Source of the DNA: a virus
IMG/VR virus record: IMGVR_UViG_3300037264_008423
Span: 62,001-126,000 of that record
Length of the DNA: 64,000 nt
Direction: 5' to 3' (one strand)
Each line of letters opens with the position of its first letter. Position 1 is the stretch's first letter. This document shows, in pieces, positions 1-64,000 of this stretch. The notes under the pieces are model-generated. The model saw only the letters and a program-made list of their open reading frames with translations. It made no database searches and had not been told where the DNA came from. The translations under genes and the position numbers were made by a program.

Positions 1-3000
1 CTGTCCGCAGCCGGGGTGCAAGTGGTGCAGGCAATGGAAGAAGTGCGCCCCGCGACCCGGCACCCGCGCACCGTGGGCGTGGGCTACCTGATGCGCGACC
101 AGGTGGGCTACGCGGACTATGTGGCCTTTGGCACGCTGTTTACGGCGGCTCCCGGTGTGGGAACCTACTGGGGCACGCTCAACGGCTATCCCTACCCGCC
201 CTACCAGGTGGAGTTCGAGCTGGAGCAGAGCTTCGGCGGCACCGTGGCAGTGTCCGAAATGCTGGCGGCGGAGGGGGATGTTCTGAATGCCGACCACCTG
301 CGCGTGGCCAGCGCCGCGCTCGATTTCCGGGGCACTTACGATTATCACAACTCCACTTGGATGATGGTCTTTCCAGGGGGATACGACCCCGCCTCGACGC
401 TGCGGGTTTACACCCACTACCAGCCGACTTCGACCGAGGTCGTGCGCGAGCAACCGCCGGTTTGGGCCGACCCGGTAACCATCGCGGTGAGCGGCGACGG
501 CGGCCTGCACAACGCCGCGCAACTGGCGGTGAATAACATGGTGAGCGGGTGGAACCCGGATGCCTACTTCTATACCGGTGATAACAGCTATTACGTGGGG
601 CTGCCCGGAGAGGTTTACACCAACTTTCTTTACGCGCGTCCTTTCATCGACGCCAAAAAGCTCTTTGTTTGCGCGGGAAACCACGACTTCTATAACCCGG
701 ATTCGCCCGTGGGCTACGAGCCGGTTCAGTCGGGCGAGATTCGGGACTACGGCCAGAATTACCAGGTGAAGCCCACCACACCGGGCGCGCACTACGTGGT
801 CTATAACGGCGGCACCTACCTCGGCAACCAGGAGTTTATCGGGGTGCGCGGGGTCACGGAATTTCTGGCCTATAACGGGGCTATCGTGCGCCGCCGCAGT
901 CGCGAGAACAACGGCTGGGACCTGTCCATCGAGACCAACTACCTCGATTACCTGCCCGGCAATGGCCGCTACTACCATGTGCGCGTCGGGCACGTGGAAT
1001 TGTTTGTGGTTAATGATGGTGTCAACCTGGTGGAAGATCCGGGGTTCCGCGACCAGAATAAGCCAGCGGAACCGGACGGAAATTGGTGCGAAGCGCCTTA
1101 TGCGCCGGTGGGAGCCGGAGTAAAATCACCTGCGGCTGGCAACCCCATCCTCGTGAGTCCAGGGATGACCTACACCGTGCATGCCTCGGAATCCTACGGC
1201 GACCTGGGCGAGCGATGGCGGCCCAACTACGTTGTCTATCAGAGTGGAACTTACCGTGATAATCAGAGCTTTACCGCTGGTCTTGGCACCACCCATGCCT
1301 TGATCTACGGGGAGCCTCGCCTGGACCCGGCTCCCAAGTGGGTGGTATTGCGCCAGGCGCGCCGTTACCGGGTGATCGCGAATCCCGGCAGCCACTATGT
1401 GACTTATAGCGGCACCAACTACTACGGAGGATCGGTGATCCAGTCCAGTTTTGATTCAGACATGAATGTGGCCACGACAACCGGGACCGTCCGGCTGGAC
1501 CGCCTCAACAGCGCCCAGGCCGCGCAGGTCAAAGATTGGCTGGCGCGTTCCACGGCTCCGTGGAAAGTGGTGATGTATCACCACCCCAACGAGCACACGG
1601 ACCAGTTTAACTCCGGTCATAAGTCGGGTCTGTATCCGCGCACCGATTGGCCGTGGCAAGAGTGGGGTGCGGATATCTTGCTTCACGGCCATGTTCACTC
1701 TTACGCGCGGATGCTGCGCAACGGGGTGACGGAAATTATTATCGGCATCGGCGGCGCGGGTAATAAGACCTTTAATACCGGTCCCGGCGCGTATCAAAGC
1801 CCTTACGTTCAATTTCAATACAACTATAGCCCGGTCAGCGAAGCGGCAGCGCCCACGAATTGGGGGGCGATGCTGTGGACTGTGACGCCCACGCGGCTCT
1901 ACGCGGAAGCTCGGATTCTTGGCAACGGTTTGATCGAAGCTTGGGAGCTGGCCAAGCCGGAACCCGTGCGTGCTTACCAGGCGCGACCGGAGGACGAGCT
2001 GGAGGGTGAACTGATGGACTTGTCCGACGAGTATGCCTGGCGGCGCGACCTGGTGCTGGGCGGGGAACTGGTGGATCATACCACTTATTATCCACCTACC
2101 CCTGACCTGCAAACGGTGAACTTGGGCCAGACTGTGGCGGTCTTCAGTCAGACGGGCGCTCAATACGATGTTACTTTGAGCAAGCCAGGGGCGGAGCCGC
2201 CCCGTTTTCAGTGGCAGGAGCGCCTCTTGTCCGACTACACGCCGGGCCAGATGGCGATTGCGTTCAGCGGGACGTTCCTGTCCCTGCCCGTGGTGGACCC
2301 CCGCCAGGAAAGCGTCCTGCCACGCCGCACGCTGGACCAGGAGGCGGTGAGCGGCGGCCTGTATGCGCGCAACCTGGGTGTCGATCATAATGCGGACGAT
2401 TTGGACTGGTCGATGCAGCCGGGCTGGCGGCTCTATCATTTCGGACTGGTTCAGGGCGTGCTGGTTGCCGATCCGGTGAAATTTTTCGGACCGCATCACC
2501 GCGATGGGCTGGTGGCCTGGTATCCGCTCAACGAGCATCCAAGAGAGGCTTTGATGTTGGCCGACCATTCGGCGGTCGGGGAGCAGACCGCTGTTCCCGC
2601 GCTGGACCCGGAGGATCGGCAGTATGATCCGCAGCGAGGTTGGTATTTGCGCCTGGCGGCGAACCGCGCGGTGAGCACGGTCAAGTCCCGGTCCATCTCC
2701 TCGGCGGTCAGCTTGGGGTTTTGGATTCGTCCCACGCAGACCGCAGCGCCGGAGTGCCTGCTGCGCCTGGGTCCGCTTTCACTTTACTTGGGCTTGATGG
2801 CCCTGCGCGTTTACGTCGAGCAGGCGGGAGTGGCGACCGATATTGTCGGGGCGGGGCTGAGTCCCGGCTGGAACTACGTGGCGATCACGGGCGATGCCGC
2901 GCGCCGCGTGTGGAACATCTACCGGGGTTATCCCGCCACGGCCCTGACCCTGGCCAACACGGTAACGGAGCAGGCGGATGCCTGGGGCGAGAGCGTGACC

Positions 3001-4599
3001 CTATCCTTGTTCGGAATGTCCGTGGGCTGCGACCTCCAGGATGTGCGTATTTGGAACACGGAAAAGACCCTGGCCGGGCTGGAACTGGCACGCTATCACG
3101 CTCCCCAGTCCACGGCGGTCCTCTACCGGCCTGCTTACCTTCAGGCGGTCAACGACTATGATCGCTACGGCGTGCGGGTCCTGGAAAGCGGCTGGGTGAC
3201 GCCGGAGCGCCTGCCTTCCACACTGGAAACGCCAGCGCAAGCCTGGGTGCTGCGCTACGCCTCGACCGGCGAGTATCAAGCGCAGTCCCGCTACCGGGAG
3301 ACGGGCCTGGGTTCCGGCAATACGCCCCCGGTAAAGCAATACCTGGGTTTGCAGTGGAACACCATGACGGGCGCGGGGACCACCGCCGTTTCCACCTGGA
3401 AGGGCGGGTTTATGGGCGTGAATGGCGCGTGGGATTTTGATAATCCGCCGCCGCTGGCGATGCAACTGCTCCAGTCGGGCAGCACGCGCTACGGCATCCT
3501 GCCCACCTGGATCAACACGGGCACCAGCGCCCCGTGGCCCAATCCGCTTCAGGCGACTAATCCGTGCCGGGATCGCATTTGGATCGAGGGCGATGATCGC
3601 TATCTTTACGAGGTTACGGTCGCGCGCAGTGGCACGGGCACGGTTCAGCTCCAGGCGGAGCGGCTGTTGCAGGTGCGCGCGGACGGTTCCCTGGTGCCCA
3701 CCTACACCGAGCAGCCCACCGGGGCGCAAGTGGCGCTGACCAGCGTCGTTCATGGCAACCAGCTTAGTGTCAGCACGCTCGGCCAGGTTTATGCCGCCCC
3801 TTACGCGGGAACGGTGACCTCGGCCCCGCTTTACCTGTATGGCAGCGAGGAGGTTAACGTGGACTTGTCGGGCGCGCACGCGTTTAACGCCTGGGTGGAG
3901 AAGAACAGCTACGGTATCGAGCGCGGGGCGGCCATTATTCAAGACAACGGCCAGATTGCTTTTGAGCTAGTCCAGGGCATGCCTGCGGGTTACTACCGCT
4001 TGGAGGTTACTTCCGGCAACGTGGGCCAGGCGGATGAGGACTTCGACGGCTTTCGGGTCTTGATCACCCTGGGCGACTACGCCTTCGAGGGCCGGTTGTG
4101 CCAGGGCCAGCGGGGCGCGGACTTTACCGCGACCGACACGTTTGAGTTTCTGCTGCCGCGCAGTTTGCCCGGCGCGCCAAGTTCCTGGCTGTTGACTTTT
4201 GGCTGGCTCAACGCCCTGCGGGATGAGCGCCACGGCACGGCGCGACGGCTCAAGATCAGCGCCGTGAAGGCGGTGCGGCTTTATACCCGGCTTTACGAGT
4301 TGGACTTGGCCGCAGGCGGCACTTCCCTGGTGGAATGGAGCACCAGCGGCACCGCGTTTCCGGTCACGCCAGGCGGCTGGCTGGTCACGATTACAAGCTG
4401 GGGCACGGCCCTGGCTCCCGTCCACGAGGCCACGGTCTATAGTAGCAACGACACGGTTCAGTCCCGGCAGCCGCTCGCGCACGTGCTGACCGCGACGACG
4501 GTGGAGCGCCGTGAGGATGTGATTTTGAACGGCTCCTTTGTGATTCCCGATCTACCCATTCCGGCTCTGCCAGCATACGGGGCCATCACCATCACATGA
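1..4599 (+). CDS. Large virion appendage protein with calcineurin-like phosphoesterase and LamG-like domains (5' end outside window)
   Basis: The reading frame is open from the first base, so the true start probably lies upstream; the first in-window start codon is GTG at 16. Over 1,500 residues are visible. Residues ~155-570 carry the metallophosphoesterase motif series: SGDGG, YTGDNSYY, AGNHDFYN, MYHHPNEHT and HGHVHSYAR. Between the GNHD and HH motifs lie about 290 extra residues containing a thrice-repeated segment of the type YVVYxSGTYxxNQxF. Residues ~830-1020 (from GLVAWYPLNE) look like a LamG/concanavalin-type jelly roll, followed by further beta-rich segments. No signal peptide is visible. 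The size, beta-rich composition and ATGA overlap with the next genes suggest a tail fibre or spike. Phosphoesterases of this family hydrolyse phosphate esters with two metal ions; the substrate here is unknown. Role inferred. Confidence 0.85.
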   Translation: MSAAGVQVVQAMEEVRPATRHPRTVGVGYLMRDQVGYADYVAFGTLFTAAPGVGTYWGTLNGYPYPPYQVEFELEQSFGGTVAVSEMLAAEGDVLNADHLRVASAALDFRGTYDYHNSTWMMVFPGGYDPASTLRVYTHYQPTSTEVVREQPPVWADPVTIAVSGDGGLHNAAQLAVNNMVSGWNPDAYFYTGDNSYYVGLPGEVYTNFLYARPFIDAKKLFVCAGNHDFYNPDSPVGYEPVQSGEIRDYGQNYQVKPTTPGAHYVVYNGGTYLGNQEFIGVRGVTEFLAYNGAIVRRRSRENNGWDLSIETNYLDYLPGNGRYYHVRVGHVELFVVNDGVNLVEDPGFRDQNKPAEPDGNWCEAPYAPVGAGVKSPAAGNPILVSPGMTYTVHASESYGDLGERWRPNYVVYQSGTYRDNQSFTAGLGTTHALIYGEPRLDPAPKWVVLRQARRYRVIANPGSHYVTYSGTNYYGGSVIQSSFDSDMNVATTTGTVRLDRLNSAQAAQVKDWLARSTAPWKVVMYHHPNEHTDQFNSGHKSGLYPRTDWPWQEWGADILLHGHVHSYARMLRNGVTEIIIGIGGAGNKTFNTGPGAYQSPYVQFQYNYSPVSEAAAPTNWGAMLWTVTPTRLYAEARILGNGLIEAWELAKPEPVRAYQARPEDELEGELMDLSDEYAWRRDLVLGGELVDHTTYYPPTPDLQTVNLGQTVAVFSQTGAQYDVTLSKPGAEPPRFQWQERLLSDYTPGQMAIAFSGTFLSLPVVDPRQESVLPRRTLDQEAVSGGLYARNLGVDHNADDLDWSMQPGWRLYHFGLVQGVLVADPVKFFGPHHRDGLVAWYPLNEHPREALMLADHSAVGEQTAVPALDPEDRQYDPQRGWYLRLAANRAVSTVKSRSISSAVSLGFWIRPTQTAAPECLLRLGPLSLYLGLMALRVYVEQAGVATDIVGAGLSPGWNYVAITGDAARRVWNIYRGYPATALTLANTVTEQADAWGESVTLSLFGMSVGCDLQDVRIWNTEKTLAGLELARYHAPQSTAVLYRPAYLQAVNDYDRYGVRVLESGWVTPERLPSTLETPAQAWVLRYASTGEYQAQSRYRETGLGSGNTPPVKQYLGLQWNTMTGAGTTAVSTWKGGFMGVNGAWDFDNPPPLAMQLLQSGSTRYGILPTWINTGTSAPWPNPLQATNPCRDRIWIEGDDRYLYEVTVARSGTGTVQLQAERLLQVRADGSLVPTYTEQPTGAQVALTSVVHGNQLSVSTLGQVYAAPYAGTVTSAPLYLYGSEEVNVDLSGAHAFNAWVEKNSYGIERGAAIIQDNGQIAFELVQGMPAGYYRLEVTSGNVGQADEDFDGFRVLITLGDYAFEGRLCQGQRGADFTATDTFEFLLPRSLPGAPSSWLLTFGWLNALRDERHGTARRLKISAVKAVRLYTRLYELDLAAGGTSLVEWSTSGTAFPVTPGGWLVTITSWGTALAPVHEATVYSSNDTVQSRQPLAHVLTATTVERREDVILNGSFVIPDLPIPALPAYGAITIT

Positions 4600-5036
4600 A
4601 TGAGCTTGTGGAACCAGTATCGGTGCTTTTACGCAGAAAGCGCCAGGCCAAGTGGAGGGAGCGCAATAAAGCTCAGATCGCGGCTAAGGACAGGCGCTAT
4701 AAGTTTGATAACCGTGATAAAATTCGAGCGCGCAATAAGCGGTGGTATGTTAACAATACGGCCAAATATAAGGCAACTATTGCGCGAAGGCGTTTGAAGC
4801 GCAGATACGGTATAACTCCAGAAGATCGTGCGGCGATGGCGATTGCACAGAAAAACCGTTGCGCTATTTGCGGGGACGAATTTACTGATACACCGTGTTT
4901 AGATCATGATCATTTAACCGGTAAATTGCGCGGTTTGCTCTGCCGGGGGTGCAATGTCGTGCTTGGTTTTATTAATGACGATATCGCTGTCCTTGAGGCG
5001 GCGATTAACTATCTCAAATCCGGTGGTGTCTTATGA
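4596..5036 (+). CDS. Endonuclease VII-like HNH homing endonuclease
   Basis: 146 aa. The N-terminal half is very basic (RRKRQAKWRERNK onward) and probably binds DNA. The C-terminal half has a CAICGDEF knuckle and the block DHDHLTGKLRGLLC followed by RGCN, the zinc-binding and catalytic signature of the recombination endonuclease VII family. Such free-standing nucleases spread as homing endonucleases. The start overlaps the upstream stop (ATGA at 4596) and the stop overlaps the next start (ATGA at 5033), so it is translationally coupled on both sides. Base composition is visibly more A+T-rich than the structural genes around it, consistent with recent insertion. Confidence 0.9.
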   Translation: MNELVEPVSVLLRRKRQAKWRERNKAQIAAKDRRYKFDNRDKIRARNKRWYVNNTAKYKATIARRRLKRRYGITPEDRAAMAIAQKNRCAICGDEFTDTPCLDHDHLTGKLRGLLCRGCNVVLGFINDDIAVLEAAINYLKSGGVL

Positions 5037-6244
5037 ATAATGTTGGTGATGCGAAAATTTTTAGTGTTCCGGGCGGCGCTGTCAACGGCAGCATCACTTA
5101 TGTGTGGTCGTTTTGGGACAATGACGTGAGGGCGACCCGCGAACCCTTCGTGGCTAAAAAGCTGAACGTGGGCGGAGCTGGCTTGCCGGTCTCTTGCGAA
5201 TACAGCGACGGGTTTGGCGTGAGCGGCCTCCTGAACACGACGATCACCGTGAACGCGCCCCCGGTGATCGTGGGCGCGCCCACCATCAGCGTGAACGACG
5301 CGCTCTTTCCATTCACGACCACCCTGACTTCCGTCACGTATGACCCGGAGGCGGCGGGGGCGCTGGCCTACGCCTGGTATGAGGGTGCGAGCGCGTTGGG
5401 CGCGGGGGTCACGGTGCTGCTGAGTCCGGGCACCTGGCAGAATAGCTTGACCCTGGCGGGAGTGTCCGCCAACCGCACCCTGACCCAGGAGATCACCGAC
5501 GCAGGAGCGGGAGTGACCCGGATGGATTACGCCGTGCGCGGCAGCGCCGCGACGGGCTTGATGGGCGGCGGGGCGGCGGTGGGCAGCACGATCACCCCCA
5601 CCGCGAGCAATCTGCCGGAAGTCATCATCGGCCCCGATCAGCGGGTGACCTTTACCGCTTACGCTCAGGACCGGGCGGCAGGCCAGTTGAGTTTTGCCTG
5701 GGAACTTAAGACCGAGGATGGTTGGGCCGCCGATTACAGCCTTACCGACGCGCCAGTCCAGTTGGCCAACGGCTCTTACCGCAGCCAGCTTTCCCGTCCG
5801 GTTTACGCTGAAACGCCCGGCCTTAAAGTAGCCCGTTGCACGGTCACCAACCTGGCGACCAGCCAGACGTTATTAATCCGCAATCCGGTCCGGCTTGTGG
5901 CCGCCCAGTATCCGGTGATCACGCATATTGCCACGGACGCGGGGTTGGTCGGCGGCAATTACCAGGTATTGCGTGACAGCTACGTGCATTTTACGGGCAC
6001 CGCCACGGATGCCAACCATCTGCTGTTGAACTACCGTTGGGACTTTATTCAGCCGCCAGGGCTGACGCTCTACGGTCGCTCCGTTATGCTTCGGCCCGAT
6101 CAGCACGCCTATTACGATCAATCCGCCCTGTTCGCCGGGCCGCTGCCCATCACCGGCGACTTGACGGTCACGGACCGCTTTGGGAAGAGCGCCACGGTCG
6201 CCATTCAAAGCTTTGTGACCGTTCAAGTGTGGGCCACGGCTTAG
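5033..6244 (+). CDS. Ig/PKD-like beta-sandwich virion protein
   Basis: 403 aa, made of three or four Ig/PKD-like beta-sandwich repeats, with recurring patterns such as YVWSFWDN, YAWYEG, FAWELK and YRWDFIQPPG at the conserved W-strand. It has no signal peptide or membrane segment. It follows the endonuclease gene with an ATGA overlap and the large appendage gene before that. The sequence begins almost in the middle of a first beta-domain (VGDAKIFSVPGG), as if it had once been joined to the upstream protein. Probably a distal fibre or host-binding accessory protein (inference). Confidence 0.8.
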   Translation: MNNVGDAKIFSVPGGAVNGSITYVWSFWDNDVRATREPFVAKKLNVGGAGLPVSCEYSDGFGVSGLLNTTITVNAPPVIVGAPTISVNDALFPFTTTLTSVTYDPEAAGALAYAWYEGASALGAGVTVLLSPGTWQNSLTLAGVSANRTLTQEITDAGAGVTRMDYAVRGSAATGLMGGGAAVGSTITPTASNLPEVIIGPDQRVTFTAYAQDRAAGQLSFAWELKTEDGWAADYSLTDAPVQLANGSYRSQLSRPVYAETPGLKVARCTVTNLATSQTLLIRNPVRLVAAQYPVITHIATDAGLVGGNYQVLRDSYVHFTGTATDANHLLLNYRWDFIQPPGLTLYGRSVMLRPDQHAYYDQSALFAGPLPITGDLTVTDRFGKSATVAIQSFVTVQVWATA

Positions 6245-6282
6245 GGCCTTTCAAAATATTTTTACTTTTTACACTTTCCCTG

Positions 6283-6311
6283 TTGACACTTAAATTGATT
6301 TCGTTTACATT
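6283..6311 (+). promoter_or_regulatory. Sigma-70-like promoter, nearly leaderless
   Basis: TTGACA at 6283-6288, a 17-nt spacer and TACATT at 6306-6311; the ATG of the next gene follows after 9 nt. CACTTTCCCTG directly precedes the -35 box and is shared with the promoter at 39.4 kb. One of a family of near-identical modules in this window. Confidence 0.8.
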
Positions 6312-6320
6312 TTTCACACG

Positions 6321-7052
6321 ATGAAAAATGAAAAACAAAATTCAGTGGCAACCAGCCAGTTCAGCGGCCTGCTCGCCGACGTGTCCGCACGCGCTTACTG
6401 CTCCTTGCATCAGGACGGACCCTTAACCTGGAAAGCGGTGCAGGTTGACCTCAGCGTGCCCGTGGAGTATCGCGGGTGCCGCTGGCACGTGGACGGCAAG
6501 CCGGTCGCGCCGCGCGGTGACATGAGCTTGGCGAGCAACGTGGGAGAAACCCTGCGCATCGCCTTGCGCCAGCGCCGGGTGGAGTTGGTCGCGCAAGCGA
6601 TTCAGTGCGAGGCTAAGACACCTACCTGGAACCAAGGAACGACTTGGTATATCACCTGTCACAAGGACGAGGAAGCGGTGCTCCAGATCGATTTCGAGCA
6701 CGCTACGTGCCGCTTGGGTCGCAGTCGCAAGTATATCCACAACCTGAGCGTGGATAACCTGGCCAAGTTAGCCCGGCAGCGCATGCGGCGCATGCTGTCC
6801 GAAGCCCAGGAGCGGCAGCAGGACCGGGAAGAGCAGACTCAAGTGGCGACCAAGAAGCAGGGCCTTATCCTGCAACTGCGGGAGGCGGGGATTCGTTCGG
6901 ATGCCGCCCGGACGATTCACGTTCAGGAATGGAGCGCCAAGGAGGGTTTCGTTCTGTCTTACTTGCGCAAGGATCGCACCCTGAAGGCGTCATTTAACGT
7001 CAAAGACGCTCTGGCGGCGGCGCGCAAAATCCAGGCGTTGGACCAAGTTTAG
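6321..7052 (+). CDS. Unknown protein with own promoter
   Basis: 243 aa, family not recognised. The first ~150 residues are mixed alpha/beta with several Cys residues not arranged as a zinc finger. Residues ~155-190 form a charged, probably coiled-coil helix (RQRMRRMLSEAQERQQ...). The C-terminal ~70 residues look globular and end in a helical KDALAAARKIQALDQV tail. The ATG lies 9 nt after a -10 box, so the transcript would have almost no leader. It stands alone between the appendage genes and an endonuclease gene. Confidence 0.75.
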   Translation: MKNEKQNSVATSQFSGLLADVSARAYCSLHQDGPLTWKAVQVDLSVPVEYRGCRWHVDGKPVAPRGDMSLASNVGETLRIALRQRRVELVAQAIQCEAKTPTWNQGTTWYITCHKDEEAVLQIDFEHATCRLGRSRKYIHNLSVDNLAKLARQRMRRMLSEAQERQQDREEQTQVATKKQGLILQLREAGIRSDAARTIHVQEWSAKEGFVLSYLRKDRTLKASFNVKDALAAARKIQALDQV

Positions 7053-7065
7053 TGCACTTTTCATG

Positions 7066-7094
7066 TTGACGGCAAAATAGATATAGTTTACATT
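7066..7094 (+). promoter_or_regulatory. Sigma-70-like promoter, nearly leaderless
   Basis: TTGACG at 7066-7071, 17-nt spacer, TACATT at 7089-7094, then 8 nt to the ATG of the endonuclease gene. GTGCACTTTTCATG precedes the -35 box, resembling the extended element of the other copies. Confidence 0.8.
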
Positions 7095-7102
7095 TTTAAG
7101 CT

Positions 7103-7588
7103 ATGAACAGCAAAATTGTAAGCATAGCCTTGTATGGCAAGCGTGGCGGCGCTGCTCTTGTGGACCGGGATATTTTTGAAAAAATTGGCCATTTTCATTG
7201 GCGTCTGAATAAAGGCGGATACGTGGTTCGCTCGGTGCTTATCGACGGAAAGCACACGATCAAATATCTCCACCACGAGGTTATGCAGCCGGGGGATGGC
7301 GCGGAAGTTGATCACCGTAATGGCTTGAGATCGGATAATACACGTAAAAATTTGCGTCTGGCTACTCGCGCTCAAAATAACGGCAATACCGAAAAGCACG
7401 GCATCCGGTCTTCCCGGTTTAAAGGAGTCAGTTGGGCAAAACACCGCAGCAAATGGAGCGCGCAGATTCATAACCATAACCGTAAGCAGCATTTGGGCTT
7501 GTTTGAAGACGAGGCGGACGCCGCACGAGCTTACGATGCCGCTGCTATTGAGTATTTTGGAGATTTTGCAAAAACTAATAACCCTTAG
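7103..7588 (+). CDS. HNH-AP2 homing endonuclease
   Basis: 161 aa. An N-terminal HNH nuclease region contains EVDHRNGLRSDNTRKNLR, in which the DHxNG block and the following Asn/Arg are the HNH motif. It is followed by an AP2 DNA-binding domain (SRFKGVSWAKHRSKWSAQI ... AARAYDAAAIEYFG). This two-domain layout is typical of phage homing endonucleases that nick DNA and bind it through AP2. The gene is A+T-richer than its neighbours and has its own promoter, so it looks like a mobile cassette. Confidence 0.92.
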   Translation: MNSKIVSIALYGKRGGAALVDRDIFEKIGHFHWRLNKGGYVVRSVLIDGKHTIKYLHHEVMQPGDGAEVDHRNGLRSDNTRKNLRLATRAQNNGNTEKHGIRSSRFKGVSWAKHRSKWSAQIHNHNRKQHLGLFEDEADAARAYDAAAIEYFGDFAKTNNP

Positions 7589-7602
7589 TCAAAAGACATA
7601 CT

Positions 7603-8286
7603 ATGAAGACTGTTAAAAAGAAAAATATACTGGAACCCCTGCGTATCAAAACGGTTCAAGCGCCCGTGAAAAAAGGTGATATTCCGCTAATCCATATTGA
7701 AAACGATTACCCGACCCGCTACAACGAGGCATCCGCGATCCTGAAGGACGCCGAACAGCTCATGAAGGACCTGAAACCCATCATGCTGCCGGACGCGCTG
7801 GCCGTGCTGTATCAGCATAACAGCAACAAGCCCTGGGACCCCATCGCCAGTGTGAAGCTCCAGGATGACAGCGGCGAGGCGACGCGGATCACGTTTAGCT
7901 CGGCCTACAACACGACGACCGTGGTGGCGGTGGAATTGCTCTTCGGGCAGATCAAAAAGAAGGATGGCCAGAAACCCGACATTAACACCTATTTGACGCG
8001 CACGATGAAGGCCAAGTTCGACGATAAGGTGTTCCTGACGCCGGAGGGCCGCTTTGACCAGGACAAATACGAGCAGATCGTCATGTCCCTGGGGCTGGTC
8101 TGCCAAGACCTGGGCATCCCCAATCCGTTGAGCGTGGAAGAGACGGTGGTGCCACTGCCGGACTTTCATTCCCGCCGCTGGATGGACTTTGACGCGGACA
8201 CCAACGCCCGGATCACCGAGGTGATGCCCAATACGATCAGTTTCACGCCCCTGCCGGTGAAGAAGAAGGACCAGGAAGAGGCTTAA
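7603..8286 (+). CDS. Unknown conserved-looking phage protein
   Basis: 227 aa, family not recognised. The N-terminus is basic (MKTVKKKNILEP), the centre (residues 45-190) is globular and mixed alpha/beta, and the C-terminus is charged (VKKKDQEEA). No membrane segment, signal peptide or metal-binding motif is seen. It starts 14 nt after the HNH-AP2 gene and is followed by a DNA-binding-like gene. No function is assigned. Confidence 0.75.
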   Translation: MKTVKKKNILEPLRIKTVQAPVKKGDIPLIHIENDYPTRYNEASAILKDAEQLMKDLKPIMLPDALAVLYQHNSNKPWDPIASVKLQDDSGEATRITFSSAYNTTTVVAVELLFGQIKKKDGQKPDINTYLTRTMKAKFDDKVFLTPEGRFDQDKYEQIVMSLGLVCQDLGIPNPLSVEETVVPLPDFHSRRWMDFDADTNARITEVMPNTISFTPLPVKKKDQEEA

Positions 8287-8309
8287 AAACTTGCGGCGGT
8301 AAGGCTAAA

Positions 8310-8885
8310 ATGAGAAAAATACAGCACATCAGCGGTAAAGTTCAGGTTCAAATTGTGCAGGACTATAAGGAGAAACTCCCCAATGGCCTGCACCGCTACA
8401 CCTTAAAGGAGATCGCTCGCAAATACGAGGTTAGCCTGAGCACCGTGAACAACCTGGCGCGCACGGCGCGCTGCCAGGGACGCCCCCACGGGGGTCGCGA
8501 GCAGACCGTCCCCACGCCGCGCATCCTCAAGATTCTGCGGGATAGCACCGAGCCAGGGATCAGCCTGGACGAGGTTGGCCGTCGTAATCCGCGCTGCCTG
8601 GTGCGGCGCGGTAAGTCTGTGGCGGTGCCGCTCACCAAGCAGCGGGTGTCGGAGATCATCCGCACGTGGTCCAGGAAGCTGGATATGACTAAGATTCATG
8701 GCCGAGGTTTCAAACCGGGCGACCAGATCGAGTGGGCCGACCAGATTTACACGGTCCTGCGCTACGACAGCTCCCGGCAGGGCGCGGTGCGCGAGGGGAC
8801 TACGGACCAGGGCCAGGTCATCGATCCATTCCTGTGGGTGCATGGCGGCTGCCGTAGCAAGCGCCTGGATTACGAGGGTAGCTAG
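8310..8885 (+). CDS. Helix-turn-helix DNA-binding protein
   Basis: 191 aa. Residues ~28-50 (RYTLKEIARKYEVSLSTVNN) form a clear helix-turn-helix of the resolvase/transposase type, with an Arg-rich stretch after it. The rest is basic and includes SEIIRTWSRKLDM. It is probably a phage transcriptional regulator or a terminase-small-subunit-like DNA binder; the sequence does not decide. It forms a short operon with the next gene (3 nt apart). Confidence 0.75.
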   Translation: MRKIQHISGKVQVQIVQDYKEKLPNGLHRYTLKEIARKYEVSLSTVNNLARTARCQGRPHGGREQTVPTPRILKILRDSTEPGISLDEVGRRNPRCLVRRGKSVAVPLTKQRVSEIIRTWSRKLDMTKIHGRGFKPGDQIEWADQIYTVLRYDSSRQGAVREGTTDQGQVIDPFLWVHGGCRSKRLDYEGS

Positions 8886-8888
8886 CGT

Positions 8889-9254
8889 GTGACGACGCGC
8901 CAAATGTTTGGCTGGCTGGCCGAGCGCCAGTTGGGTGACGCGACCCGCCTCAAGCGGGTCGTGGCGCTTTTCCAGCGGGAACTCGGTGACATCTTCGGCA
9001 ACGCGCGGGTGCGGCGGCGCAACCGGCGCTACGAGTTGGGCGTGGCGGTGTATGAGAAGCCGGTGCAGCGCACGGGCCAGGCTTACCGGATGACCGACCG
9101 TCAAATCCGGGTCTGGATCAAGCAGGCCGCTGACCGCGCCCACCCCCGGCTTTACCGGCGCATGCGGGTGCAGACCGGGCCGTGGCAGCAGGGCCGGGTA
9201 TCGCAGAAGCTCTACAGCCCGGTCACCATTAGGATCGACGCAAACCAAGATTAG
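8889..9254 (+). CDS. Unknown basic protein
   Basis: 121 aa starting with GTG at 8889, three bases after the upstream stop. It is rich in Arg (ARVRRRNRRYE, RLYRRMRVQTG) and mostly helical at the N-terminus. The family is not recognised. The close spacing suggests it works with the helix-turn-helix protein before it. Confidence 0.65.
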   Translation: MTTRQMFGWLAERQLGDATRLKRVVALFQRELGDIFGNARVRRRNRRYELGVAVYEKPVQRTGQAYRMTDRQIRVWIKQAADRAHPRLYRRMRVQTGPWQQGRVSQKLYSPVTIRIDANQD

Positions 9255-9300
9255 ACTATATTATGTAAGTCTGCGAACTGCGGTTACGTTAAGTCAAAGT

Positions 9301-9329
9301 TTGACAAAGTTTAATTTGTAAACTATATT
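9301..9329 (+). promoter_or_regulatory. Sigma-70-like promoter, leaderless
   Basis: TTGACA at 9301-9306, 17-nt spacer, TATATT at 9324-9329 and only 6 nt to the ATG at 9336. With standard spacing, transcription would begin on the A of the ATG. Confidence 0.8.
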
Positions 9330-9335
9330 AACTGC

Positions 9336-9602
9336 ATGACTAACAGGTTGACCGCCCCCGGTAGATTAGACGTAGTAGAGCAGGTGCTCGCCAGCGATCC
9401 TCTTTTCAGCTCTAAAATGACGAGATTCGGCGCGCAGACGATGCGGAATCGAAAAGGCGTGAAAAAGACGTATAGTAACATGACGGTGGGACTGGTCCAG
9501 CGCCTTGCGAAAAAAGGCGTGGATGCCGTGAATTTGCACCGGGACGAACTGATTGCCGAGGCTTTCATGTGTTACGAAATCGGGTCCAAAATCGTCGTAT
9601 GA
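9336..9602 (+). CDS. Small unknown protein with leaderless promoter
   Basis: 88 aa, basic in the middle (RNRKGVKKTYSN), no recognised domain. The start is fixed by the promoter 6 nt upstream. The stop overlaps the next start (ATGA at 9599), making a two-gene operon. Confidence 0.75.
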   Translation: MTNRLTAPGRLDVVEQVLASDPLFSSKMTRFGAQTMRNRKGVKKTYSNMTVGLVQRLAKKGVDAVNLHRDELIAEAFMCYEIGSKIVV

Positions 9603-10033
9603 TGAAAAGCGAGACTGTCAACAAGCAAGAGCGCCGCCAGGTGGATTTAGAGATCGCGCCCGAAGTCTGCGTCTATATGGCCTGCTATGGCCTCATTACG
9701 GAAATGATCGAGGTCAGGGCCGACCTGGCCCAGCATCGGATCACAAAGCGGTTTCATGCCTGGCGCTTTGTCAATCTCGTCAGCCAGTTTTGCGAGATTG
9801 CCAGCCTGACCTGGCGCTTTGACCTCGTGCTGCCCGTGTCGGACCGGGGTATCCCGTCGCCTTTCTTCTGGCGGTGGTATAACTGGTGGGAGGACTACCT
9901 CAAGTCCCTCACCCCGGCCCAGGTTCAGCACATGGAGAGGCTGGCGCTGGACCGCGCGCCGGAATTGAGCAGGCACCGGCCTCCCGGTGCCTGGGTGGAT
10001 CACCGGGCCGATCCCGCGTTTATTGTTAATTGA
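9599..10033 (+). CDS. Unknown protein
   Basis: 144 aa from ATG 9599, which overlaps the preceding stop. It is aromatic-rich in the middle (SPFFWRWYNWWEDYLKSL) and has a helical N-terminal half. It resembles small phage proteins of unknown function; no domain is recognised. About 200 nt without an obvious gene follow. Confidence 0.65.
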   Translation: MMKSETVNKQERRQVDLEIAPEVCVYMACYGLITEMIEVRADLAQHRITKRFHAWRFVNLVSQFCEIASLTWRFDLVLPVSDRGIPSPFFWRWYNWWEDYLKSLTPAQVQHMERLALDRAPELSRHRPPGAWVDHRADPAFIVN

Positions 10034-10140
10034 ATTACCCTGTCGGAGCGTTGTTTTGCGCCGAAACCAGACCCCGTGAGTCGGCATTTGCACTCTGCCG
10101 TGGCGTCTGGAGCGAGGCGGAAAGTGAAGTGGTTCGGGTC

Positions 10141-10164
10141 CAAAGTTTGTGCAGGCTATGCGAG
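10141..10164 (+). repeat. Single isolated copy of the array repeat core
   Basis: The stretch AAAGTTTGTGCAGGCTATGC plus GAG matches the core of the repeat at 17.8-18.4 kb. The last 11 nt (GGCTATGCGAG) are identical and the stem AGTTT/AGGCT is kept through G-U pairs. It lies ~7.7 kb upstream of the array, in the gene-poor stretch before the giant protein gene. Confidence 0.7.
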
Positions 10165-10235
10165 TATGGACACCGGATACGTCCGCTGGTTCGGTTTACC
10201 CGCGCCCTGCCCCGACAGGGTTTTGTATTTACGGT

Positions 10236-13200
10236 GTGCAGTTGGAGAATTTAGACGATGACGTGAGCGTGAAGGATCTGGCGGACTATCCGCGCTACCT
10301 GATCCGCAACCCTCAAGGCGACTACTGGTCCAATGACTGGGGATGGGTGGACTACGCCAGCGCCGACATTTTCAGTCACCTGGAAAAAGAGCGGTTCGAC
10401 CTGCCTTCGGAGGGTCAATGGGTTCCCCTGGCCGAATCCCGTCCGGTTATTGGTTTCCCCGGCAATGACTTGAAGGCGCTCCTGGGAGAGGATTTTGTAA
10501 ACAAAGCGGACGCCTTCCTTCAGGAGCAGGGTATGCTGTGCCTCCTGGAGTGGCACCCGCAGGGCCGTCGGGTGGGCCAGGCCCAGGCGGCGGGTCAGGC
10601 GCTCACGGCGCGCTTGAGCCTGAACAGCGCCGACAGCCAGCTCTTGCGCCGCGAGGGGAGCCTGAAGCTTTTAGATCAGTTGCGGGAGAGCGTGCGCGGG
10701 TTTCTGCCCAAGAGCGCCGAGAGCCGGGTCCGGGTGGTTCCCCAGCGTCCCCAGTATGACCGCTGGAACGACCGCTGGAACCTGGAGCTGGTGGTCTTGG
10801 AGGCGTCCGAGGACGACTTGGAGTCCAAAGAGGTCTATTTTGACGATGATCCACCTGAATTTGCCGCTCCCCAGGGCCTTAGCCCGGAGGGAGAGCGCGC
10901 CCGGCAGATCATTGTCCAGGTGCTTCGGCGCAATGGCGATCTGGATTCACGCGGTCAAAAGCATGTTTTCTATACCCCCGAACAATGGGCGCTAAAGGCG
11001 GATGAGCATGTTAAGGACGGGGTATTAGTGGTCGTTCACGATGGCGGCAGCCACGCTCCTTACTTTCACATGTCCTACGCGGCTGAATTAATGCTGAGCC
11101 GGATGGACCTGGCCCTGCGCCGGGAGGGATTTCAAATTTACCCCTACGCCCCTCATTACTCGGTGATTGCTCCGGTGGAACATGACGAGGCTAACCAGTG
11201 GTTTGTGCGCCAGATCGAGGATTGGTTCCAGCGAAACCCGGACCCGGCTGCGGTGCCCGGCGAGGAGCCGCCGCCCCCGGCAGCCACAGGGAATGTCCCG
11301 GAGAGCTTGGAGGACGATGACGATGTAAACTGGAAGGACCTGCAACTGCCGCTGGACAAAGAGGCGGCGATCCGGCACGTGTTTCGGCAGGCGGGGCTGA
11401 AGATCACGTCGATTCAGGAAGTGCCTGAAGACCAGGACTGGGGTGAGCTGGGGCACGCCCAGCGCATCATCGTCACCCGTGTTCCGCCCAATCCCGATCA
11501 GCCCTGGACTACGGACATAAACGCGTGGGAGGCAGTCGATGAGTTTTGTTTACGAATCAAGTCGGCCCTCTATGAGATCCTGGACACGGATGACATCGAG
11601 TGGCTGAGAAACTGGGGCCTGGAGGACCAAGCGCCGGAGGGCCGCCATTGGTATATCTGGTGGTATATCGGCGACCCGGACATCAAGGAAGAGCGGGAAA
11701 TGAATGAATCGGACGAGGACGACTTCGACGTGAAGGACTACTCGGACGACATCCCGCAATCGGATGACTTCCAGGCTTACCTGCTTCAGCGCGGATTTCG
11801 CAAGCTTTCGGGTCAGATGGGAGACTACTTCAAGAAGCTGCCTGCTGCTTACGCGCGGGTTCGGGTTTATCAGTATCCCAACTATGTCAGCTACCTGCTG
11901 GGCCTGAAGGAGGGCAACCACTGGTTTAAGTTGAGCGAGATGACCAACGCCTACCGGGTCCTGTCGGTTTTGCAGCAGCGAGGGCTGTTCGACGTGCGGG
12001 AGGGCCTGGACGAGGAGTTTGGAGCCGATGACGACCCGGAGCTGTATCTCACGCCCACGCCGAACCTTCAGGAGCGGTGGAATCAGTTCGAGGCGGCCTG
12101 GCGCAGTCAGTGGGCGCTCATACAGCGCGGGGTTAATTTCGGCCAGCGCACCGCTTACCTGGAGGGGATCATGCCCTCGCACCTGCGATGGCGCGCCGCG
12201 TTCCAAGAGGTTCAACGGCTCGTTTACGAGCACTTGGGGGGCGGACGCATCGCCGATTTCAAGTATCACCGGGATGGCTACGTCCTGTTTCACATCTACG
12301 ACCTGGGCGGCGTGGTGGAGAGCGAGGCGGAGAGTGAGGCGGATGATGTGGACTGGAAGGAGATCTCTTCCTATCCCAAGCCCAGCGCGCGGGAGGTCCG
12401 GGAAGCCATGAAGCGCCGGGGGATCGTCTATAATCGCCTGGTGCGCGGCAAGGATGTGGTGACCTTCCTGGGCTGGTTTAAGCGGGGTCAACTCGAACTG
12501 GATGTGCTGGCCCTGTTGCGGGAAGCGGCGGCGGAAGCGGGTCTTGACCAGGAGCACGTCCAGTTTTTCTATATGCCCGGCGCGGGTGAGGTCGCGATCA
12601 TCGCGGCGCGGACGGGCCTGTTGGAAAGCGAGGAGGATGAGGACTTTGACACTAGAACCTTGAAGGATGTGTCTGAAACTGGCAAGTTAGTGCCGGAAAT
12701 TGTGGCGGCGATGATCAAAAATGGGGTCATCCATATGATGGTTCGCAGGCCGTGGCAGCCCCCGCCCCACGACTTGCTGCTTTTTATGGGCTTGTGGCAG
12801 GCAGGCAAGACGGACCAGGAGGCCGCCCAGGTTTGCGCGGCGATCCTAAGAGATTTGCGCATTCCCATTACTTCCAGCTTGGACGACTGGTTCAACTATA
12901 TGCCCGGCTCCGGCGATTTCGACCTGGCGCTGCCTGCTTACCTGGTCTTGGACTGGGAGAGGTATGTGGTGGAATCCCAGGCTGGCCTGGTCCAAAAGAT
13001 CATCGAGGCCCAAGGCACGGTTCTAAACGTGCAAGTGGCAGACCGAGAGGAACTTGTCACGATTCAAGGCGAATGGAAGCCCGGAGCCACGGTTCAAGCT
13101 CTTGCCGAGGCCATTAGCGTGGATGCCAATCGGATTCAGTATGACGCCAAAAATGGCGAATTTACGGTGCTGGCAACCCGGCAAGCCCTTGTGCAAGAGG

Positions 13201-14765
13201 ATCAGGCGGATGGCAAGGCCAGCGACACCAAACGGGTCGCCATTGTGGCGGTGTTTCGGCAGAAGCAGGACGATCCCGCCTACGAGTGCCTGGTCTGCAA
13301 GCGCGAGGGGCCGCCAGCGGAGGGCGAATGGGTGATCCCAGGTGGTCATGCCGAGGAGGGCGAGGAGATCAAAGTCGCCGCGCGGCGTGAGTTGCAGGAA
13401 GAGGCGCACGTGGACCTGGGCGACCTGACCTTTGTTAAGACCATGCCCAATGAGACGGGGGACTTGGAAGTCCATGTCTTTGGAGCGATCTTGCCGGAAG
13501 GGGAGAGGGCCAAGGCCGGGGATGACGCGGAAAAGGTGAAATGGCTGCCCCTGGACGATCTGCCCAAGCTGAGCCTGGATAATGACAATTTGATCCGGGA
13601 AGTGGCCGAGGCGATGGAACTGCAACGGCTGCCCTCGGTGGACGAGAGCCTGCCCCCGCGCCTGGCCGACCAGATTCGGTCAAAGATAGCGGCCCTGAAG
13701 CCGCGCCGCGCGAGCCGCGCCGGTATGAGCTTCGAGGTTCAACAGCCAGAGGGATTTGTGGATCGGCTCATCGAGGGGATTGAGCGGGAAGCGGAGCAGT
13801 TGCAAGCCGACGCTCAGCCCGAACTGCGTCTCATGGACCTGATCGAGGATGCCTACAGCCAGACGGGCACCTATTTGTTTCCAGACGACCAGCAGGACGT
13901 GGAGCGATTGGCGCGCGTGCTGGTTCCTTTATTCAAAAAACCAGCCGGACGGCGGATCAAGGAGAGCGCGGACGCTCCCCCGCGCTATGGCACCGTTACC
14001 GACGAGGTAGTGCCTGCCCTGGAACAAGCTCTGGTGGAGATCTTTGGCCAGCGTTATGACTGGCTGGTGCCCCACGTGATCCAGCACATGGACCCGGAGA
14101 TCTCTTTGATCGCGATGGAGGGTGATCGCGTGATCGGTTTCTACATCCTGGGCCGCCGTTCGATCTTGGACGGCGTTAAGAGCGAGCACCTGAAGCCCAC
14201 TGAGGATTTGAAGCCCTATCGGCAGCGCCAGGGCATTGAGGGGGTAGCCCTGGGCATTGTGCCGGATCGCCGGGGCACGGGCCTGGGCAGCCGGTTCAAA
14301 GACTATCCACAAACCCTGGGCGCGGATTATATGTGGGGTCTGCAAATGCATGATCTGGATAACCTGAGCCACTGGCTCAAGCGCCGCCGCATTGTGGCGC
14401 GCAACCCGGAGATGGTCGCGACCCTCCAGGACTTTAAACCGGGGGCGGTAGCGGAGGCCAGCGAAGAGGATTTCGAGGCCAAGGACTTGGAAGATGATTT
14501 GCTGAATGACGAGCATTTTCAAAAGTTTGCCCAGGAGCACGGCCTACTCTACCACCCTGGCGCTAAAATGGTGCGCGACGTGCTGGATAATGTTTATGGT
14601 TCCATTTGGTTTAAGACCGGCCCCTATTTAAATCGGGAGGCCACGGTCCGCCAGTGGACCCAGGTGTTTTCCGACTATTTCAAGATCGATCCCGCCCGGA
14701 TGAAAGTGGCCTATTACCCGCCCAGTGGCGACATTATGGTCATGGTCACGAATCTGGTTCTGTAG
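10236..14765 (+). CDS. Giant multi-module protein with acidic KDL signatures; Nudix and GNAT modules
   Basis: About 1,509 aa. I chose GTG 10236, which puts the first signature (LENLDDDVSVKDL) at the N-terminus as in related proteins. An in-frame ATG at 10149 lies inside the isolated repeat and is less likely. Seven acidic signatures separate modules of roughly 130-600 aa: near 10245, 10800, 11305, 11710, 12330, 12625 and 14460. Most modules are unrecognised alpha/beta domains. At ~13225-13620 there is a Nudix hydrolase with a full Nudix box (GHAEEGEE ... RRELQEEAHV), expected to hydrolyse nucleoside diphosphate derivatives. At ~13990-14430 there is a GNAT-like acetyltransferase (GIVPDRRGTGLGSRF as the acetyl-CoA loop). 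It may be a polyprotein processed or packaged in the virion (inference). Confidence 0.85.
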   Translation: MQLENLDDDVSVKDLADYPRYLIRNPQGDYWSNDWGWVDYASADIFSHLEKERFDLPSEGQWVPLAESRPVIGFPGNDLKALLGEDFVNKADAFLQEQGMLCLLEWHPQGRRVGQAQAAGQALTARLSLNSADSQLLRREGSLKLLDQLRESVRGFLPKSAESRVRVVPQRPQYDRWNDRWNLELVVLEASEDDLESKEVYFDDDPPEFAAPQGLSPEGERARQIIVQVLRRNGDLDSRGQKHVFYTPEQWALKADEHVKDGVLVVVHDGGSHAPYFHMSYAAELMLSRMDLALRREGFQIYPYAPHYSVIAPVEHDEANQWFVRQIEDWFQRNPDPAAVPGEEPPPPAATGNVPESLEDDDDVNWKDLQLPLDKEAAIRHVFRQAGLKITSIQEVPEDQDWGELGHAQRIIVTRVPPNPDQPWTTDINAWEAVDEFCLRIKSALYEILDTDDIEWLRNWGLEDQAPEGRHWYIWWYIGDPDIKEEREMNESDEDDFDVKDYSDDIPQSDDFQAYLLQRGFRKLSGQMGDYFKKLPAAYARVRVYQYPNYVSYLLGLKEGNHWFKLSEMTNAYRVLSVLQQRGLFDVREGLDEEFGADDDPELYLTPTPNLQERWNQFEAAWRSQWALIQRGVNFGQRTAYLEGIMPSHLRWRAAFQEVQRLVYEHLGGGRIADFKYHRDGYVLFHIYDLGGVVESEAESEADDVDWKEISSYPKPSAREVREAMKRRGIVYNRLVRGKDVVTFLGWFKRGQLELDVLALLREAAAEAGLDQEHVQFFYMPGAGEVAIIAARTGLLESEEDEDFDTRTLKDVSETGKLVPEIVAAMIKNGVIHMMVRRPWQPPPHDLLLFMGLWQAGKTDQEAAQVCAAILRDLRIPITSSLDDWFNYMPGSGDFDLALPAYLVLDWERYVVESQAGLVQKIIEAQGTVLNVQVADREELVTIQGEWKPGATVQALAEAISVDANRIQYDAKNGEFTVLATRQALVQEDQADGKASDTKRVAIVAVFRQKQDDPAYECLVCKREGPPAEGEWVIPGGHAEEGEEIKVAARRELQEEAHVDLGDLTFVKTMPNETGDLEVHVFGAILPEGERAKAGDDAEKVKWLPLDDLPKLSLDNDNLIREVAEAMELQRLPSVDESLPPRLADQIRSKIAALKPRRASRAGMSFEVQQPEGFVDRLIEGIEREAEQLQADAQPELRLMDLIEDAYSQTGTYLFPDDQQDVERLARVLVPLFKKPAGRRIKESADAPPRYGTVTDEVVPALEQALVEIFGQRYDWLVPHVIQHMDPEISLIAMEGDRVIGFYILGRRSILDGVKSEHLKPTEDLKPYRQRQGIEGVALGIVPDRRGTGLGSRFKDYPQTLGADYMWGLQMHDLDNLSHWLKRRRIVARNPEMVATLQDFKPGAVAEASEEDFEAKDLEDDLLNDEHFQKFAQEHGLLYHPGAKMVRDVLDNVYGSIWFKTGPYLNREATVRQWTQVFSDYFKIDPARMKVAYYPPSGDIMVMVTNLVL

Positions 14766-14770
14766 CCCGT

Positions 14771-14959
14771 ATGGCACACTATACGGACGCGGACTACGCG
14801 GATTTTTTAAAGGCCCTGAACGAGGCTGCCATCGAGGTTAGCGACTGGGAGGCTAAGTTCATCGAGTCCAACCTGGAGACCGAGATGTTCTCACCCCGGC
14901 AGGTGGTGAGTCTCAATGAGCTGATTGAGCGGTATGGCAAGCGCATTGGCTGGCTATGA
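14771..14959 (+). CDS. Small helical protein
   Basis: 62 aa from ATG 14771, five bases after the giant gene. Helical and acidic (DADYADFLKALNEAA ... FSPRQVVSLNELIERYG). Small proteins of this helical type, with a segment like SPRQVVSLNELIERYG, are common in phages, but the function is unknown. Its stop overlaps the next start (ATGA). Confidence 0.65.
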   Translation: MAHYTDADYADFLKALNEAAIEVSDWEAKFIESNLETEMFSPRQVVSLNELIERYGKRIGWL

Positions 14960-15234
14960 GGAAGGTGATTACAGGTTATCTTTACCGGGGCCAGCCCATC
15001 TACGAGGAGTGGAGCGATGATAAGCTGGAATTAAAGTGGTTCAGCCGCGACATCATGCCCCTGAAGGAGGGCTGGAAGTTTAAAGATTGGCACTTTCTGC
15101 ACGCGATCCGCTTTGAGCCTCACGAAAAAGAAGGTATGTCCGGCGACCCTGAAAAGACTTCCAGGGTCGTCGCGCGGGTGATGGAGGGCCGGGAGCGAGT
15201 TTGTCAGCTTACCGGAGTGGAAAAAGTGGTATAG
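14956..15234 (+). CDS. Small unknown protein
   Basis: 92 aa, start overlapping the previous stop. Rich in Trp and charged residues (EEWSDDKLELKWFSRD, GWKFKDWHFLHAIRFE). No domain is recognised. An A+T-rich 60-nt gap follows before the 563-aa gene. Confidence 0.6.
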   Translation: MRKVITGYLYRGQPIYEEWSDDKLELKWFSRDIMPLKEGWKFKDWHFLHAIRFEPHEKEGMSGDPEKTSRVVARVMEGRERVCQLTGVEKVV

Positions 15235-15293
15235 TAAAAAAAGTTTACTTTTTTGATTGCACTCTTTTCAGTCTTCGCTTAATCTCTTTTAAG

Positions 15294-16985
15294 ATGAATA
15301 CGGAAAGACAAGATCAGCCCTCTGTGAATCCCGCTCCGGCCAGCGTAGATGAAGCGCAAAGAGCCAAGCAGGAAGCCATCGCCCAGGCCAAAGCCAAAGC
15401 CCAGCGGAAGCAGGAGGAGAAAGAGGCAAAAGGTTTGCCCCGCTCGATTAAGCTTAAGCCCAAGCGCGTGCTGGAGTGGGAATGGGGTCCCTACCTGTAT
15501 AAGCAGCTTCGGGTGTGGGAGGCGACGACTTTTATGCGCCGCGAAATCTACCGTGGCCTTTTCAACGCGGACACTCCTCCCTATAAGACGGGGCACGACC
15601 GGTTGCAGCCTCACACCCAGGTATTCGGAGCCATCACCACTTACGCGAATCGGCTTTTAAAAGATTTTTCCGCTAAAGTCCAAATCCTGCCTGCCTACAT
15701 TACGGGGTTCATGACCAAAATTTATGCCGAAGACTATGCCGCTCGACGGGAACACATTTTGGTGACGGGCCTGGACTTTATTCCGATAGGCGGCTTTCCC
15801 GCGCAAGTGGAGATTCGGGCGGAGAACGTGGAGATTTTAGTTAACCCCGAAGATCCTCGTGGTTTTCTGATCCGGGTGCCTTTTTACCGCCACGATGTGC
15901 CGACCAAAAACGGCGGAACGAAATCAGAGGTCGTTTACGTGACCTACGTGATTGATCCCAAGGGGGACTGGCAGACGGGCAGCAGCCTTAAAAAACAGCA
16001 CCGCGCCAGCGCGTTTGACGGCACGCCTTTGCTGGAAAGACTGCGGACCGGCGAGCGCACGATGGGATCGTTGAAAATTTTGGGCAAGTTCCGATACGCT
16101 TCCTCCAGCGAGGCGAGGCTATTGCGGGAACAGGAGGACCGGGTGAGGGAAGCCAAAAAGAAAAACGATCCCTCGGTTGTAAAAATACCCTGGGAAATCA
16201 CTGATCCTTTCACGGTGGATGGCGTATTGCTGCCGCCCTATAAGCGCGACAAGTATAAGCGGCGCGTGGTTTACGAGCCGGTCCTGCAACTGTCTTACTA
16301 TCTGCCGCCGCTGCCCCCGGAGCGGGAACGGCGCGGCTTGGCCTTCTGCTACACCGATCCAGATCGGTTTATGGCGATCAAGATCCATCAAAATTTTGAG
16401 CGGGACCTGGACGACGAGCTGGTCCGTAGATCCTTGTTTATGTCGCAGAAGATCTATGAGCGCCACAAGCTGCTGGACCCCCACAACAAGATGTCGGTCA
16501 TGTCCCCGGAGCAAATCCGTGAGCTAGTTGAGCTTTCGGATCGGCGCTACACCGGTATTCGCCGAATGACGCGCTTGTTTGGGACGGGAGGCAACTCTAA
16601 AATGAAGGGCGTGAGCCAGAAAATCAAGGGGATTACCCTCCATTTTGACCATTCGGTAGTGAAAGCTTTCATGAACTTGGTCATCGAGCGCAACGCCGCC
16701 GAGTTTTACTATTTTGACGCGGACCGGCGCTACATGGAGCACTATCACTGGTTCATTCTCAGGGACTATTTTGCGCAGGCGTGCAAGGTGCTCCAGATCA
16801 AGTTCCATTACCTGGAGGGCTGGCAATTTAGCGATTGCCAGGCGGAGGAGAAAAAAGGCGGTAACTGGGACTTTAATAAGATTTACTTGCGGATACGCGG
16901 CGAAAAATCGAGGCGGACTCGTGCCGAGCACGAAAAATACAGTCAGGAACAGTATGAAAGGAGCTTAGCAGATGAAAAACCTTAG
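15294..16985 (+). CDS. Unknown 563-aa basic protein next to the CRISPR-like array (candidate partner)
   Basis: Start ATG 15294; the first 55 residues are a charged, Ala/Lys/Glu-rich helix. The body is basic and aromatic. The last ~120 residues contain a strand-like FYYFDADRR, a helix HWFILRDYFAQACKVL, a strand QIKFHYLEGWQFSDC and then WDFNKIYLRIRG. This order recalls the RuvC-II / target-nucleic-acid-binding / RuvC-III end of TnpB and Cas12. However, no CxxC zinc knuckle and no convincing RuvC-I Asp are visible, so the resemblance is weak and may be chance. It overlaps the next gene by 14 nt, and the pair is followed directly by the array leader. No known cas family is recognised. A nucleic-acid-binding role is plausible but unproven. 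Confidence 0.7.
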   Translation: MNTERQDQPSVNPAPASVDEAQRAKQEAIAQAKAKAQRKQEEKEAKGLPRSIKLKPKRVLEWEWGPYLYKQLRVWEATTFMRREIYRGLFNADTPPYKTGHDRLQPHTQVFGAITTYANRLLKDFSAKVQILPAYITGFMTKIYAEDYAARREHILVTGLDFIPIGGFPAQVEIRAENVEILVNPEDPRGFLIRVPFYRHDVPTKNGGTKSEVVYVTYVIDPKGDWQTGSSLKKQHRASAFDGTPLLERLRTGERTMGSLKILGKFRYASSSEARLLREQEDRVREAKKKNDPSVVKIPWEITDPFTVDGVLLPPYKRDKYKRRVVYEPVLQLSYYLPPLPPERERRGLAFCYTDPDRFMAIKIHQNFERDLDDELVRRSLFMSQKIYERHKLLDPHNKMSVMSPEQIRELVELSDRRYTGIRRMTRLFGTGGNSKMKGVSQKIKGITLHFDHSVVKAFMNLVIERNAAEFYYFDADRRYMEHYHWFILRDYFAQACKVLQIKFHYLEGWQFSDCQAEEKKGGNWDFNKIYLRIRGEKSRRTRAEHEKYSQEQYERSLADEKP

Positions 16986-17655
16986 CAACAACAGCCAAGC
17001 GGTGGACCAGAACCTCGACCATCAGCTTGAGGCGCTATTCAAGAGCCAGTCGGCAAGCACGGAGAAAATTGCCTGGGTGATGATGGAAATGGTGGAGCGC
17101 CTGGATGGGGGATGGGTCCCGCGCAATGTCGCGGCGGTTACGGACCATATCCAGACCAAATATCGGCTCAGCAAGTTCATGATTGAAGGTTATTTTCGCG
17201 TGGCGAGAAAACTAACCTTGGTGGGGGTTTTTAGCGAGAAAAACGCCGCCGCCAGGGTGGTGCAGTTCTTCAGTATTGACGCCCAGCAGCAGGCGTTGGG
17301 CGGTATCCCTGTTTACCAGGGACCCGGTAAGAAAGCCAAGATCGAGAAGCTGCACCAGATTGAGGACCGGGAGGTCCCGATGATTTTTGACGAGCGCCTG
17401 CGCAAAATCCGTTCTGTGGAGGAGCAGGCGGCTTACACGGCGCTCGCCATGCGCCAGGTTGGACCGGTCAGCAAGTGCGCTGTGCGGTTTTGGCCTAATG
17501 GTGTGTATAAGCTGATTAAGAAAGCGAGCCGCGTGGATCAAGCTTACTGCTCTGACGCGCTGAAGAGACGGGGAGTGGAGTCCGTTCCTGATTACGCGCT
17601 AAGGGCGCAGATTGACCGGGACATCGAAAAAGAATTTGGCTCTGAAAAGGGCTGA
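16972..17655 (+). CDS. Unknown 227-aa protein coupled to the 563-aa gene
   Basis: Start ATG 16972, overlapping the upstream gene by 14 nt, with a good AGGAG ribosome site ahead. Residues ~20-90 look like a winged helix (STEKIAWVMMEMVERLDGG ... YRLSKFMIEGYFRVARKL), suggesting DNA or RNA binding. The C-terminal half is helical and basic. No nuclease motif is seen. A hairpin follows the stop by a few bases, then the array leader, so the gene pair and the array may be one locus (inference). Confidence 0.7.
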   Translation: MKNLSNNSQAVDQNLDHQLEALFKSQSASTEKIAWVMMEMVERLDGGWVPRNVAAVTDHIQTKYRLSKFMIEGYFRVARKLTLVGVFSEKNAAARVVQFFSIDAQQQALGGIPVYQGPGKKAKIEKLHQIEDREVPMIFDERLRKIRSVEEQAAYTALAMRQVGPVSKCAVRFWPNGVYKLIKKASRVDQAYCSDALKRRGVESVPDYALRAQIDRDIEKEFGSEKG

Positions 17656-17660
17656 AAAAT

Positions 17661-17680
17661 ACACCGTATCGCAGCGGTGT
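17661..17680 (+). terminator. Hairpin just after the 227-aa gene
   Basis: ACACCG at 17661-17666 pairs perfectly with CGGTGT at 17675-17680, with an 8-nt loop, five bases after the stop codon and followed by TTT. A short stem, so possibly a weak terminator or the first element of the leader. Confidence 0.45.
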
Positions 17681-17731
17681 TTAGCCAGGGGATCTGCGCC
17701 TGCGCCGATTCCTTGGGGAAGTCCTCCACAC

Positions 17732-17788
17732 TGCGAGCGCCGTCGATTTTCGGCTTAACTTTAAGTTGGCCGTGCGGCGGCGCTCGCA
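17732..17788 (+). ncRNA. Leader stem-loop upstream of the array
   Basis: TGCGAGCGCCG at 17732-17742 is perfectly complementary to CGGCGCTCGCA at 17778-17788. Inside is a second near-palindrome (GGCTTAACTTTAAGTTGGCC). No protein-coding potential is seen in this ~180-nt gap. The strong nested hairpin in the leader of the repeat array suggests a structured RNA element. Confidence 0.6.
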
Positions 17789-17792
17789 AACT

Positions 17793-17805
17793 TGCTCTTT
17801 GACAA
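17793..17805 (+). promoter_or_regulatory. boxA-like antitermination site in array leader
   Basis: TGCTCTTTGACAA matches the bacterial boxA (rrn form TGCTCTTTAACAA) at 12 of 13 positions. boxA is known to protect long untranslated transcripts, including rRNA and many CRISPR arrays, from Rho. It stands 29 nt before the first repeat and gives the transcription direction as plus. Identification is by sequence match only. Confidence 0.6.
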
Positions 17806-17834
17806 TTGATGCTGAGTGACTTGCGGGGTGCGGG

Positions 17835-18405
17835 GTAGCACTGCTTAAAAGCTTGTGGAGGCTATGCGAGTCCACCTTTACTATATAGCTGACGGGTGAA
17901 AAGCGGGTATCACCGCTCAAAAGCTTGTGGAGGCTATGCGAGGCTGAGCTGGATAGGCACTCGGAAGCGGTCGTGCAAGTAGCACCGTTAAAAGCTTGTG
18001 GAGGCTATGCGAGCGCAGCTACCCCTAAGACCTTTTCCACCGGCGTTCTGTATCACTGCTTAAAAGCTTGTGGAGGCTATGCGAGATGACCATTGCGCCC
18101 ATGATGTGGCGCTGCGACTGGTATCACCGCTTAAAAGTCTGTGGAGGGCTATGCGAGAAGGTGGCTTACGGATACGCTGCTTAAAAGCCTGTGGAGGGCT
18201 GTGCGAGATGAGTGTCCCGAAAGCATTGAAGTATCACTGCTTAAAGGTTTGTGGAGGGCTATGCGAGAATAAAGTTTAGGAACGACGTGAAATTACTGAG
18301 GTATCACTGCTTTAAAGCTTGTGGAGGCTATGCGAGGATGATCTGGTCGTAACCATACGGCGCTTTGTAGTATCACTGCTTAAAAGCCTGTGGAGACTAT
18401 GCGAG
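17835..18405 (+). CRISPR. CRISPR-like array: nine 35-37-nt repeats, eight spacers, no recognised cas genes
   Basis: Repeats start at 17835, 17907, 17979, 18050, 18121, 18171, 18231, 18301 and 18370. The best-conserved core is GTGGAGGCTATGCGAG, preceded by GTATCACTGCTTAAAAG-type sequence. The spacers are unrelated to each other, with lengths 36, 36, 36, 35, 13, 23, 33 and 33 nt. The leader-end repeats are 36, 36, 35 and 36 nt and closely alike; repeats 5-7 carry an extra G and substitutions. Each repeat can fold AGCYT-GTGG-AGGCT, and changes in the stem mostly keep pairing through G-U. Length, spacing, leader-to-trailer decay and the boxA leader fit a CRISPR array. Sequence variation between repeats is higher than usual. 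Another tandem structured-RNA family remains possible. Confidence 0.75.
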
Positions 18406-18435
18406 CACGTGGACAGTTCAGAGCAAAAAGCGCAA

Positions 18436-18454
18436 TCTCCACAAGCTTTTAAGT
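18436..18454 (+). ncRNA. Anti-repeat at the end of the array
   Basis: The reverse complement of this segment contains CTTAAAAGCTTGTGGAG, a 17-nt perfect match to repeats 1 and 4. A transcript reading through would pair with repeat RNA, as a tracrRNA anti-repeat does, or fold back on the last repeat as a terminal hairpin. It lies 30 nt after the ninth repeat. Confidence 0.6.
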
Positions 18455-18476
18455 GTTAAAAATAGTTCTACCGGAC

Positions 18477-18893
18477 ATGGAACAGCTCATTGCCCATTTA
18501 GTCGGAGATTACGTGCTACAGAGCCAGTGGATGGCCAATAACAAAGACCGGGAGAACCTGCCCTGCCTGCTGCACTGCCTGCTCTACACGGCCTGCTTCC
18601 TGGCGCTTACCGGGTCCTGGAAGGCCCTGCTGGTGATCGGCGTGACCCACTTCCTGATCGACCGCTTCCGGCTGGTCCGTTACCTGATATGGGCTAAAAA
18701 CTGGCTGACGCCCCTGGGCTACTACCCGTGGAGCGCCTGCCAGAGCACCGGCTACCTGGATGTGGAACAGGACCCCATCGGGCTTAAGGAACCGTGGGAC
18801 CAGCGGCCCATCTGGCTGCGCGTGTGGCTCTTGATTATCACTGACAACACCCTGCACCTGGCTCTCAACTACGCGGCCCTCAAATATTTGTGA
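18477..18893 (+). CDS. DUF3307-like membrane protein
   Basis: 138 aa from ATG 18477. A GTG at 18453 would overlap the anti-repeat and is less likely. It begins EQLIAHLVGDYVLQSQWMAN and contains KDRENLPCLLHCLLY and THFLIDRFR, the conserved pattern of the DUF3307 family (His/Asp motifs in membrane helices), which is frequent in phages and of unknown function. Three or four hydrophobic segments are visible. The next gene overlaps its stop. Confidence 0.8.
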   Translation: MEQLIAHLVGDYVLQSQWMANNKDRENLPCLLHCLLYTACFLALTGSWKALLVIGVTHFLIDRFRLVRYLIWAKNWLTPLGYYPWSACQSTGYLDVEQDPIGLKEPWDQRPIWLRVWLLIITDNTLHLALNYAALKYL

Positions 18894-19033
18894 AATACTT
18901 CCTGCTCGCCCTGTTCTCCCTGGCGGCCACGACTTTCAGCCTGGCCTGGGACTTATGGCGTCAACACCGTAAAGAAAGGAAAGGAACCCATGACAGTCAA
19001 AGCGAAAAGTCTGACCAAAAACCCCGCGCCTAA
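18890..19033 (+). CDS. Small membrane peptide
   Basis: 47 aa starting with GTG 18890, overlapping the DUF3307 stop (GTGA). One hydrophobic helix (YFLLALFSLAATTFSLAW) is followed by a basic cytoplasmic tail (RQHRKERK). Its 3' part overlaps the next gene in another frame. The coupling makes translation plausible; function unknown, possibly a lysis or membrane accessory peptide. Confidence 0.5.
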   Translation: MKYFLLALFSLAATTFSLAWDLWRQHRKERKGTHDSQSEKSDQKPRA

Positions 19034-19199
19034 AGCGCGCGAAGTGGATTACGTCTGCCCCCATACCGGCCACACGGTCTATGTGGCCCACGGGCACATC
19101 ACGATCCAGGCCCACGGGCACACCACCCGGCTCTCTATCGCGCAATGGGCCAAGCTGGGTCGCATCGCTCTTCAGGTCGGGGAGTTTTTTGACCTATAG
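18990..19199 (+). CDS. Small His-rich protein
   Basis: 69 aa with a good ribosome site (AAGGAAAGGAACCC before the ATG). It contains CPHTGHTVYVAHGHITIQAH, a Cys/His-rich segment that may bind metal, then a helical tail. Family not recognised. Confidence 0.7.
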   Translation: MTVKAKSLTKNPAPKAREVDYVCPHTGHTVYVAHGHITIQAHGHTTRLSIAQWAKLGRIALQVGEFFDL

Positions 19200-19202
19200 C
19201 CT

Positions 19203-19646
19203 ATGAGACCCCAAAGACCCATTACCACCCTGCGTGTCTCCTTTGATATTGGAGGCGTGCTCACCAAGTATCCCGAAGTCTTCAAGCCGATCATCAAAGC
19301 CCTCCAGGCAGCCCAAGACGTGGAGGTCTATTTCCTGACCGACATGCCCAAGGTCAAAGACGCCCTGGCCATGCTGGAGATGAACGGCATCCAGACGCCC
19401 CCGGAGCGGATCATCTGCTCGCCCTTTAAGCGGCGCGGTGAATCCTGCAAGGCGGTGGACTGCCTGACCAAGGACATTCACCTGCACATTGATGACTTTC
19501 CCGCCTACGTGGCAGCCGGGGCGCGGGTGCGCCTGCTGCTCATGCCCGACCTGGGCCGCCCCTACTACGCCAAAGACTGGAAGACAGACGGCAAGGAAGG
19601 CCGCTTTGGCCACTGGGTAGAGGACGAGCCAGAAGCCGCTTCGTAG
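19203..19646 (+). CDS. HAD-like phosphatase-fold protein
   Basis: 147 aa. SFDIGGVLTK near the N-terminus corresponds to HAD motif I, YFLTDMPK to motif II and HIDDFP to motif IV. In motif I the second Asp of DxD is Gly, so the usual general acid is missing and phosphatase activity is uncertain. Phage HAD proteins include nucleotidases and polynucleotide phosphatases; the substrate is unknown here. It starts 3 nt after the previous gene. Confidence 0.75.
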   Translation: MRPQRPITTLRVSFDIGGVLTKYPEVFKPIIKALQAAQDVEVYFLTDMPKVKDALAMLEMNGIQTPPERIICSPFKRRGESCKAVDCLTKDIHLHIDDFPAYVAAGARVRLLLMPDLGRPYYAKDWKTDGKEGRFGHWVEDEPEAAS

Positions 19647-19742
19647 GGGTCCAGTAAAGGGTCGAAGTGTAAGCGTTATATTCTGGTCAAGAGTCGAGGT
19701 TCACGCGGATTGGGTGTTTACAGGCCGTCAATAGGGTTTGAT

Positions 19743-19770
19743 TTGACTTTTACTAAAAAATGTTTACATT
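19743..19770 (+). promoter_or_regulatory. Promoter of the same family, with longer leader
   Basis: TTGACT at 19743-19748, 16-nt spacer, TACATT at 19765-19770. Here the next gene begins 115 nt downstream, so this copy would make a real 5' leader. The 240-nt gap 19647-19885 holds nothing else that I recognise. Confidence 0.6.
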
Positions 19771-19885
19771 TTCCTTGCGAGCTAACGGGGTAGGGGTGTA
19801 AACTTTGAAAAATTTGGACGAAGTGGCGTACCGTGGAAGGGCGCGCGCTGAGTCCGGTTCTGCCTGATTACGGCGGTAATGTGCT

Positions 19886-20173
19886 ATGAATGAAGCAATA
19901 ACAACGGGTAAATATGTGGTGACGACCCTGCCCCTTGAGCACTGGATCAAGCCCATTGAGTGCGATTCGCGGCAGGAAGCGGAGGATGTCTGCGGGGCGC
20001 TGCGCCGAGTGTGTGGCTCGAAGTTCGGGGCCAGTTGCGGCTGGGAAGTGTTGGAGACGATCCGCGCGCGCCGGTCGGAAATACGGCAACATCGCGCCAT
20101 CATGCAGATGATGGGCGAGGCCGCGCGGAAAGTGGAAAAGCTGATTAAAGTGAAATCCAGGAAAAAGCCATGA
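19886..20173 (+). CDS. Unknown small protein
   Basis: 95 aa. Residues 25-60 contain four Cys in a helical setting (DVCGALRRVCGSKFGASCGW) not spaced as a standard finger. The C-terminus is basic (KVKSRKKP). The stop overlaps the next start (ATGA at 20170). Confidence 0.65.
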   Translation: MNEAITTGKYVVTTLPLEHWIKPIECDSRQEAEDVCGALRRVCGSKFGASCGWEVLETIRARRSEIRQHRAIMQMMGEAARKVEKLIKVKSRKKP

Positions 20174-20334
20174 ACTCCGTAGAGTATGCCATCGGCGGAG
20201 AGCCGATTCAGCCTTACCCGGACGAGCCGCACCCTGACAACGAGGCAGACTGGAAGCAGTGGTGGGTGCGCAAGCACTATCAACCCGATAGGCCGCTCCT
20301 TCAGGGCGACCTGGTGTTCATGCACCGAACCTGA
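20170..20334 (+). CDS. Small unknown protein
   Basis: 54 aa, start overlapping the upstream stop. Acidic and Pro-rich at the N-terminus (PYPDEPHPDNEADWKQWW), then basic. Its coupling to the upstream gene supports translation. Confidence 0.55.
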   Translation: MNSVEYAIGGEPIQPYPDEPHPDNEADWKQWWVRKHYQPDRPLLQGDLVFMHRT

Positions 20335-20378
20335 CTGGAGACTCTGGCCCGTTGGCCGGTCTCTCCTAAAACTAAGTT

Positions 20379-20579
20379 ATGAAATCTGGTGAATTAAAAT
20401 GCGGCGTGGCACGGACTTGCGAGTCGTGCCTGCACCTGCGGCTCAGGACGCTCCAGGATCGGAAGCACGAGGCAGGCTACCACCATGCCCGGCACTGGTG
20501 CGCCAAGAATGATTTTCCGACGCTGCCGGGCGCTTTGCGCTGCGGCGGGGATGACTATGAGCGTCTTCAGGCGCGCTAG
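20379..20579 (+). CDS. Small Cys-rich protein
   Basis: 66 aa with Cys at four places (CGVARTCESC, WCAK, LRCGGDD) and several His, suggesting a small zinc-binding fold. Many phages carry similar short Cys proteins of unknown role. Confidence 0.65.
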   Translation: MKSGELKCGVARTCESCLHLRLRTLQDRKHEAGYHHARHWCAKNDFPTLPGALRCGGDDYERLQAR

Positions 20580-20591
20580 CTAAGGTAAACT

Positions 20592-20879
20592 ATGAAAATA
20601 ATCAAACAAGGAGCTGTGGCCGTTGCCGGCGTAAAGTGGTGGTTGGGTAAAAAGGTCATCTGTGGTGTCTGCGGTTGCGAGGCGGAGCTGGAAGCCACAG
20701 ACAACGTGGCCTCGTTGACGGGCCATGATACGCGCCGGGCGGAGATCGCCTGCTGCATGGGCGGCTGTCTCGGAGTGATGGTCTTTTCGATGAATTTAAA
20801 GGAACTCCAAACCAAGGTTGCTTATGAGCCCGCCGAACAGCGTGATCGGGAAACCCAAGAGCCTCTTGTGGGGATTTGA
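20592..20879 (+). CDS. Small zinc-ribbon-like protein
   Basis: 95 aa. CGVCGCEAE and ACCMGGCLG form two Cys pairs ~35 residues apart, as in a zinc ribbon. The C-terminus is charged. It overlaps the next small gene by 56 nt. Confidence 0.65.
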   Translation: MKIIKQGAVAVAGVKWWLGKKVICGVCGCEAELEATDNVASLTGHDTRRAEIACCMGGCLGVMVFSMNLKELQTKVAYEPAEQRDRETQEPLVGI

Positions 20880-21021
20880 GGAGCGCGCCTGCACTCGCTG
20901 CGGCGAGGTCAAGGGTGGAAGTCCATATCGGCTGTGCCGGTGCCAGCGTGAGGAACGCGGCATCCGGGACGGCGCGCAGCCCCATTTTGATCATGCCCAG
21001 GAAAATCCAACCCAGTCCTGA
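20824..21021 (+). CDS. Small zinc-finger-like protein
   Basis: 65 aa from ATG 20824, overlapping the upstream gene in another frame. CTRCGEVKGGSPYRLCRC gives a CxxC...CxC arrangement fitting a small zinc finger. Moderate confidence because of the overlap. Confidence 0.5.
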   Translation: MSPPNSVIGKPKSLLWGFEERACTRCGEVKGGSPYRLCRCQREERGIRDGAQPHFDHAQENPTQS

Positions 21022-21199
21022 GATTACCGCGTGGACCAAACGTCTTGACGCGCTGCTCAAAGAGTGCCCACCGGGCCATTGGCTCTTCGCGGCCAATGGC
21101 CATCTGGTGATCCTGCGCTACCAGCGGGGGCGGGAGCGCACCCTCACGCGCGATGGCGGCATGGACCCCAAGCCGTTCCACACTCCGCGCCAATTTTAA
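20993..21199 (+). CDS. Small unknown protein
   Basis: 68 aa from ATG 20993, basic, with a GHWLFAANGHLVILRYQRG strand-rich middle. It overlaps the previous gene by 29 nt. No recognised domain. Confidence 0.5.
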   Translation: MPRKIQPSPEITAWTKRLDALLKECPPGHWLFAANGHLVILRYQRGRERTLTRDGGMDPKPFHTPRQF

Positions 21200-21216
21200 A
21201 ACCCGTTCTATCCTGT

Positions 21217-21359
21217 GGCGAGTGCGAGCGTTTGGCTGATTCCGTAAGGATGACAGTAAAAGGATCGTCAGTTAATCCTCACTCCAGCGGTCCTCACAGG
21301 CCGCTGTGGATCTGATTGTCGCCCACGCGTTCCGCTACTCTGATTGCGGCGCACTCGCC
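21217..21359 (+). ncRNA. Possible structured RNA closed by a 10-bp inverted repeat
   Basis: GGCGAGTGCG at 21217-21226 pairs with CGCACTCGCC at 21350-21359, followed by CTTTTTT. Inside, AGCGG and CCGCT form a further stem. This 170-nt gap before the next gene has no convincing reading frame. Confidence 0.4.
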
Positions 21360-21371
21360 CTTTTTTCCTCT

Positions 21372-21917
21372 ATGTGTGACTGCATTGAAAAAGTAAACGC
21401 CAAGCTCGCGAAGCGGCACCTGGAACTGAAGCTGCACGCTATCATTGACACCACGACTTACCAAACCGGGCGCGCGCTGGCCCTGGAGACCGTGCGCACT
21501 AAGAAAGGGGTCAAGCCCGTTCCGGTCTTCTTGGAGTTTTGTCCTTTCTGCGGCCAGCCTTTCAAGGGGTCGGACCAGAAGATGGACACGCAGGCGGAAG
21601 TCAATGATCCCGCGACCGAGCGGAGGTTGGTCCAAGCTCTGGCGGGAAAAGCACCGGACGAGGAGCTGGTGTTCGAGGAGCCAGACACGCTTCGGGATAA
21701 CCAGGCTCAATTGGACTGGTATCCAGTCCGCTGCGGTTCTCTTGCGCTCACGGTGGGCACCGATGTGACGACGGACGACTGCAACGGCGAGCTGGTCCCC
21801 TGCGGCTCCATTACGGGCGGCACCCTCAATTACGTGACCGGCGAAATGCGGGTGACGGGTGTGGCGGCGGACAGCGCCTTTACAGCAACCTACCGATATG
21901 TATGTCAGAATCCCTAG
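21372..21917 (+). CDS. Fusion of a CDCIEKVN-type phage protein and a virion-type beta segment
   Basis: 181 aa from ATG 21372. Residues 1-70 (MCDCIEKVNAKLAKRHLEL ... FCPFCGQPF) match a small Cys protein common in phages. From ~125 onward, GSLALTVGTDVTTDDCNGE and GGTLNYVTGEMRVTGVA look like the beta repeat found in tail proteins. The two parts are usually separate, so this may be a fusion. It overlaps the next gene by 16 nt. Confidence 0.65.
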   Translation: MCDCIEKVNAKLAKRHLELKLHAIIDTTTYQTGRALALETVRTKKGVKPVPVFLEFCPFCGQPFKGSDQKMDTQAEVNDPATERRLVQALAGKAPDEELVFEEPDTLRDNQAQLDWYPVRCGSLALTVGTDVTTDDCNGELVPCGSITGGTLNYVTGEMRVTGVAADSAFTATYRYVCQNP

Positions 21918-22525
21918 TCTTTTGTGATGTTACCGATCTGGTGAACCTGCCCGTGCCGGGAGATCCCCCGCTGGCCCGGCTGGTCGGCCAGCCTAAACAG
22001 GTGCGCTGGGCGGAGACGATACGCACCAGCCAGACCATCGAGTGGCACCACGATTTGCCGGAATTAGTTTACAAAGCGGTCCTGACTATCGAGGATGCAA
22101 CCTGGTGGATCGCCAAGCGCGAAAATGACGCCAGCCACATTAAGTGGCCCGTGTCCTGGCTGTCCCACTCTAAACGTTTGAACATGTTCAAACCGACCAA
22201 TGGACCGCCGCCAGAGCCAACCCCCCAGGGCAAGACCCTGATGGAAGTGTTCGCGGAAGAGGACTCGAAGAGAAGCCGGACCGTGGCGGAGGCGGCGGAG
22301 GCGGCGGAGGCGCGCGTGAAATCCGAGCGGGAGAAGGTCGATGCCGACCAGTTTGAGTCCTTTGCGCGCAAGGTCGCCAACTCGCCCGAACTGGCCTACC
22401 TGACCATTCTGTCCCAAATGTTCCGCATCAGCCGCAATCCCCATATCCACATCCATTACGAGAAAGCCAGGGAGCGGGTGCTCGCCCACCTGAAGGCCAT
22501 TAAGGACCTGGCTGGCGCTCCTTAG
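21902..22525 (+). CDS. Unknown protein with coiled-coil centre
   Basis: 207 aa. Residues 118-150 are a Glu/Ala/Lys-rich coiled coil (AEAAEAAEARVKSEREKVD). The flanking regions are globular. No membrane segment. The family is not recognised; virion or chaperone-like roles are possible. Confidence 0.65.
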   Translation: MSESLVFCDVTDLVNLPVPGDPPLARLVGQPKQVRWAETIRTSQTIEWHHDLPELVYKAVLTIEDATWWIAKRENDASHIKWPVSWLSHSKRLNMFKPTNGPPPEPTPQGKTLMEVFAEEDSKRSRTVAEAAEAAEARVKSEREKVDADQFESFARKVANSPELAYLTILSQMFRISRNPHIHIHYEKARERVLAHLKAIKDLAGAP

Positions 22526-22560
22526 CGGGGGGCTAGGGCCGTCCGTCCGGTATTTAGGTG

Positions 22561-23010
22561 ATGACGGATAATATTCACATCTTTGGCACTCTGACCGCTG
22601 TGGCACTGCAAATGTATGCCATTATCCTGGCGCAGCCTTTTCGCCGGTTTATGCCGCGCCGGACCTGGCAGCTTTTCATGGCGCTCAACCTGTGCGTCCT
22701 CAGTCGCCTCGTCCTCAGCTTCATGGAAATTGTTTTTGACTGGCGCGGCAATGCCTACGAGAACCTGGCGGTTTTGGTGGGCCTGTTCGTGTCCAGCTTC
22801 ATGCTGCTAGCCGTGATCAGCTTGCGCGCTTACATCATGAGCGAGCGCAAAAGGTTGGTGGAGTTAGCCAGGGCCACGCTCGATCTGGCCCTGGAAACCA
22901 AGAAGGAGGATTCCGTGGCCTACCAACTGGCGCTTCACTTCATCGAGCTGAGAGAAACCCAGGACACGGCCATTGCCGACGCCAAGAACGGCTCGAAACT
23001 CCGTAGTTAA
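22561..23010 (+). CDS. Small multi-pass membrane protein
   Basis: 149 aa from ATG 22561 (GTG just before is an alternative). Three hydrophobic segments are visible: IFGTLTAVALQMYAIILAQ, WQLFMALNLCVLSRLVLSF and LAVLVGLFVSSFMLLAVIS. A charged cytoplasmic helix of ~60 residues follows. Position among virion genes suggests a holin-like or envelope-associated role, not proven. Confidence 0.65.
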   Translation: MTDNIHIFGTLTAVALQMYAIILAQPFRRFMPRRTWQLFMALNLCVLSRLVLSFMEIVFDWRGNAYENLAVLVGLFVSSFMLLAVISLRAYIMSERKRLVELARATLDLALETKKEDSVAYQLALHFIELRETQDTAIADAKNGSKLRS

Positions 23011-23013
23011 GGC

Positions 23014-23640
23014 GTGCTGGGCAGTCGTCATAGTTTTCGGGACATCAATGTCCGTCATCCGCAGTCCACGGCGTTTCGCGCCGGGGAGGAACGCTGGATT
23101 ACCCAAGCCTCGGCGGCTGTGGCGCTGGAAATTGTTTCGGCGGGGGCCTTCACCGACGCGCTGAGCCTGACCATCGTGGGCACGGGCAGTGTTTACATGC
23201 TTCAGACCGCCTACGACGTGGGCGCTGGCACGGACGCGCTGTCAATGGCGGCGAGTTTGGGCAACATCGGAGGCTATGACATCTACAATACCGTAAACAA
23301 CGGCAACATGGCCTTAGCGGTGTTTGGCACTCACTTCGAGGCGCTCTTGGACTTGCAAAGCGTGGGGACCAGCGCCCAGTCGATGGACCTCGCTTTGTTC
23401 GGCAGCTATCGTGAAGTGGTGTCGGCGGTGGATACCGGCACCGAGGCATGGCAGATGACGCTCTCCGTCATGGGCACTTACCTTCAGACGGTGACTTCAA
23501 CTGACGCTGGAACGGATACCAGCAGCCTGTCCCTGGGGGTGTTCGGCACCCATACGAGTGTCACGGTTCACGCCGGAACTTACGCGGAAAGCCAAAACAA
23601 CTTCATGGTGACTGTCTTTGGAACCTATCTCGCTATTTAA
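23014..23640 (+). CDS. Fibre protein with beta repeats and shared attachment N-terminus
   Basis: 208 aa from GTG 23014. Residues 9-40 (DINVRHPQSTAF ... ERWITQASAA) resemble the N-terminus of the stalk fibre at 29 kb, suggesting a common virion attachment segment. The rest is four or five repeats around MxLxVFGTY and DxGTxxxSMxL, typical of short tail-fibre shafts. Confidence 0.7.
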   Translation: MLGSRHSFRDINVRHPQSTAFRAGEERWITQASAAVALEIVSAGAFTDALSLTIVGTGSVYMLQTAYDVGAGTDALSMAASLGNIGGYDIYNTVNNGNMALAVFGTHFEALLDLQSVGTSAQSMDLALFGSYREVVSAVDTGTEAWQMTLSVMGTYLQTVTSTDAGTDTSSLSLGVFGTHTSVTVHAGTYAESQNNFMVTVFGTYLAI

Positions 23641-23643
23641 GTT

Positions 23644-24867
23644 ATGAATTTGATTGCGTCAGTAGGCTATACTTTGCGCGGAGAGATCGAGGCCAGTATT
23701 GTGGAGCGCGGCCAGGTGGTGCGGCGGTTTCCGCGCCAGCGCAACTTGATTTTAAACCAGGGCTTGGATCAAATTGCCTCCCTCTACATCGCAAACTGTT
23801 TTCAATACGCGGCGATGGGTTCGGGCACCACGCCCACGGAGTCGGATAGCGGGGTGGAGACTGTGAATATCGTTTCCGGCACCGCTACGATCTCCACGAT
23901 TGGATTTTTGGCGGGTGACGCGACAGACGTGGGCAAGACCATCAAACTGGATACGTCAGGCAATACTTTCCTGGTTACGGGATTCACGAGCACCACCCAA
24001 TGCACGGTTAGCCCCAGTAGCACTATCGGGCCGGACACGTTCATCATTTACAACACCAACCAGACGGGTTTGACCACCGAGATTACCGGGGGCGGCGGCG
24101 CTTCACGGCGCACCAGCACTTATCTGACAGGCGCGCCTAATTGCCAGACCGTGACCACGGGCGCGGTGACCGTCCTGACCCGCACCTTTGATTTTTCCGT
24201 GGAGACGGGTCCCAATTCGTGTAATGAAGTGGGATTTGCCAGCACGTCCACGGTCGGTTCCAACCTGTTTTCCCGCATCAAGCTGCCCTCCACCGCCTCG
24301 CTCACAGCCGGACAGCAGCTACGGGTGAAGTATAGCGTGTCGGTTACGGTCTCTCCCATTACGCCGCAGACTATCGGCTCCTCACCCGTGGTGGGCTGGC
24401 CAGCCGCGACCGGCACCCTTCAGTGCGAGGAAATTCCCGTCGCTTTCATTCAGACCAATGGTTTTGTAGTCAGCACCAAAGCCTTCAACTCGGTCGATAG
24501 CAAATACTACTGCGGTTTCGGCGAGCCATCGACCACCGGCGACAACTTTACGACGATTTCCATGTCTTCCACGGCTCCGGCGCACGGCACCTACGGCGCG
24601 GCCAGATCGGCTTCGGCCTGGCTCACCCAGGAGGGGTATCGGCCCACGCTGAGCACCTACACGGTGGGCACCTATACGCGGGATCAGCTTTATACTTTTC
24701 TGGTCGGCCAGGCGAATCGAAGCGACTGGCGCGCGCTGTATTTGATGGATGCGGGTTCCGCCAGCAACGACGTGGTGTTCCTATACGTGTTTGACACGAT
24801 TCAGCAGAAGCTCAGCACACACACGCTGACCGTGGGCTTCCGGCACACCTGGGGCCGCGTTCTATAA
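23644..24867 (+). CDS. Tail-fibre-like protein
   Basis: 407 aa, Ser/Thr/Gly-rich and beta-predicted. The N-terminus SVGYTLRGEIEASIVERGQ with NLILNQGLDQIASLY follows the pattern of phage tail proteins that start with 'RGEIE ... NLI.N.GLD'. The C-terminus contains FRHTWGRVL. It lies between two other fibre-type genes. Likely a host-contact protein. Confidence 0.7.
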   Translation: MNLIASVGYTLRGEIEASIVERGQVVRRFPRQRNLILNQGLDQIASLYIANCFQYAAMGSGTTPTESDSGVETVNIVSGTATISTIGFLAGDATDVGKTIKLDTSGNTFLVTGFTSTTQCTVSPSSTIGPDTFIIYNTNQTGLTTEITGGGGASRRTSTYLTGAPNCQTVTTGAVTVLTRTFDFSVETGPNSCNEVGFASTSTVGSNLFSRIKLPSTASLTAGQQLRVKYSVSVTVSPITPQTIGSSPVVGWPAATGTLQCEEIPVAFIQTNGFVVSTKAFNSVDSKYYCGFGEPSTTGDNFTTISMSSTAPAHGTYGAARSASAWLTQEGYRPTLSTYTVGTYTRDQLYTFLVGQANRSDWRALYLMDAGSASNDVVFLYVFDTIQQKLSTHTLTVGFRHTWGRVL

Positions 24868-24870
24868 AGC

Positions 24871-25080
24871 GTGCTGGAGATACTTAAGTTTACATTTTCA
24901 AGCTTTTGGATCTGGCTGGGGACCTGCGCGCTGATTTTCTGCGTGACCTCGGCGTTCGCTTCCATGATCGGGTTTTTCCGGGCGCTCCTCCGCGAGCACC
25001 GCTGCTGCCACTGTGAACATAAGAGTATCGAACGTATTAATCGCCAATCGGGCAACGATCAACGGCAACATTTATCCTAG
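24871..25080 (+). CDS. Small membrane protein
   Basis: 69 aa from GTG 24871. One hydrophobic helix (SSFWIWLGTCALIFCVTSAF) is followed by a basic tail with CCHCEHK. It overlaps the next gene by 68 nt. Possibly lysis-related; unproven. Confidence 0.5.
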   Translation: MLEILKFTFSSFWIWLGTCALIFCVTSAFASMIGFFRALLREHRCCHCEHKSIERINRQSGNDQRQHLS

Positions 25081-25399
25081 AGAGGTAGTGCGCAAAGCCG
25101 CCGCGCTCGCCCAGGAAAAGGTCAAGCAGCGCAAGCTCCTGGTCCATGCTGGAGATCCGCCGACGCTGCGCAACGCGGTGGGGATCGTTACCCGGCTCGA
25201 CGAAGATGGCGGCCAGGTTTCCATGTCCGTGGAAATGCTGCCCGTCATGGAAGCGCAAGCCGTGGCCCAGGAAATCAAAACGGGCAGATTGAAGCTGGCT
25301 CCACGAGGGACGGGAACCGTGGTGGACGGGGGGGTGATCCAGGACGATTTTCAACTGGAGTCCTGGGACCTGGCGTTCCCCAAAAAGGAAACGCCATGA
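25013..25399 (+). CDS. Prohead-protease-like (gp21/S78 type) protein lacking the usual Ser
   Basis: 128 aa from GTG 25013. The order NGNIYPREVVRKAA, LLVHAGDP, VGIVTRL, GRLKLAPRGTGTV and DDFQLESWDLAF follows the T4 gp21/herpesvirus-type prohead protease pattern (NxRxYP, GHP, GVSSRGxG, DFxLxxxDxV). The His is present, but the nucleophile position in SSRG reads APRG, so catalysis by the usual Ser/His pair looks lost. It is two genes upstream of a multi-module protein that carries seven acidic signatures. Assignment by pattern, moderately sure. Confidence 0.6.
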   Translation: MNIRVSNVLIANRATINGNIYPREVVRKAAALAQEKVKQRKLLVHAGDPPTLRNAVGIVTRLDEDGGQVSMSVEMLPVMEAQAVAQEIKTGRLKLAPRGTGTVVDGGVIQDDFQLESWDLAFPKKETP

Positions 25400-25569
25400 C
25401 TAAGCCTATTAAAGAACCCAAGATTAGCACTCGCCTGCTGGCACCCGCCACGCGCACGGTCATTCAGATTGATTTGGGCGGCCTGACGGCGCGCGAAAAG
25501 TGGCTGAAGGTGGACGCTTGGCTCGAAAAGCTGCGCTCTAAGTTGGCGCTGTCCAAATCCGGTAGTTAG
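25396..25569 (+). CDS. Small basic protein
   Basis: 57 aa, start overlapping the protease-like stop (ATGA), ending three bases before the next gene. Basic with an amphipathic helix (AREKWLKVDAWLEKLRSKL). Unknown function. Confidence 0.6.
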   Translation: MTKPIKEPKISTRLLAPATRTVIQIDLGGLTAREKWLKVDAWLEKLRSKLALSKSGS

Positions 25570-25572
25570 GGC

Positions 25573-28500
25573 GTGACGCGCGCCGAGCAAGCCATACGTA
25601 GTTTGGTTGAGGACGAGGACTTCGAGCTGAAGGACCTGGTGTCGGACTATGACGGGAATCCCATCCTGAAGCTGCCCCGTGGCCGGGAAGAGGTATTGGT
25701 CGAGTTAGGGGGTGAACTATACACAGGCACCGCCCAAACCTTATGGGACTGGCTGCACGATCCGTATATCTGGCGTTTTGTGATATGGGTGGACGGTCAC
25801 CTGGTTACCGGAATGCGAGGCAATGTCACTGACATCAACGATGCTGGTCTTTCCATCAAGCTCCTCGATCAGCAGGGGAACTACCTGCGCAAGACGGTTC
25901 AGAAATCTGAACCGGTTATCGGTCTTAATTCCCGCACGGAGAGGGGGCAGCGTCCGCCTGATGCGGTCGCGCTGGAGTTTCTCCCAGCGGGTTTTAGACT
26001 GAGCGAGTCCGAGGAAGAGGACTTTGACACCAAGGATCTGGTTGGAGAAGCGGTGTTGATGCCGGATACGGCGCAGGCAGCCGAGCTAACGGCGGAAGCT
26101 TTGGACGGGATCACGAAGGCCATCGAGGCGGGACCTAAGCTGGACTGGACTAAAAAGGAGTCAAAGGGTTTGTGGCTCAAGGAGTGGCCAGGACTACTGC
26201 ATAAGTTTAGCACGGACAGGGTAAAGCTGCGCTATTCGCCAGCGGGAACGTTTCATGCGGCTTATCAGTATGGTGGTTTGATTGTTATCTTTGTGCCGCC
26301 TTTGACCGAGATGGGGCCGGGCTACCGGCTGGACTTAACTCGGCGCACCTTGGAAAAACTTGTCCATCATGAGCTGGTGCATCACGCGCAATGGCAGCGC
26401 CATCAAGGCAAAAACAAGGGAACAATCAGCCGTAAAGGAGTTGCTCAAGACCCGGCTGCTTATTTTAACACAAAATCGGAGCTTATGGCCAGGGCGCACG
26501 ATTATGTCTTGGGTCTGGCGGGGCGCGTGGGTGGCTACAGCAACGGGAAGATCCTTTCCCGCTCGGAGGTCATCTACCGCATTCGGCAGCCCGGAGACGA
26601 GCGTGGGAGCCTTAACTTGAAGTATTTGACCCCCAAATCCAGACGACGTTTTTTCAAGTATGCTTACCAGTATGCTCAGCAGTTACCAGAGTCGGTCGAG
26701 GACGATTTCGAGACCAAGGACCTGGAGACCCAGGACCCGACCCGCCTGCGTATGCCGGTTGCTTTTGCCAACGTGCCGGAGGGGTTTGAGTTTAAAAAGG
26801 ACGATGGACAGGCCGTGCGCAAGCAGGGCACGGGCTACACGGTGGGCGGCGAGTTTCATAACCTGGGCAATCCAAAATACTGGTGCTACCCCGTGGACTG
26901 GGATCTGCCGACGATCAGTTCCTTTGGCCGGAAATGGTATCGCACGCGCCAACCGTTGCCCCCGCTGTCCAGGGCGCTGGAGTCAGTCGAGGACGATTTC
27001 GAGATCAAAGACCTGGAGCTGTCCGAGGAGGAATTGGATCTGCTGGCGGCTACGGAGGTCGCCGACCGGCTGAATCGGGCCGGGTTCAAGTTCACCATCG
27101 ATAAAAATCTGCACTTCATGCTGGATGACCGGATGCACGGTCGGGAAATCCGGTTGGGGCCAACGGTTCAGTTTATCTTGGAGCCGCGCAAGACCAATGC
27201 TGACCGGGGTGAGTCCTGGGTTAAAATGTGGACGCGCATTCAGTATATTCCCGATTACGGCGAATTTTATACTGTCTGGAAGAATCACTTGCAGCAGGTG
27301 GTGGGGGCAGAGAACCCCATTTGGATCTTTGGCAACAATGCCTATGAAATTACGATTCCCGTAGGCCCGTCCACGCAACAGAAGATGGTGGAGCGCCTGG
27401 CTGAGAAGATCCAGGAGTCCCAGCCTGCGGACCGGGAGCGGCTTGAAAAGGTTTACGATAAAATCTACAAGTTGGCGGAAGCGCACGGCCAGGAGTCCGA
27501 GGAGGATGATTTCGAGACTAAGGACCTGGAAACCAGCTCGGATGAAAGCCTGATCGTAGGCCACGCGACCGAGGGTCAGAGTCCCCATGATTTGGCGCTG
27601 CGCGTGAGCATGTATGGCTGGCAAAACCCGGTGTTGTCCGAGCCTGGCCCGGACGATCCCAGTTGGGAAGTGCGCTTTAATTATCCGCGCGGCGCGATCC
27701 CGGACAACGATCCCGCGCAAGTGGACCAGGCGGCCTGGCACGTGATCGAGCTGGCGGCGGCCATGTCCTTTCGGGGCCACATTCGGGTGACACGTGTCCA
27801 GGATGCCGACTATGACTTTGTTTTCCGCGTCGAGCCGCTGGTCCAGGAAAGCGAGGACGACGATGATGTGGACATGAAGGCGCTCTTCGACGATCCGCCC
27901 TCCGAGTGGCGCTACGTGGGAACGGTCCAGGTGGACCAGGACCAGGGTATCGAGCGCTTTGTATTTCGCAGACACGGCATAATTGATGAGACTTTGGAGA
28001 TGCATCTGCATGAGCAGGCCCCAGGGCGGTGGATCGTCAATTTTTACGTTCAGGGCGTGGGATTCCTGAGCCGCACGGAAATTCATGTCAACGGCTTGAC
28101 TCAGGCGTCGCACATCGCCCGGCAGCAGGCGACCGACTTTTTTACGGAAAACGGCTATCTGACTCCGATCACGGAGAGCCAGGAGCGGGAGACGCGCCGA
28201 TACAAGGTCACGGCGGACCCTGAGCACCTGGATCAGATCGAGCAGCTTTTCTGGTGGGTGAACAGCACGCATTCGGGCCACAGTGGCAGCGCCAAGATCT
28301 ACGTGGATGGCGACGGCGCGGCGCGGGTGGGGATCGAGAAAGAGGAGGGCGAGCTAAAGCGACCGGAGGAAGAGGTCCATTCCCGGTGCGACGGCGAGGC
28401 CGAGTTCTCGGTGTGCCTGGAGGATGAGGAGGACGACTTCGAGGTTAAAGACCTGGTGCCCGACCCGGCTTATATTCAGTGGGACCTGGTGGGGACCGCG

Positions 28501-29010
28501 CGTCATCCACAGCGGGTCACTCGTTACTATGAGCACGTCTCTGGCAATACGATGGCGCGGTTTAAGCTGTTCAAGGAACACATCAGTGACTACACGATCC
28601 TTTACACGCTGCCGCACCGTAACGTTTTAGGCGAGGATCGGTTCCAGGCTGATTCTTTTGAAGAGGCCGAGCAGATCGCCAAGAATAAGGCGTCGGAGTT
28701 CTTTTTGCACTACTGGGCGAATAAGGGCATACCCTTCGAGTCTAAAGCGGAGAGTCCGCCTGCCGTCAAAGCTTTGGCGGAATCCGATGACGGCCAGCTC
28801 CGGGTGGAGTTTGACGCCGGTCCCTGGCTGCAAGCCGCGACCGTGGACCAGGTGAAGGCGGCGCTGGAGAGCGCGGATGCCGTGGCCCTGGACCAGCGGA
28901 ACCATGCCGATCTGGACCGGTTTTTCGGCCAGGTGAGCGGGGGGTTTAAAGTTTACATTGATCCGCAAGAAATTGCCCATGCTCGCCCCGATGTCGTCAT
29001 CCCGGCGTAG
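25573..29010 (+). CDS. Giant multi-module protein with acidic KDL signatures; zinc-peptidase module
   Basis: 1,145 aa from GTG 25573. It begins TRAEQAIRSLVEDEDFELKDL. Seven signatures stand near 25605, 26010, 26690, 26985, 27497, 27852 and 28420 and divide the protein into modules of ~100-230 aa. The second module (~26050-26680) has LVHHELVHHAQW, an HExxH zinc site, and SELMARAHDYV as a likely third ligand. It ends FKYAYQYAQQL and is a paralogue of the C-terminal module of the 50.2-53.8 kb protein. The other modules are unrecognised. No signal peptide. Probably a polyprotein-like string of virion cargo domains (inference). Confidence 0.85.
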   Translation: MTRAEQAIRSLVEDEDFELKDLVSDYDGNPILKLPRGREEVLVELGGELYTGTAQTLWDWLHDPYIWRFVIWVDGHLVTGMRGNVTDINDAGLSIKLLDQQGNYLRKTVQKSEPVIGLNSRTERGQRPPDAVALEFLPAGFRLSESEEEDFDTKDLVGEAVLMPDTAQAAELTAEALDGITKAIEAGPKLDWTKKESKGLWLKEWPGLLHKFSTDRVKLRYSPAGTFHAAYQYGGLIVIFVPPLTEMGPGYRLDLTRRTLEKLVHHELVHHAQWQRHQGKNKGTISRKGVAQDPAAYFNTKSELMARAHDYVLGLAGRVGGYSNGKILSRSEVIYRIRQPGDERGSLNLKYLTPKSRRRFFKYAYQYAQQLPESVEDDFETKDLETQDPTRLRMPVAFANVPEGFEFKKDDGQAVRKQGTGYTVGGEFHNLGNPKYWCYPVDWDLPTISSFGRKWYRTRQPLPPLSRALESVEDDFEIKDLELSEEELDLLAATEVADRLNRAGFKFTIDKNLHFMLDDRMHGREIRLGPTVQFILEPRKTNADRGESWVKMWTRIQYIPDYGEFYTVWKNHLQQVVGAENPIWIFGNNAYEITIPVGPSTQQKMVERLAEKIQESQPADRERLEKVYDKIYKLAEAHGQESEEDDFETKDLETSSDESLIVGHATEGQSPHDLALRVSMYGWQNPVLSEPGPDDPSWEVRFNYPRGAIPDNDPAQVDQAAWHVIELAAAMSFRGHIRVTRVQDADYDFVFRVEPLVQESEDDDDVDMKALFDDPPSEWRYVGTVQVDQDQGIERFVFRRHGIIDETLEMHLHEQAPGRWIVNFYVQGVGFLSRTEIHVNGLTQASHIARQQATDFFTENGYLTPITESQERETRRYKVTADPEHLDQIEQLFWWVNSTHSGHSGSAKIYVDGDGAARVGIEKEEGELKRPEEEVHSRCDGEAEFSVCLEDEEDDFEVKDLVPDPAYIQWDLVGTARHPQRVTRYYEHVSGNTMARFKLFKEHISDYTILYTLPHRNVLGEDRFQADSFEEAEQIAKNKASEFFLHYWANKGIPFESKAESPPAVKALAESDDGQLRVEFDAGPWLQAATVDQVKAALESADAVALDQRNHADLDRFFGQVSGGFKVYIDPQEIAHARPDVVIPA

Positions 29011-29021
29011 TTATAGGCAGC

Positions 29022-30473
29022 GTGATCAGTGACACCAATATTTATCATCCGCAAGCGCGCGCCAGTCTCGCCTCTGAGCGCAACTGGATCACTTTTGTAG
29101 CCGCAGCGATTATGAGCGAAGCCCAAATTACCGCCGAGGCGGCCCTGCTCCTGGCCCAGCAAGCCTGGACCTTGGCCATTGCCGGAACCAACATCGGTCA
29201 AAATGCCTATAACCTGGCCAAGCTGGCTTGGGACTTGGCCAATGTCGGCACCAACGTGGGCACCAACGCCCTCAACGCGGCGGCAACCGCCCAGTCCACG
29301 GCGGAGCTGGCCCTGTCTCAGGGCGGGGGCGGCACCACCGTGTATGAGATCGCCGTGGCTGGCACCACGGTCGCCAACCATGCCTATGATATCGCCATCG
29401 CTGGCACGAGCGTGGCTAATCACGCCTACAACATCGCCATTGCGGGGACTCAGCGCGCCGACGAGGCGTATGATCTGGCGGCCATCGGCACCAACGTGGG
29501 CACTAACGCCCTGGTCCTGGCCCAAAGCGCCTACGATCTGGCCCTGGCGGGAGGCGGGGGCGGCGGGACCAGCACGGTTATTGCTACGGAAGCTTACAAC
29601 ATCGCGGTCAACGGCACGACCGTGGCCAATCATGCTTACAGCATCGCGGTTAGCGGCACGACCCTGGCCAATAGCGCCTACGTCCTGGCGACCACAGGCA
29701 CGAATGTGGCCAATCACGCCTACGTGATCGCGCAGGCCGGGACGAACCTGGCCCAGGCTTCATATAACATCGCGGTCAACGGGACCAACACCGCCAATTC
29801 GGCCCTGACCGTGGCCAACCAGTCCTGGACCTTGGCCAACACCGGCACGGCCCTGGCGCAGCGCGCTTACAATCTGGCGGCTATCGGCACCAACGTGGGC
29901 ACCAACGCCCTGGGCCTCGCCAACGCGGCGGGGGCTTTGGCGACCACGGGCAGCAACCTGGCCTGGCAGGCGTTTACCATTGCCAGCATATCGGGCGGCA
30001 ATGCCAGCCTGATGCTGCCGGTTCAAAGCGCCAAGCTGCCGACCACCGCCAACGCGACCATTGATGGGGCCAATACCCTCTGGCGTTTGCATTTTTCGCA
30101 GAACACGTCCGCCGCCTACCAGTTGATGATGCCCACCGATTTTGGCACCGGTTTGCACCTGCACGTGATGCTGGCCCTGGATGACGCGGTAGTCGGGCCT
30201 GCCAATGGTAATTTCAATGTCTATGTGGCCCGGACCGTGGATGGGGCGTTCGCCCCCGTTTATGACACGGCTAACGCGTTTACGTGGGCGCTGGGCGCGG
30301 CGGCTTTCGGGGCTAATGTCACGCAAAGCTTCAATGTGCCGCTGGCCAATGACGCGAGCGTGGTTGCGGGAGATTTCGTGGCGGTCAAAGTCGAGCGGGT
30401 CACCGACACCATTCACCCCGTGGGCATCAGCATGATCGCGGCGACCCTGGAATGGACTCGTCAAGTGTTTTAG
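29022..30473 (+). CDS. Stalk fibre with tandem 14-residue repeats
   Basis: 483 aa from GTG 29022. After an N-terminal segment like that of the 23.0-kb fibre (DTNIYHPQARASL ... NWITFVAAA), residues ~35-325 are about 17 copies of a motif like A-Y-x-[IL]-A-x-x-G-T-x-x-A-x-x, broken by Gly runs (SQGGGGT, AGGGGGGT). This predicts a long trimeric or helical shaft. The last ~150 residues form a beta head domain (LMLPVQSAKLPTTANAT onward). A long tail fibre is the most likely identity. Confidence 0.8.
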   Translation: MISDTNIYHPQARASLASERNWITFVAAAIMSEAQITAEAALLLAQQAWTLAIAGTNIGQNAYNLAKLAWDLANVGTNVGTNALNAAATAQSTAELALSQGGGGTTVYEIAVAGTTVANHAYDIAIAGTSVANHAYNIAIAGTQRADEAYDLAAIGTNVGTNALVLAQSAYDLALAGGGGGGTSTVIATEAYNIAVNGTTVANHAYSIAVSGTTLANSAYVLATTGTNVANHAYVIAQAGTNLAQASYNIAVNGTNTANSALTVANQSWTLANTGTALAQRAYNLAAIGTNVGTNALGLANAAGALATTGSNLAWQAFTIASISGGNASLMLPVQSAKLPTTANATIDGANTLWRLHFSQNTSAAYQLMMPTDFGTGLHLHVMLALDDAVVGPANGNFNVYVARTVDGAFAPVYDTANAFTWALGAAAFGANVTQSFNVPLANDASVVAGDFVAVKVERVTDTIHPVGISMIAATLEWTRQVF

Positions 30474-30476
30474 TAT

Positions 30477-31220
30477 ATGGCTATCTCCTTCGCAGGCACC
30501 GGCAGTTGGGAGGTCACGGACACCACCCTGACCTGGGCGGCCATCTCCGTGTGGGTCAAGCCCCACTTGGTGGTGGGCGTCGATGGCACCCGGTCGATGA
30601 ACATCATCTGCCTGTCCGATCCAGGGCGCACGCGCTACACCTTTCAGTTGGCTGTCTGGCAGAATTTCCCGCTGAGCGCCTGCTTCTTCTCCATTTACTT
30701 CCAGCAGTCGGCAGGCAGCTTTTTCGTCAAGAAGGGAGACACGCAGCTTATCACGGACACCTGGTATCACATCATGCTGACCATTCCCGTGGATGACAGC
30801 CGGTTTCAAATCCTGGTGAACGGCAACGATGACGATCTGTTTAACAACATTTTCCCCACCTGGTCCACAGGGTGGGGTGTGACCGTGGCTACGGACTGGA
30901 TTATTAGCGGAGCGGTCAGCACTGATACCACCTACAACGCTTTCAACGGCCAAATGTCCGACGTGGCCGTGTGGAACGACCGCTGGAACCAGCGCATTCT
31001 TTACTCCTACCGGGGTGTGACCAAGCTCTATTCCACGCCTTCCATTGCCTACTATCCGCTCCAAATCGATCCCGGCAGCCTGCGCTTCTATCTGCCCATG
31101 AACGAGGCCACGGACGGCGCGGCGGTCACGAGTCTGCGGGATCACGGACCCAACCTATTGACGCCCGTTTTGACCGGTTCCTGCACGGGAGTCACCAACC
31201 CGGTGGTCGCCTATCCTTGA
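30477..31220 (+). CDS. LamG-like virion protein
   Basis: 247 aa. ISVWVKPHL, TDTWYHIMLTI, FQILVNGNDDD, GQMSDVAVWNDRW and LRFYLPMNEATDG are the successive strands of a LamG/concanavalin-type domain, which often binds sugars. It lies right after the stalk fibre gene, so probably a fibre tip or adhesin. Confidence 0.8.
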   Translation: MAISFAGTGSWEVTDTTLTWAAISVWVKPHLVVGVDGTRSMNIICLSDPGRTRYTFQLAVWQNFPLSACFFSIYFQQSAGSFFVKKGDTQLITDTWYHIMLTIPVDDSRFQILVNGNDDDLFNNIFPTWSTGWGVTVATDWIISGAVSTDTTYNAFNGQMSDVAVWNDRWNQRILYSYRGVTKLYSTPSIAYYPLQIDPGSLRFYLPMNEATDGAAVTSLRDHGPNLLTPVLTGSCTGVTNPVVAYP

Positions 31221-31257
31221 CCGGGCTGTCAAGAGTCGATGATTTTTAAACCGCGCG

Positions 31258-31271
31258 GCCCCTGGAGGGGC
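31258..31271 (+). terminator. Short hairpin after the fibre operon
   Basis: GCCCC-TGGA-GGGGC forms a 5-bp stem with a tetraloop 37 nt after the LamG stop. No T-run follows, so termination is only possible. Confidence 0.35.
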
Positions 31272-31299
31272 TGGCTTTGCACTTTCAGTTCTGTGGATC

Positions 31300-31728
31300 A
31301 TGCATCAAGAAACATTGCAGCGGTTAACGGAACAATGCCTGGAGCGAATCAAGGACCAATACGGGGAGCGCATCCAGTCCATTAAAGACCCTTCCCAGGT
31401 CGTCGCCGAGGTGGTCGCGGCGCTCCTGCCCCTGATCGCGCTGGATCACCCCAGGGAATTATTCAGCAAGACGCTCTGCTTGTTCCGGGACGCTCAGCAC
31501 CAGCAGCCCTACCTTTACTTTGAGCTGGCTTTTACCCGAACAACGGATTGGATGTGCTTTCTGATTGATAAGAGCCAAAGAGGGACGAGTCGCGACAATA
31601 CCAGCACAGAGGGACATTTGGTGCTGGCCCAGGGCCAGGCGGATAATCCCTACGAGGCGACCGTCCCGGTGACCTGGAAGCTGGAGCAGATGTTCATGCC
31701 GGATAAAAAATCGAATGAGCGAGCCTGA
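31300..31728 (+). CDS. Unknown protein
   Basis: 142 aa, helical N-terminus (QRLTEQCLERIKDQYGERI), then a mixed alpha/beta body. No recognised motif. The stop overlaps the start of the next gene by 14 nt. Confidence 0.65.
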   Translation: MHQETLQRLTEQCLERIKDQYGERIQSIKDPSQVVAEVVAALLPLIALDHPRELFSKTLCLFRDAQHQQPYLYFELAFTRTTDWMCFLIDKSQRGTSRDNTSTEGHLVLAQGQADNPYEATVPVTWKLEQMFMPDKKSNERA

Positions 31729-31945
31729 AAAGATTTACTGTCCTGAGTGCCACGCGTGCCTGTTCTTGAACGATGACTGGGACTGGGAGAGCGGCCAGTG
31801 CCTAGGCATGTGGTGGGAGTGCCCGAACACGGACTGCGGCTACCGACAGGCTATTTCCCTGCGTCCCGCGACCTCAACCTTAACCCTCCATGAAAATGAC
31901 CAAACTCAAACCCATCCAAGTGACGAAACCCACCCAGCCGGTTGA
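31715..31945 (+). CDS. Small zinc-ribbon protein
   Basis: 76 aa. CPECHACLFL and CPNTDCGYR give two Cys pairs ~30 residues apart, a zinc ribbon. The last third is Thr-rich and disordered. It overlaps the next gene by 56 nt. Confidence 0.65.
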   Translation: MSEPEKIYCPECHACLFLNDDWDWESGQCLGMWWECPNTDCGYRQAISLRPATSTLTLHENDQTQTHPSDETHPAG

Positions 31946-32513
31946 GCCGAAAGCCTCCGGCTGGATTAAAGCGACGGTGCATCTGAAGCGCGCGGCAGGC
32001 CCCTTGACGGTGCTCAGCCAGCGCCACACGGCGGCGTTCGAGAAGCACTTTAAGATCAAGAGCCTTTATTTTGCCCGATACTCGGACCTGAGCCAGCACC
32101 AGTTCGAGGTTTCGGCCAAGACCCAGGCGACCTTCCGACAGATCAAAGACTTTTTCAGGAAGTGCCTGGGCGTATCGCGCGTGGAAGTGGAGTGGCGCGG
32201 CACGGGATCGGAGGCGCACGCCTGCGCGTATCAAGCGGTCAAGCGCCTGCCGGGCCACTACGAGGATGCGGCGCAGGACCGCGAGTTTGTGGACGTAATC
32301 CACTGGATGTGCAACATGCGCGGCTTGGACTATGCGCGCGAGCTTCGTTTCTACGGTTACGCCACGCTGGTCGTCGCCCAGGTAGTGATCAGCGCCAGCG
32401 AAGCCAATTTGGTCGCTATGGAAGCGGACCGGCTGGTGAATAAGAAATCTCAGCCGGAGAAAAGCCAGCGCCAGCGGAAAGCCGAGCGCAACCAGAAGCA
32501 TCCCGGTATTTAA
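31890..32513 (+). CDS. Unknown basic protein
   Basis: 207 aa. The N-terminal 25 residues are Lys/Pro-rich, the centre is alpha/beta, and the C-terminus is very basic (KKSQPEKSQRQRKAERNQK). Could bind nucleic acid. Family not recognised. Confidence 0.65.
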   Translation: MKMTKLKPIQVTKPTQPVEPKASGWIKATVHLKRAAGPLTVLSQRHTAAFEKHFKIKSLYFARYSDLSQHQFEVSAKTQATFRQIKDFFRKCLGVSRVEVEWRGTGSEAHACAYQAVKRLPGHYEDAAQDREFVDVIHWMCNMRGLDYARELRFYGYATLVVAQVVISASEANLVAMEADRLVNKKSQPEKSQRQRKAERNQKHPGI

Positions 32514-32535
32514 GGTCGTATAGATTAAGGACCTT

Positions 32536-32988
32536 ATGCAAGCGACCCATGTTCCCAATCCCACGGGCACGGATGACACGGTGCGCCAGCCTGCCGTGAC
32601 GCCGACCACCTACGGAACCATCGAGCTGACTGCCGCCGCCGATCAGACCGGCAAGGAAGGTTACTTTGTGGAGATCGACGCCAATCAGGCCGCGTCCGTA
32701 TGTAATAACCTGTTTGATTTTCCATTCGGGGTCATCCTCACGGGCGCGGCAGAGGGAGGCGCAAGCTTGGTCGCTATCTGCGCCGGGGGATTCGCAGGCA
32801 CCGTGCGGGTGAAGCTCAATGCCACGCCCGGCACGGTTAAAATTGGCACGCATCTTCAACTGGCGGCGGACGGGACAGCCAAGGCCGACGCGGGAGCCGG
32901 GTCCCGCAACCTGGTCGCCCAAGCTCTGGAGGCGGGAGGAGCGAACGCTCTTATTTTAGCCGCTCTTTACCGGCCCATTTCCCTGTAG
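32536..32988 (+). CDS. Capsid decoration protein-like (DUF2190/gpD type)
   Basis: 150 aa, beta-rich, with no Lys/Arg clusters. GKEGYFVEIDANQAAS, GVILTGAAEGGAS, GTVRVKLNATPGTVKIGTH and LVAQALEAGGANALI follow the pattern of small head-decoration/stabilisation proteins in which short beta strands alternate with Gly turns. Major capsid genes are not visible in the window. Likely on the virion surface. Confidence 0.65.
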   Translation: MQATHVPNPTGTDDTVRQPAVTPTTYGTIELTAAADQTGKEGYFVEIDANQAASVCNNLFDFPFGVILTGAAEGGASLVAICAGGFAGTVRVKLNATPGTVKIGTHLQLAADGTAKADAGAGSRNLVAQALEAGGANALILAALYRPISL

Positions 32989-33017
32989 TTGACCGCAGAA
33001 TATATTTTGTTTACATT
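32989..33017 (+). promoter_or_regulatory. Sigma-70-like promoter, leaderless
   Basis: TTGACC at 32989-32994, exactly 17 nt, TACATT at 33012-33017, then 6 nt to an ATG. The -35 begins at the last bases of the preceding gene's stop region, and TTTCCCTGT precedes it. Confidence 0.75.
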
Positions 33018-33023
33018 CGCCAG

Positions 33024-33083
33024 ATGACGCGAAAAACAGCAAAGAAAAAGCAAGCGCGTCAAGCCCCGCCCCCACCCGGATAA
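33024..33083 (+). CDS. 19-aa basic peptide under a leaderless promoter
   Basis: MTRKTAKKKQARQAPPPPG, a very basic peptide, ends inside the 3' end of the convergent gene. Either a real micro-peptide or the remnant of a gene truncated at the strand switch. Confidence 0.4.
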   Translation: MTRKTAKKKQARQAPPPPG

Positions 33084-33385
33084 ATGCCGATGGAGGTCTG
33101 GTCGCGCGCGGATTTCTCGGTGATTGTGGCGCGCCGGAGGCGCTCGCGCTGCCAGGCGTAGAGGGCGGCTTTGGCGGGATCGCTGGCGCGGGTCATCAGG
33201 TCTTCAATGACTTCCAGGGCGTGCTGGCGGTCCTTCTCCGTCTTGAACTTCAGGGAGTCCAATTCCAACACTTCGGCGACGATGGTTTTCATGCTGGCTT
33301 GCTTGTAGCAGGCGGGGCACTGGGCCGTGACCGGCACACCCTCGGCAGGCCAGGCTTTAACCCTGAAGTTGGTGGATCTAGGCAT
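33059..33385 (-). CDS. Unknown protein with CxxC
   Basis: 108 aa. An N-terminal CPACYKQ is followed by a long helix (KFKTEKDRQHALEVIEDLM) and a basic end. It overlaps the upstream gene by 8 nt and is the last gene of the leftward block. Function unknown. Confidence 0.65.
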   Translation of the reverse strand: MPRSTNFRVKAWPAEGVPVTAQCPACYKQASMKTIVAEVLELDSLKFKTEKDRQHALEVIEDLMTRASDPAKAALYAWQRERLRRATITEKSARDQTSIGIYPGGGGA

Positions 33386-33893
33386 GGGTGCTGACTGGAC
33401 TGGTCCGCTTCCAGGTGCCGTCGATCAAAATCTCGTAGGCGGGTTCCGGTTTGGCTCCGCTGGCACGGGCGTCATAGACTGCTTTTTCCGTGCCGTCCAC
33501 CCCAATGCGATCAGCGCGCGCCGACCGCTTTGCGGCATCGCGGTAGATCTGCGCGATGGCCGTTCGGAAATGCCGGGTTAAGAGGCGGCGTGGCTGCTTG
33601 CAGACGATGAAAGCGTAGGGGTTGGGACCGGGATAGATGATAAAGTATTGGGGCTGGTCCCAGTAGGCCGGATTCTTGGCGCGGCGAGTCACATACCATA
33701 CGCCGCCGAGTCTTTCAAATCGGCGTGACCCGCTGTTGAAGGCGATGTCACCTTTAACAGGTCCACCAAAGGCCCGGTTATAGCTGTTCTCGACGCGTGC
33801 CTGGTTACGCACGCGAGTCGCGGTCTCCAGATACGTGTCCGGCTCCTCATCTTCCAGCAGGTGCTTGATGATGGCGGGGGTGATGTTAGGCAT
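33378..33893 (-). CDS. Protein with N-terminal LLEDEE tag
   Basis: 171 aa from ATG 33893. The N-terminus MPNITPAIIKHLLEDEEPD is closely related to that of the 58.9-kb gene (AILKHLLEDDEED), so it carries the tag seen on the multi-module proteins. The rest is a small alpha/beta domain with RRFERLGGVWYVTRRAKNP. No recognised family. Two bases separate it from the upstream gene. Confidence 0.7.
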   Translation of the reverse strand: MPNITPAIIKHLLEDEEPDTYLETATRVRNQARVENSYNRAFGGPVKGDIAFNSGSRRFERLGGVWYVTRRAKNPAYWDQPQYFIIYPGPNPYAFIVCKQPRRLLTRHFRTAIAQIYRDAAKRSARADRIGVDGTEKAVYDARASGAKPEPAYEILIDGTWKRTSPVSTHA

Positions 33894-33894
33894 A

Positions 33895-34218
33895 TTAAAG
33901 ATCCCAGGTATTGACCAGGCGCAGCCGGTTCGGCTCCACGGCCAGCTTGGACCGGTAGGAGCCAGCGATCTCCGGGTCCGGTTCCAACTGGTCGTTGGGA
34001 ATTTCAACCTCAAAGACAGCGGCGGTTGTTTCGGAGGGCGGCCATTCGTCCGCTAGCCAGTTTACCACGCCATCCTCCGCCGTGGCCAGATCCTCGAAAA
34101 AGTAGATGGCCGGTTCGCGGTCTCCGGCGTAGAAACCCCGCTTAAACGCTTTGGGTTGCAGGCCGGTCAACTGAATGATCTCCGATTTACTACCAGGGGC
34201 TATGTGGTAAACTTTCAT
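33895..34218 (-). CDS. ADP-ribosyltransferase-fold-like protein
   Basis: 107 aa from ATG 34218. VYHIAPGSKSEIIQLTGL then AIYFFEDLATAEDGVVNW and AVFEVEIP resemble the H-Y...GL...YF series of small ART/KptA-like folds, in which a short NAD-binding strand is followed by a 'YFF' strand. The usual catalytic Glu cannot be placed with certainty. Similar pieces occur in two other genes of this window. Confidence 0.5.
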   Translation of the reverse strand: MKVYHIAPGSKSEIIQLTGLQPKAFKRGFYAGDREPAIYFFEDLATAEDGVVNWLADEWPPSETTAAVFEVEIPNDQLEPDPEIAGSYRSKLAVEPNRLRLVNTWDL

Positions 34219-34397
34219 TGGTCTCCAAATTCCAGCCAGTCCTCGTGTTCCTCGGCGGCCTGGCACTCCGGGCACGGCGGCATGTCCGGGGGACAGCGGT
34301 GGGGCGCGAAGTGGCCGACACCGAGCAGATACTCCCGGTGTAGTTCCTCGCCGCGCGCCTCTTGCTGCGCTTGTAACTCCGCGTCCGCGTCATACAT
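34215..34397 (-). CDS. Small Cys-rich acidic protein
   Basis: 60 aa, start 34397, stop overlapping the next start (ATGA). Glu-rich helix, then CPPDMPPCPEC, a short possible metal knuckle. Unknown function. Confidence 0.55.
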   Translation of the reverse strand: MYDADAELQAQQEARGEELHREYLLGVGHFAPHRCPPDMPPCPECQAAEEHEDWLEFGDQ

Positions 34398-34403
34398 AGT
34401 TAG

Positions 34404-34628
34404 CTACTTCAGGCACTCAATGCCACGCTGGACCATCTTGTTGAGCAAGGCGACCGCTACCGCGTCGGCACCTTTGCGCCAGCCCTCCTGAATATCCGGC
34501 TTCACCTGCTCCCAGGGCGGCAGCGGTTTGCCATCAAACGATTTCCAGTCGCGGGTGTCGCAGTAGGCGTTGTAGTTGACTTGGCCCAGGTCGGTTGGGC
34601 CTGGTCCAATTTCGATCTTAGTGAGCAT
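34404..34628 (-). CDS. Small unknown protein
   Basis: 74 aa from ATG 34628, overlapping the 3' end of the synthetase gene by 11 nt. Residues 1-40 are polar, then a helix (AVAVALLNKMVQRGIE). No recognised domain. It follows the PurZ-like gene in the same operon. Confidence 0.55.
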   Translation of the reverse strand: MLTKIEIGPGPTDLGQVNYNAYCDTRDWKSFDGKPLPPWEQVKPDIQEGWRKGADAVAVALLNKMVQRGIECLK

Positions 34629-35646
34629 AGGGGTAGTATTGAGATTTGCCGTTGATAAAAGAAGTAAACGTAAAGTTACAGGGATTTTCCGAGGCATAGA
34701 CCAGGCCTTGGTAGCTTGGCCGGATCTTTTGGTCCAGCCACGGGGCGCGGTCCGCCGCGTCGAGGTAATCCAGGTGAGTCACCATAATTTGGTCGGGCAC
34801 AGCCAATTTAAGGCTATAGTCAAAATCGGCATTGGACCAGGTGAAGACGCGGCGTTCTCGACCGGTTACCGTGCCGTGTTCCGGGGGGCGCTTGAGCAGG
34901 GACCACGAGATCTCGGTGCCGCCCGTGGGACCGCTGTTGCCGCCCACGCGGATGGGGAACGTCCGGTAAACGCCCACGTAGTGCCATTGCAGCCGGGCCA
35001 GGCCGTTGCGCGCCACGGCGGCCTGGGGCAGGGTGGACCGGCTGGTCACGTAAGGGTAGTGGCCAAAATTGGTGTCCAGCAGAAGACCTTGGCCGCACTC
35101 GAAGACGCACGTATCGAAGTTACCGGGCAGGTCCTCAATCAAGTCCATATACTCCCGTGGCGCGAGCGCGCACCAGTCCGGGTTAACTTTTTTGATCCGG
35201 TGTCCGATGACGCACTCTTCCTGGCGAAAGACATGCTTGCGGTAGCGAGCCGCGCCGCCGCCTGTGCAGGTGCTCGCGATGCGCTCTCTTAGTTGAATGT
35301 CTTGTTCGGTCTGGACGCAGTTTTCGTCGCAATGAGCGGCGTTGACATGGATATACAACCGCGCGGGAGCTATTCCGTGGGCCGCGCGGTAGTCGCAAAC
35401 AGTGGACCAGTCCTCCGTCAGGACTTCCAAGTCAATGACGGCATCCGGTCCCAGGATCACCGCGTCGGCGAAAAAAGCTCCGGCAGGCAGGGCACGCAGG
35501 GAACCGGCGCGGCAGGTATGGCCGCTGTTGGGGGCGTTCTCTCCAATCACCACGGACCGGCCTTTGTGCTGTTGGAGCAGGGCTTCGGCCACGCAGCCTT
35601 TTCCCTCCAAGCCGTATTGTCCGCCGTAAACACAATAGCATCTCAT
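34618..35646 (-). CDS. PurZ/PurA-like (amino)adenylosuccinate synthetase
   Basis: 342 aa. GGQYGLEGKG is the GTP loop of the adenylosuccinate synthetase family. NAPNSGHT, ILGPDAV, FECGQGLLLD, FGHYPYVTS, RTFPIRVGGNSGP and GTVTGRERRV follow in family order. In cellular PurA the loop reads GDEGKG and its Asp is catalytic; here it is Leu. The PN-x-GHT and LGPxxV wording is closer to the phage enzyme PurZ, which joins Asp to dGMP on the way to 2-aminoadenine DNA. I infer a PurZ-type or related purine-modifying role. At 342 aa it is shorter than bacterial PurA (~430), as phage enzymes are. No MazZ, DatZ or polymerase partner is in the window. Confidence 0.8.
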   Translation of the reverse strand: MRCYCVYGGQYGLEGKGCVAEALLQQHKGRSVVIGENAPNSGHTCRAGSLRALPAGAFFADAVILGPDAVIDLEVLTEDWSTVCDYRAAHGIAPARLYIHVNAAHCDENCVQTEQDIQLRERIASTCTGGGAARYRKHVFRQEECVIGHRIKKVNPDWCALAPREYMDLIEDLPGNFDTCVFECGQGLLLDTNFGHYPYVTSRSTLPQAAVARNGLARLQWHYVGVYRTFPIRVGGNSGPTGGTEISWSLLKRPPEHGTVTGRERRVFTWSNADFDYSLKLAVPDQIMVTHLDYLDAADRAPWLDQKIRPSYQGLVYASENPCNFTFTSFINGKSQYYPYAH

Positions 35647-35649
35647 AAT

Positions 35650-35979
35650 TTAGTCTTCAGGGTCACAGTCATCGTCCGGGTCAGGGACATCCCAGTTGAT
35701 ATCTTCCTGCGTGAGCAGGTCGCCTTTCTTACGCCTGCCGGTGGGCAGGGTGAGGACCGAGTAGCGGTCCAGGTTGATACGGTCATGGGCCGCATCAACG
35801 CGCTTTCTGACCGTGTGGAAGCTGCCTTTAATGGGCAGATCCGTTCCCGCCACGGTATCGACGATGTTGGTCTCCATATTGTAGATCAGAACATCATAGC
35901 GCGCGTCCGGGCTGTCAGCGGGTTGTTTCGCGGGGGCTTGGGGTTTGGGTGGGGTGTTCATTGGGGTATTAGTTGCCAT
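35650..35979 (-). CDS. Unknown acidic protein
   Basis: 109 aa from ATG 35979 (ATG 35961 also possible). A Pro-rich disordered N-terminus (MNTPPKPQAPAKQPA), a small globular centre, and a very acidic end (DVPDPDDDCDPED). It ends 3 nt before the synthetase gene, so same operon. Function unknown. Confidence 0.65.
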   Translation of the reverse strand: MATNTPMNTPPKPQAPAKQPADSPDARYDVLIYNMETNIVDTVAGTDLPIKGSFHTVRKRVDAAHDRINLDRYSVLTLPTGRRKKGDLLTQEDINWDVPDPDDDCDPED

Positions 35980-36238
35980 AAAATCCTGAGTTCTCGCCCA
36001 AGTCCTGGGACGGTTCGTAGTCGCGATGGAGCGCGATGACGTTCTGGCCGAACTCAAGCTTATCCGCCATACTACGCAGGATGGCGGCCATTTCGGCCAT
36101 GTTCAGCTCGATCTTAGGCTTGGCGGCAGTGAGCAGCTCCATCAGGTGATGACGGTTGATCAGCACCGGGACAGCAGTCTCCGCATCCGTTTGGCGCACG
36201 ACATTGAACAGGGTGTCTTCTACTTGTTTGGGTGACAT
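35969..36238 (-). CDS. Small helical protein
   Basis: 89 aa from ATG 36238, overlapping the upstream gene. Helical (HHLMELLTAAKPKIELN, MAEMAAILRSMADKLEF). No recognised family. Confidence 0.65.
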   Translation of the reverse strand: MSPKQVEDTLFNVVRQTDAETAVPVLINRHHLMELLTAAKPKIELNMAEMAAILRSMADKLEFGQNVIALHRDYEPSQDLGENSGFYGN

Positions 36239-36477
36239 CGTAGAGTAAGCGACCACTGGGCGCGTTTGTCCGAGCAGGGCTGGAGCTGGTCGCATAGCTC
36301 CTGGGTCAGCGCGTAGGCTTCCCGCTCCCGGCTTTCTTTATTGACCAATTCAAGGCGCTGCCGGACGGCCATGACTCGCACCACGGTCAGGACTGCTTCC
36401 TCGCGGTCGCAGCGCACCAGGACCTTAGCGCCCTGGAGCCGCAGCATGCCTTCGGGTTTAGTAATGTCCAAGTTCAT
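36220..36477 (-). CDS. Small unknown protein
   Basis: 85 aa, mixed alpha/beta, start coupled to the upstream stop (ATGA at 36474-36477). Three Cys without finger spacing. Unknown. Confidence 0.6.
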   Translation of the reverse strand: MNLDITKPEGMLRLQGAKVLVRCDREEAVLTVVRVMAVRQRLELVNKESREREAYALTQELCDQLQPCSDKRAQWSLTLRCHPNK

Positions 36478-36746
36478 TTTTTAAGTTTACTTTCGGCGCT
36501 GTGGATATACTCCAAGATTTGGCGGCGTTCCTGCTCCACCTTATCGAGGTCGATCTCATAGAACTGAGCTAGCAGTTTTTCCGGGCGCTCGCGCTTTTCG
36601 ATCAGGATGTTGTTTTGATAGCAGCACAGGACAATCCCCCGCGTGCCCAGCCATTCCAGGAACTCGCCAATATGTTGCGAGCGCGGGGCGGCGGCTTTCA
36701 GTTTTTCAAGTTCGGGGGTCGCGGGATAAGCGGTGTCAATACTCAT
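36474..36746 (-). CDS. Small phage protein of the FLEWL...VEQERRQIL type
   Basis: 90 aa from ATG 36746. SQHIGEFLEWLGTRGIVLC and KLLAQFYEIDLDKVEQERR are the two conserved helices of a small protein found in very many phages and prophages, of unknown function. Confidence 0.7.
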   Translation of the reverse strand: MSIDTAYPATPELEKLKAAAPRSQHIGEFLEWLGTRGIVLCCYQNNILIEKRERPEKLLAQFYEIDLDKVEQERRQILEYIHSAESKLKK

Positions 36747-36751
36747 GGTGT

Positions 36752-36940
36752 TTAGGCGTTGGAGTTGGTAAAGGTAAATTTCGTGTGGCACAAGGGGCAG
36801 TGCCAGGTTTCTTTCCAGGTCACGACCTCCATGCCAAGGATCTTGCTTTCGTGCTCGTCCACCGTGGCCGGGGTGTGGTGGAGGCGATGCTGGGCGCGCT
36901 CGGTCGGATCTTTGGTGGTAATGAACTTGATGCCACTCAT
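36752..36940 (-). CDS. Small zinc-knuckle protein
   Basis: 62 aa from ATG 36940. Several His in the N-terminal half (AQHRLHHTPATVDEHES) and WHCPLCHTKFTF near the C-terminus, a single CxxC knuckle. Start overlaps the upstream stop. Confidence 0.6.
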   Translation of the reverse strand: MSGIKFITTKDPTERAQHRLHHTPATVDEHESKILGMEVVTWKETWHCPLCHTKFTFTNSNA

Positions 36941-37326
36941 AGGGGTAATTCTTCGATTTTGATGGTCTGGGTATAGTTTTCGCGCCGGGCCAGGTCCTCG
37001 GCGGTGCGGACAGCCTCGTGGTGGTCGCTCGTGCCGCCCAGGTCGTGGGTGGATTCGTCCGCTCGTTGAACGATGACATGGTATTTTCGGCGCTGGTCGA
37101 TCCCGCGCCGGATCACGCTCATTTTGGTGATGGCGGGGGTTTGGCCGCTGGGATAGGCCACGTAAATGTAGCGGGAAGACCATTCCGGGCGGAACTCCTC
37201 GTCATAGGCCATGCCGCTGGTGCTGATGATCACGCCCACGGGACGCTTGCGGATGTCGGCAAGGTCCTGGGCTTTCATCTTGGTTTCTAAATTGATGGCA
37301 TAGGAGCCGGGTTGGGGAAGTTTCAT
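36937..37326 (-). CDS. Unknown protein
   Basis: 129 aa from ATG 37326, which overlaps the upstream stop. Alpha/beta, basic in the middle (IRRGIDQRRKYHVIVQR). Family not recognised. Confidence 0.65.
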   Translation of the reverse strand: MKLPQPGSYAINLETKMKAQDLADIRKRPVGVIISTSGMAYDEEFRPEWSSRYIYVAYPSGQTPAITKMSVIRRGIDQRRKYHVIVQRADESTHDLGGTSDHHEAVRTAEDLARRENYTQTIKIEELPL

Positions 37327-37955
37327 GGGCACTTAATTTCCAGGCGGGTGACCCGGTGGACGTAGTGGGGGGTGATGTTGAGGCTGACGTTGTGCTCGCC
37401 GTGAGGATTCAGGTCGTCCCCGTAGGCGGCTGAAAAGTGGCACATGCAGACGAACTGGGCGACTTCGTTCCAGAATCGCTGCCTAAACACCCTGGGGCAG
37501 TCCCGCGCGGCAGCCACTTCTTGCTGCCAGGTGTCGGTGATTCCCGTCACGGCGTTTTCCTGGATGATCCGGTGCGCTTCCGGGTCCTGTTGCCGCTCCA
37601 GGAGCAGGGCGACACCGGCGACGCTTTCCACGACGAAAGCGACCCGGTTTTTAAAGCCGATCTCATATTCAGTGTCGGTGGTTTTCACTTTCGCCGCTGT
37701 CAGAGCTTGCCAGTCTTTCAGGGCGGCTTCCGCGTCCACCACCACCAGGCGCGCGTCATTGATCAGGTTGCCCAGGTTTTTGTATTCGCGCTGGTTGTTC
37801 TCGATGAAGGCCCGGCTGACAAACTGATAGTAAAGCTGGCGCAGGGTCAGGTCGAAGCCCTGCTGCTGATACTCGGCGATGATGACGTTGGCCTTTTCGA
37901 TTTTCTCCAGGCTGTCCGGCTCGAACTTCTTCTTGCGATATTTAATTTTAGGCAT
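37323..37955 (-). CDS. Protein with Topo VI-A/Spo11-like N-terminal winged helix
   Basis: 210 aa. After a basic start (KIKYRKKKFEPD), FDLTLRQLYYQFVSR ... EYKNLGNLINDARL matches the winged-helix segment that opens TOPRIM proteins of the Topo VI-A/Spo11 group. The TOPRIM domain that should follow is absent; instead there is a ~120-residue unrecognised part with Cys and His (VCMCHFSAAYGDDLNPHGEH). It may be a truncated or rebuilt DNA-binding protein. Confidence 0.6.
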   Translation of the reverse strand: MPKIKYRKKKFEPDSLEKIEKANVIIAEYQQQGFDLTLRQLYYQFVSRAFIENNQREYKNLGNLINDARLVVVDAEAALKDWQALTAAKVKTTDTEYEIGFKNRVAFVVESVAGVALLLERQQDPEAHRIIQENAVTGITDTWQQEVAAARDCPRVFRQRFWNEVAQFVCMCHFSAAYGDDLNPHGEHNVSLNITPHYVHRVTRLEIKCP

Positions 37956-37956
37956 A

Positions 37957-38460
37957 TTAGTGTGAGCATTTCCCGCAGGTCACTTCGATGTTGCGCAGAT
38001 CTCCCAGGCGCTTGCCGCGCGAGTCATAGGCGTAGGCAAACCCACCCAAATGAACGCCGGGTTTGGCGTAGAGAGTCATGCGCCTTCCGCACCGGCAACG
38101 GGGCTTGAGCCGGATGGCGGCGGAACCGTCCTTCAGGAGCGCAATGACGCCGATGCCTAGAACGTGGTGAACTTTGCGGCCCACGTAGTATTCGATCTCG
38201 CGCAAGTTACCCTTTTTGTGGCCCAAGGCGTCGAAGCTGATCTGCCGGTCGCCCGTCAGGTGCCAAATCGTGTCCAGGGACCGGAGATCCAGGATCGGGT
38301 CCTCTTCGGCCAGGCGCGTGCGCACGAGGGCTTTGATCCGGTCCTCGACCGTGAGGATAACGGAGTTGAGGTAATCGGTGTCCGTCATCTGGTTAATCAG
38401 AGGGACGATCCGCGCCTTGGCGGACTCGGACGGGAGCCGGTCGGTATAGTCAAGTTTCAT
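37957..38460 (-). CDS. Unknown protein with C-terminal zinc ribbon
   Basis: 167 aa from ATG 38460, two bases after the stop of the broken helicase. The N-terminal ~110 residues are helical; the C-terminus has CRCGRRMTLY ... EVTCGKC, a four-Cys ribbon. Function unknown. Its closeness to the helicase stop suggests the upstream gene was cut here. Confidence 0.65.
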   Translation of the reverse strand: MKLDYTDRLPSESAKARIVPLINQMTDTDYLNSVILTVEDRIKALVRTRLAEEDPILDLRSLDTIWHLTGDRQISFDALGHKKGNLREIEYYVGRKVHHVLGIGVIALLKDGSAAIRLKPRCRCGRRMTLYAKPGVHLGGFAYAYDSRGKRLGDLRNIEVTCGKCSH

Positions 38461-38462
38461 AG

Positions 38463-39389
38463 CTATTTCACTTGAAGGTTGGGCGGAGGGCAGCCGTTGC
38501 AGGAAATTTGAGTAGTGATGGTCAGCCCCCATGCGGCAGCCTGCACTTTGCACGTCTCAAGAACTTCTGAATCAGGCTTGGAGATTGAGACCGCTGCGAG
38601 GCCGTGGGTCCTAGTTTCCTTTGTGCCATCGCCAATCCAGAGGCCGAAGAAGTAGGGATCAACTTCCGGGTTTGGACGTGTTGGAAAATTGACCATCGCT
38701 GGTTTGAACAACTTCCAGTTCATGTCGGGGCGATTCTGGTTTCGTGTTTCACTCAGAAGTTGATTCAGCGCGACATCACGGACTATGCCCTTGCGGTGGT
38801 TTGTTCCAGCTAAGGTCAAGACGTGAACATTGTTGCAGGTCCATGCCGCACCTTTGATGGGAACGATTTTGAACATCGGAGCTTTGCCCTGAGTTGTTGA
38901 GAGCACCCGCCGTGGTGATCCGTCTGGTCCCATCAAAAGGTCACCTGTCACGATGTCGGCGTTTCGTTTAATGGTGCCATCGTGCAGCAGGATAGGGACA
39001 TCGAGGCCAAGACACTTGCCGGTCCCCGCGCGAGCGCGCACCACGAGCGATCCGGTGCCGGAGTGGAACCATTTGAAGATGGCAATTTGCTCGTCGGACC
39101 AGGGATACTTGGTTTCGGGCAGCACGAACGAACGGGTGGTTTCGGCGGTTACAGCGGCTTGGTTCGGTTCCTGATACCAATTGACGGTCCAGGAGCCATT
39201 GATCAGTTTGGGACTGATGCCCAAGTCGTGGAGTTGGGGCTTGTGCGCGCGCCACAGGGACCAGAATGCGCCGTGCGGGATAGCTGTGCGCACTTGGCGC
39301 AGTCCGCGCGCGGTCTTGGCCAGGCGAGGCTGATTCCAGGCTAGCATCGCTTCCAGAGTTTCGTTCGTAATTTCGTTGGTCGTATTCAT
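38463..39389 (-). pseudogene. SF1-type helicase N-terminus interrupted by an intein and truncated (or N-half of a split-intein gene)
   Basis: 308 aa from ATG 39389, which lies 10 nt after its promoter. Residues ~105-150 (WSDEQIAIFKWFHSG ... LVVRARAGTGK) are the Q-motif and Walker A of an SF1/UvrD-type helicase. Directly after GTGK comes CLGLDVPILLHDG, intein block A, with a Cys at the splice site; NNVHVLTL resembles block B; FFGLWIGDGT is a LAGLIDADG motif of an intein homing endonuclease. The frame then stops with TAG at 38463. The second half of the endonuclease, the intein C-terminus (usually ending in HN) and all later helicase motifs are absent from the window. It is either a decayed gene or the N-half of a fractured gene. 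Confidence 0.8.
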
Positions 39390-39399
39390 TCTGGTGATA

Positions 39400-39428
39400 A
39401 ATGTAAACGATTCTGATTTAGCCGTCAA
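39400..39428 (-). promoter_or_regulatory. Sigma-70-like promoter, nearly leaderless
   Basis: On the minus strand TTGACG (39423-39428), 17 nt, TACATT (39400-39405) and 10 nt to the helicase ATG. GCACTTTCCCTG precedes the -35 box, as at 6.27 kb. Confidence 0.8.
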
Positions 39429-39458
39429 CAGGGAAAGTGCAAATAAACGAAAAAAAAA

Positions 39459-40094
39459 TTAGAGGGTCCGGGCGGCGAGAATGCGCTGGACCCGATCCGC
39501 GCGCGAGCACTTCGCTTTGCCATAGAGCGAACCGTTGCTGAAGTGGACCAGGGGCGCGGTTTCCCAGCCCGGCTCGCCGTAGTTGCGACTGAGATCCACC
39601 CACGGCACGGCGGCGCTGAGGAAGATCATGTCTGACCAGTGAACCTGCCCCTCGACGGGCCAGCAAGGCACGCGGGTTTGGTGCCAGCGCGCGAACTCGT
39701 AGCACAGCCAGCCGTAAAAATACTGGGTCCCGTAAGGACCGGAGCCACGTTGCAGGGTGTAGTTGGGTTCCGGGGGCAGGTGCTCCGGTTTGAACCCATA
39801 GTTGATCACGTCCAGGTCCACCATCAGTCCGCCGCCCACCTGGAGCATGGCCAGGTAGCGCACGAACGACACCTGCTTATATTCGCTCCAGTGCAGGCTG
39901 GGAATGTGGGAAATAGCTTCGGCATAGGTGCAGTAGTCCCGGTTGGCCGTGGCATCGTCCAGGCCAAGCGCGCGCACCTGCCAGCCTTGGCGTTCCCAGG
40001 ATTCCTGGAAAAGCTTCAGCAGCTCGGCATAGCCGTTGTCCACGATTTGGTCGTATTCGTCCTTCAGTTGTTGGTAGTAGGTGTGAACAATCAT
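39459..40094 (-). CDS. DXD-type glycosyltransferase
   Basis: 211 aa. SFVRYLAMLQVGGGLMVDLDV is the R-x-x-x-L---GG-x-x-x-D-x-D core of the Gly_transf_sug/OCH1-like (GT32) family, the DLD binding the metal and nucleotide sugar. The C-terminal half has WSDMIFLSAA and PLVHFSNGS. It transfers a sugar from a nucleotide donor; acceptor unknown. It overlaps the next gene by 4 nt and is part of a surface-glycan or modification cluster. Confidence 0.75.
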   Translation of the reverse strand: MIVHTYYQQLKDEYDQIVDNGYAELLKLFQESWERQGWQVRALGLDDATANRDYCTYAEAISHIPSLHWSEYKQVSFVRYLAMLQVGGGLMVDLDVINYGFKPEHLPPEPNYTLQRGSGPYGTQYFYGWLCYEFARWHQTRVPCWPVEGQVHWSDMIFLSAAVPWVDLSRNYGEPGWETAPLVHFSNGSLYGKAKCSRADRVQRILAARTL

Positions 40095-40435
40095 GCGGCA
40101 GTCTCCACTCTTTTCTGGAAGTAGGTTTCGGGCAGCGGTTCCACCCGAAACCGCTCCAGGTTGCCGAATACGGCGGCGACAATGCCCAGGGTCAGGTTGT
40201 CGTCGCCCGTGTCGCTCTTGACGGCGAAGGTGTCCTCGGCCAGCTCCAGGTAGAGCACGATCTGGTAAGCGTCTCTCTCCACGCCCGGCTGGCGAGTCGC
40301 GCCCCGGCCCATCTGCGCCACGATCCAGGATTCCAGGATCTCCTCCAGGCCGTCCCGGTTGGCGTTGGTGCGGATCACGGACTGAGACTGGTCCTTGATA
40401 TTGAAGTTAATCTCGACAATTAAGTCAGGTTTCAT
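40091..40435 (-). CDS. Unknown small protein
   Basis: 114 aa from ATG 40435. Beta-rich start (DLIVEINFNIKDQSQSVIR) and a helix (LEEILESWIVAQMG). It lies between the methyltransferase and glycosyltransferase genes with one-base to 4-nt spacing. No recognised family. Confidence 0.65.
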   Translation of the reverse strand: MKPDLIVEINFNIKDQSQSVIRTNANRDGLEEILESWIVAQMGRGATRQPGVERDAYQIVLYLELAEDTFAVKSDTGDDNLTLGIVAAVFGNLERFRVEPLPETYFQKRVETAA

Positions 40436-40436
40436 T

Positions 40437-41087
40437 TTAATTGACTTTCTGGAGGATACATTGCATGGGCCAAAAATGGATGAAGGCTGTGTCGCCTTGC
40501 AGTTTGTCCATGATGGCAATTCGCGCCAGCAGGGCGGCGTCAAAACGAGAGCGGTCGTTACAGAAATCGGTGGTGGGGGGATTGAGACTAAGGCCGGGCC
40601 GCACCTGGACATAGGGCGTGAGGTCGTAGTAGGTGTTGGCCAAATCCTCGATGGTGTAGAGACCGCCCGGTTTCAAGTGGCCCCAGGCGGCATCCAGGCT
40701 CCCCAGCATGTGCTCCACCAGGTGACTGCCGTCATCGATAATAATGTCAAAGGCGGTGTCGGCGGCGGCGGCGGCGGCGGCGCGCGCCCGGTGAAGAACT
40801 TGCGGGTCGCACTGATGGCCCAGGATCACGGAGATGCGCTCCCCGTAAAACTGGTTGGCCTGCGGGTCCTGGTCAATGCCGATCACACTGGCGTTGCGGA
40901 AATAGTCGCGCCAGACTTTCAGAGAGGAACCCCGATACACTCCCAGTTCCAGCACGCCGCGCACTTGATCCCGGATGGGCGCGAAATAAGTTTCGTAAAC
41001 ATCCAGGTAAGATCGGCCACAAAAGGTGTGGTAGCGGTCCGCCTTGTCGGTTTGGTGCCGGAGGCCCAGTGATTGGAGCGGGTTCAT
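40437..41087 (-). CDS. SAM-dependent methyltransferase, glycan O-methyltransferase-like
   Basis: 216 aa. TDKADRYHTF at the N-terminus, VLELGVYRGSSLKVW as the SAM-binding motif I, VIGIDQDPQA, FDIIIDDGSHLVEH and LKPGGLYTIEDL fit the family of sugar and macrolide O-methyltransferases (class I fold). A run of seven Ala from a GCC repeat is inserted before FDIIIDD. It overlaps and is a paralogue of the next upstream gene, so arose by tandem duplication. Confidence 0.85.
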   Translation of the reverse strand: MNPLQSLGLRHQTDKADRYHTFCGRSYLDVYETYFAPIRDQVRGVLELGVYRGSSLKVWRDYFRNASVIGIDQDPQANQFYGERISVILGHQCDPQVLHRARAAAAAAADTAFDIIIDDGSHLVEHMLGSLDAAWGHLKPGGLYTIEDLANTYYDLTPYVQVRPGLSLNPPTTDFCNDRSRFDAALLARIAIMDKLQGDTAFIHFWPMQCILQKVN

Positions 41088-41719
41088 ACTTTGCAGAAAA
41101 TGGCCTGTTTGGACCAGAAGTGCAGAAAGCGAATGTCCCCCTGGTGGAGATCCATGATCTTTAGCTGGTCGGCGAAAAAGCGGTCCAGCTTAGATCGGTC
41201 CAGCTTAAAGTCGGTGGTCTCTGGCGGATTGTGCTTCTGCCCCGGCCATTCCCTCCAGGAATTGGAGATGTCACCCCAGTGAGACACTTGCAGGTCCTCG
41301 ATAATGTAAAAGCCGCCCGGTTTAACGCGCGGCCAGAGCAACAAGTAGCTGGCAATCTGGTGGTCGATGACGTGGCTGGCGTCGTCAATGACGACATCAA
41401 AAAGTTGATCCGGGGCGACCAGGCTCAAAGCATTGGGATCAATTTGGCTGCCCGTGACTACCTGGATGCGCGGTCCATAGTCGGCCTTGGCCTGCGGGTC
41501 CAGGTCCAGCCCCCATATTTGCGCGTTGGGAAAGTAATCGCGCCAGACTTGCAGGGAGCGACCCTTGAAGACGCCCAGCTCCAGCAGGCAGCGGACATCG
41601 CAACGGATGCCGCGAAAGTAGATTTGATAAACGTCCAGGTAGCTGAGGTCGCGGAACGTGTGGAGGTTGTCCACTTTATCCGTGCCGTATTGAGTGCCGA
41701 GCAGGTGTAATTTTCTCAT
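41084..41719 (-). CDS. SAM-dependent methyltransferase, paralogue of the adjacent one
   Basis: 211 aa. TDKVDNLHTF, LLELGVFKGRSLQVW, IWGLDLDPQA, FDVVIDDASHVIDH and VKPGGFYIIEDL match the neighbour segment by segment. The two genes overlap by 4 nt. The family methylates sugar hydroxyls; the substrate is unknown. Two copies suggest two positions or substrates. Confidence 0.85.
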   Translation of the reverse strand: MRKLHLLGTQYGTDKVDNLHTFRDLSYLDVYQIYFRGIRCDVRCLLELGVFKGRSLQVWRDYFPNAQIWGLDLDPQAKADYGPRIQVVTGSQIDPNALSLVAPDQLFDVVIDDASHVIDHQIASYLLLWPRVKPGGFYIIEDLQVSHWGDISNSWREWPGQKHNPPETTDFKLDRSKLDRFFADQLKIMDLHQGDIRFLHFWSKQAIFCKV

Positions 41720-41720
41720 G

Positions 41721-41927
41721 TCAGGCTTTTTCAGGCGGAGCTGCGTCCAGGGTTGAGGTTAGTTTATCTTTCAGGTCACACAGCTTGTGAATGACAGGGA
41801 TCTCATGCCGCGCGAAATAGTGAGCGGCATGCGGCGCAGGCTGGGCCGAGGCCCTGACGATGCACCAAAGGATGAAGTCAATCTCGTAGCGAGTCAGGGC
41901 CTCGCTACTCGGTGAGGGTTTGGACAT
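41721..41927 (-). CDS. Small helical protein
   Basis: 68 aa, with a predicted amphipathic helix (RYEIDFILWCIVRASA). It overlaps the next gene by 23 nt. Unknown function. Confidence 0.55.
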   Translation of the reverse strand: MSKPSPSSEALTRYEIDFILWCIVRASAQPAPHAAHYFARHEIPVIHKLCDLKDKLTSTLDAAPPEKA

Positions 41928-42156
41928 TGGGACTCCTTTCGGCTACGGCCACGTTGGCGCTGACGCGTTTGCAGACTTTGCAGGCGATAATGAGAATGCC
42001 CTCATTGCGGCAAAAGCCCACCACCGTGCCTTTTCCGGGATGGCACTGCTGGATCAAGGTCATGTGATCGTGCTGAGCGTGGGGTCCTTTGCACTCAGGA
42101 TCGCTACAGCCCTTCTCCATGAGTTTCAGCAAGTCTTCTTTGTAAATGATGGACAT
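41905..42156 (-). CDS. Small Cys/His-rich protein
   Basis: 83 aa with CSDPECKGPHAQH, QCHPG and ACKVCKR: three Cys/His groups fitting a zinc-binding fold. It overlaps the upstream gene by 53 nt. Unknown function. Confidence 0.6.
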   Translation of the reverse strand: MSIIYKEDLLKLMEKGCSDPECKGPHAQHDHMTLIQQCHPGKGTVVGFCRNEGILIIACKVCKRVSANVAVAERSPNVQTLTE

Positions 42157-42508
42157 AGATGAATTGTAGTTTTTTCTCCAGGGGCACGTCGTCTAAAGTA
42201 GCGGACACGCTATCGAGCACCCGGAGCAGGGCTTCTTTTTGCGCGTCGGTCCACGGTTTGTCCTGGTGCTCCTGGCGCAGGTCTTCCAACGGGTTTCCCA
42301 GGTTGAGCTGGAGCGCCTGGGCGATCAAGTCCCGCAAGTGGACAGCGGCGTCGGCATACTCTCGATTGAGTCCGACCGTGACGAATTGGTAACCCGTCTC
42401 GTGGGACCAGGTGACCAGCACGGTCACGTCCGGTCCGAAGTCATGAATGAATTGGCGCAGTTCTTCCACGGTGACCGGGTGGGGCGGTTTGTTAAAGATG
42501 TAAATCAT
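42104..42508 (-). CDS. Unknown protein
   Basis: 134 aa, alpha/beta then helical (DAQKEALLRVLDSVSATLDD). Start overlaps the upstream stop by 4 nt. No recognised domain. Confidence 0.65.
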   Translation of the reverse strand: MIYIFNKPPHPVTVEELRQFIHDFGPDVTVLVTWSHETGYQFVTVGLNREYADAAVHLRDLIAQALQLNLGNPLEDLRQEHQDKPWTDAQKEALLRVLDSVSATLDDVPLEKKLQFIYVHHLQRRLAETHGEGL

Positions 42509-42846
42509 GGCTGCGGAGTAATCGAGGGTTCATCCAGAGACAAAGGGGCGTAGGGCCGGGGTGTCTCCGCCTGGTCGCCCGGTTCGTCAGGCGCGCAGGG
42601 GTGCGATTCCGGCACCACAAAAGCCTCCAGCCGGATGCCGCTGGTGATGTGATTGGCGATGGCCATCGAGCGCACGGTGCGGAACCAGTCTTGAATGAAA
42701 GGTTCGGCTTCCTTCGCCTTCAGTCTCTCGACGCGGCGCGCCAGGGTGATTGCCATCAGGTGCTCGGAAAGGGCGCAGCGCCGCTCGAACTCCAGGATTT
42801 GGTCGTCCGTGGCATACAATTCAACGCGTGTTTGCAGGGGTAGCAT
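42505..42846 (-). CDS. Unknown protein
   Basis: 113 aa from ATG 42846. Helical centre (ILEFERRCALSEHLMA, LARRVERLKAKEAEPF) and an acidic Pro-rich tail. Longer frames upstream run into the next gene and are not needed. Confidence 0.6.
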   Translation of the reverse strand: MLPLQTRVELYATDDQILEFERRCALSEHLMAITLARRVERLKAKEAEPFIQDWFRTVRSMAIANHITSGIRLEAFVVPESHPCAPDEPGDQAETPRPYAPLSLDEPSITPQP

Positions 42847-42850
42847 AAGC

Positions 42851-43120
42851 TTAATTTTTAATGGTCTTTTGATCCGCTGGAGCATGGTCCTCCACCAGCG
42901 TTTTGTCAAATTCCGCGAACAATCTGTCAATTTCCCGGCTGCGGTGCCGGGACCAGCACACCAGCGCCGCCCGGCCTTTCCCCGCGACCGCGTTACAGGC
43001 CAGCGAGCCGCTGAGGTAGCCGATCAAGAAGCCCAACTGGGTCTCAGGTTTGGCCTGCTGGTAATTCGTCACCGCCATCGCTTGGCGGATCGTCACAGGA
43101 AACTTGGCCTTTGTGTTCAT
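42851..43120 (-). CDS. Unknown small protein
   Basis: 89 aa from ATG 43120. A hydrophobic stretch (TQLGFLIGYLSGSLACNAVAG) may be a membrane helix, followed by a charged helix. It overlaps the upstream gene. Confidence 0.55.
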   Translation of the reverse strand: MNTKAKFPVTIRQAMAVTNYQQAKPETQLGFLIGYLSGSLACNAVAGKGRAALVCWSRHRSREIDRLFAEFDKTLVEDHAPADQKTIKN

Positions 43121-43283
43121 TCGTATCGGTTGGTAGAACGGAATCGAGCGGGGTGCCACTGACCACCAGGTTTTGGATTTTCTGGCAGCGGAGCACGCAG
43201 CGGCCATCCACATTTACCCACAAGGCCCGGTGATCGGCGCTGATTTCAATCTCCACGGCTTGGGCTGAGGCGAGGTCGGTCAT
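43044..43283 (-). CDS. Small unknown protein
   Basis: 79 aa. Beta-like start (VEIEISADHRALWVNVDG) then polar. Start overlaps the upstream stop by 4 nt; 77 nt overlap downstream. Moderate confidence. Confidence 0.5.
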   Translation of the reverse strand: MTDLASAQAVEIEISADHRALWVNVDGRCVLRCQKIQNLVVSGTPLDSVLPTDTNEHKGQVSCDDPPSDGGDELPAGQT

Positions 43284-43555
43284 GGCTTGGGCTGGTGCAG
43301 GGCGTTGGAGAGTCGCAGCTCAATGCCGCGAAGCACCACCAGCTCATTGCTGTTGGTGCTCCGGGCAAGGTCCAGGCGCACCTGGCCCAGCGCGTTGGAA
43401 ACCGCCGCCCAACCGCGCGCGGGGTCTCGGACCGGCGTCGGCGGGGGCGTGTTGGTCAGCGTGTTGGAGGCCGGGCCAGGCGCTTTCCCTGGAAAATACT
43501 CCAGAATAAAAAACATAAGCACAGACAAGAGGGCGACGAGGATAATAACTTTCAT
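43280..43555 (-). CDS. Small membrane-anchored protein
   Basis: 91 aa from ATG 43555 (GTG 43564 also possible). VIILVALLSVLMFFILEYF is an N-terminal membrane anchor, then a Pro/Thr linker and a helical outer part. Next to a lipoprotein gene, so the pair resembles inner and outer spanins (inference from layout only). Confidence 0.6.
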   Translation of the reverse strand: MKVIILVALLSVLMFFILEYFPGKAPGPASNTLTNTPPPTPVRDPARGWAAVSNALGQVRLDLARSTNSNELVVLRGIELRLSNALHQPKP

Positions 43556-43585
43556 AGTTTTCACAGGTTCAGGCTCAGGCGAGCA

Positions 43586-43939
43586 TTAGTGGGGTAAATT
43601 TAATTGGTCCACCCGCCACACTTCCGCCTGGCCGTTAGAGAAGAGCCAGTCGCTTGCGCCGACATAGCGGCCCTGCTCGTCGTAGCCCGTAACGACCACC
43701 GGGGTGCGGTGGACCCAGGCGGACCCGCGCACCGGCACCGCTTGGCCGGGGGTGAGGTTGGTATAGAGCAGCACGCTGTCCACCGTCACGTTGAGCCGGT
43801 AGCGCGTGTTGTTGTTGACGACCGTCATGGCCCCGGACGCTACCGGCGTGGCCATCGGCCCGGAGGGCAGGGTGTAGTATTTGGTCGCGCATCCGCACGC
43901 CAAGCACAGCGCCATTCCGCATAGTTTTATTCGTAGCAT
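43586..43939 (-). CDS. Putative lipoprotein
   Basis: 117 aa from ATG 43939. MLRIKLCGMALCLACGC is a short signal peptide with Cys residues at the lipobox position. The mature part is a small beta domain (TVVNNNTRYRLNVTVDSV). It could be an outer spanin or a secreted surface protein. It is followed by the membrane-anchored gene. Confidence 0.65.
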   Translation of the reverse strand: MLRIKLCGMALCLACGCATKYYTLPSGPMATPVASGAMTVVNNNTRYRLNVTVDSVLLYTNLTPGQAVPVRGSAWVHRTPVVVTGYDEQGRYVGASDWLFSNGQAEVWRVDQLNLPH

Positions 43940-44195
43940 GATTCCAGTTTCCCACACCAAATATAAATTGTAAACAAAAAAATGATGCTATATGCCGTTC
44001 TGTTAAACTGCCGTATGAAGTATATGAATCATACAGATGCGCCGCCGTCAAAAAATCAGCGAGAATACGCCTCCTGGTGGAGAAAAAACACCGTTAGAGG
44101 CAGGCGCATGGCTTTCCAGAAGGATTTCAAGTTCTATGCTATAACTGTAACTTTGGAAAACGTAACGGAAAAGTCTGTCCACACAAACTACAAAA
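43940..44195. other. A+T-rich divergent intergenic region
   Basis: 256 nt between a leftward and a rightward gene, clearly richer in A+T than its surroundings. It must contain both start regions, but I see no clear TTGACA-N17-TACATT module. A frame beginning near 44016 exists but has no support. Confidence 0.5.
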
Positions 44196-44486
44196 ATGAT
44201 AACAAAAGAACAAAAAATTACGCGAACGTCCTTCAAACAGCAGGCCGATGTGATTGCGGCGCTTCTGCGCACCAATCCCATGATTAACGACTCCGATAAG
44301 CTGTCGATGAACGAAACGGTGGGGGTGCTGATCTGGTTGAACCAGTTGCAGCTCCAATGGGAGGCGGAGTCTAAACCGGGTTCCAACGATGAGGCGCACC
44401 AGGCCAACCAGGCGCGCTTGGACTCGATCTACGATAAGATTTTTTCAGGGAGAAAACCCGCGAAGGCCAGTCCGCCTCCGGTTTAG
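44196..44486 (+). CDS. Small unknown protein
   Basis: 96 aa, the only rightward gene in this stretch. Helical throughout, with KQQADVIAALLRTN and VLIWLNQLQLQWEAE. A long A+T-rich leader lies upstream. It converges on the next leftward gene. Confidence 0.6.
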   Translation: MITKEQKITRTSFKQQADVIAALLRTNPMINDSDKLSMNETVGVLIWLNQLQLQWEAESKPGSNDEAHQANQARLDSIYDKIFSGRKPAKASPPPV

Positions 44487-44989
44487 CTTTCCAGGCGGGG
44501 CAAGAGGCGGTCCGCCGCGCTCTGGACCCACAAGGCTTCTTCCTGGCCCATTGATCGCTGTAGCTCGGCTTTGAGCCGGGCGATGGCCGCCTCATTGCGT
44601 TGATGAGGCGGCTTGGCCTCCTCGGCGCGCAGGGCTTGAATCACTTGCTGATAGTCCGCTGTGGTCGCGGGGGGTCCCAGGTTCGGCGCTCCCAGCGCGC
44701 CGGGATCGAAACGCTGCGGACGGCTGGGGCGTTGGTAGATGGGCACCGTTTGCGCCGCTTCGGGCGACGCGTTGACCGGAATATCCTGCGGGTCATCCAG
44801 CAGCGTATCCGCCGCCGTGGGAATGTCCTCGCCAGGCGACTGTCCGCCCAGGGCGGCTTCCTCGTCCGGGTGGAGCCGGGGATTGCCGTGGGGCTTCCAC
44901 TGCATCCGGTTCTGCCAGCGGTTGCGCTGAGGGCCTCCAGGGTCGGCGGGAACATTGCCCAAGCTGATCTCGTTAATAGTCCGTTTCAC
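44483..44989 (-). CDS. Unknown Pro-rich protein
   Basis: 168 aa, mostly polar and disordered, rich in Pro, Gln and Asp, with a helical C-terminus (AAIARLKAELQRSMGQEE). Could be a linker or scaffold-type protein. No domain recognised. Confidence 0.6.
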   Translation of the reverse strand: MKRTINEISLGNVPADPGGPQRNRWQNRMQWKPHGNPRLHPDEEAALGGQSPGEDIPTAADTLLDDPQDIPVNASPEAAQTVPIYQRPSRPQRFDPGALGAPNLGPPATTADYQQVIQALRAEEAKPPHQRNEAAIARLKAELQRSMGQEEALWVQSAADRLLPRLES

Positions 44990-44992
44990 AGC

Positions 44993-45798
44993 TTAAATAC
45001 TCCGCTTCATGTCTTGAAGGATTTTGTCCAGCGCGTAAACGTTTACTCCCGGCAGGCGCACCGGCCCCGCTTGATACTCCTGGGGTAGCGGACCGGCTAC
45101 GGCGTAGGCCGGGTCAAACTGCTGGCCTTCGATGGACAGCCAGGCGTGGGGCACCGCGTCGCCGTCCTGGCGCACGGTGCCTTGAAGCAAATGGGCGCTT
45201 AGACCGCGCGACTTTAGAAAGCTGAACACCAGGCGCGATACGGCATGCGGTTCCCTGGTGAAGAGGTTCCGATGGCGTTGGTAGAGCCAGCGTGTGGCCG
45301 TGTGCGCCAGCTCCAGACTCGTGGAGTGGACTTCGAGCAGATAGTTTACAATCTCACGCGCTTCGCCCAGGTAATCGACCTCCACCGGCTCCAGGGATTC
45401 CGGGAACAGGATCATGATGTCCGCGCCGCCTTCCTCCCGATAGTTGTTGGGAATGAACCAGCCATCGTAGCCTTCGCGCTGGACCCAATCCGCCACGGCT
45501 TCCACGTCGTACTCTCTGCCAAAACCTCGCTCGTGATTTCGTCGAAGGTCGGCTTGTCCGGGATCAGCAGCAAGCGCAGGGGGGTCGTGACCCGGTAAGT
45601 GACGACGCGCGCGTGCGCTCCCAGCTTTTGGCCGTAGGGAACGGGATCTGACTCGCCGTGCCAGTTGACAAACCAGCGCGCCACGCGCGGCTTCTCGCTG
45701 AAGAAGGCCGGTCCCTGGATCTCGGCGTCCGCAAACTCGGCGTTGGTGCCGTGGTAGAGCCGGTAACCGGGCCTGAGAGTTTTAGTCCTGAGCCTCAC
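44993..45798 (-). pseudogene. ART-like gene split by a frameshift, with C-terminal extension
   Basis: Two overlapping frames join into one sensible protein. The first (45798 to ~45530) has YRLYHGTNAEFADAEIQ, GPAFFSEKPRVARWFVNW and VVTYRVTTPLRLLLIPD, the H-G-T and FFS-x-x-x-x-A segments of the ADP-ribosyltransferase fold. The second (from ~45530 to 44993) continues GYDGWFIPNNYREEGGADIM, the usual next strand, then a helical part and HAWLSIEGQQFDPAYAV, like a transglutaminase-type end. The change of frame falls near GAGGTTTTGGC at ~45525. Either a broken gene, a programmed frameshift or a sequence error. Confidence 0.6.
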
Positions 45799-45802
45799 AC
45801 CG

Positions 45803-46444
45803 TTAACTACCCCCTACTTTGCGGTGGATTTCCCGCATGGCTTCCAGGCCCCGGATGAAATGGCCGACCATGTGCTGGGCGGTCATATTTTGAAATGACC
45901 AGGGTGCGATCAGCGGTTCGTTTTTGATGCGGATGCCCGGCAGGGCGTGAACGATCTTGCCGACAAACCAGTCCTCATCGTGGCGATCCAGGGGCAGTTG
46001 GTCGGCCACAGCCTGGGCGCAGGCGCGTGACAGGGAGTAGCCGCCGCCGTGAGGCTTTTGCACGCCGTCCTGGGCCAGGTAGATGCAGCCCACCACATCC
46101 GCCTGCTCGAAGGGATAGGTGTTGAATAGCCGGGGGTTGAGGTAGCTGTCGTCGTCGCACTTGAAAAGGTAGGGACTGTCGAAAGCGGTCAAAAACCACT
46201 GGCAGAACCGTTTGACCTTGGTGGTCAGGCTGCCCAGGGTGTCGTCGCACCGAACGCGCAAGAAAGGGGGATCATAGGTGTAGTCTTCCAACAACGCGGT
46301 TTCGCCAATGAGAAATACTGGCTGGAATTTGCTGCGGTCAAGCAGAGGCACCCAGGTTTGCAGGCACCCCTGGCGGCGATCCGCGTGGGCGGACCGGATT
46401 TGGCAGGTTTGGATGCCAACCGGGATCAAGTTTTTGGCGACCAT
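45803..46444 (-). CDS. GT31/Fringe-like glycosyltransferase
   Basis: 213 aa. KRFCQWFLTAFDSPYLFKCD followed by DDSYLN is the core of the GT31 beta-1,3-galactosyltransferase/Fringe fold, with the metal-binding DDD. GGGYSLSRACAQAV and HDEDWFVGKIVHA are the acceptor-side motifs of the same family. No membrane anchor is seen. With the GT32-like enzyme and two O-methyltransferases it may build a glycan on virion or host. Confidence 0.75.
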   Translation of the reverse strand: MVAKNLIPVGIQTCQIRSAHADRRQGCLQTWVPLLDRSKFQPVFLIGETALLEDYTYDPPFLRVRCDDTLGSLTTKVKRFCQWFLTAFDSPYLFKCDDDSYLNPRLFNTYPFEQADVVGCIYLAQDGVQKPHGGGYSLSRACAQAVADQLPLDRHDEDWFVGKIVHALPGIRIKNEPLIAPWSFQNMTAQHMVGHFIRGLEAMREIHRKVGGS

Positions 46445-47115
46445 TAAAACTGGGGCATGACGGTGATCACCTGGTGGAAGGACCGCACGCCCAGCGGCGG
46501 CAAGGGCGGCACGCTGTAGCGGATCTCCGTGGTGTAGCCGCCTTCCCGGCCTGTGGTGGACACGGCTCTGGCTGTAAACCAGTAGTTACTATAAGTCAAT
46601 AGATTACTAATGGTCACCGACCGGGCATCGGGGGGGAGCCTGAGCAGGTTGGTGGTCAACCTCGCCTGGGTGTTGGTGTTGATGAAACCCCAGTAAACGC
46701 GGTATTCGTTGAGCGGAACATTGGTTACGCTCAACCATTGCAGCCCCAGGATATTGGGTTTTCGGCCCTGCCATAAGGTCAGGTATTGAAAGCCCGGCAC
46801 GCGATCCGGTTCCGGGAAGGGCACCTGGTAGCTAACTTCATTGGAAAAGTCGCTCTCCAGGCCGCTGGTATTAAAGGCGGTTACCGCAAAGTAATAAGTG
46901 ACCCCCTCGCTGAGTCCTGAAACGGCGGTGTTCGTTACCAGGCCCAAGACATTGGTGTGAGTATAGACCCCGCTGGCGGTGCCGTAGTAGAGCTTATAGC
47001 CAGCCAGGTCCGGTTCGGAGTTGGGGTCCCAGGCGAGCGAGACGGAACGGAGTTGCGCGCCTACCGTGGCGCAGAGGCACCCGAGGAGAGTTAATGTAAA
47101 CAGGAGTCTTTTCAT
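46444..47115 (-). CDS. Secreted fibronectin type III protein
   Basis: 223 aa. KRLLFTLTLLGCLCATVGAQ is a signal peptide. Two FnIII domains follow: SLAWDPNSEPDLAGYKLYYG with TYYFAVTAFNTSG, then ILGLQWLSVTNVPLNEYRVY with NYWFTARAVSTTG. Similar sequences are frequent in secreted proteins of Verrucomicrobiota. A phage-encoded exported protein could alter the host surface; function unknown. It overlaps the next gene by one base. Confidence 0.8.
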   Translation of the reverse strand: MKRLLFTLTLLGCLCATVGAQLRSVSLAWDPNSEPDLAGYKLYYGTASGVYTHTNVLGLVTNTAVSGLSEGVTYYFAVTAFNTSGLESDFSNEVSYQVPFPEPDRVPGFQYLTLWQGRKPNILGLQWLSVTNVPLNEYRVYWGFINTNTQARLTTNLLRLPPDARSVTISNLLTYSNYWFTARAVSTTGREGGYTTEIRYSVPPLPPLGVRSFHQVITVMPQF

Positions 47116-47122
47116 GGTATTT

Positions 47123-49813
47123 TCAGGGGTTTAAGGCGCTGGGCGACCAAAAGTCAGGCTGCGCCGCATGGATTCCCGCCTCCACCATCCACGGCTGAAT
47201 CGTTTGGTGGGTCGGATAAGACGCGTAGGACGCATACCAACCGGCCACAGTCCCCGCTGACAGCACAAATTCCAACCCCGCAGGCACCAGCCCCGGCTGG
47301 CCCACGTCACCCGGCAGGGCCAGGCGATAGGCCCCGGTCTGTGTGACCGTGGCTCCGCCAAGGGCGAGATACTCGGTGAGATCCTGCGCGCCGGTGAATT
47401 TTTGGTTTAACGTGTAGGTCCCGGCGTCATAAACCACGGACCCGGCTGTTTGCACCAGGTAAACGTGGTCGGGCATGATGTTGCCGCTCTCCACCAGGGT
47501 AATCTCTTGCAGGCGCGGGTTGAACGGGTCTTGAAAGCGCATCCAGGAGCCGGTGGACGCGAGGCTCCAGATCGAGCAAAAATCGCGGAACTCTGGATAC
47601 TCCGTGCCCACCGCCCGGACCGCCGCGCGATAGGCGTCCTGATCGGCGCGCAAAGCCCGTTCCAGCATGTCCTGGCGAAACCCGGCAAAGCCGATGAGGG
47701 CGGGAGTCAATAGCGTGGGCACCCACCGCTGGAGCTGGATCTGCTCCACCAGGAGGGGAATTTGCGGCTCCGTGGCCTGGGCGATCCAGTGCGCGTTGCT
47801 GCCAGGGGGCAAGGCTCCCGCCTCGATCAAGTCGTCCGCCTCCCAGTAGGTGGACTGGTAGAGCACTTGGTCGCCCGGCAGGTAGCGTTGGCCGGGGGAG
47901 TAGTTGCCGCCTGTGGCGGCCAGCCAGGAAAGCTCCACGCGCGGATCGGCCAGCGCCGTGGCCAGGTAGAAGGAAAACGGCATGACATCCGGCACGTTCC
48001 GCTGCCCGACCACATCCAGCCGGGACGTGTAGTCCTGGTTGATGAGCGCGCCCTTCCAAACCGCCTCCATAATGTAATGGCTTGTGGCGTTGTCGTCGGA
48101 GACCAGCAGGAGCTTGCGGATGTGAAAGACACCCTGGCCGTTGGTCCAGGTGATGCCCAAGGTTTGGGCGTCTCCGGTGGAAGTTAGATCCACCGCGCCG
48201 CTCGTCAAAACCGTTCCTTTCGGCAAGGCCGCGCCCGTGCTGTCGGTGTAGTAGAGCGGAAAAGTGTCCGAGAGAACCGTGGTGCTGCCCAGGGTGACCA
48301 GGATGCCGAAACCTGTGCTGTCCACCGGCGAGGTTTCATCGTTGGCAAACTCCAGGTAGAGCTTCCAGGCCCCGGCAGGCAGCGACAAGGGATACTGTAG
48401 GGTGGTGTTGAGCGCGGTGAAATTGACGCCATTGTTGGCAGGCACGCCGGTGCCGCCATCGAGGTCGATTCCCGCGATTTGCAGGTTGGACGTGGGGCGC
48501 ACCAGCGCGGTCAGGGTGTAGCTGCCCGGCTGGCAGGTAATGCCGGTAAAGTGAACCGTGCCCTTGCTGGGCGACGTGTAAGTCAGGGAGCGGCTGTCCT
48601 GGTAGAAGGTATCGTTGTTGCCATCGGTCAGCGCGCCGCCCGTGGGGCGAATCAGGTAAAGGTTCTGCCAGGTGCCATCGGCCAGGGAGATCCGGGCCGC
48701 CTTTTGGCGGTAGAACTCGGCGTCTTTTGGCTCCGGGACCAGAGGCACGGTCGCCAGGATTTGCTCCGGCAGCACGCCCGGCACGTAGAGGCCGACGATT
48801 TGGGGCACATGCACGGTGTCGGAAGTTTCGCGATACCACTGAAGCGTCTTGGCCTCGATATTGTAAACAATTCTGTTCCGGTTGCTGAGCGCGGGTTCGG
48901 CCAGGAAGGGGCGCAAATTAGGGGCGGCGATGGCCGTCCACTCCGCGCCGCCTGGCGTCGTGCCGGTGGTGTAGTTGGCCCGATACCATTGGGACTGGTA
49001 AAGCACTTCCTCGCCCGTGGCATAGGTGGTGCCCACGCTAAACACCGGGTGGGTCAGAACGTAAGTCTCCGTTTCACGCGCCTGCGCTCCCTGGACCGCC
49101 ACATAGAGGCGCGTGGCAAAGGCGAAGGGATTTTTAAGCGCCTGCGCAATCCGAGCCACGTAGGCGGCAACCTGGTTGTCGCGCTCCGCCAGGTATTTGT
49201 CCGGGTCGCCCAGGAGCCGGGCGCTCATCGGTTCCGCCGCGTTGGGCACGCCGGGCCGATTGGTGCCTTCCGCCGTCGCCCAAATGCGGGTGTTGCCCAC
49301 CGTGGCGTCGGTCGGATCAGCGCGTTGCAGCGGCGGGGTGCCGGGGAAAATAGCGGCGGCGCGCGCCAGCGTCTCGTAAAGGAGCGCGTCCCGCGCGTAG
49401 AGACCCTTGTCCGTGACCTGGATGGCGTCGTAAGGCACGCTGCTGTTGCCCACGTGATAGACGCGGGTGCTGCTGGCAGGCAGGGGTGAGCCAAACTCCT
49501 GGGGGTCCAGGGCCAGAAAGACGTTGGTGCCCGTGGCATCCGTGACTCCGGCGACGCCCTGCAAGACCGGAGTGACCACCGAGCCGTTCCAGACCGTTTG
49601 GGCATGAACGGACACTTTCATGACCGCCGCCGCGTTAATCAGGTCCCGGTGCTGGAACTCGCGGTCGCGCCGGGCATATTCCAGCACATCAAACGCGGTG
49701 CCGGGATTGACTTGCGTTAGGCGACCCGACAGCGTGGGCGCGGTTAGGGCGGCGCTCCACGGAACGGTTTCCGCGAGAGTAAGAACCAGGGCCGATTCAA
49801 GTTGGCTGCTCAT
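47123..49813 (-). CDS. Large tail/baseplate protein with two carbohydrate-binding-like inserts
   Basis: 896 aa. The N-terminal part (EYARRDREFQHRDLINAAA) and the C-terminal part are unrecognised. Two segments, TYATGEEVLYQSQWYRANY and RYLPGDQVLYQSTYWEADD, each followed by a Gly/Pro turn and a W, match the CBM5/12-type W-x-x-x-Y-x-x-G-D-x-V pattern. The middle (residues ~410-580) is beta-rich. It sits in the structural operon above the multi-module protein. Probable virion component. Confidence 0.75.
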   Translation of the reverse strand: MSSQLESALVLTLAETVPWSAALTAPTLSGRLTQVNPGTAFDVLEYARRDREFQHRDLINAAAVMKVSVHAQTVWNGSVVTPVLQGVAGVTDATGTNVFLALDPQEFGSPLPASSTRVYHVGNSSVPYDAIQVTDKGLYARDALLYETLARAAAIFPGTPPLQRADPTDATVGNTRIWATAEGTNRPGVPNAAEPMSARLLGDPDKYLAERDNQVAAYVARIAQALKNPFAFATRLYVAVQGAQARETETYVLTHPVFSVGTTYATGEEVLYQSQWYRANYTTGTTPGGAEWTAIAAPNLRPFLAEPALSNRNRIVYNIEAKTLQWYRETSDTVHVPQIVGLYVPGVLPEQILATVPLVPEPKDAEFYRQKAARISLADGTWQNLYLIRPTGGALTDGNNDTFYQDSRSLTYTSPSKGTVHFTGITCQPGSYTLTALVRPTSNLQIAGIDLDGGTGVPANNGVNFTALNTTLQYPLSLPAGAWKLYLEFANDETSPVDSTGFGILVTLGSTTVLSDTFPLYYTDSTGAALPKGTVLTSGAVDLTSTGDAQTLGITWTNGQGVFHIRKLLLVSDDNATSHYIMEAVWKGALINQDYTSRLDVVGQRNVPDVMPFSFYLATALADPRVELSWLAATGGNYSPGQRYLPGDQVLYQSTYWEADDLIEAGALPPGSNAHWIAQATEPQIPLLVEQIQLQRWVPTLLTPALIGFAGFRQDMLERALRADQDAYRAAVRAVGTEYPEFRDFCSIWSLASTGSWMRFQDPFNPRLQEITLVESGNIMPDHVYLVQTAGSVVYDAGTYTLNQKFTGAQDLTEYLALGGATVTQTGAYRLALPGDVGQPGLVPAGLEFVLSAGTVAGWYASYASYPTHQTIQPWMVEAGIHAAQPDFWSPSALNP

Positions 49814-49828
49814 AGTGGTAGTAAGAAC

Positions 49829-50254
49829 TCAACCAAAATTCAGCACTTTCACGACGCCGGTCAGGACCACGCTGACATCCACGTTGGAGGTATTGTTGCT
49901 CACCAGGAAGTAGTAGATACCCGGCGTGGCAAACTCGCGGACCGCGTAGCGGCCCAGGCTAACGACTCCGGGCGAGGAGCTGGAAACCAGGCAGGGCGAG
50001 GAGCACATCATGGGGGTCGTGTAGATTCCGGCGCTGATCACGCCCAGGGCCGTGCTGAAAATTTGCGGCGTGGCGGAAGCGGTTAAGATGCTCACCAAGT
50101 GCAGGTCCAGCAGGCGCACGCGCATGGCCTGGCCCAGGGTGAGCTGGATCTGGCCGCAGTTGAGATAGCGTCCCCGCCGCAGCTCGGTCTGCGGGAGCTG
50201 GAGCGGCACGTCGAAGTTGGTGCTGAACCGGGTGGGGGTTAAATAACCGTTCAT
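49829..50254 (-). CDS. Small beta-rich structural protein, paralogue of 53.8-54.3 kb
   Basis: 141 aa. FDVPLQLPQTELRRGRYL ... IQLTLGQAMRVRLLDLHLVS matches the other gene's LDLPINLPATEIKMGDW ... IRLSAPSRLTFRMLHLNFIS. Each follows a larger gene in the leftward structural operon. Probably small virion subunits. Confidence 0.7.
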   Translation of the reverse strand: MNGYLTPTRFSTNFDVPLQLPQTELRRGRYLNCGQIQLTLGQAMRVRLLDLHLVSILTASATPQIFSTALGVISAGIYTTPMMCSSPCLVSSSSPGVVSLGRYAVREFATPGIYYFLVSNNTSNVDVSVVLTGVVKVLNFG

Positions 50255-53200
50255 AGCTGCTGATCAAGGTATTGGTAAGCGTATTTCAAGAGACGGGGCC
50301 AGGCTTCACGGGGAATGTGAAGCGCGGCGGCTCCTTTTGATCTGAGATAATTCAAAATTCGATCCCGATCCCAACCTTTGCGAAAACAAATTTGAACCAG
50401 CATGTGGGCGTGAGCCATAGCCTCTTTAGGGTCCTGGTAGTAATCTTTGCCAGGCATTGTTCCTGGAGCCGGTGGTTTATACCCCGGAGTAAGGGCCACG
50501 GGTGATCGGCGCGCCTGTTCTTTGTGGGTCAGCTCGTGGCTGAGAATTTGGGCGGCCCACTGTCTTAATTCTTCAGGCTTATTCACCATTGTGTCTGGAA
50601 TGAGAAGCAAAACTTTATCCAATTTAGGAGCATAGCCGCCTTTGAGCGTGCTGAAGAAACCGCCCAGTCTCAAAAGCGTTCCCTTTGGACTGTGTTTTTT
50701 TAGCTGTTTATCCAAATCAGACCACCAGAGTTGCGCGTCCATACTGTCAAAATCGGGCATGGACCGCAGGGAACTTTGGACCGATTTTACGATTTTGTCG
50801 GCCAGGACGTTGACTTGTTCGGCGGAGGGTCCTACGGCTCCTTCTGTAATCCGGGCGGCGGTTTGGCGCATTTCGCGCATCCAGTCCCACACGGTGTGCC
50901 ACTGCCGGGGATCGTAGTAGCCCGTTTTTTTAAACTGGCGGATCTGCGCCTGGGCGAGCAGGCGCAGATCATTGTTTTTGGTGCGCTTGGGGAAAGTGTG
51001 GCCGCCCACGCAGGGTCCGGGGATGCGGTATTGCACTTCCGAGGCTTGATCTTCCGGGTCTTCGGACACAAAGTAATTCAGCGATTTGCAGGTCGGCCAC
51101 TCCTCGATCTTGAACAGCCAGTGCTGCGCGGAGGTGGTTTGGGCCAGATCTTTGACCTCAAAATCGTCTTCGTCCACCGCGCCGCCCCAAGTGCCCCACG
51201 TGTGCGGTTGGAGCACCTGGTCCGACCGCTTAGGCAGCAAAATGCGCCGGGTGTCCCGCGCCGCGATGATACAGCCTGCGGCTTGTTCGCCCCAAAAACC
51301 CGTGGTGCGCAGCGCGTCCCCGTGGCTCAGCGCCTCCTGCACATTGTTTTTGTAAACAATGTCACCCGGTTGATCGACGGGTCCCTGGGCCTCGGTCCAG
51401 TCCTTGATGAGCTGGGTCGGCGGCTTGCCGTAATGGACGATCATCTGGCTGCGATACTCCTGGGTGCTGGAGCGGCCAATTTCAATAATGCACAGGATTT
51501 TGTTGCTGCCGCTAAAGCCCACGGGTGAAAGCAGCCTGCCGTTGACATTGAGCGACCAGTGTCCCACCTTCGAGGGCCGGGCGGTGTCCTTGAGCGCGCG
51601 GCTGAGCTGGTCGCTGAAGGCTAGCAGCTTGGCCTCGGCGACTGCCGGGTCGGGTTTCGGCGGCGCGTCCTCGTAAGTGCCGAAGCCGTGGGACCACTCC
51701 CGCCTGTAGCTGCTCATGTCCCAGTCACCGGTGTAGGACACCATGCGCTCCAGCATGAGGGGAAAGCCTTTCTGAAAGAGCAGGTCTTTGACACGTTGTT
51801 CCAGGGCGGGATGCGTGGCTGTGTCTTTGAATTTGTAGAGCAGTTGTTTAGCCGCCGCGTCCACCCACTCTCGTTTTTGCTTAGCCGCCCCTTCCCGGTA
51901 GTGGTCATAATCGGGGCCGAGCCGGTCGCCGTAGAACTCCATGAAGTAGGGCCAGATATGCGAGTAAACGTGATCGCTCAGGTGCGAGGCCAGCGCCAGG
52001 ATGCCATATTTAACCGAGTCCTCGTCAGCGACCAGCGAGCGGGGTTGCAGGGACATGACCACCACCGCTTGGTTTACTTTGTCCCGTTGGGCCACGCGCA
52101 GGGCCGCGCCCGTGGCGGTGGACAGGCTGGTGGTCACGTAGATGCCTTCCAAGCTCTTACGCGTGGGTTGGACCAGGCCACTATGGGGATCGTCCTGCCA
52201 CGACCGCTGTTTGGGGTCGGGCACCAGGCCCTCGGAGAGAATCTTGGGAACGAGCTGGGCGGACGTGCCGTGGTAAAAAATGGCGCGTTCCCGGCTGGCC
52301 CCCGTGCGGCGTTCGACAAGCCGGGATTCGTTGACATCCTCTTCGGCCCAGGGATTGTCCTCAACGGGCCTGGGCTTGAAATTGTAAACAGGTTTGACGT
52401 AGTAGGGGTCCAGGGCACCATTGCCGTTCCTTCTCGGATCGGAATAAACGGGCACTATTTCCAAGGTGCTGTAGGACTGGGCGGTGCTTAGGCGCTTATA
52501 GACTTTGGCGTCGCCGATGTAGCGGCGGAAATTGCCGCAAGAGTTGCCGGTATCGGACCATCGGGTATGAAACCAGGGGAAGGTGCTGTTGGGCACTTTG
52601 CTCTTGAGGACGTAGCCCACCGGGCTAACCGGGCCAAAGGCCAGGTCTTTGGTGTCAACATCCTCATCCTCTGATTCTCCGAGCTGTTCGCGATTTTGTT
52701 CAGGAAACTCCAGCGGGTCGGGAAAGTGGAAGTATTTGGCAAAGTCAATTGACGTGGCGGTGAAGGAGGCTCCGTCGCCCTGGCTCCAGAAACCAGTCCA
52801 ATTGATTTCCACCCCGTAAAAACCCTTCTGGTCGAGCAGCCACTTCCACTCCGCGACCACCGGCTCCGACCAGTAATTGTCGTCCGCACCCGCTTCTCTC
52901 CACCAATTTCGAGCGCGTTCCTTGGCGTCGTCGTCCAGTTGCTCATAGGTGATGCCTGTGCCATCTTCTCGGCGGCCTTCAGCATTGAACTCGTAGCCAT
53001 TGGCTTCGATGTTTTCTGCTACTTGTTCATCCGAGTTGTGATCGTCGTAGGCAGCTTCCAGCTCCCGATACATTTCGTGGTTCCAGCCCACCATGCGCTC
53101 GTTAATGTCCGCCTCCAGGTTCCTGATATCCCCGATCAGGCGCTCGTCTTCCGCGTCGCATTGCTCGTCGGGCATGTCATCCGGCCAGTCGAAACTGCCT

Positions 53201-53823
53201 TCCAGGTCGCAGGTGGTGCTGCGCTCATGGACGTAGCGATGGCTCACCCGCGTCACTCTGCCGGAGAGTGACAGAACGCCCCAGTCAACCAACTGGGCCA
53301 ACTCGGTAAAGCCGTCCTCATCATAGAAAACGTCTTTGGCGTCGAAATCGTCCTCGTCCGCTTCCAGCAGGTTGGCCGCGCCGCCGTGTGCTGACTCCAC
53401 GTAGGAAAGATCCCGGCTAAGGTCGCTCAGCCAGGGTATGGTTTGGGTGCTGCAAAAGCGGTTGGGACTTTTGATGGGATGGCGCTCCATCGCGCTGATG
53501 ACGATTTTAAGCCACTCGTCCCAATTGTATCCCGGCTTTAGTGTAACCATGTTGGTTGCGCCTGACCAACCAGGTTTCCAGCGCCACTTTCCATTCTTAG
53601 CTGGATGAAGCTGGGGAGAGCGGTAGTAAAGGCTGACAATGCGCGAGCCATCGGGGTAGTCGTGCCAGTTCAGCTTATAGCCCTCGTATTCGATCTCCGT
53701 GCCATACTTTGCGCCCTTGGGGTGAGGGCGCGGGTCAGGGACGGCGGTGTAAACCACGTCCTTCCAATCCGGGTCTTCCTCCGTCTCCAGAAGCAATCGA
53801 AGAATGGTGTCGGCGGTTTTCAC
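50251..53823 (-). CDS. Giant multi-module protein with acidic KDL signatures; ART-like and zinc-peptidase modules
   Basis: 1,190 aa from ATG 53823. The N-terminus KTADTILRLLLETEEDPDWK is a tag of the common type. Further signatures are near 53340 (EADEDDFDAKDV), 52670 (SEDEDVDTKDL) and 51160 (VDEDDFEVKDL). A middle module (~52050-52330) has FYHGTSAQLVPKILSEGL and LEGIYVTTSLSTATGAALR, the H-G-T...GL...Y-x-T series of an ADP-ribosyltransferase fold. The last module (~50270-50850) has AQILSHELTHKEQARR with KEAMAHAHMLVQ, an HExxH zinc peptidase paralogous to that at 26.0-26.7 kb. The start overlaps nothing; the stop overlaps the next start. Confidence 0.85.
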   Translation of the reverse strand: MKTADTILRLLLETEEDPDWKDVVYTAVPDPRPHPKGAKYGTEIEYEGYKLNWHDYPDGSRIVSLYYRSPQLHPAKNGKWRWKPGWSGATNMVTLKPGYNWDEWLKIVISAMERHPIKSPNRFCSTQTIPWLSDLSRDLSYVESAHGGAANLLEADEDDFDAKDVFYDEDGFTELAQLVDWGVLSLSGRVTRVSHRYVHERSTTCDLEGSFDWPDDMPDEQCDAEDERLIGDIRNLEADINERMVGWNHEMYRELEAAYDDHNSDEQVAENIEANGYEFNAEGRREDGTGITYEQLDDDAKERARNWWREAGADDNYWSEPVVAEWKWLLDQKGFYGVEINWTGFWSQGDGASFTATSIDFAKYFHFPDPLEFPEQNREQLGESEDEDVDTKDLAFGPVSPVGYVLKSKVPNSTFPWFHTRWSDTGNSCGNFRRYIGDAKVYKRLSTAQSYSTLEIVPVYSDPRRNGNGALDPYYVKPVYNFKPRPVEDNPWAEEDVNESRLVERRTGASRERAIFYHGTSAQLVPKILSEGLVPDPKQRSWQDDPHSGLVQPTRKSLEGIYVTTSLSTATGAALRVAQRDKVNQAVVVMSLQPRSLVADEDSVKYGILALASHLSDHVYSHIWPYFMEFYGDRLGPDYDHYREGAAKQKREWVDAAAKQLLYKFKDTATHPALEQRVKDLLFQKGFPLMLERMVSYTGDWDMSSYRREWSHGFGTYEDAPPKPDPAVAEAKLLAFSDQLSRALKDTARPSKVGHWSLNVNGRLLSPVGFSGSNKILCIIEIGRSSTQEYRSQMIVHYGKPPTQLIKDWTEAQGPVDQPGDIVYKNNVQEALSHGDALRTTGFWGEQAAGCIIAARDTRRILLPKRSDQVLQPHTWGTWGGAVDEDDFEVKDLAQTTSAQHWLFKIEEWPTCKSLNYFVSEDPEDQASEVQYRIPGPCVGGHTFPKRTKNNDLRLLAQAQIRQFKKTGYYDPRQWHTVWDWMREMRQTAARITEGAVGPSAEQVNVLADKIVKSVQSSLRSMPDFDSMDAQLWWSDLDKQLKKHSPKGTLLRLGGFFSTLKGGYAPKLDKVLLLIPDTMVNKPEELRQWAAQILSHELTHKEQARRSPVALTPGYKPPAPGTMPGKDYYQDPKEAMAHAHMLVQICFRKGWDRDRILNYLRSKGAAALHIPREAWPRLLKYAYQYLDQQL

Positions 53824-54302
53824 GTCTGGTCAAGCTCCATGCGACACTGGCCAGTGATGCACATTCTAAAGTCGGCGCTGTCCTGGATCGTGAGCAGGGC
53901 GTTTTGGTCGCTCCACTGGATATTGTTGACGGCGATCCAGGAGTAAGTTCCCGGCTCGGTGCGCACGATGGCGCTGCTGGTGCGTGTGGTCAAGCCAAGG
54001 GTGTTGGTCTTTACGATGTCCAGGGCGCTCAGCGACCCCGGATCGCCGGAGGAGTAGTTGAAGTAAAGACCCGTGTAGCAGAAAGAGCCGTTGGCGTTAA
54101 TGCGATTCTGCGCTCGAATCTTGTCCAGACCGAAGGTGGAGCTGATGAAATTCAAGTGGAGCATCCGAAAGGTCAAGCGGGAAGGCGCGCTGAGGCGGAT
54201 CGTGGCAATGACCACCCAGTCTCCCATTTTAATTTCCGTCGCCGGAAGGTTGATGGGCAGGTCCAGCGTGTTGTCTAGTTTGCGCTCGGTTAAAAAAGCC
54301 AT
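53820..54302 (-). CDS. Small beta-rich structural protein, paralogue of 49.8-50.3 kb
   Basis: 160 aa. The N-terminal 60 residues align with the smaller paralogue (LPATEIKMGDWVVIATIRL). It is followed after a 4-nt overlap by the multi-module gene. Likely a virion subunit. Confidence 0.7.
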   Translation of the reverse strand: MAFLTERKLDNTLDLPINLPATEIKMGDWVVIATIRLSAPSRLTFRMLHLNFISSTFGLDKIRAQNRINANGSFCYTGLYFNYSSGDPGSLSALDIVKTNTLGLTTRTSSAIVRTEPGTYSWIAVNNIQWSDQNALLTIQDSADFRMCITGQCRMELDQT

Positions 54303-54317
54303 AATAAATTAAGTAGT

Positions 54318-55580
54318 TTAAGCGGCTCCTGGCTGAGGCGGGGCCATTAAGTGCCGATCTAAGTAGTATTCCCCCACCCGCTGCTCTGGACTGAGCAGGT
54401 GCCGGTTCTTCCTCCACCAGCCCAGGGCCGGTCCCGTGCCGTAAACATTTCCAGGACCATAGTCTCCACTAGGGTTAAAAGGCGTAGTTTGGCTGAGGAA
54501 GGACATTTCTTCGCGGACCCGGTGCGCGGCTTCCTCGTCACTTTCGGTCCAGAAATTACCCACTTTCTGACCATTGTAAACCACATCGTAATGGCCGCCA
54601 AAGGCGGGGATGACTTTCCACAGGTTGGGATCTTCCTCGATGCGCTTGCGAATCAGGATCTCGGCGGTCTGGCCGGTGCGGTGTCCCCGGTAGTGGCTCT
54701 GCCGCAGTTTAACAAAGGGGGCCAGGGCTTCAAAAGCGCGTTTAGCGCCGTTAATGTAAGCACTGGCGGTGGGGGTGGGCCAGGTGAAGCGGATAATCAT
54801 CTCGTCGCCCTCGCGGCGCGCTTCCTCCACTTTGAAACCGGCGTCTTCCAGCACCCAGCGCGCCTGCGCCACGGGATCGTAATTGTATTCTTTGGTGCTG
54901 AGTTCGTCGTCATCCAGCATTTCACCCAAGACCCGGCTGGCCTTGGTCATCATGTCGTGCGTTGCAAAAAGATCTCGCGCTCCCGTGTGATCCGCCATGA
55001 CGGCATGAACGGCGGCCTGGAGCGTGGGAAAGGCAATGTGCTGCTTCAGGCTGTGAATCCCCCGCTTGCGAGTGTATTGGACCACGAACTTGTCCGGGGC
55101 ATACTGGTGGATCACTCCCACGTTTTCGCCACAGGTCTGGTCCGGGAGCTGGGCATAAACATACGTGCGGTTAGGGGTCTTTCCCCGGCCTTTAACCGTG
55201 GCCGTTTCCCAGTGGATTACGGGAGCCGTATCCAGTTCCTTCAGGTCGCTATCATCCGCCTCTTCCTGAGCTTCCTGAAAGTAGTCATACCAGAGCCACA
55301 CGCTCTGATGCACCGGGTTAAAGGGGTGGACGATCTGTTTTTGGTTGAATTTGGCCAGCCAGTTTTTGGCGATTTTACGGGCTTTCTCTTCGCTCTCCAC
55401 GGTGCGCGTCATGCCGTAGTCCTTGCCGTCCAGCGTGAAAAATGCCGCCCAGCCCCGATCCACTTCGTCCCATTCCACACGGGCTTCCCACATACCGGCG
55501 ACGTTATCGCTGAGATCTTTTAGATCTTTTAGATCCAGGTCCGATACGTCGTCTTCCAAGATGGCGTCAAGGCTATACAT
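54318..55580 (-). CDS. Multi-module protein with acidic signatures
   Basis: 420 aa from ATG 55580, chosen because MYSLDAILEDDVSDLDLKDL puts the acidic tag at the N-terminus. Weaker signatures lie near 55240 (EEADDSDLKEL) and 54900 (LDDDELSTKEY), dividing three modules of ~90-110 aa. The modules are alpha/beta with no recognised motif. The start overlaps the upstream gene's stop by 8 nt. Confidence 0.75.
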   Translation of the reverse strand: MYSLDAILEDDVSDLDLKDLKDLSDNVAGMWEARVEWDEVDRGWAAFFTLDGKDYGMTRTVESEEKARKIAKNWLAKFNQKQIVHPFNPVHQSVWLWYDYFQEAQEEADDSDLKELDTAPVIHWETATVKGRGKTPNRTYVYAQLPDQTCGENVGVIHQYAPDKFVVQYTRKRGIHSLKQHIAFPTLQAAVHAVMADHTGARDLFATHDMMTKASRVLGEMLDDDELSTKEYNYDPVAQARWVLEDAGFKVEEARREGDEMIIRFTWPTPTASAYINGAKRAFEALAPFVKLRQSHYRGHRTGQTAEILIRKRIEEDPNLWKVIPAFGGHYDVVYNGQKVGNFWTESDEEAAHRVREEMSFLSQTTPFNPSGDYGPGNVYGTGPALGWWRKNRHLLSPEQRVGEYYLDRHLMAPPQPGAA

Positions 55581-55929
55581 TGATGATCCCAAGGCTGGCC
55601 AGGCGGACCCGCGTGGGCACCTGGACCACATCGGAGGTTTGCGGTCCAATCATCGGGTCCATTTCCGGGTTGCACTGGGCGATGGCCCACCAGAGTTCCG
55701 GCGTGCCGAAGAACTTATGTGCAATCAGGTCCAGGCGGCCAGCGCCGCCAGGGGGCACGGTGAACAGGAGATCGGAGGGGTCCGGGACCACGGCGGCGTT
55801 GAGCAGCCCGAAAACGACCACAGACTCCGAACCGCTTTCGAGTTCGGCTTTGACCTGATAGGCGGGAGTGGCCGCCCACATGCTGTAGGGGACTAGCTCC
55901 ACGCGCACTGCTGGTTCTTGATCCGTCAT
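55573..55929 (-). CDS. Baseplate wedge gp53/LysM-like protein
   Basis: 118 aa. GRLDLIAHKFFGTPELWWAI then NPEMDPM is the LysM-like segment typical of baseplate wedge subunit gp53 of T4-like phages and relatives. The N-terminus is a beta strand region. It supports a contractile-tail phage. A 167-nt gap lies upstream. Confidence 0.7.
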   Translation of the reverse strand: MTDQEPAVRVELVPYSMWAATPAYQVKAELESGSESVVVFGLLNAAVVPDPSDLLFTVPPGGAGRLDLIAHKFFGTPELWWAIAQCNPEMDPMIGPQTSDVVQVPTRVRLASLGIINV

Positions 55930-56096
55930 GCTCTAAATACGCCAAAGGTTAGAGTTGCCGCTTGGAATAGGCGGGTTAGCGTGGTCGTGCAAAAGTATAG
56001 GACCGCGCCAAAGTGTGATTGCAAGAGCTACCTGGCAGCCCCCTCCTTACGGAACACCCTTCGGCGCAGTCTGGCGGCACTATCCACTATCCGGTT
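55930..56096 (-). other. Intergenic leader, no gene seen
   Basis: 167 nt between the baseplate gene and the gene before it. It contains CTTGGAATAGGC at 55961-55972, which recurs in opposite orientation in the gap at 63.6 kb. No promoter of the common type is visible. Confidence 0.4.
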
Positions 56097-56357
56097 TTAT
56101 TTGTAAACAATATTTTTCATCACGCGGGTAAGAGGCTTTAAAGCTTTAAAGTCAGGTTCCGGTTCTTCCGTTGACCCCATGACATACTCCAGCATCGTGG
56201 TTTCGATGTGCTGACTAAGAGAGGACATGCGTTTGAACAGCCAGTCGCACTGATCCCGGTAAAAGCGCACGACCTCAACCAGCTCTTTCGGGCTGGCTTG
56301 GCACATGTCCTCCGAAATATCGTTGCTGATCTGGAGGATGCGCTCCTCGCTGATCAG
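56097..56357 (-). CDS. Small helical protein, possibly CTG start
   Basis: About 86 aa. The clear protein part is LISEERILQISNDISEDM ... FYRDQCDWLFKRMSSLSQ, all helical. In-frame ATG codons exist only ~180 nt upstream, where the frame is basic and looks like a shadow of the overlapping gene. A CTG at 56357 overlaps the upstream stop (CTGA), just as ATGA and GTGA do elsewhere here. Start therefore uncertain. Confidence 0.5.
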   Translation of the reverse strand: MISEERILQISNDISEDMCQASPKELVEVVRFYRDQCDWLFKRMSSLSQHIETTMLEYVMGSTEEPEPDFKALKPLTRVMKNIVYK

Positions 56358-56842
56358 ATATTTTCGCCGCTCTGGCTTGTGGCTCCCTCCGGGGGCGCGA
56401 CGAAAACGCCGACCTGCCTGTGGGTGATTCCGTGGCACGCGAACAGCGTGGCGGCGAGCAGGTTGTTTACGGCCATTGTTTGCTCTTTTCCTTCGGGCAC
56501 GATCTGAACGAGGACTTGGGCGACTTGTTGGCATAGGTTTTGAACGAGTCGGCACTTTTCGGTTTGGGACTGGTCCGGGGGCGGGTGAAAAGTGAACGTT
56601 TCATCGACCTCCATTAAGGCGGCACTGATATCAATGGGTTCGCGCACGACAGCTTCATCTTGTTTAGTCATGCCTTCCAGAACGGAATGCGCCGCTTCCC
56701 GCACACCGGTAATTTGGCGGGTGAGCAGGCAGTCTTTGCCGTTCGCAATGATCAGGTGGTAGGATTCACAGTCGCCTTGGCCGATTCGGGTAAAATAGGC
56801 CGAGACGGAGCCGAGTAATTTAACTTTTCCGAGCATTTTCAT
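56354..56842 (-). CDS. Unknown protein after terminase
   Basis: 162 aa from ATG 56842, overlapping the terminase stop (ATGA). Alpha/beta with a helical middle (CRLVQNLCQQVAQVLVQIV). No recognised domain. It is translationally coupled to the terminase. Confidence 0.7.
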   Translation of the reverse strand: MKMLGKVKLLGSVSAYFTRIGQGDCESYHLIIANGKDCLLTRQITGVREAAHSVLEGMTKQDEAVVREPIDISAALMEVDETFTFHPPPDQSQTEKCRLVQNLCQQVAQVLVQIVPEGKEQTMAVNNLLAATLFACHGITHRQVGVFVAPPEGATSQSGENI

Positions 56843-58902
56843 ACTTTAAAGCTTTTAACCCGCGTGTAGCCGGGAGGCAATGGAATGTCCACCAGGGGCG
56901 CTTCCTGGACGAAGCCCTCCAGGTTGTGCGTGGTGTGGATGCGCGGGTTATTCGGTGAGAGCATGGTGACTTTTTCGTCGGAGTTGATGGCGTTATTATA
57001 GGACCCGGCGCAGGCATCCGTGGTGTCCTTGCTCCCGTTGGGCGGGTGGTCCACCTTTTTGTCGGTATCCAGGAGATTTTCCGCCTCGTGCATCAGGTGA
57101 CGGTGCCGGTAGGGGCGCAGGCGCAATTCTTCCGCCGCCATGCGCCAGTTGGTGTAGGCGTCTTTGTTCCGGTCGATGCTCTGCTTGTCCACTTTAAAGC
57201 CACGAGCTTCCAGCATTTGGAGCGACATTTCACTCTGAAACTGGTCAAAGGTAACCAGTCCGAAGTTGTAGCCGCACTTGGTATTGAGCCAGAGCAAAAA
57301 GTTTTGGATCTTTTCGAGCGAGATGGGCTTGACCTGACCGGCCACGATGGTCAGGATGAAGTCATACTCCACGATCAGCCGGTATTCGGAAAAAGGGATG
57401 CCTTTGCTGAGCAGGTTTTCAATGAGGGTTGCCCCCACCAGGTGACAGATCGATAGCCCGGCCATGTTTTGCGTGGCCAGGTCGATGTGGGCGTAGCGCA
57501 GCGAGTAGGGATGGCGCTTGGGAATAATTTGCGACTGGACCATCGTGCAAAACACCCGGTGATCCAGGTAATCCCACAGGTTCATGGAGTCCTCCATTGA
57601 AAGCGGCAGCATTTCCTGGCCGCCTTTGACCGGGCAGACCACGCCGTCGCGCTCGGCCAGCTCCACGCAGCGTTCAAAGTCCACCATCGTGGCAAACCAG
57701 CGGTTGACGCCGCCCGTGGAGATGCCGCACACGTCCCGCAGGGCGTTCAGGGGACGGCGCTTAAATTCCTGGAAATACATCTCCGGCACGAGTTCCGTGC
57801 GCGCCCCGGAAGCGGGGGTCTCGTGAATTTCGGTGCCGGTCTCCCGGCCATCCTCGTCATACCACCCCGACAGGATCATGGGCGGAATGTTTTTCAGGCC
57901 GTAGGCGACGCGGAACCAGCGTGGACCCAGTTGCAGCGTGTGCCGCTTAATTTTGTAAACACTATTGCGATAGACCCGCTGGGTGCCGGGGTCGTTGACC
58001 GCCTCGATTTCCTTGATGATGACTTCCGTAAACGAGGATTCGTCTTTAGCTGACGAGGCCAGGATGGAAATGGCAGGCAGGAATCCGGCGACTTTCCGAA
58101 AGCGGTTGTTAATACGGTTGCGAACTTCGTTGTAAAGCTCGTAGGCTTTCGTGTCCGGCTCGGCTTCTAAGCGCCAGTTTCCCTCGTCCAGCCCCACTCC
58201 GATCACATTGCGTCCGATCAAGTGCTGGCCTTTGGAACCAGCGGTGAGCCAGATGGCGTTTTTGAGCGGAATGCGAAAGTTGGTATAGCTGTTGTCCGGG
58301 CTATACTGGCACTCCTCCGTAAAATAAGGCGAATTGGCCATGAAGTTCATGGCGTCTCCAAAAGCGGTTTCAATGACCGCCGCTTTGGTCACCGACAGAA
58401 GATTGAAGATGATTTTGGTGCCTTTGGTCAGGCCAAAGAAGTTGTGCGGGTTGCGCAGCAGCGTGGCGATTAAGACCCGGTAGAGCAAGATCGTCACCAT
58501 GACGAAGGTTTTGCCGATTCCCAGGGAGCCGGTGATGACGCAGTTGTGGATGGCGCTGTCGTAGTTGAAGTCCCGGCACAGGATCTCTTTCCAGGAGGGG
58601 AAGAGGCCCTCCGAGTCTTGACTCTTGACCATGAGCGCGCCCAGGTAGTAGGGGTCCTCCAGGAAATCCTGCATGGAAGGGGGCTTTTCCGCGTAGTCGG
58701 CCACGTTAAGCTGTTGGAGCAACTCCGAGTCCCCGGACTGCCGGAACTGGCTGAGCATGTCCTCCCATACCTGTCGGCCATAGGGGGACAGGGACTTTAG
58801 CATGGCGTCGATATTTTCGCTCTGCAATCCCTGGGTGAGCACGTCTTCAACCTGCTCTGTCAGAGTCTTTTTGTTTACGTTAGCGTTGTCTATCACCGGC
58901 AT
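56839..58902 (-). CDS. terL: Terminase large subunit
   Basis: 687 aa from ATG 58902 (PVIDNANVNKK). The ATPase domain has Walker A NCVITGSLGIGKTF and Walker B VIGVGLDEGNW, then ILASSAKDESSF as the coupling motif. The C-terminal nuclease domain has RYAHIDLATQ (first Asp), LVTFDQFQSE and DHPPNGSKDTTDACAG, the last acidic cluster of the RNase H-like fold. The protein packages DNA into the prohead as the motor with the portal. It is long for the family (450-650 usual), with an extended N-terminus. It lies 21 nt from a divergent gene. Confidence 0.95.
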   Translation of the reverse strand: MPVIDNANVNKKTLTEQVEDVLTQGLQSENIDAMLKSLSPYGRQVWEDMLSQFRQSGDSELLQQLNVADYAEKPPSMQDFLEDPYYLGALMVKSQDSEGLFPSWKEILCRDFNYDSAIHNCVITGSLGIGKTFVMVTILLYRVLIATLLRNPHNFFGLTKGTKIIFNLLSVTKAAVIETAFGDAMNFMANSPYFTEECQYSPDNSYTNFRIPLKNAIWLTAGSKGQHLIGRNVIGVGLDEGNWRLEAEPDTKAYELYNEVRNRINNRFRKVAGFLPAISILASSAKDESSFTEVIIKEIEAVNDPGTQRVYRNSVYKIKRHTLQLGPRWFRVAYGLKNIPPMILSGWYDEDGRETGTEIHETPASGARTELVPEMYFQEFKRRPLNALRDVCGISTGGVNRWFATMVDFERCVELAERDGVVCPVKGGQEMLPLSMEDSMNLWDYLDHRVFCTMVQSQIIPKRHPYSLRYAHIDLATQNMAGLSICHLVGATLIENLLSKGIPFSEYRLIVEYDFILTIVAGQVKPISLEKIQNFLLWLNTKCGYNFGLVTFDQFQSEMSLQMLEARGFKVDKQSIDRNKDAYTNWRMAAEELRLRPYRHRHLMHEAENLLDTDKKVDHPPNGSKDTTDACAGSYNNAINSDEKVTMLSPNNPRIHTTHNLEGFVQEAPLVDIPLPPGYTRVKSFKV

Positions 58903-58923
58903 ATGTAGCTTAAGAACAGAGCT

Positions 58924-59307
58924 ATGAAAGCGACTTTGGCTATTCTTAAGCACCTTTTAGAGGACGACGAAGAAGATTTTGACCTGAAAGACCTGGCGGA
59001 CACCCCGCCGTGCCCTGTGTTTGCGCTCGTCGATGGACTTACCGGCTTTGCTGACCCCATCGGCAGCGCCATTTACCGCAATTGGAAGATTTATTACGAC
59101 AGCCGTCCCAATGATGCTTACGAAATCGACTGGATTCGCTACAACCACACCCCCAATAAGACCTACAGTCGGCGGAGCCAGCGCCGGTTTGAGCAGGCGG
59201 TCCTGGACCGGGGCGGGGGAGGCCGCCTTGAAATCAAAGTGCTGGACGGCACCCTGGGGCCGCACCGGTGGAGTGTGCGCGTGCAGAGTTCCGGTTCTTG
59301 CGCGTGA
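58924..59307 (+). CDS. Small protein with N-terminal acidic tag
   Basis: 127 aa. KATLAILKHLLEDDEEDFDL then KDL is the cleanest example of the tag. The rest is a small alpha/beta domain (DGLTGFADPIGSAIYRNWKI). Start and stop are shared with compact neighbours. Being a single tagged module, it shows that the tag is normally N-terminal. Confidence 0.75.
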   Translation: MKATLAILKHLLEDDEEDFDLKDLADTPPCPVFALVDGLTGFADPIGSAIYRNWKIYYDSRPNDAYEIDWIRYNHTPNKTYSRRSQRRFEQAVLDRGGGGRLEIKVLDGTLGPHRWSVRVQSSGSCA

Positions 59308-59822
59308 TGGCAAAGTCAGAAAAAAAGCGTAAGAGCCGCAAGAGCCGCGCCGGGCAGGAGAAGTGTGCGACGAAGTGGTGCCGCAACCGGCGCGCCGCCA
59401 AAGTGACCCGCTACGTGAGCGCCTCCGGCAAGACCAAGGTTTACCATAATTTTCTGCGCCACTGCTGGAAGTGCCGCTCGCGCATGTTGAGGGAGAGCCA
59501 ACCGGCCACATACGTCCTTAATGCCATCCGAAACCGGGCCAGGCAACGGGGGCTGCCTTTTACGATTACCCTCCCGGAGTTCAGGAAATTTTGCGCCGAA
59601 ACAAACTATTTGGAGTTGCGTGGACGCAAGCCGGATAGCTTGTCCATCGACCGGAAAAATCACGACCAGGGCTACCATATTTGGAACATCCGGGTGTCTC
59701 CCTTTAATCTAAACTGCACCAACGGGCATACCGTGTCCGGTCGCGTGTGCGCCCAAAATGAGCGCGTGCCCGAGGAGTGTGACTACGCCGTGCCTACCGA
59801 TCCCGACACCGAACCTTTTTAA
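59307..59822 (+). CDS. HNH-like endonuclease with zinc fingers (tentative)
   Basis: 171 aa from ATG 59307. Basic start (KSEKKRKSRKSRAGQ), Cys pairs (KCATKWC, CWKC), then LSIDRKNHDQGYHIWNIRVS ... NLNC, which follows the 'DRIDN-x-x-GY---N' pattern of phage HNH/VSR-like homing nucleases. Catalytic residues are not all certain. Composition is lower in G+C than its neighbours. Confidence 0.6.
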   Translation: MAKSEKKRKSRKSRAGQEKCATKWCRNRRAAKVTRYVSASGKTKVYHNFLRHCWKCRSRMLRESQPATYVLNAIRNRARQRGLPFTITLPEFRKFCAETNYLELRGRKPDSLSIDRKNHDQGYHIWNIRVSPFNLNCTNGHTVSGRVCAQNERVPEECDYAVPTDPDTEPF

Positions 59823-60171
59823 GCCAGATCCGGCCCGAAAGGCTTTTCCACCGGGTGGAGCGCCAGCAGGTGATACGGCGGTTAAGCGGGGCTGAGTGGC
59901 GCGCGGCTAAGACGGGCGGCAAGGTGAATCGGTGCTTGTGCAGACAGGCCGCAATGCCGTCCAGGCTGGGCTGCTGGTTGACCATGCGCAAGAAGTCACG
60001 TTCCCACTCGTTCAGATACTTCTGGTAGGCTTTCGTCAATAGACGAGCATTGTGAACAGGCTCTAGCTGGATAGGGTCGCTGTCCCTGTCGCTGAGCGTG
60101 GAATCGTAGTTGGCGGTGATGTAGTGGACTGACGTGTAAGTAGTGAGTTTCGGTGAGATTCCAGATACCAT
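59794..60171 (-). CDS. Unknown protein
   Basis: 125 aa from ATG 60171. Helical middle (LLTKAYQKYLNEWERDFLRMV). The basic C-terminus overlaps the convergent gene by 29 nt. No recognised domain. Confidence 0.55.
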   Translation of the reverse strand: MVSGISPKLTTYTSVHYITANYDSTLSDRDSDPIQLEPVHNARLLTKAYQKYLNEWERDFLRMVNQQPSLDGIAACLHKHRFTLPPVLAARHSAPLNRRITCWRSTRWKSLSGRIWLKKVRCRDR

Positions 60172-60175
60172 AAGA

Positions 60176-61018
60176 CTATTGACTTGCGCCAGGAGTGTCC
60201 TCTTGCTGAACCAGTTCAACGGTTTCGGTGGTAGTGCGCGTGACTTTGGCGACCATCTGCTGGACTTTGTAGCCCAGCTTGCGCAAGATTTCGCGCTCTT
60301 GCGGAGCCGCATCCGCGAATTTGTGTTGCAGTTCCTTGCGGTGGAGCTGGGTCGGCAAATTGCTCTTGCTGACCAACTCATGGGGTTCACGGCTTACCGC
60401 GTCCACCGCGCCCCTCTTGCCACGGCGGCCAAATAGCTTGTCCAGCTCACTATTGAAGTAAGCCTGGATGGCCATACCCTCGGTCACCGTTACGTCGGAC
60501 CGGCGCTGGCAGCTATGCAGGAAATCCTCGAATTTAGCGCGGCTCTTGAACATTTCCAGCATGCGCTCATCGTCCAGGACATCGGTTAGAGCCGACATAA
60601 GTTCGCGGCGGTCCTCCCTGCCGGTCAGGTGGACCGTGACATCCGCCATATGGGGTGTTACGTCCTGGCCGGTTCTAAAGCCCTCCGACAAGTTGGACAT
60701 GACCCTAAGCGCCCCGTTGCTGGTATCAGGTTGAGCGCCCTTCATATCGGCTAACTGCCGGAGCATGACGGTCAAAACGTGCGGGTTGGAGGATGCCAGC
60801 AGTTCCAGCGGACTGATGGGCTGGAAGGGCAGAGGCACGGGCACCCGGCTGCCATTTTCAATCAGCTCCAGGTCAGCGGCCAGGGGTTGAGCCGGGGGCG
60901 GCGGAGGCGGTGGGGCGGGTTCTTCGATATCCGAGGGCGGGACAATAGGCTTAGCTGGCGGCTGGGGTTTGGTCCAGGCCGCTTGCAGCACCGGCGCTTC
61001 GATTGGCAGCTTGGTCAT
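60176..61018 (-). CDS. Unknown protein with Pro-rich linker
   Basis: 280 aa. Residues 24-45 are Pro-rich (EEPAPPPPPPPAQP). The remainder is helical, with FEDFLHSCQRRSDVTVTEG. It is in the packaging region, so a terminase small subunit or assembly protein is possible, but nothing in the sequence proves it. The start overlaps the stop of the endonuclease gene. Confidence 0.65.
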   Translation of the reverse strand: MTKLPIEAPVLQAAWTKPQPPAKPIVPPSDIEEPAPPPPPPPAQPLAADLELIENGSRVPVPLPFQPISPLELLASSNPHVLTVMLRQLADMKGAQPDTSNGALRVMSNLSEGFRTGQDVTPHMADVTVHLTGREDRRELMSALTDVLDDERMLEMFKSRAKFEDFLHSCQRRSDVTVTEGMAIQAYFNSELDKLFGRRGKRGAVDAVSREPHELVSKSNLPTQLHRKELQHKFADAAPQEREILRKLGYKVQQMVAKVTRTTTETVELVQQEDTPGASQ

Positions 61019-61680
61019 GGCTGAGTTCCGTTTGGTCTTACGCCGTGGAGCTTTTGAGCCATGTCGTCATACGCTTTTAAGGCGACATTTAAATCGGTTG
61101 AAGTGCAGATGAGTTTACTTCTTCCATTTACAGTTATACACGCTCGCCATCGGTCAGTTTTGCCCGGATGGTGCTTATGGGACCATTTTGATATGCCTCT
61201 GTAAACAATTCCATCCCTAGTTTTTGGAAACCAGCCATTTGGCATTGGTTTCCGGCCAAAATTTCTCCGTTTGGACCGGTTAGCATAGAGTCCATCACGC
61301 CATGCGGACCTCACTCTATCTGATACTCTCTGTTTCGACTCAGGTTTCAGAGTTCTGCCCAAAAAAGCGTGCGATGCTATGTTAAACAAGTTGCTGAGAC
61401 CGTATTTGTTAATTGTTTCACTTTCAACTTTAAACGCGACATCTTCCTCGCTAGTTTCAAATATTATTCGCGGATAAAAGTCTTTTCCGTCTATGAGCAG
61501 TTGGCGGAGTTTGGTCCACAAGTGCCGAGGATACCCGGTTGTTGGGCGCAAAAAAGCTCTGCGCCTATGCTCATAGGCTCTTCTGCCTTTGCCCTTGCCA
61601 ACGTAGCAGACTTTTTCGTCCGGCGTGACTACAAGTTCGTAAGCATAGAACACACCGTCACCCCAGTAGGTTTTTAACAA
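61015..61680 (-). CDS. GIY-YIG homing endonuclease with AP2-like C-terminus
   Basis: 221 aa from TTG 61680. FYAYELVVTPDEKVCYVGKG then KGRRAYEHRRR is the GIY-YIG core in the YVGKGKGRR variant. A NUMOD3-like segment (SKQRVSDRVRSAWRDG) and an AP2-like end (SKWSHKHHPGKTDRWRACIT ... LNVALKAYDDMA) follow. A mobile homing nuclease of the G+C-poor type. It overlaps the upstream gene by 23 nt. Confidence 0.85.
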   Translation of the reverse strand: MLKTYWGDGVFYAYELVVTPDEKVCYVGKGKGRRAYEHRRRAFLRPTTGYPRHLWTKLRQLLIDGKDFYPRIIFETSEEDVAFKVESETINKYGLSNLFNIASHAFLGRTLKPESKQRVSDRVRSAWRDGLYANRSKRRNFGRKPMPNGWFPKTRDGIVYRGISKWSHKHHPGKTDRWRACITVNGRSKLICTSTDLNVALKAYDDMAQKLHGVRPNGTQP

Positions 61681-61849
61681 CCTTGGCTGGCTGAGTCGCT
61701 GGCTTACCGGATTCAGTCACAGGGCGTTTTTGGTTGACCTGATCCGCTTCTTTTTGAGCGTCTTCTAGCTTTTCGTGAAGCTGACCGGATACGCGCTTGC
61801 CGTCCTGGACTACTACGTTTTTTCCGTCGTCCTTATGCATATTAATCAT
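61658..61849 (-). CDS. Small charged protein
   Basis: 63 aa from ATG 61849 (ATG 61858 and 61840 are also possible). Polar, with KLEDAQKEADQVNQKR. Found as a small accessory protein type in phages. The GIY-YIG gene overlaps its end. Confidence 0.55.
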   Translation of the reverse strand: MINMHKDDGKNVVVQDGKRVSGQLHEKLEDAQKEADQVNQKRPVTESGKPATQPAKVVKNLLG

Positions 61850-61865
61850 GAACCGCATTACCGCT

Positions 61866-62900
61866 TTAGAACAAATACTGTAGAACAGAAGCGGGTAGCT
61901 CGCTTGAAACTTTATTTTGTTTACTTAACTCATTCCACCGTCGCAGATAAGTGTCCTTCGCGGGTGAAGGCTCCTTAGTGTAAATGGACAAAAGATGGCG
62001 CGCCGCTTCATATTGCGTTCGGTGCCGCGCCAGTGACTTATTCGAGGAGCTGCGCGCAATCCACGGAAATTCCGCGTGCAGTTGGCGCAGGACTTCAACT
62101 CGCGGGGCGTTTTCGGGCGCTTCCCGCCGGATGTCACCCAAGAAATGGCCGTCCGTCGTGCCCACCAGGTAGTAGCCTACCCAGTCGGGATCGGGCTGGT
62201 AAAGAACGAAAGGGTCGTCCATGTCTTTGGGTTCAAAGTCCTCCTCCGCCTCGCGGAGGCCAGCGCGGGTGCGCGGGTCCCAGGAAACCTTGGAATAGCG
62301 ACCGGCTTGGGACTGGTTGAGCAGCTTGCGCAGCTTTTCGTGCTTGGCCTTAAGCCGGTCCACCTGTTTATAGTCCGGCAAACCTACCGCTGTGCCGGTA
62401 TCCGCAGTCGAGGGGGCCGGGGCGGAAGGTTCGCCATTGGTGCCGTCCGAAAAGTCGGAAGTGCTGTTACTGAGATACTCGGTGACCCGGCGCTTGCGCC
62501 GTTTATTGCCGTGGTAAGTCCAGCCGGGAAACTGGCGGTGAAACGCGATTCGGCGGTCCATTTCCTCCCGGTCCTCAGCCCTTCTGCGTCGCAGGTAAGC
62601 TTTGCGGCGGACTTCCTGCGCCCAGTAGGTCAAGGGTCTGCCCACCCGCACTCGTCCCCAGCGATCTTTGTAGATGGGCATGCTATCCGCTTCCCACCGG
62701 TTTTTCTCCGCCCCCTGCTTGCCGAAAATTCCAGAATAGCTTTGACGGTCGTGGTGTTCAAGGGTGTCAAAGATCCAGGCGCGCGCTTCTGACTCGGACG
62801 CGAAGTTTCGGCTACGGGCGTAGCGCGACCACCACTTCACCGTGTCCTCCGGGAGAATCGAATCCGGGTAAATTTCTTTAAAATCGTCTAGTTCGTCCAT
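61866..62900 (-). CDS. Unknown protein with an internal acidic KD signature
   Basis: 344 aa. N-terminal basic half (YLRRRRAEDREEMDRR, HGNKRRKRRVTEY), a linker rich in Ser/Pro, then LREAEEDFEPKDMDD at ~62230 (the common signature) and an alpha/beta domain of ~110 residues. No recognised domain. It lies next to the 63-kb gene in one operon. Confidence 0.7.
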   Translation of the reverse strand: MDELDDFKEIYPDSILPEDTVKWWSRYARSRNFASESEARAWIFDTLEHHDRQSYSGIFGKQGAEKNRWEADSMPIYKDRWGRVRVGRPLTYWAQEVRRKAYLRRRRAEDREEMDRRIAFHRQFPGWTYHGNKRRKRRVTEYLSNSTSDFSDGTNGEPSAPAPSTADTGTAVGLPDYKQVDRLKAKHEKLRKLLNQSQAGRYSKVSWDPRTRAGLREAEEDFEPKDMDDPFVLYQPDPDWVGYYLVGTTDGHFLGDIRREAPENAPRVEVLRQLHAEFPWIARSSSNKSLARHRTQYEAARHLLSIYTKEPSPAKDTYLRRWNELSKQNKVSSELPASVLQYLF

Positions 62901-63607
62901 TATCCGGGTGGGTTAGGGGGTAGTTGCGGAATCTGCGGCGCTCGGCCCAGGTCGGGCACGGTTCCGCCGCCGCCAGGGGTGTCGGTAAAAGGACGGGCCG
63001 AGGCCAGTTCGTTGATATTGTCGATGGCACCCTGGACCTCATTACGCTTGTTGCGCATGGCACTATTGAGGACTTGGGTGTTGCTGCCGACCACGTTGCG
63101 GGTATAGTCGTCGAACTCCTTCTTGAAGTCGGTATCCGCGATTTCAGCCACAAAGTTCACCGCCTGCTCGGCGGAGCGACAGGCTTGCTGCAAGCATTGA
63201 AAATACTGCTCCCCCTGCGCCAAAATGTCGTTGACCCGACCCTGCACTTTATCGAGCTGCGCTTGGAGCTTGCCCATCCGCACCCAGGGGTGCTTTAAGA
63301 GTTGGTCGGTGAGCCGGGTGTAGGCGGCGGCAACCTGGGCCTGCAATCTCACAATGTCCTCGGTGGAGGGATTTTTGGGCAGGTTCAAAAACGGACACGC
63401 GCTGACTAAATTAGTATAGGCATCCAAGTTAACGAGGTATAGTGGAACTAAAGCGCCAATATCGGGAATAAATCCGCTCAGGTCGCCGATTTGCTCTAGC
63501 AGTTCAGCTAATCGACGCAGGGCATTAAACTTGCGGTTGATGAGCTTGACCGCTTCGTAGTAGTTATTGGCCAGGAAGTTGGTTAAAGCGCAGGGATTAA
63601 GAGCCAT
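62900..63607 (-). CDS. Unknown helical structural-type protein
   Basis: 235 aa, largely alpha-helical (LQAQVAAAYTRLTDQLLKHP, LQAQLDKVQGRVNDILAQ) with a Pro-rich tail. Coiled-coil content suggests a virion or scaffolding role. The start follows a gap with a long-range stem. Confidence 0.65.
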   Translation of the reverse strand: MALNPCALTNFLANNYYEAVKLINRKFNALRRLAELLEQIGDLSGFIPDIGALVPLYLVNLDAYTNLVSACPFLNLPKNPSTEDIVRLQAQVAAAYTRLTDQLLKHPWVRMGKLQAQLDKVQGRVNDILAQGEQYFQCLQQACRSAEQAVNFVAEIADTDFKKEFDDYTRNVVGSNTQVLNSAMRNKRNEVQGAIDNINELASARPFTDTPGGGGTVPDLGRAPQIPQLPPNPPG

Positions 63608-63617
63608 AGGATAAATC

Positions 63618-63692
63618 GGCGAGCGCGGAATTAAGCCTATTCCAAGTTAGTAGCGGCATGCCCTTTTCTGCTTCAACGGGGCCGCGCTCGCC
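63618..63692 (-). ncRNA. Possible structured leader RNA
   Basis: GGCGAGCGCGG at 63618-63628 is perfectly complementary to CCGCGCTCGCC at 63682-63692. On the minus strand this 11-bp stem would lie just upstream of the start of the preceding gene. The same GGCGAG-type arms close two other gaps. Confidence 0.4.
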
Positions 63693-63706
63693 TAAATGTT
63701 TACAGT

Positions 63707-63997
63707 TTATTGCCATGTTCCTGGGTTTGTCAACACCATGCGATCAATGTAGGCCGTGACTGTGGCTGCGTCCGCGTCGATGGCATACTGCTCCAGGTAG
63801 GCTTGCATCCGGGACTCGGCCAGCCCTTGCTGGCGTAGCGTCCACCAGTTTTTGACCCAATCAAAGCGGCCTAGCTCGTTTTCGATGAAGTCATAGGCGA
63901 TGTCTTGCAGATCTTCCGGGTCGTCATCCTCCAGCAGGACTTCCACCAGGGATTGCGCCGCCTCCCGTATTGTCCGCGCCTCGGCGGCGCGGCGCAT
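63707..63997 (-). CDS. Small tagged protein at the window edge
   Basis: 96 aa, possibly longer since no stop lies between 63997 and the window end. SLVEVLLEDDDPEDLQDIAY is a variant of the N-terminal tag. The rest is helical. Partial or complete cannot be told. Confidence 0.6.
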   Translation of the reverse strand: MRRAAEARTIREAAQSLVEVLLEDDDPEDLQDIAYDFIENELGRFDWVKNWWTLRQQGLAESRMQAYLEQYAIDADAATVTAYIDRMVLTNPGTWQ

Positions 63998-64000
63998 ACG

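Follow-up and report, generated by a model that had tools for sequence, protein, structure and literature searches.

A PurZ-like synthetase with leucine at the PurZ serine position, encoded by a large phage

Introduction

PurA requires Asp13 as its catalytic base. In some phages the enzyme PurZ contributes to the replacement of DNA adenine, and PurZ homologues serve as a mark of Z-DNA phages. All 147 phage PurZ sequences of PMC12884076 have Ser at the position of the PurA aspartate. In the PurZ of phage S-2L, residues Y21-S23 (Tyr-Gly-Ser) border the 2-amino group of dGMP, and S23 contacts the triphosphate (PMC8342488). The related PurZ0 is always accompanied by DutZ and usually by DmtZ (PMC12884076). 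In the same study, the stated order of nucleotide preference for PurZ0 and for PurZ seems contrary to the study's introduction; we therefore built our argument on the triphosphate donor on residues, and infer the donor from these.

The window analyzed here is a viral stretch of 64,000 nucleotides, positions 62001-126000 of the 238,436-base record IMGVR_UViG_3300037264_008423 (called G000), and the whole record was included in the analysis. A sequence-only reading of the window had proposed that it encodes a PurZ-type synthetase and that the phage DNA contains a modified purine.

Results

The synthetase gene and its predicted fold

The synthetase reading frame is open on the minus strand from an ATG at 35646 to a stop at 34618, and its start follows immediately on the stop of the upstream gene. 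It matches the Pfam family Adenylsucc_synt (PF00709, E 6.4e-28) and phrog_1211 ("2-aminooxy adenylosuccinate synthetase", E 2.5e-48), and its best PDB match by sequence is the PurZ of phiVC8. The loop GLEGKG, described in the sequence-only reading as having Leu for the Asp of PurA, is present as stated (GQYGLEGKG, codon TTG), as are the motifs NAPNSGHT and ILGPDAV (Table 1). According to the residue table, the synthetase retains K16, G17, N40, G42, H43, T126, R141, E183, Q186, and T201, as well as R233, T261, R263, R265, R266, and D293; the PurA equivalent of the last, Asp333, selects a guanine donor. Residues R228, P231, I232, and an extra G236 are common to the query and the PurZ-type proteins, whereas PurA has K, S/T/V, and T at 228, 231, and 232 and no insertion at 236.

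Table 1. Location of the synthetase, its parts, and adenine methyltransferases. Positions are those of the window unless a record is named; G015 and G025 are sister phages described below.
Feature	Location	Strand	Basis or remark
Short PurZ-like homologue of adenylosuccinate synthetase (342 aa) with Leu13	34618..35646	-	PF00709, phrog_1211, AlphaFold2 model
Glycine-rich nucleotide loop GGQYGLEGKG, residues 8-17	35596..35625	-	Alignment and residue table
Codon TTG, Leu13 (Ser in PurZ, Asp in PurA)	35608..35610	-	One transition from TCG (Ser)
NSGHT, residues 40-44, with conserved Gly42-His43 pair (PurA Gly40-His41)	35515..35529	-	Alignment and residue table
TVTGRERR aspartate-binding loop, residues 259-266 (PurA 299-306, including Arg303 and Arg305)	34849..34872	-	Residue table
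Asp293, equivalent of PurA Asp333; Asn in 8/8 PurZ, Asp in PurZ0 and PurA	34768..34770	-	Residue table
D12-class adenine methyltransferase	G000:C1:200974-201789 (L010:14974-15789)		DPPY motif
D12-class adenine methyltransferase	G015:91839-92756 (L230)		DPPY motif
D12-class adenine methyltransferase	G025:86922-87884 (L335)		DPPY motif

Structure prediction from the single sequence gave a pLDDT of 32, and an AlphaFold2 model made with 58 aligned sequences was used instead. This model has a pLDDT of 89.6, with values below 50 confined to residues 326-342. Its best fold matches in the PDB are the PurZ structures of phiVC8 and S-2L (TM 0.79-0.80), followed by Pyrococcus PurA and PurZ0; the long PurA structures are more distant. 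The predicted fold is intact and closest to that of PurZ.

Residue 13 among homologues

Asp13 of E. coli PurA aligns with Leu13 of the query, and the catalytic aspartate of canonical PurA is thus absent. In the residue table, Asp13 occurs in the four PurA sequences, Ser13 in 79 of the 79 other PurZ-type homologues, and Leu13 solely in the query; Gln10 is found in all but one of the proteins. The 12 aligned proteins from Z phages all have Ser at this position, and a set of 159 homologues whose loop could be read contained no Leu13. Because the motif used in the first searches contained Ser, we repeated the search with motifs from the C-terminal half, which are blind to residue 13. Again, all 79 homologues with a readable loop had Ser13 (this set overlaps with the set of 159). 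In a scan of viral contigs the exact query protein had no match, and a degenerate DNA pattern for GQ[FY]GLEGKG likewise had none. Leu13 had been read as a trait leaning toward PurZ; since PurZ also lacks Leu at this position, it is not a PurZ-like feature.

Phylogeny and sister phages

A synthetase 45% identical to the query (L030) occurs in three viral contigs, the largest of which, G015, has 129 kb. G015 and G000 have many genes in common, in largely the same order, with PolA 48% and the major head protein 80% identical. A search with the polymerase added further large phages, of which G025 (230 kb) carries a synthetase 46% identical to the query. No synthetase match was found in two others (G024 and G026), and G027, from the same PolA lineage, encodes a Bxz1-type PurA-like protein with Asp13. 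The genes next to the synthetase differ among the three phages that carry it.

The query, L030, and the G025 protein form one clade with a long stem (support 100/100). In the best tree this clade falls within neither PurZ nor PurZ0; a position next to PurZ is supported by 68/61, and PurZ0 forms a separate clade with support of 100/100. Holding the three sequences with the phiVC8 subgroup inside PurZ was rejected (p-AU 0.02). The p-AU values for the other constrained positions were 0.14 for the OH subgroup, 0.07 for PurZ0, and 0.55 for a basal position next to PurA. Membership in PurA proper is ruled out by the residues, but a basal position of the clade is not rejected by the test. The proposal of a PurZ-type synthetase therefore stands in part: by sequence, fold, and residues 228, 231, 232, and 236 the protein belongs to the PurZ-like, Ser13-type branch and not to canonical PurA; its identity as PurZ is not supported, given the change from Ser13 to Leu, the position in the best tree, and the companion-gene and methyltransferase results below. 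The clade is best explained as a third branch among PurZ-like synthetases, separate from the other two and present in some phages of one large-phage lineage.

RefSeq applies the name 2-aminooxy adenylosuccinate synthetase to Bxz1-type mycobacteriophage proteins, and to the protein at L026:799-2127; the PurZ name looks wrong for these proteins, because ET08 keeps Asp13 (YGDAGKG). The protein gp53 of phage Ghobes resembles the NDT protein.

Bacterial and archaeal contigs (L109-L188) contain Ser13-type PurA-like genes on cell chromosomes, and canonical PurA is also present in 11 of the 14 genomes checked. Among 78 of these chromosomal loci, a DutZ-related dCTP-deaminase/dUTPase-like gene adjoins the synthetase in 40, mostly directly downstream, a DUF7002 gene adjoins it in 21, and a deoxynucleoside kinase is nearby in 14. 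From their gene content, these loci look like a nucleotide cassette. We found no description of this cassette in the literature, and PADLOC has no model for its synthetase.

Loop changes within the clade

To score departures from the conserved pattern, we used the 26 positions that are at least 97% conserved in 48 other PurZ-type homologues, 44 of which break none of them. The query departs at two (S13L and E79D), a count that does not indicate general decay. In L030 the departures are Q10L (residue 9 in its own numbering) and one Val, and in the G025 protein G17A, one Glu, and one Val. Each member of the clade thus alters a different, otherwise invariant loop residue. Because both sisters have Ser13, Leu13 is derived. 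The pattern suggests that the loop in this clade is under relaxed or shifted constraint while the fold is held. The branch leading to the query has a length of 0.85, and that of its sister 0.80.

The phage genome and companion genes

G000 encodes a tail sheath, baseplate wedge, portal, head protease, and major head protein, together with a PolA-family polymerase, a DnaB-like helicase, and an NAD-dependent ligase; from this set of structural and replication genes, we conclude that it is a large contractile-tailed phage. A megablast search with 24 kb of the window against GenBank phages returned no close relative.

Companion genes are missing not just from the window, as pointed out in the sequence-only reading, but from the whole record. 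HMMs built from Z-phage proteins found no homologue of DatZ, MazZ, DUF550/5664, DutZ, DmtZ, or PurB in the 238 kb, which may be incomplete, and the Pfam models for HD, dUTPase, and MazG had no match in G000. As a control, the same HMMs were applied to 80 viral loci from the PurZ search, where they detected DatZ near 28, DutZ near 14, and PolA/DpoZ near 55. G025 gave no significant companion-gene match. G015 has one gene of companion type (L227:3365-4132), a MazG/PRA-PH-like nucleotide pyrophosphohydrolase that matches Pfam weakly and is without counterpart in G000 or G025.

The PolA of G000 (G000:C1:175072-178419; L009:9072-12419) has 1115 aa, a long N-terminal extension, and a 3'-5' exonuclease motif. 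By BLAST it is closest to polymerases of the SPO1 type and of other large phages, and relatives at 42-52% identity in contigs of 44-230 kb mark a large-phage lineage. Helix O contains Tyr, as do the polymerases of the Z phages Galactica and OH; we dropped Tyr/Phe in this helix as a marker for Z-DNA.

D12-class adenine methyltransferases are encoded by all three phages of the clade (Table 1). They fit with adenine-containing DNA, short of proof. Pfam and PHROGs scans recognized no genes for a hypermodified base. A wholly Z-substituted genome is unlikely.

Other reading frames in the window

A reading frame with an intein-type Hint domain (PF05203) at 38463-39428 lies close to a topoisomerase-like fragment at 37323-37955, perhaps as part of a gene interrupted by an intein. 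Two adjoining methyltransferase genes at 40437-41719, both assigned to phrog_21658, are likely a tandem duplication. The frame at 10149-14765 encodes 1538 aa, of which a segment around residues 1044-1148 is NUDIX-like.

Discussion

We favor, at a probability of roughly 0.5, the reading that the gene encodes an accessory, PurZ-like nucleotide-pool enzyme in which Leu13 would have crippled or altered the use of dGMP. With Ser13 still in place, the ancestral enzyme probably activated O6 on dGMP or a similar purine monophosphate, using a nucleotide triphosphate that, judged by residue 293, would have been GTP. Aspartate would then have been joined to C6, giving an N6-succinyl purine for processing by the PurB and kinases of the host. 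Leu13 would occupy the spot at which the Ser of PurZ borders the dGMP 2-amino group and the triphosphate, and at which PurA has its catalytic Asp; because of this place, it should strongly reduce or change the chemistry. We infer that a purine with a 2-amino group would be accommodated less well and that a polar contact would be lost. The gene would be accessory and would mark no more than a partly changed purine pool, not a Z-substituted genome. A single changed position in one contig does not establish that activity is lost, and dGMP could still be a substrate in a rearranged pocket.

An alternative is that the enzyme is an active PurZ and that 2-aminoadenine replaces most or all adenine in the phage genome. 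The PurZ-type sequence and fold, the retention of nearly all other catalytic residues, and a PolA-family polymerase with an exonuclease motif agree with it. Leu13 in place of Ser, the placement outside both PurZ and PurZ0 in the best tree, the lack of any recognized homologue of the six companion types in the record, a PolA that best matches polymerases of the SPO1 type and other large phages, and the methyltransferases of the three phages argue against it, and we regard it as highly improbable. Many genes of G000 belong to no known family, and companion functions could come from unrecognized genes among these. The modified purine proposed earlier has no support beyond the gene family itself, and several lines, among them Leu13, the missing companions, and the D12 methyltransferases, argue against complete replacement.

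Since a single contig carries the gene within the sequences searched, codon 13 could reflect a one-base sequencing or assembly error, or a fresh inactivating mutation, in a gene that normally has Ser13. TTG is one transition from TCG, and both sisters and all other PurZ-type homologues have Ser13; however, the frame is intact, the other invariant residues are retained, and a loop change is usual in this clade, as each sister also alters one invariant loop residue. We consider the error or mutation rather unlikely. An enzyme active on another purine (e.g., IMP, dIMP, or a modified purine), yielding a different nucleotide or base, would account for a Leu that fills the space of the 2-amino group, for altered loops in all three members with the remainder of the site kept, and for the PurA-like Asp293 and Arg263. 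Leu cannot stand in for the catalytic base of PurA, however, and the scans recognized no hypermodified-base genes; we consider this distinctly improbable. The same applies to its broader form, a third PurZ-type lineage in large phages whose evolving base-specificity loop would act on a purine besides dGMP or IMP and alter the pool or the DNA in an undescribed way, which we also think doubtful. The protein may instead be catalytically dead and have been kept as a nucleotide-binding protein with a different function, for example as a partner of a host enzyme or a receptor for a signal nucleotide. Its changed catalytic position, with fold and ligand-binding residues kept, and a branch as long as that of its sister would suit such a role; neither a partner nor a precedent was found, and such a role would hardly call for conservation of His43, Lys16, and the Arg loop together; we rate it very unlikely.

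This PurZ-like gene lacks the diagnostic residue, has no Z cluster with it, and belongs to a large-phage lineage. Because its marker residue is changed and helper genes are missing, this gene taken by itself is no sign that the DNA is modified, and a PurZ label should not on its own be equated with such modification. Should the enzyme prove active, comparison of the Ser13, Leu13, Q10L, and G17A forms that occur naturally within the clade would provide a direct view of the role of the loop in purine choice.

The synthetase resembles the PurZ of phiVC8 and S-2L (DgsS; a Vibrio phage and a cyanophage) in its short form, its fold (TM about 0.8), most active-site residues, and a PIRV strand with the extra Gly. 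Those enzymes differ in having Ser for Leu13 and Asn for Asp293, in occurring together with genes for DatZ and further pool enzymes, and in forming a separate well-supported clade. PurZ0 of Gordonia and Arthrobacter phages is likewise short and has Asp at 293, but it has Ser13 and forms its own clade (100/100). The chromosomal Ser13-type paralogues of bacteria and archaea share the short form, Asp293 (27 of 28), and a similar loop, whereas they have Ser13 and often adjoin dUTPase/DCD-like or DUF7002 genes. With PurA of E. coli and Pyrococcus horikoshii the protein shares the reaction framework, the conserved loop, His and Arg residues, and the Asp293 and Arg263 equivalents; PurA differs in its catalytic Asp13, in residues 228, 231, and 232, and in lacking the extra Gly236, and the E. 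coli form is longer. The Bxz1-type PurA-like proteins of ET08 and G027 are also phage-borne relatives of PurA, the latter from the same PolA lineage; however, they keep Asp13, are of the long form, and are distant (21% identity for ET08).
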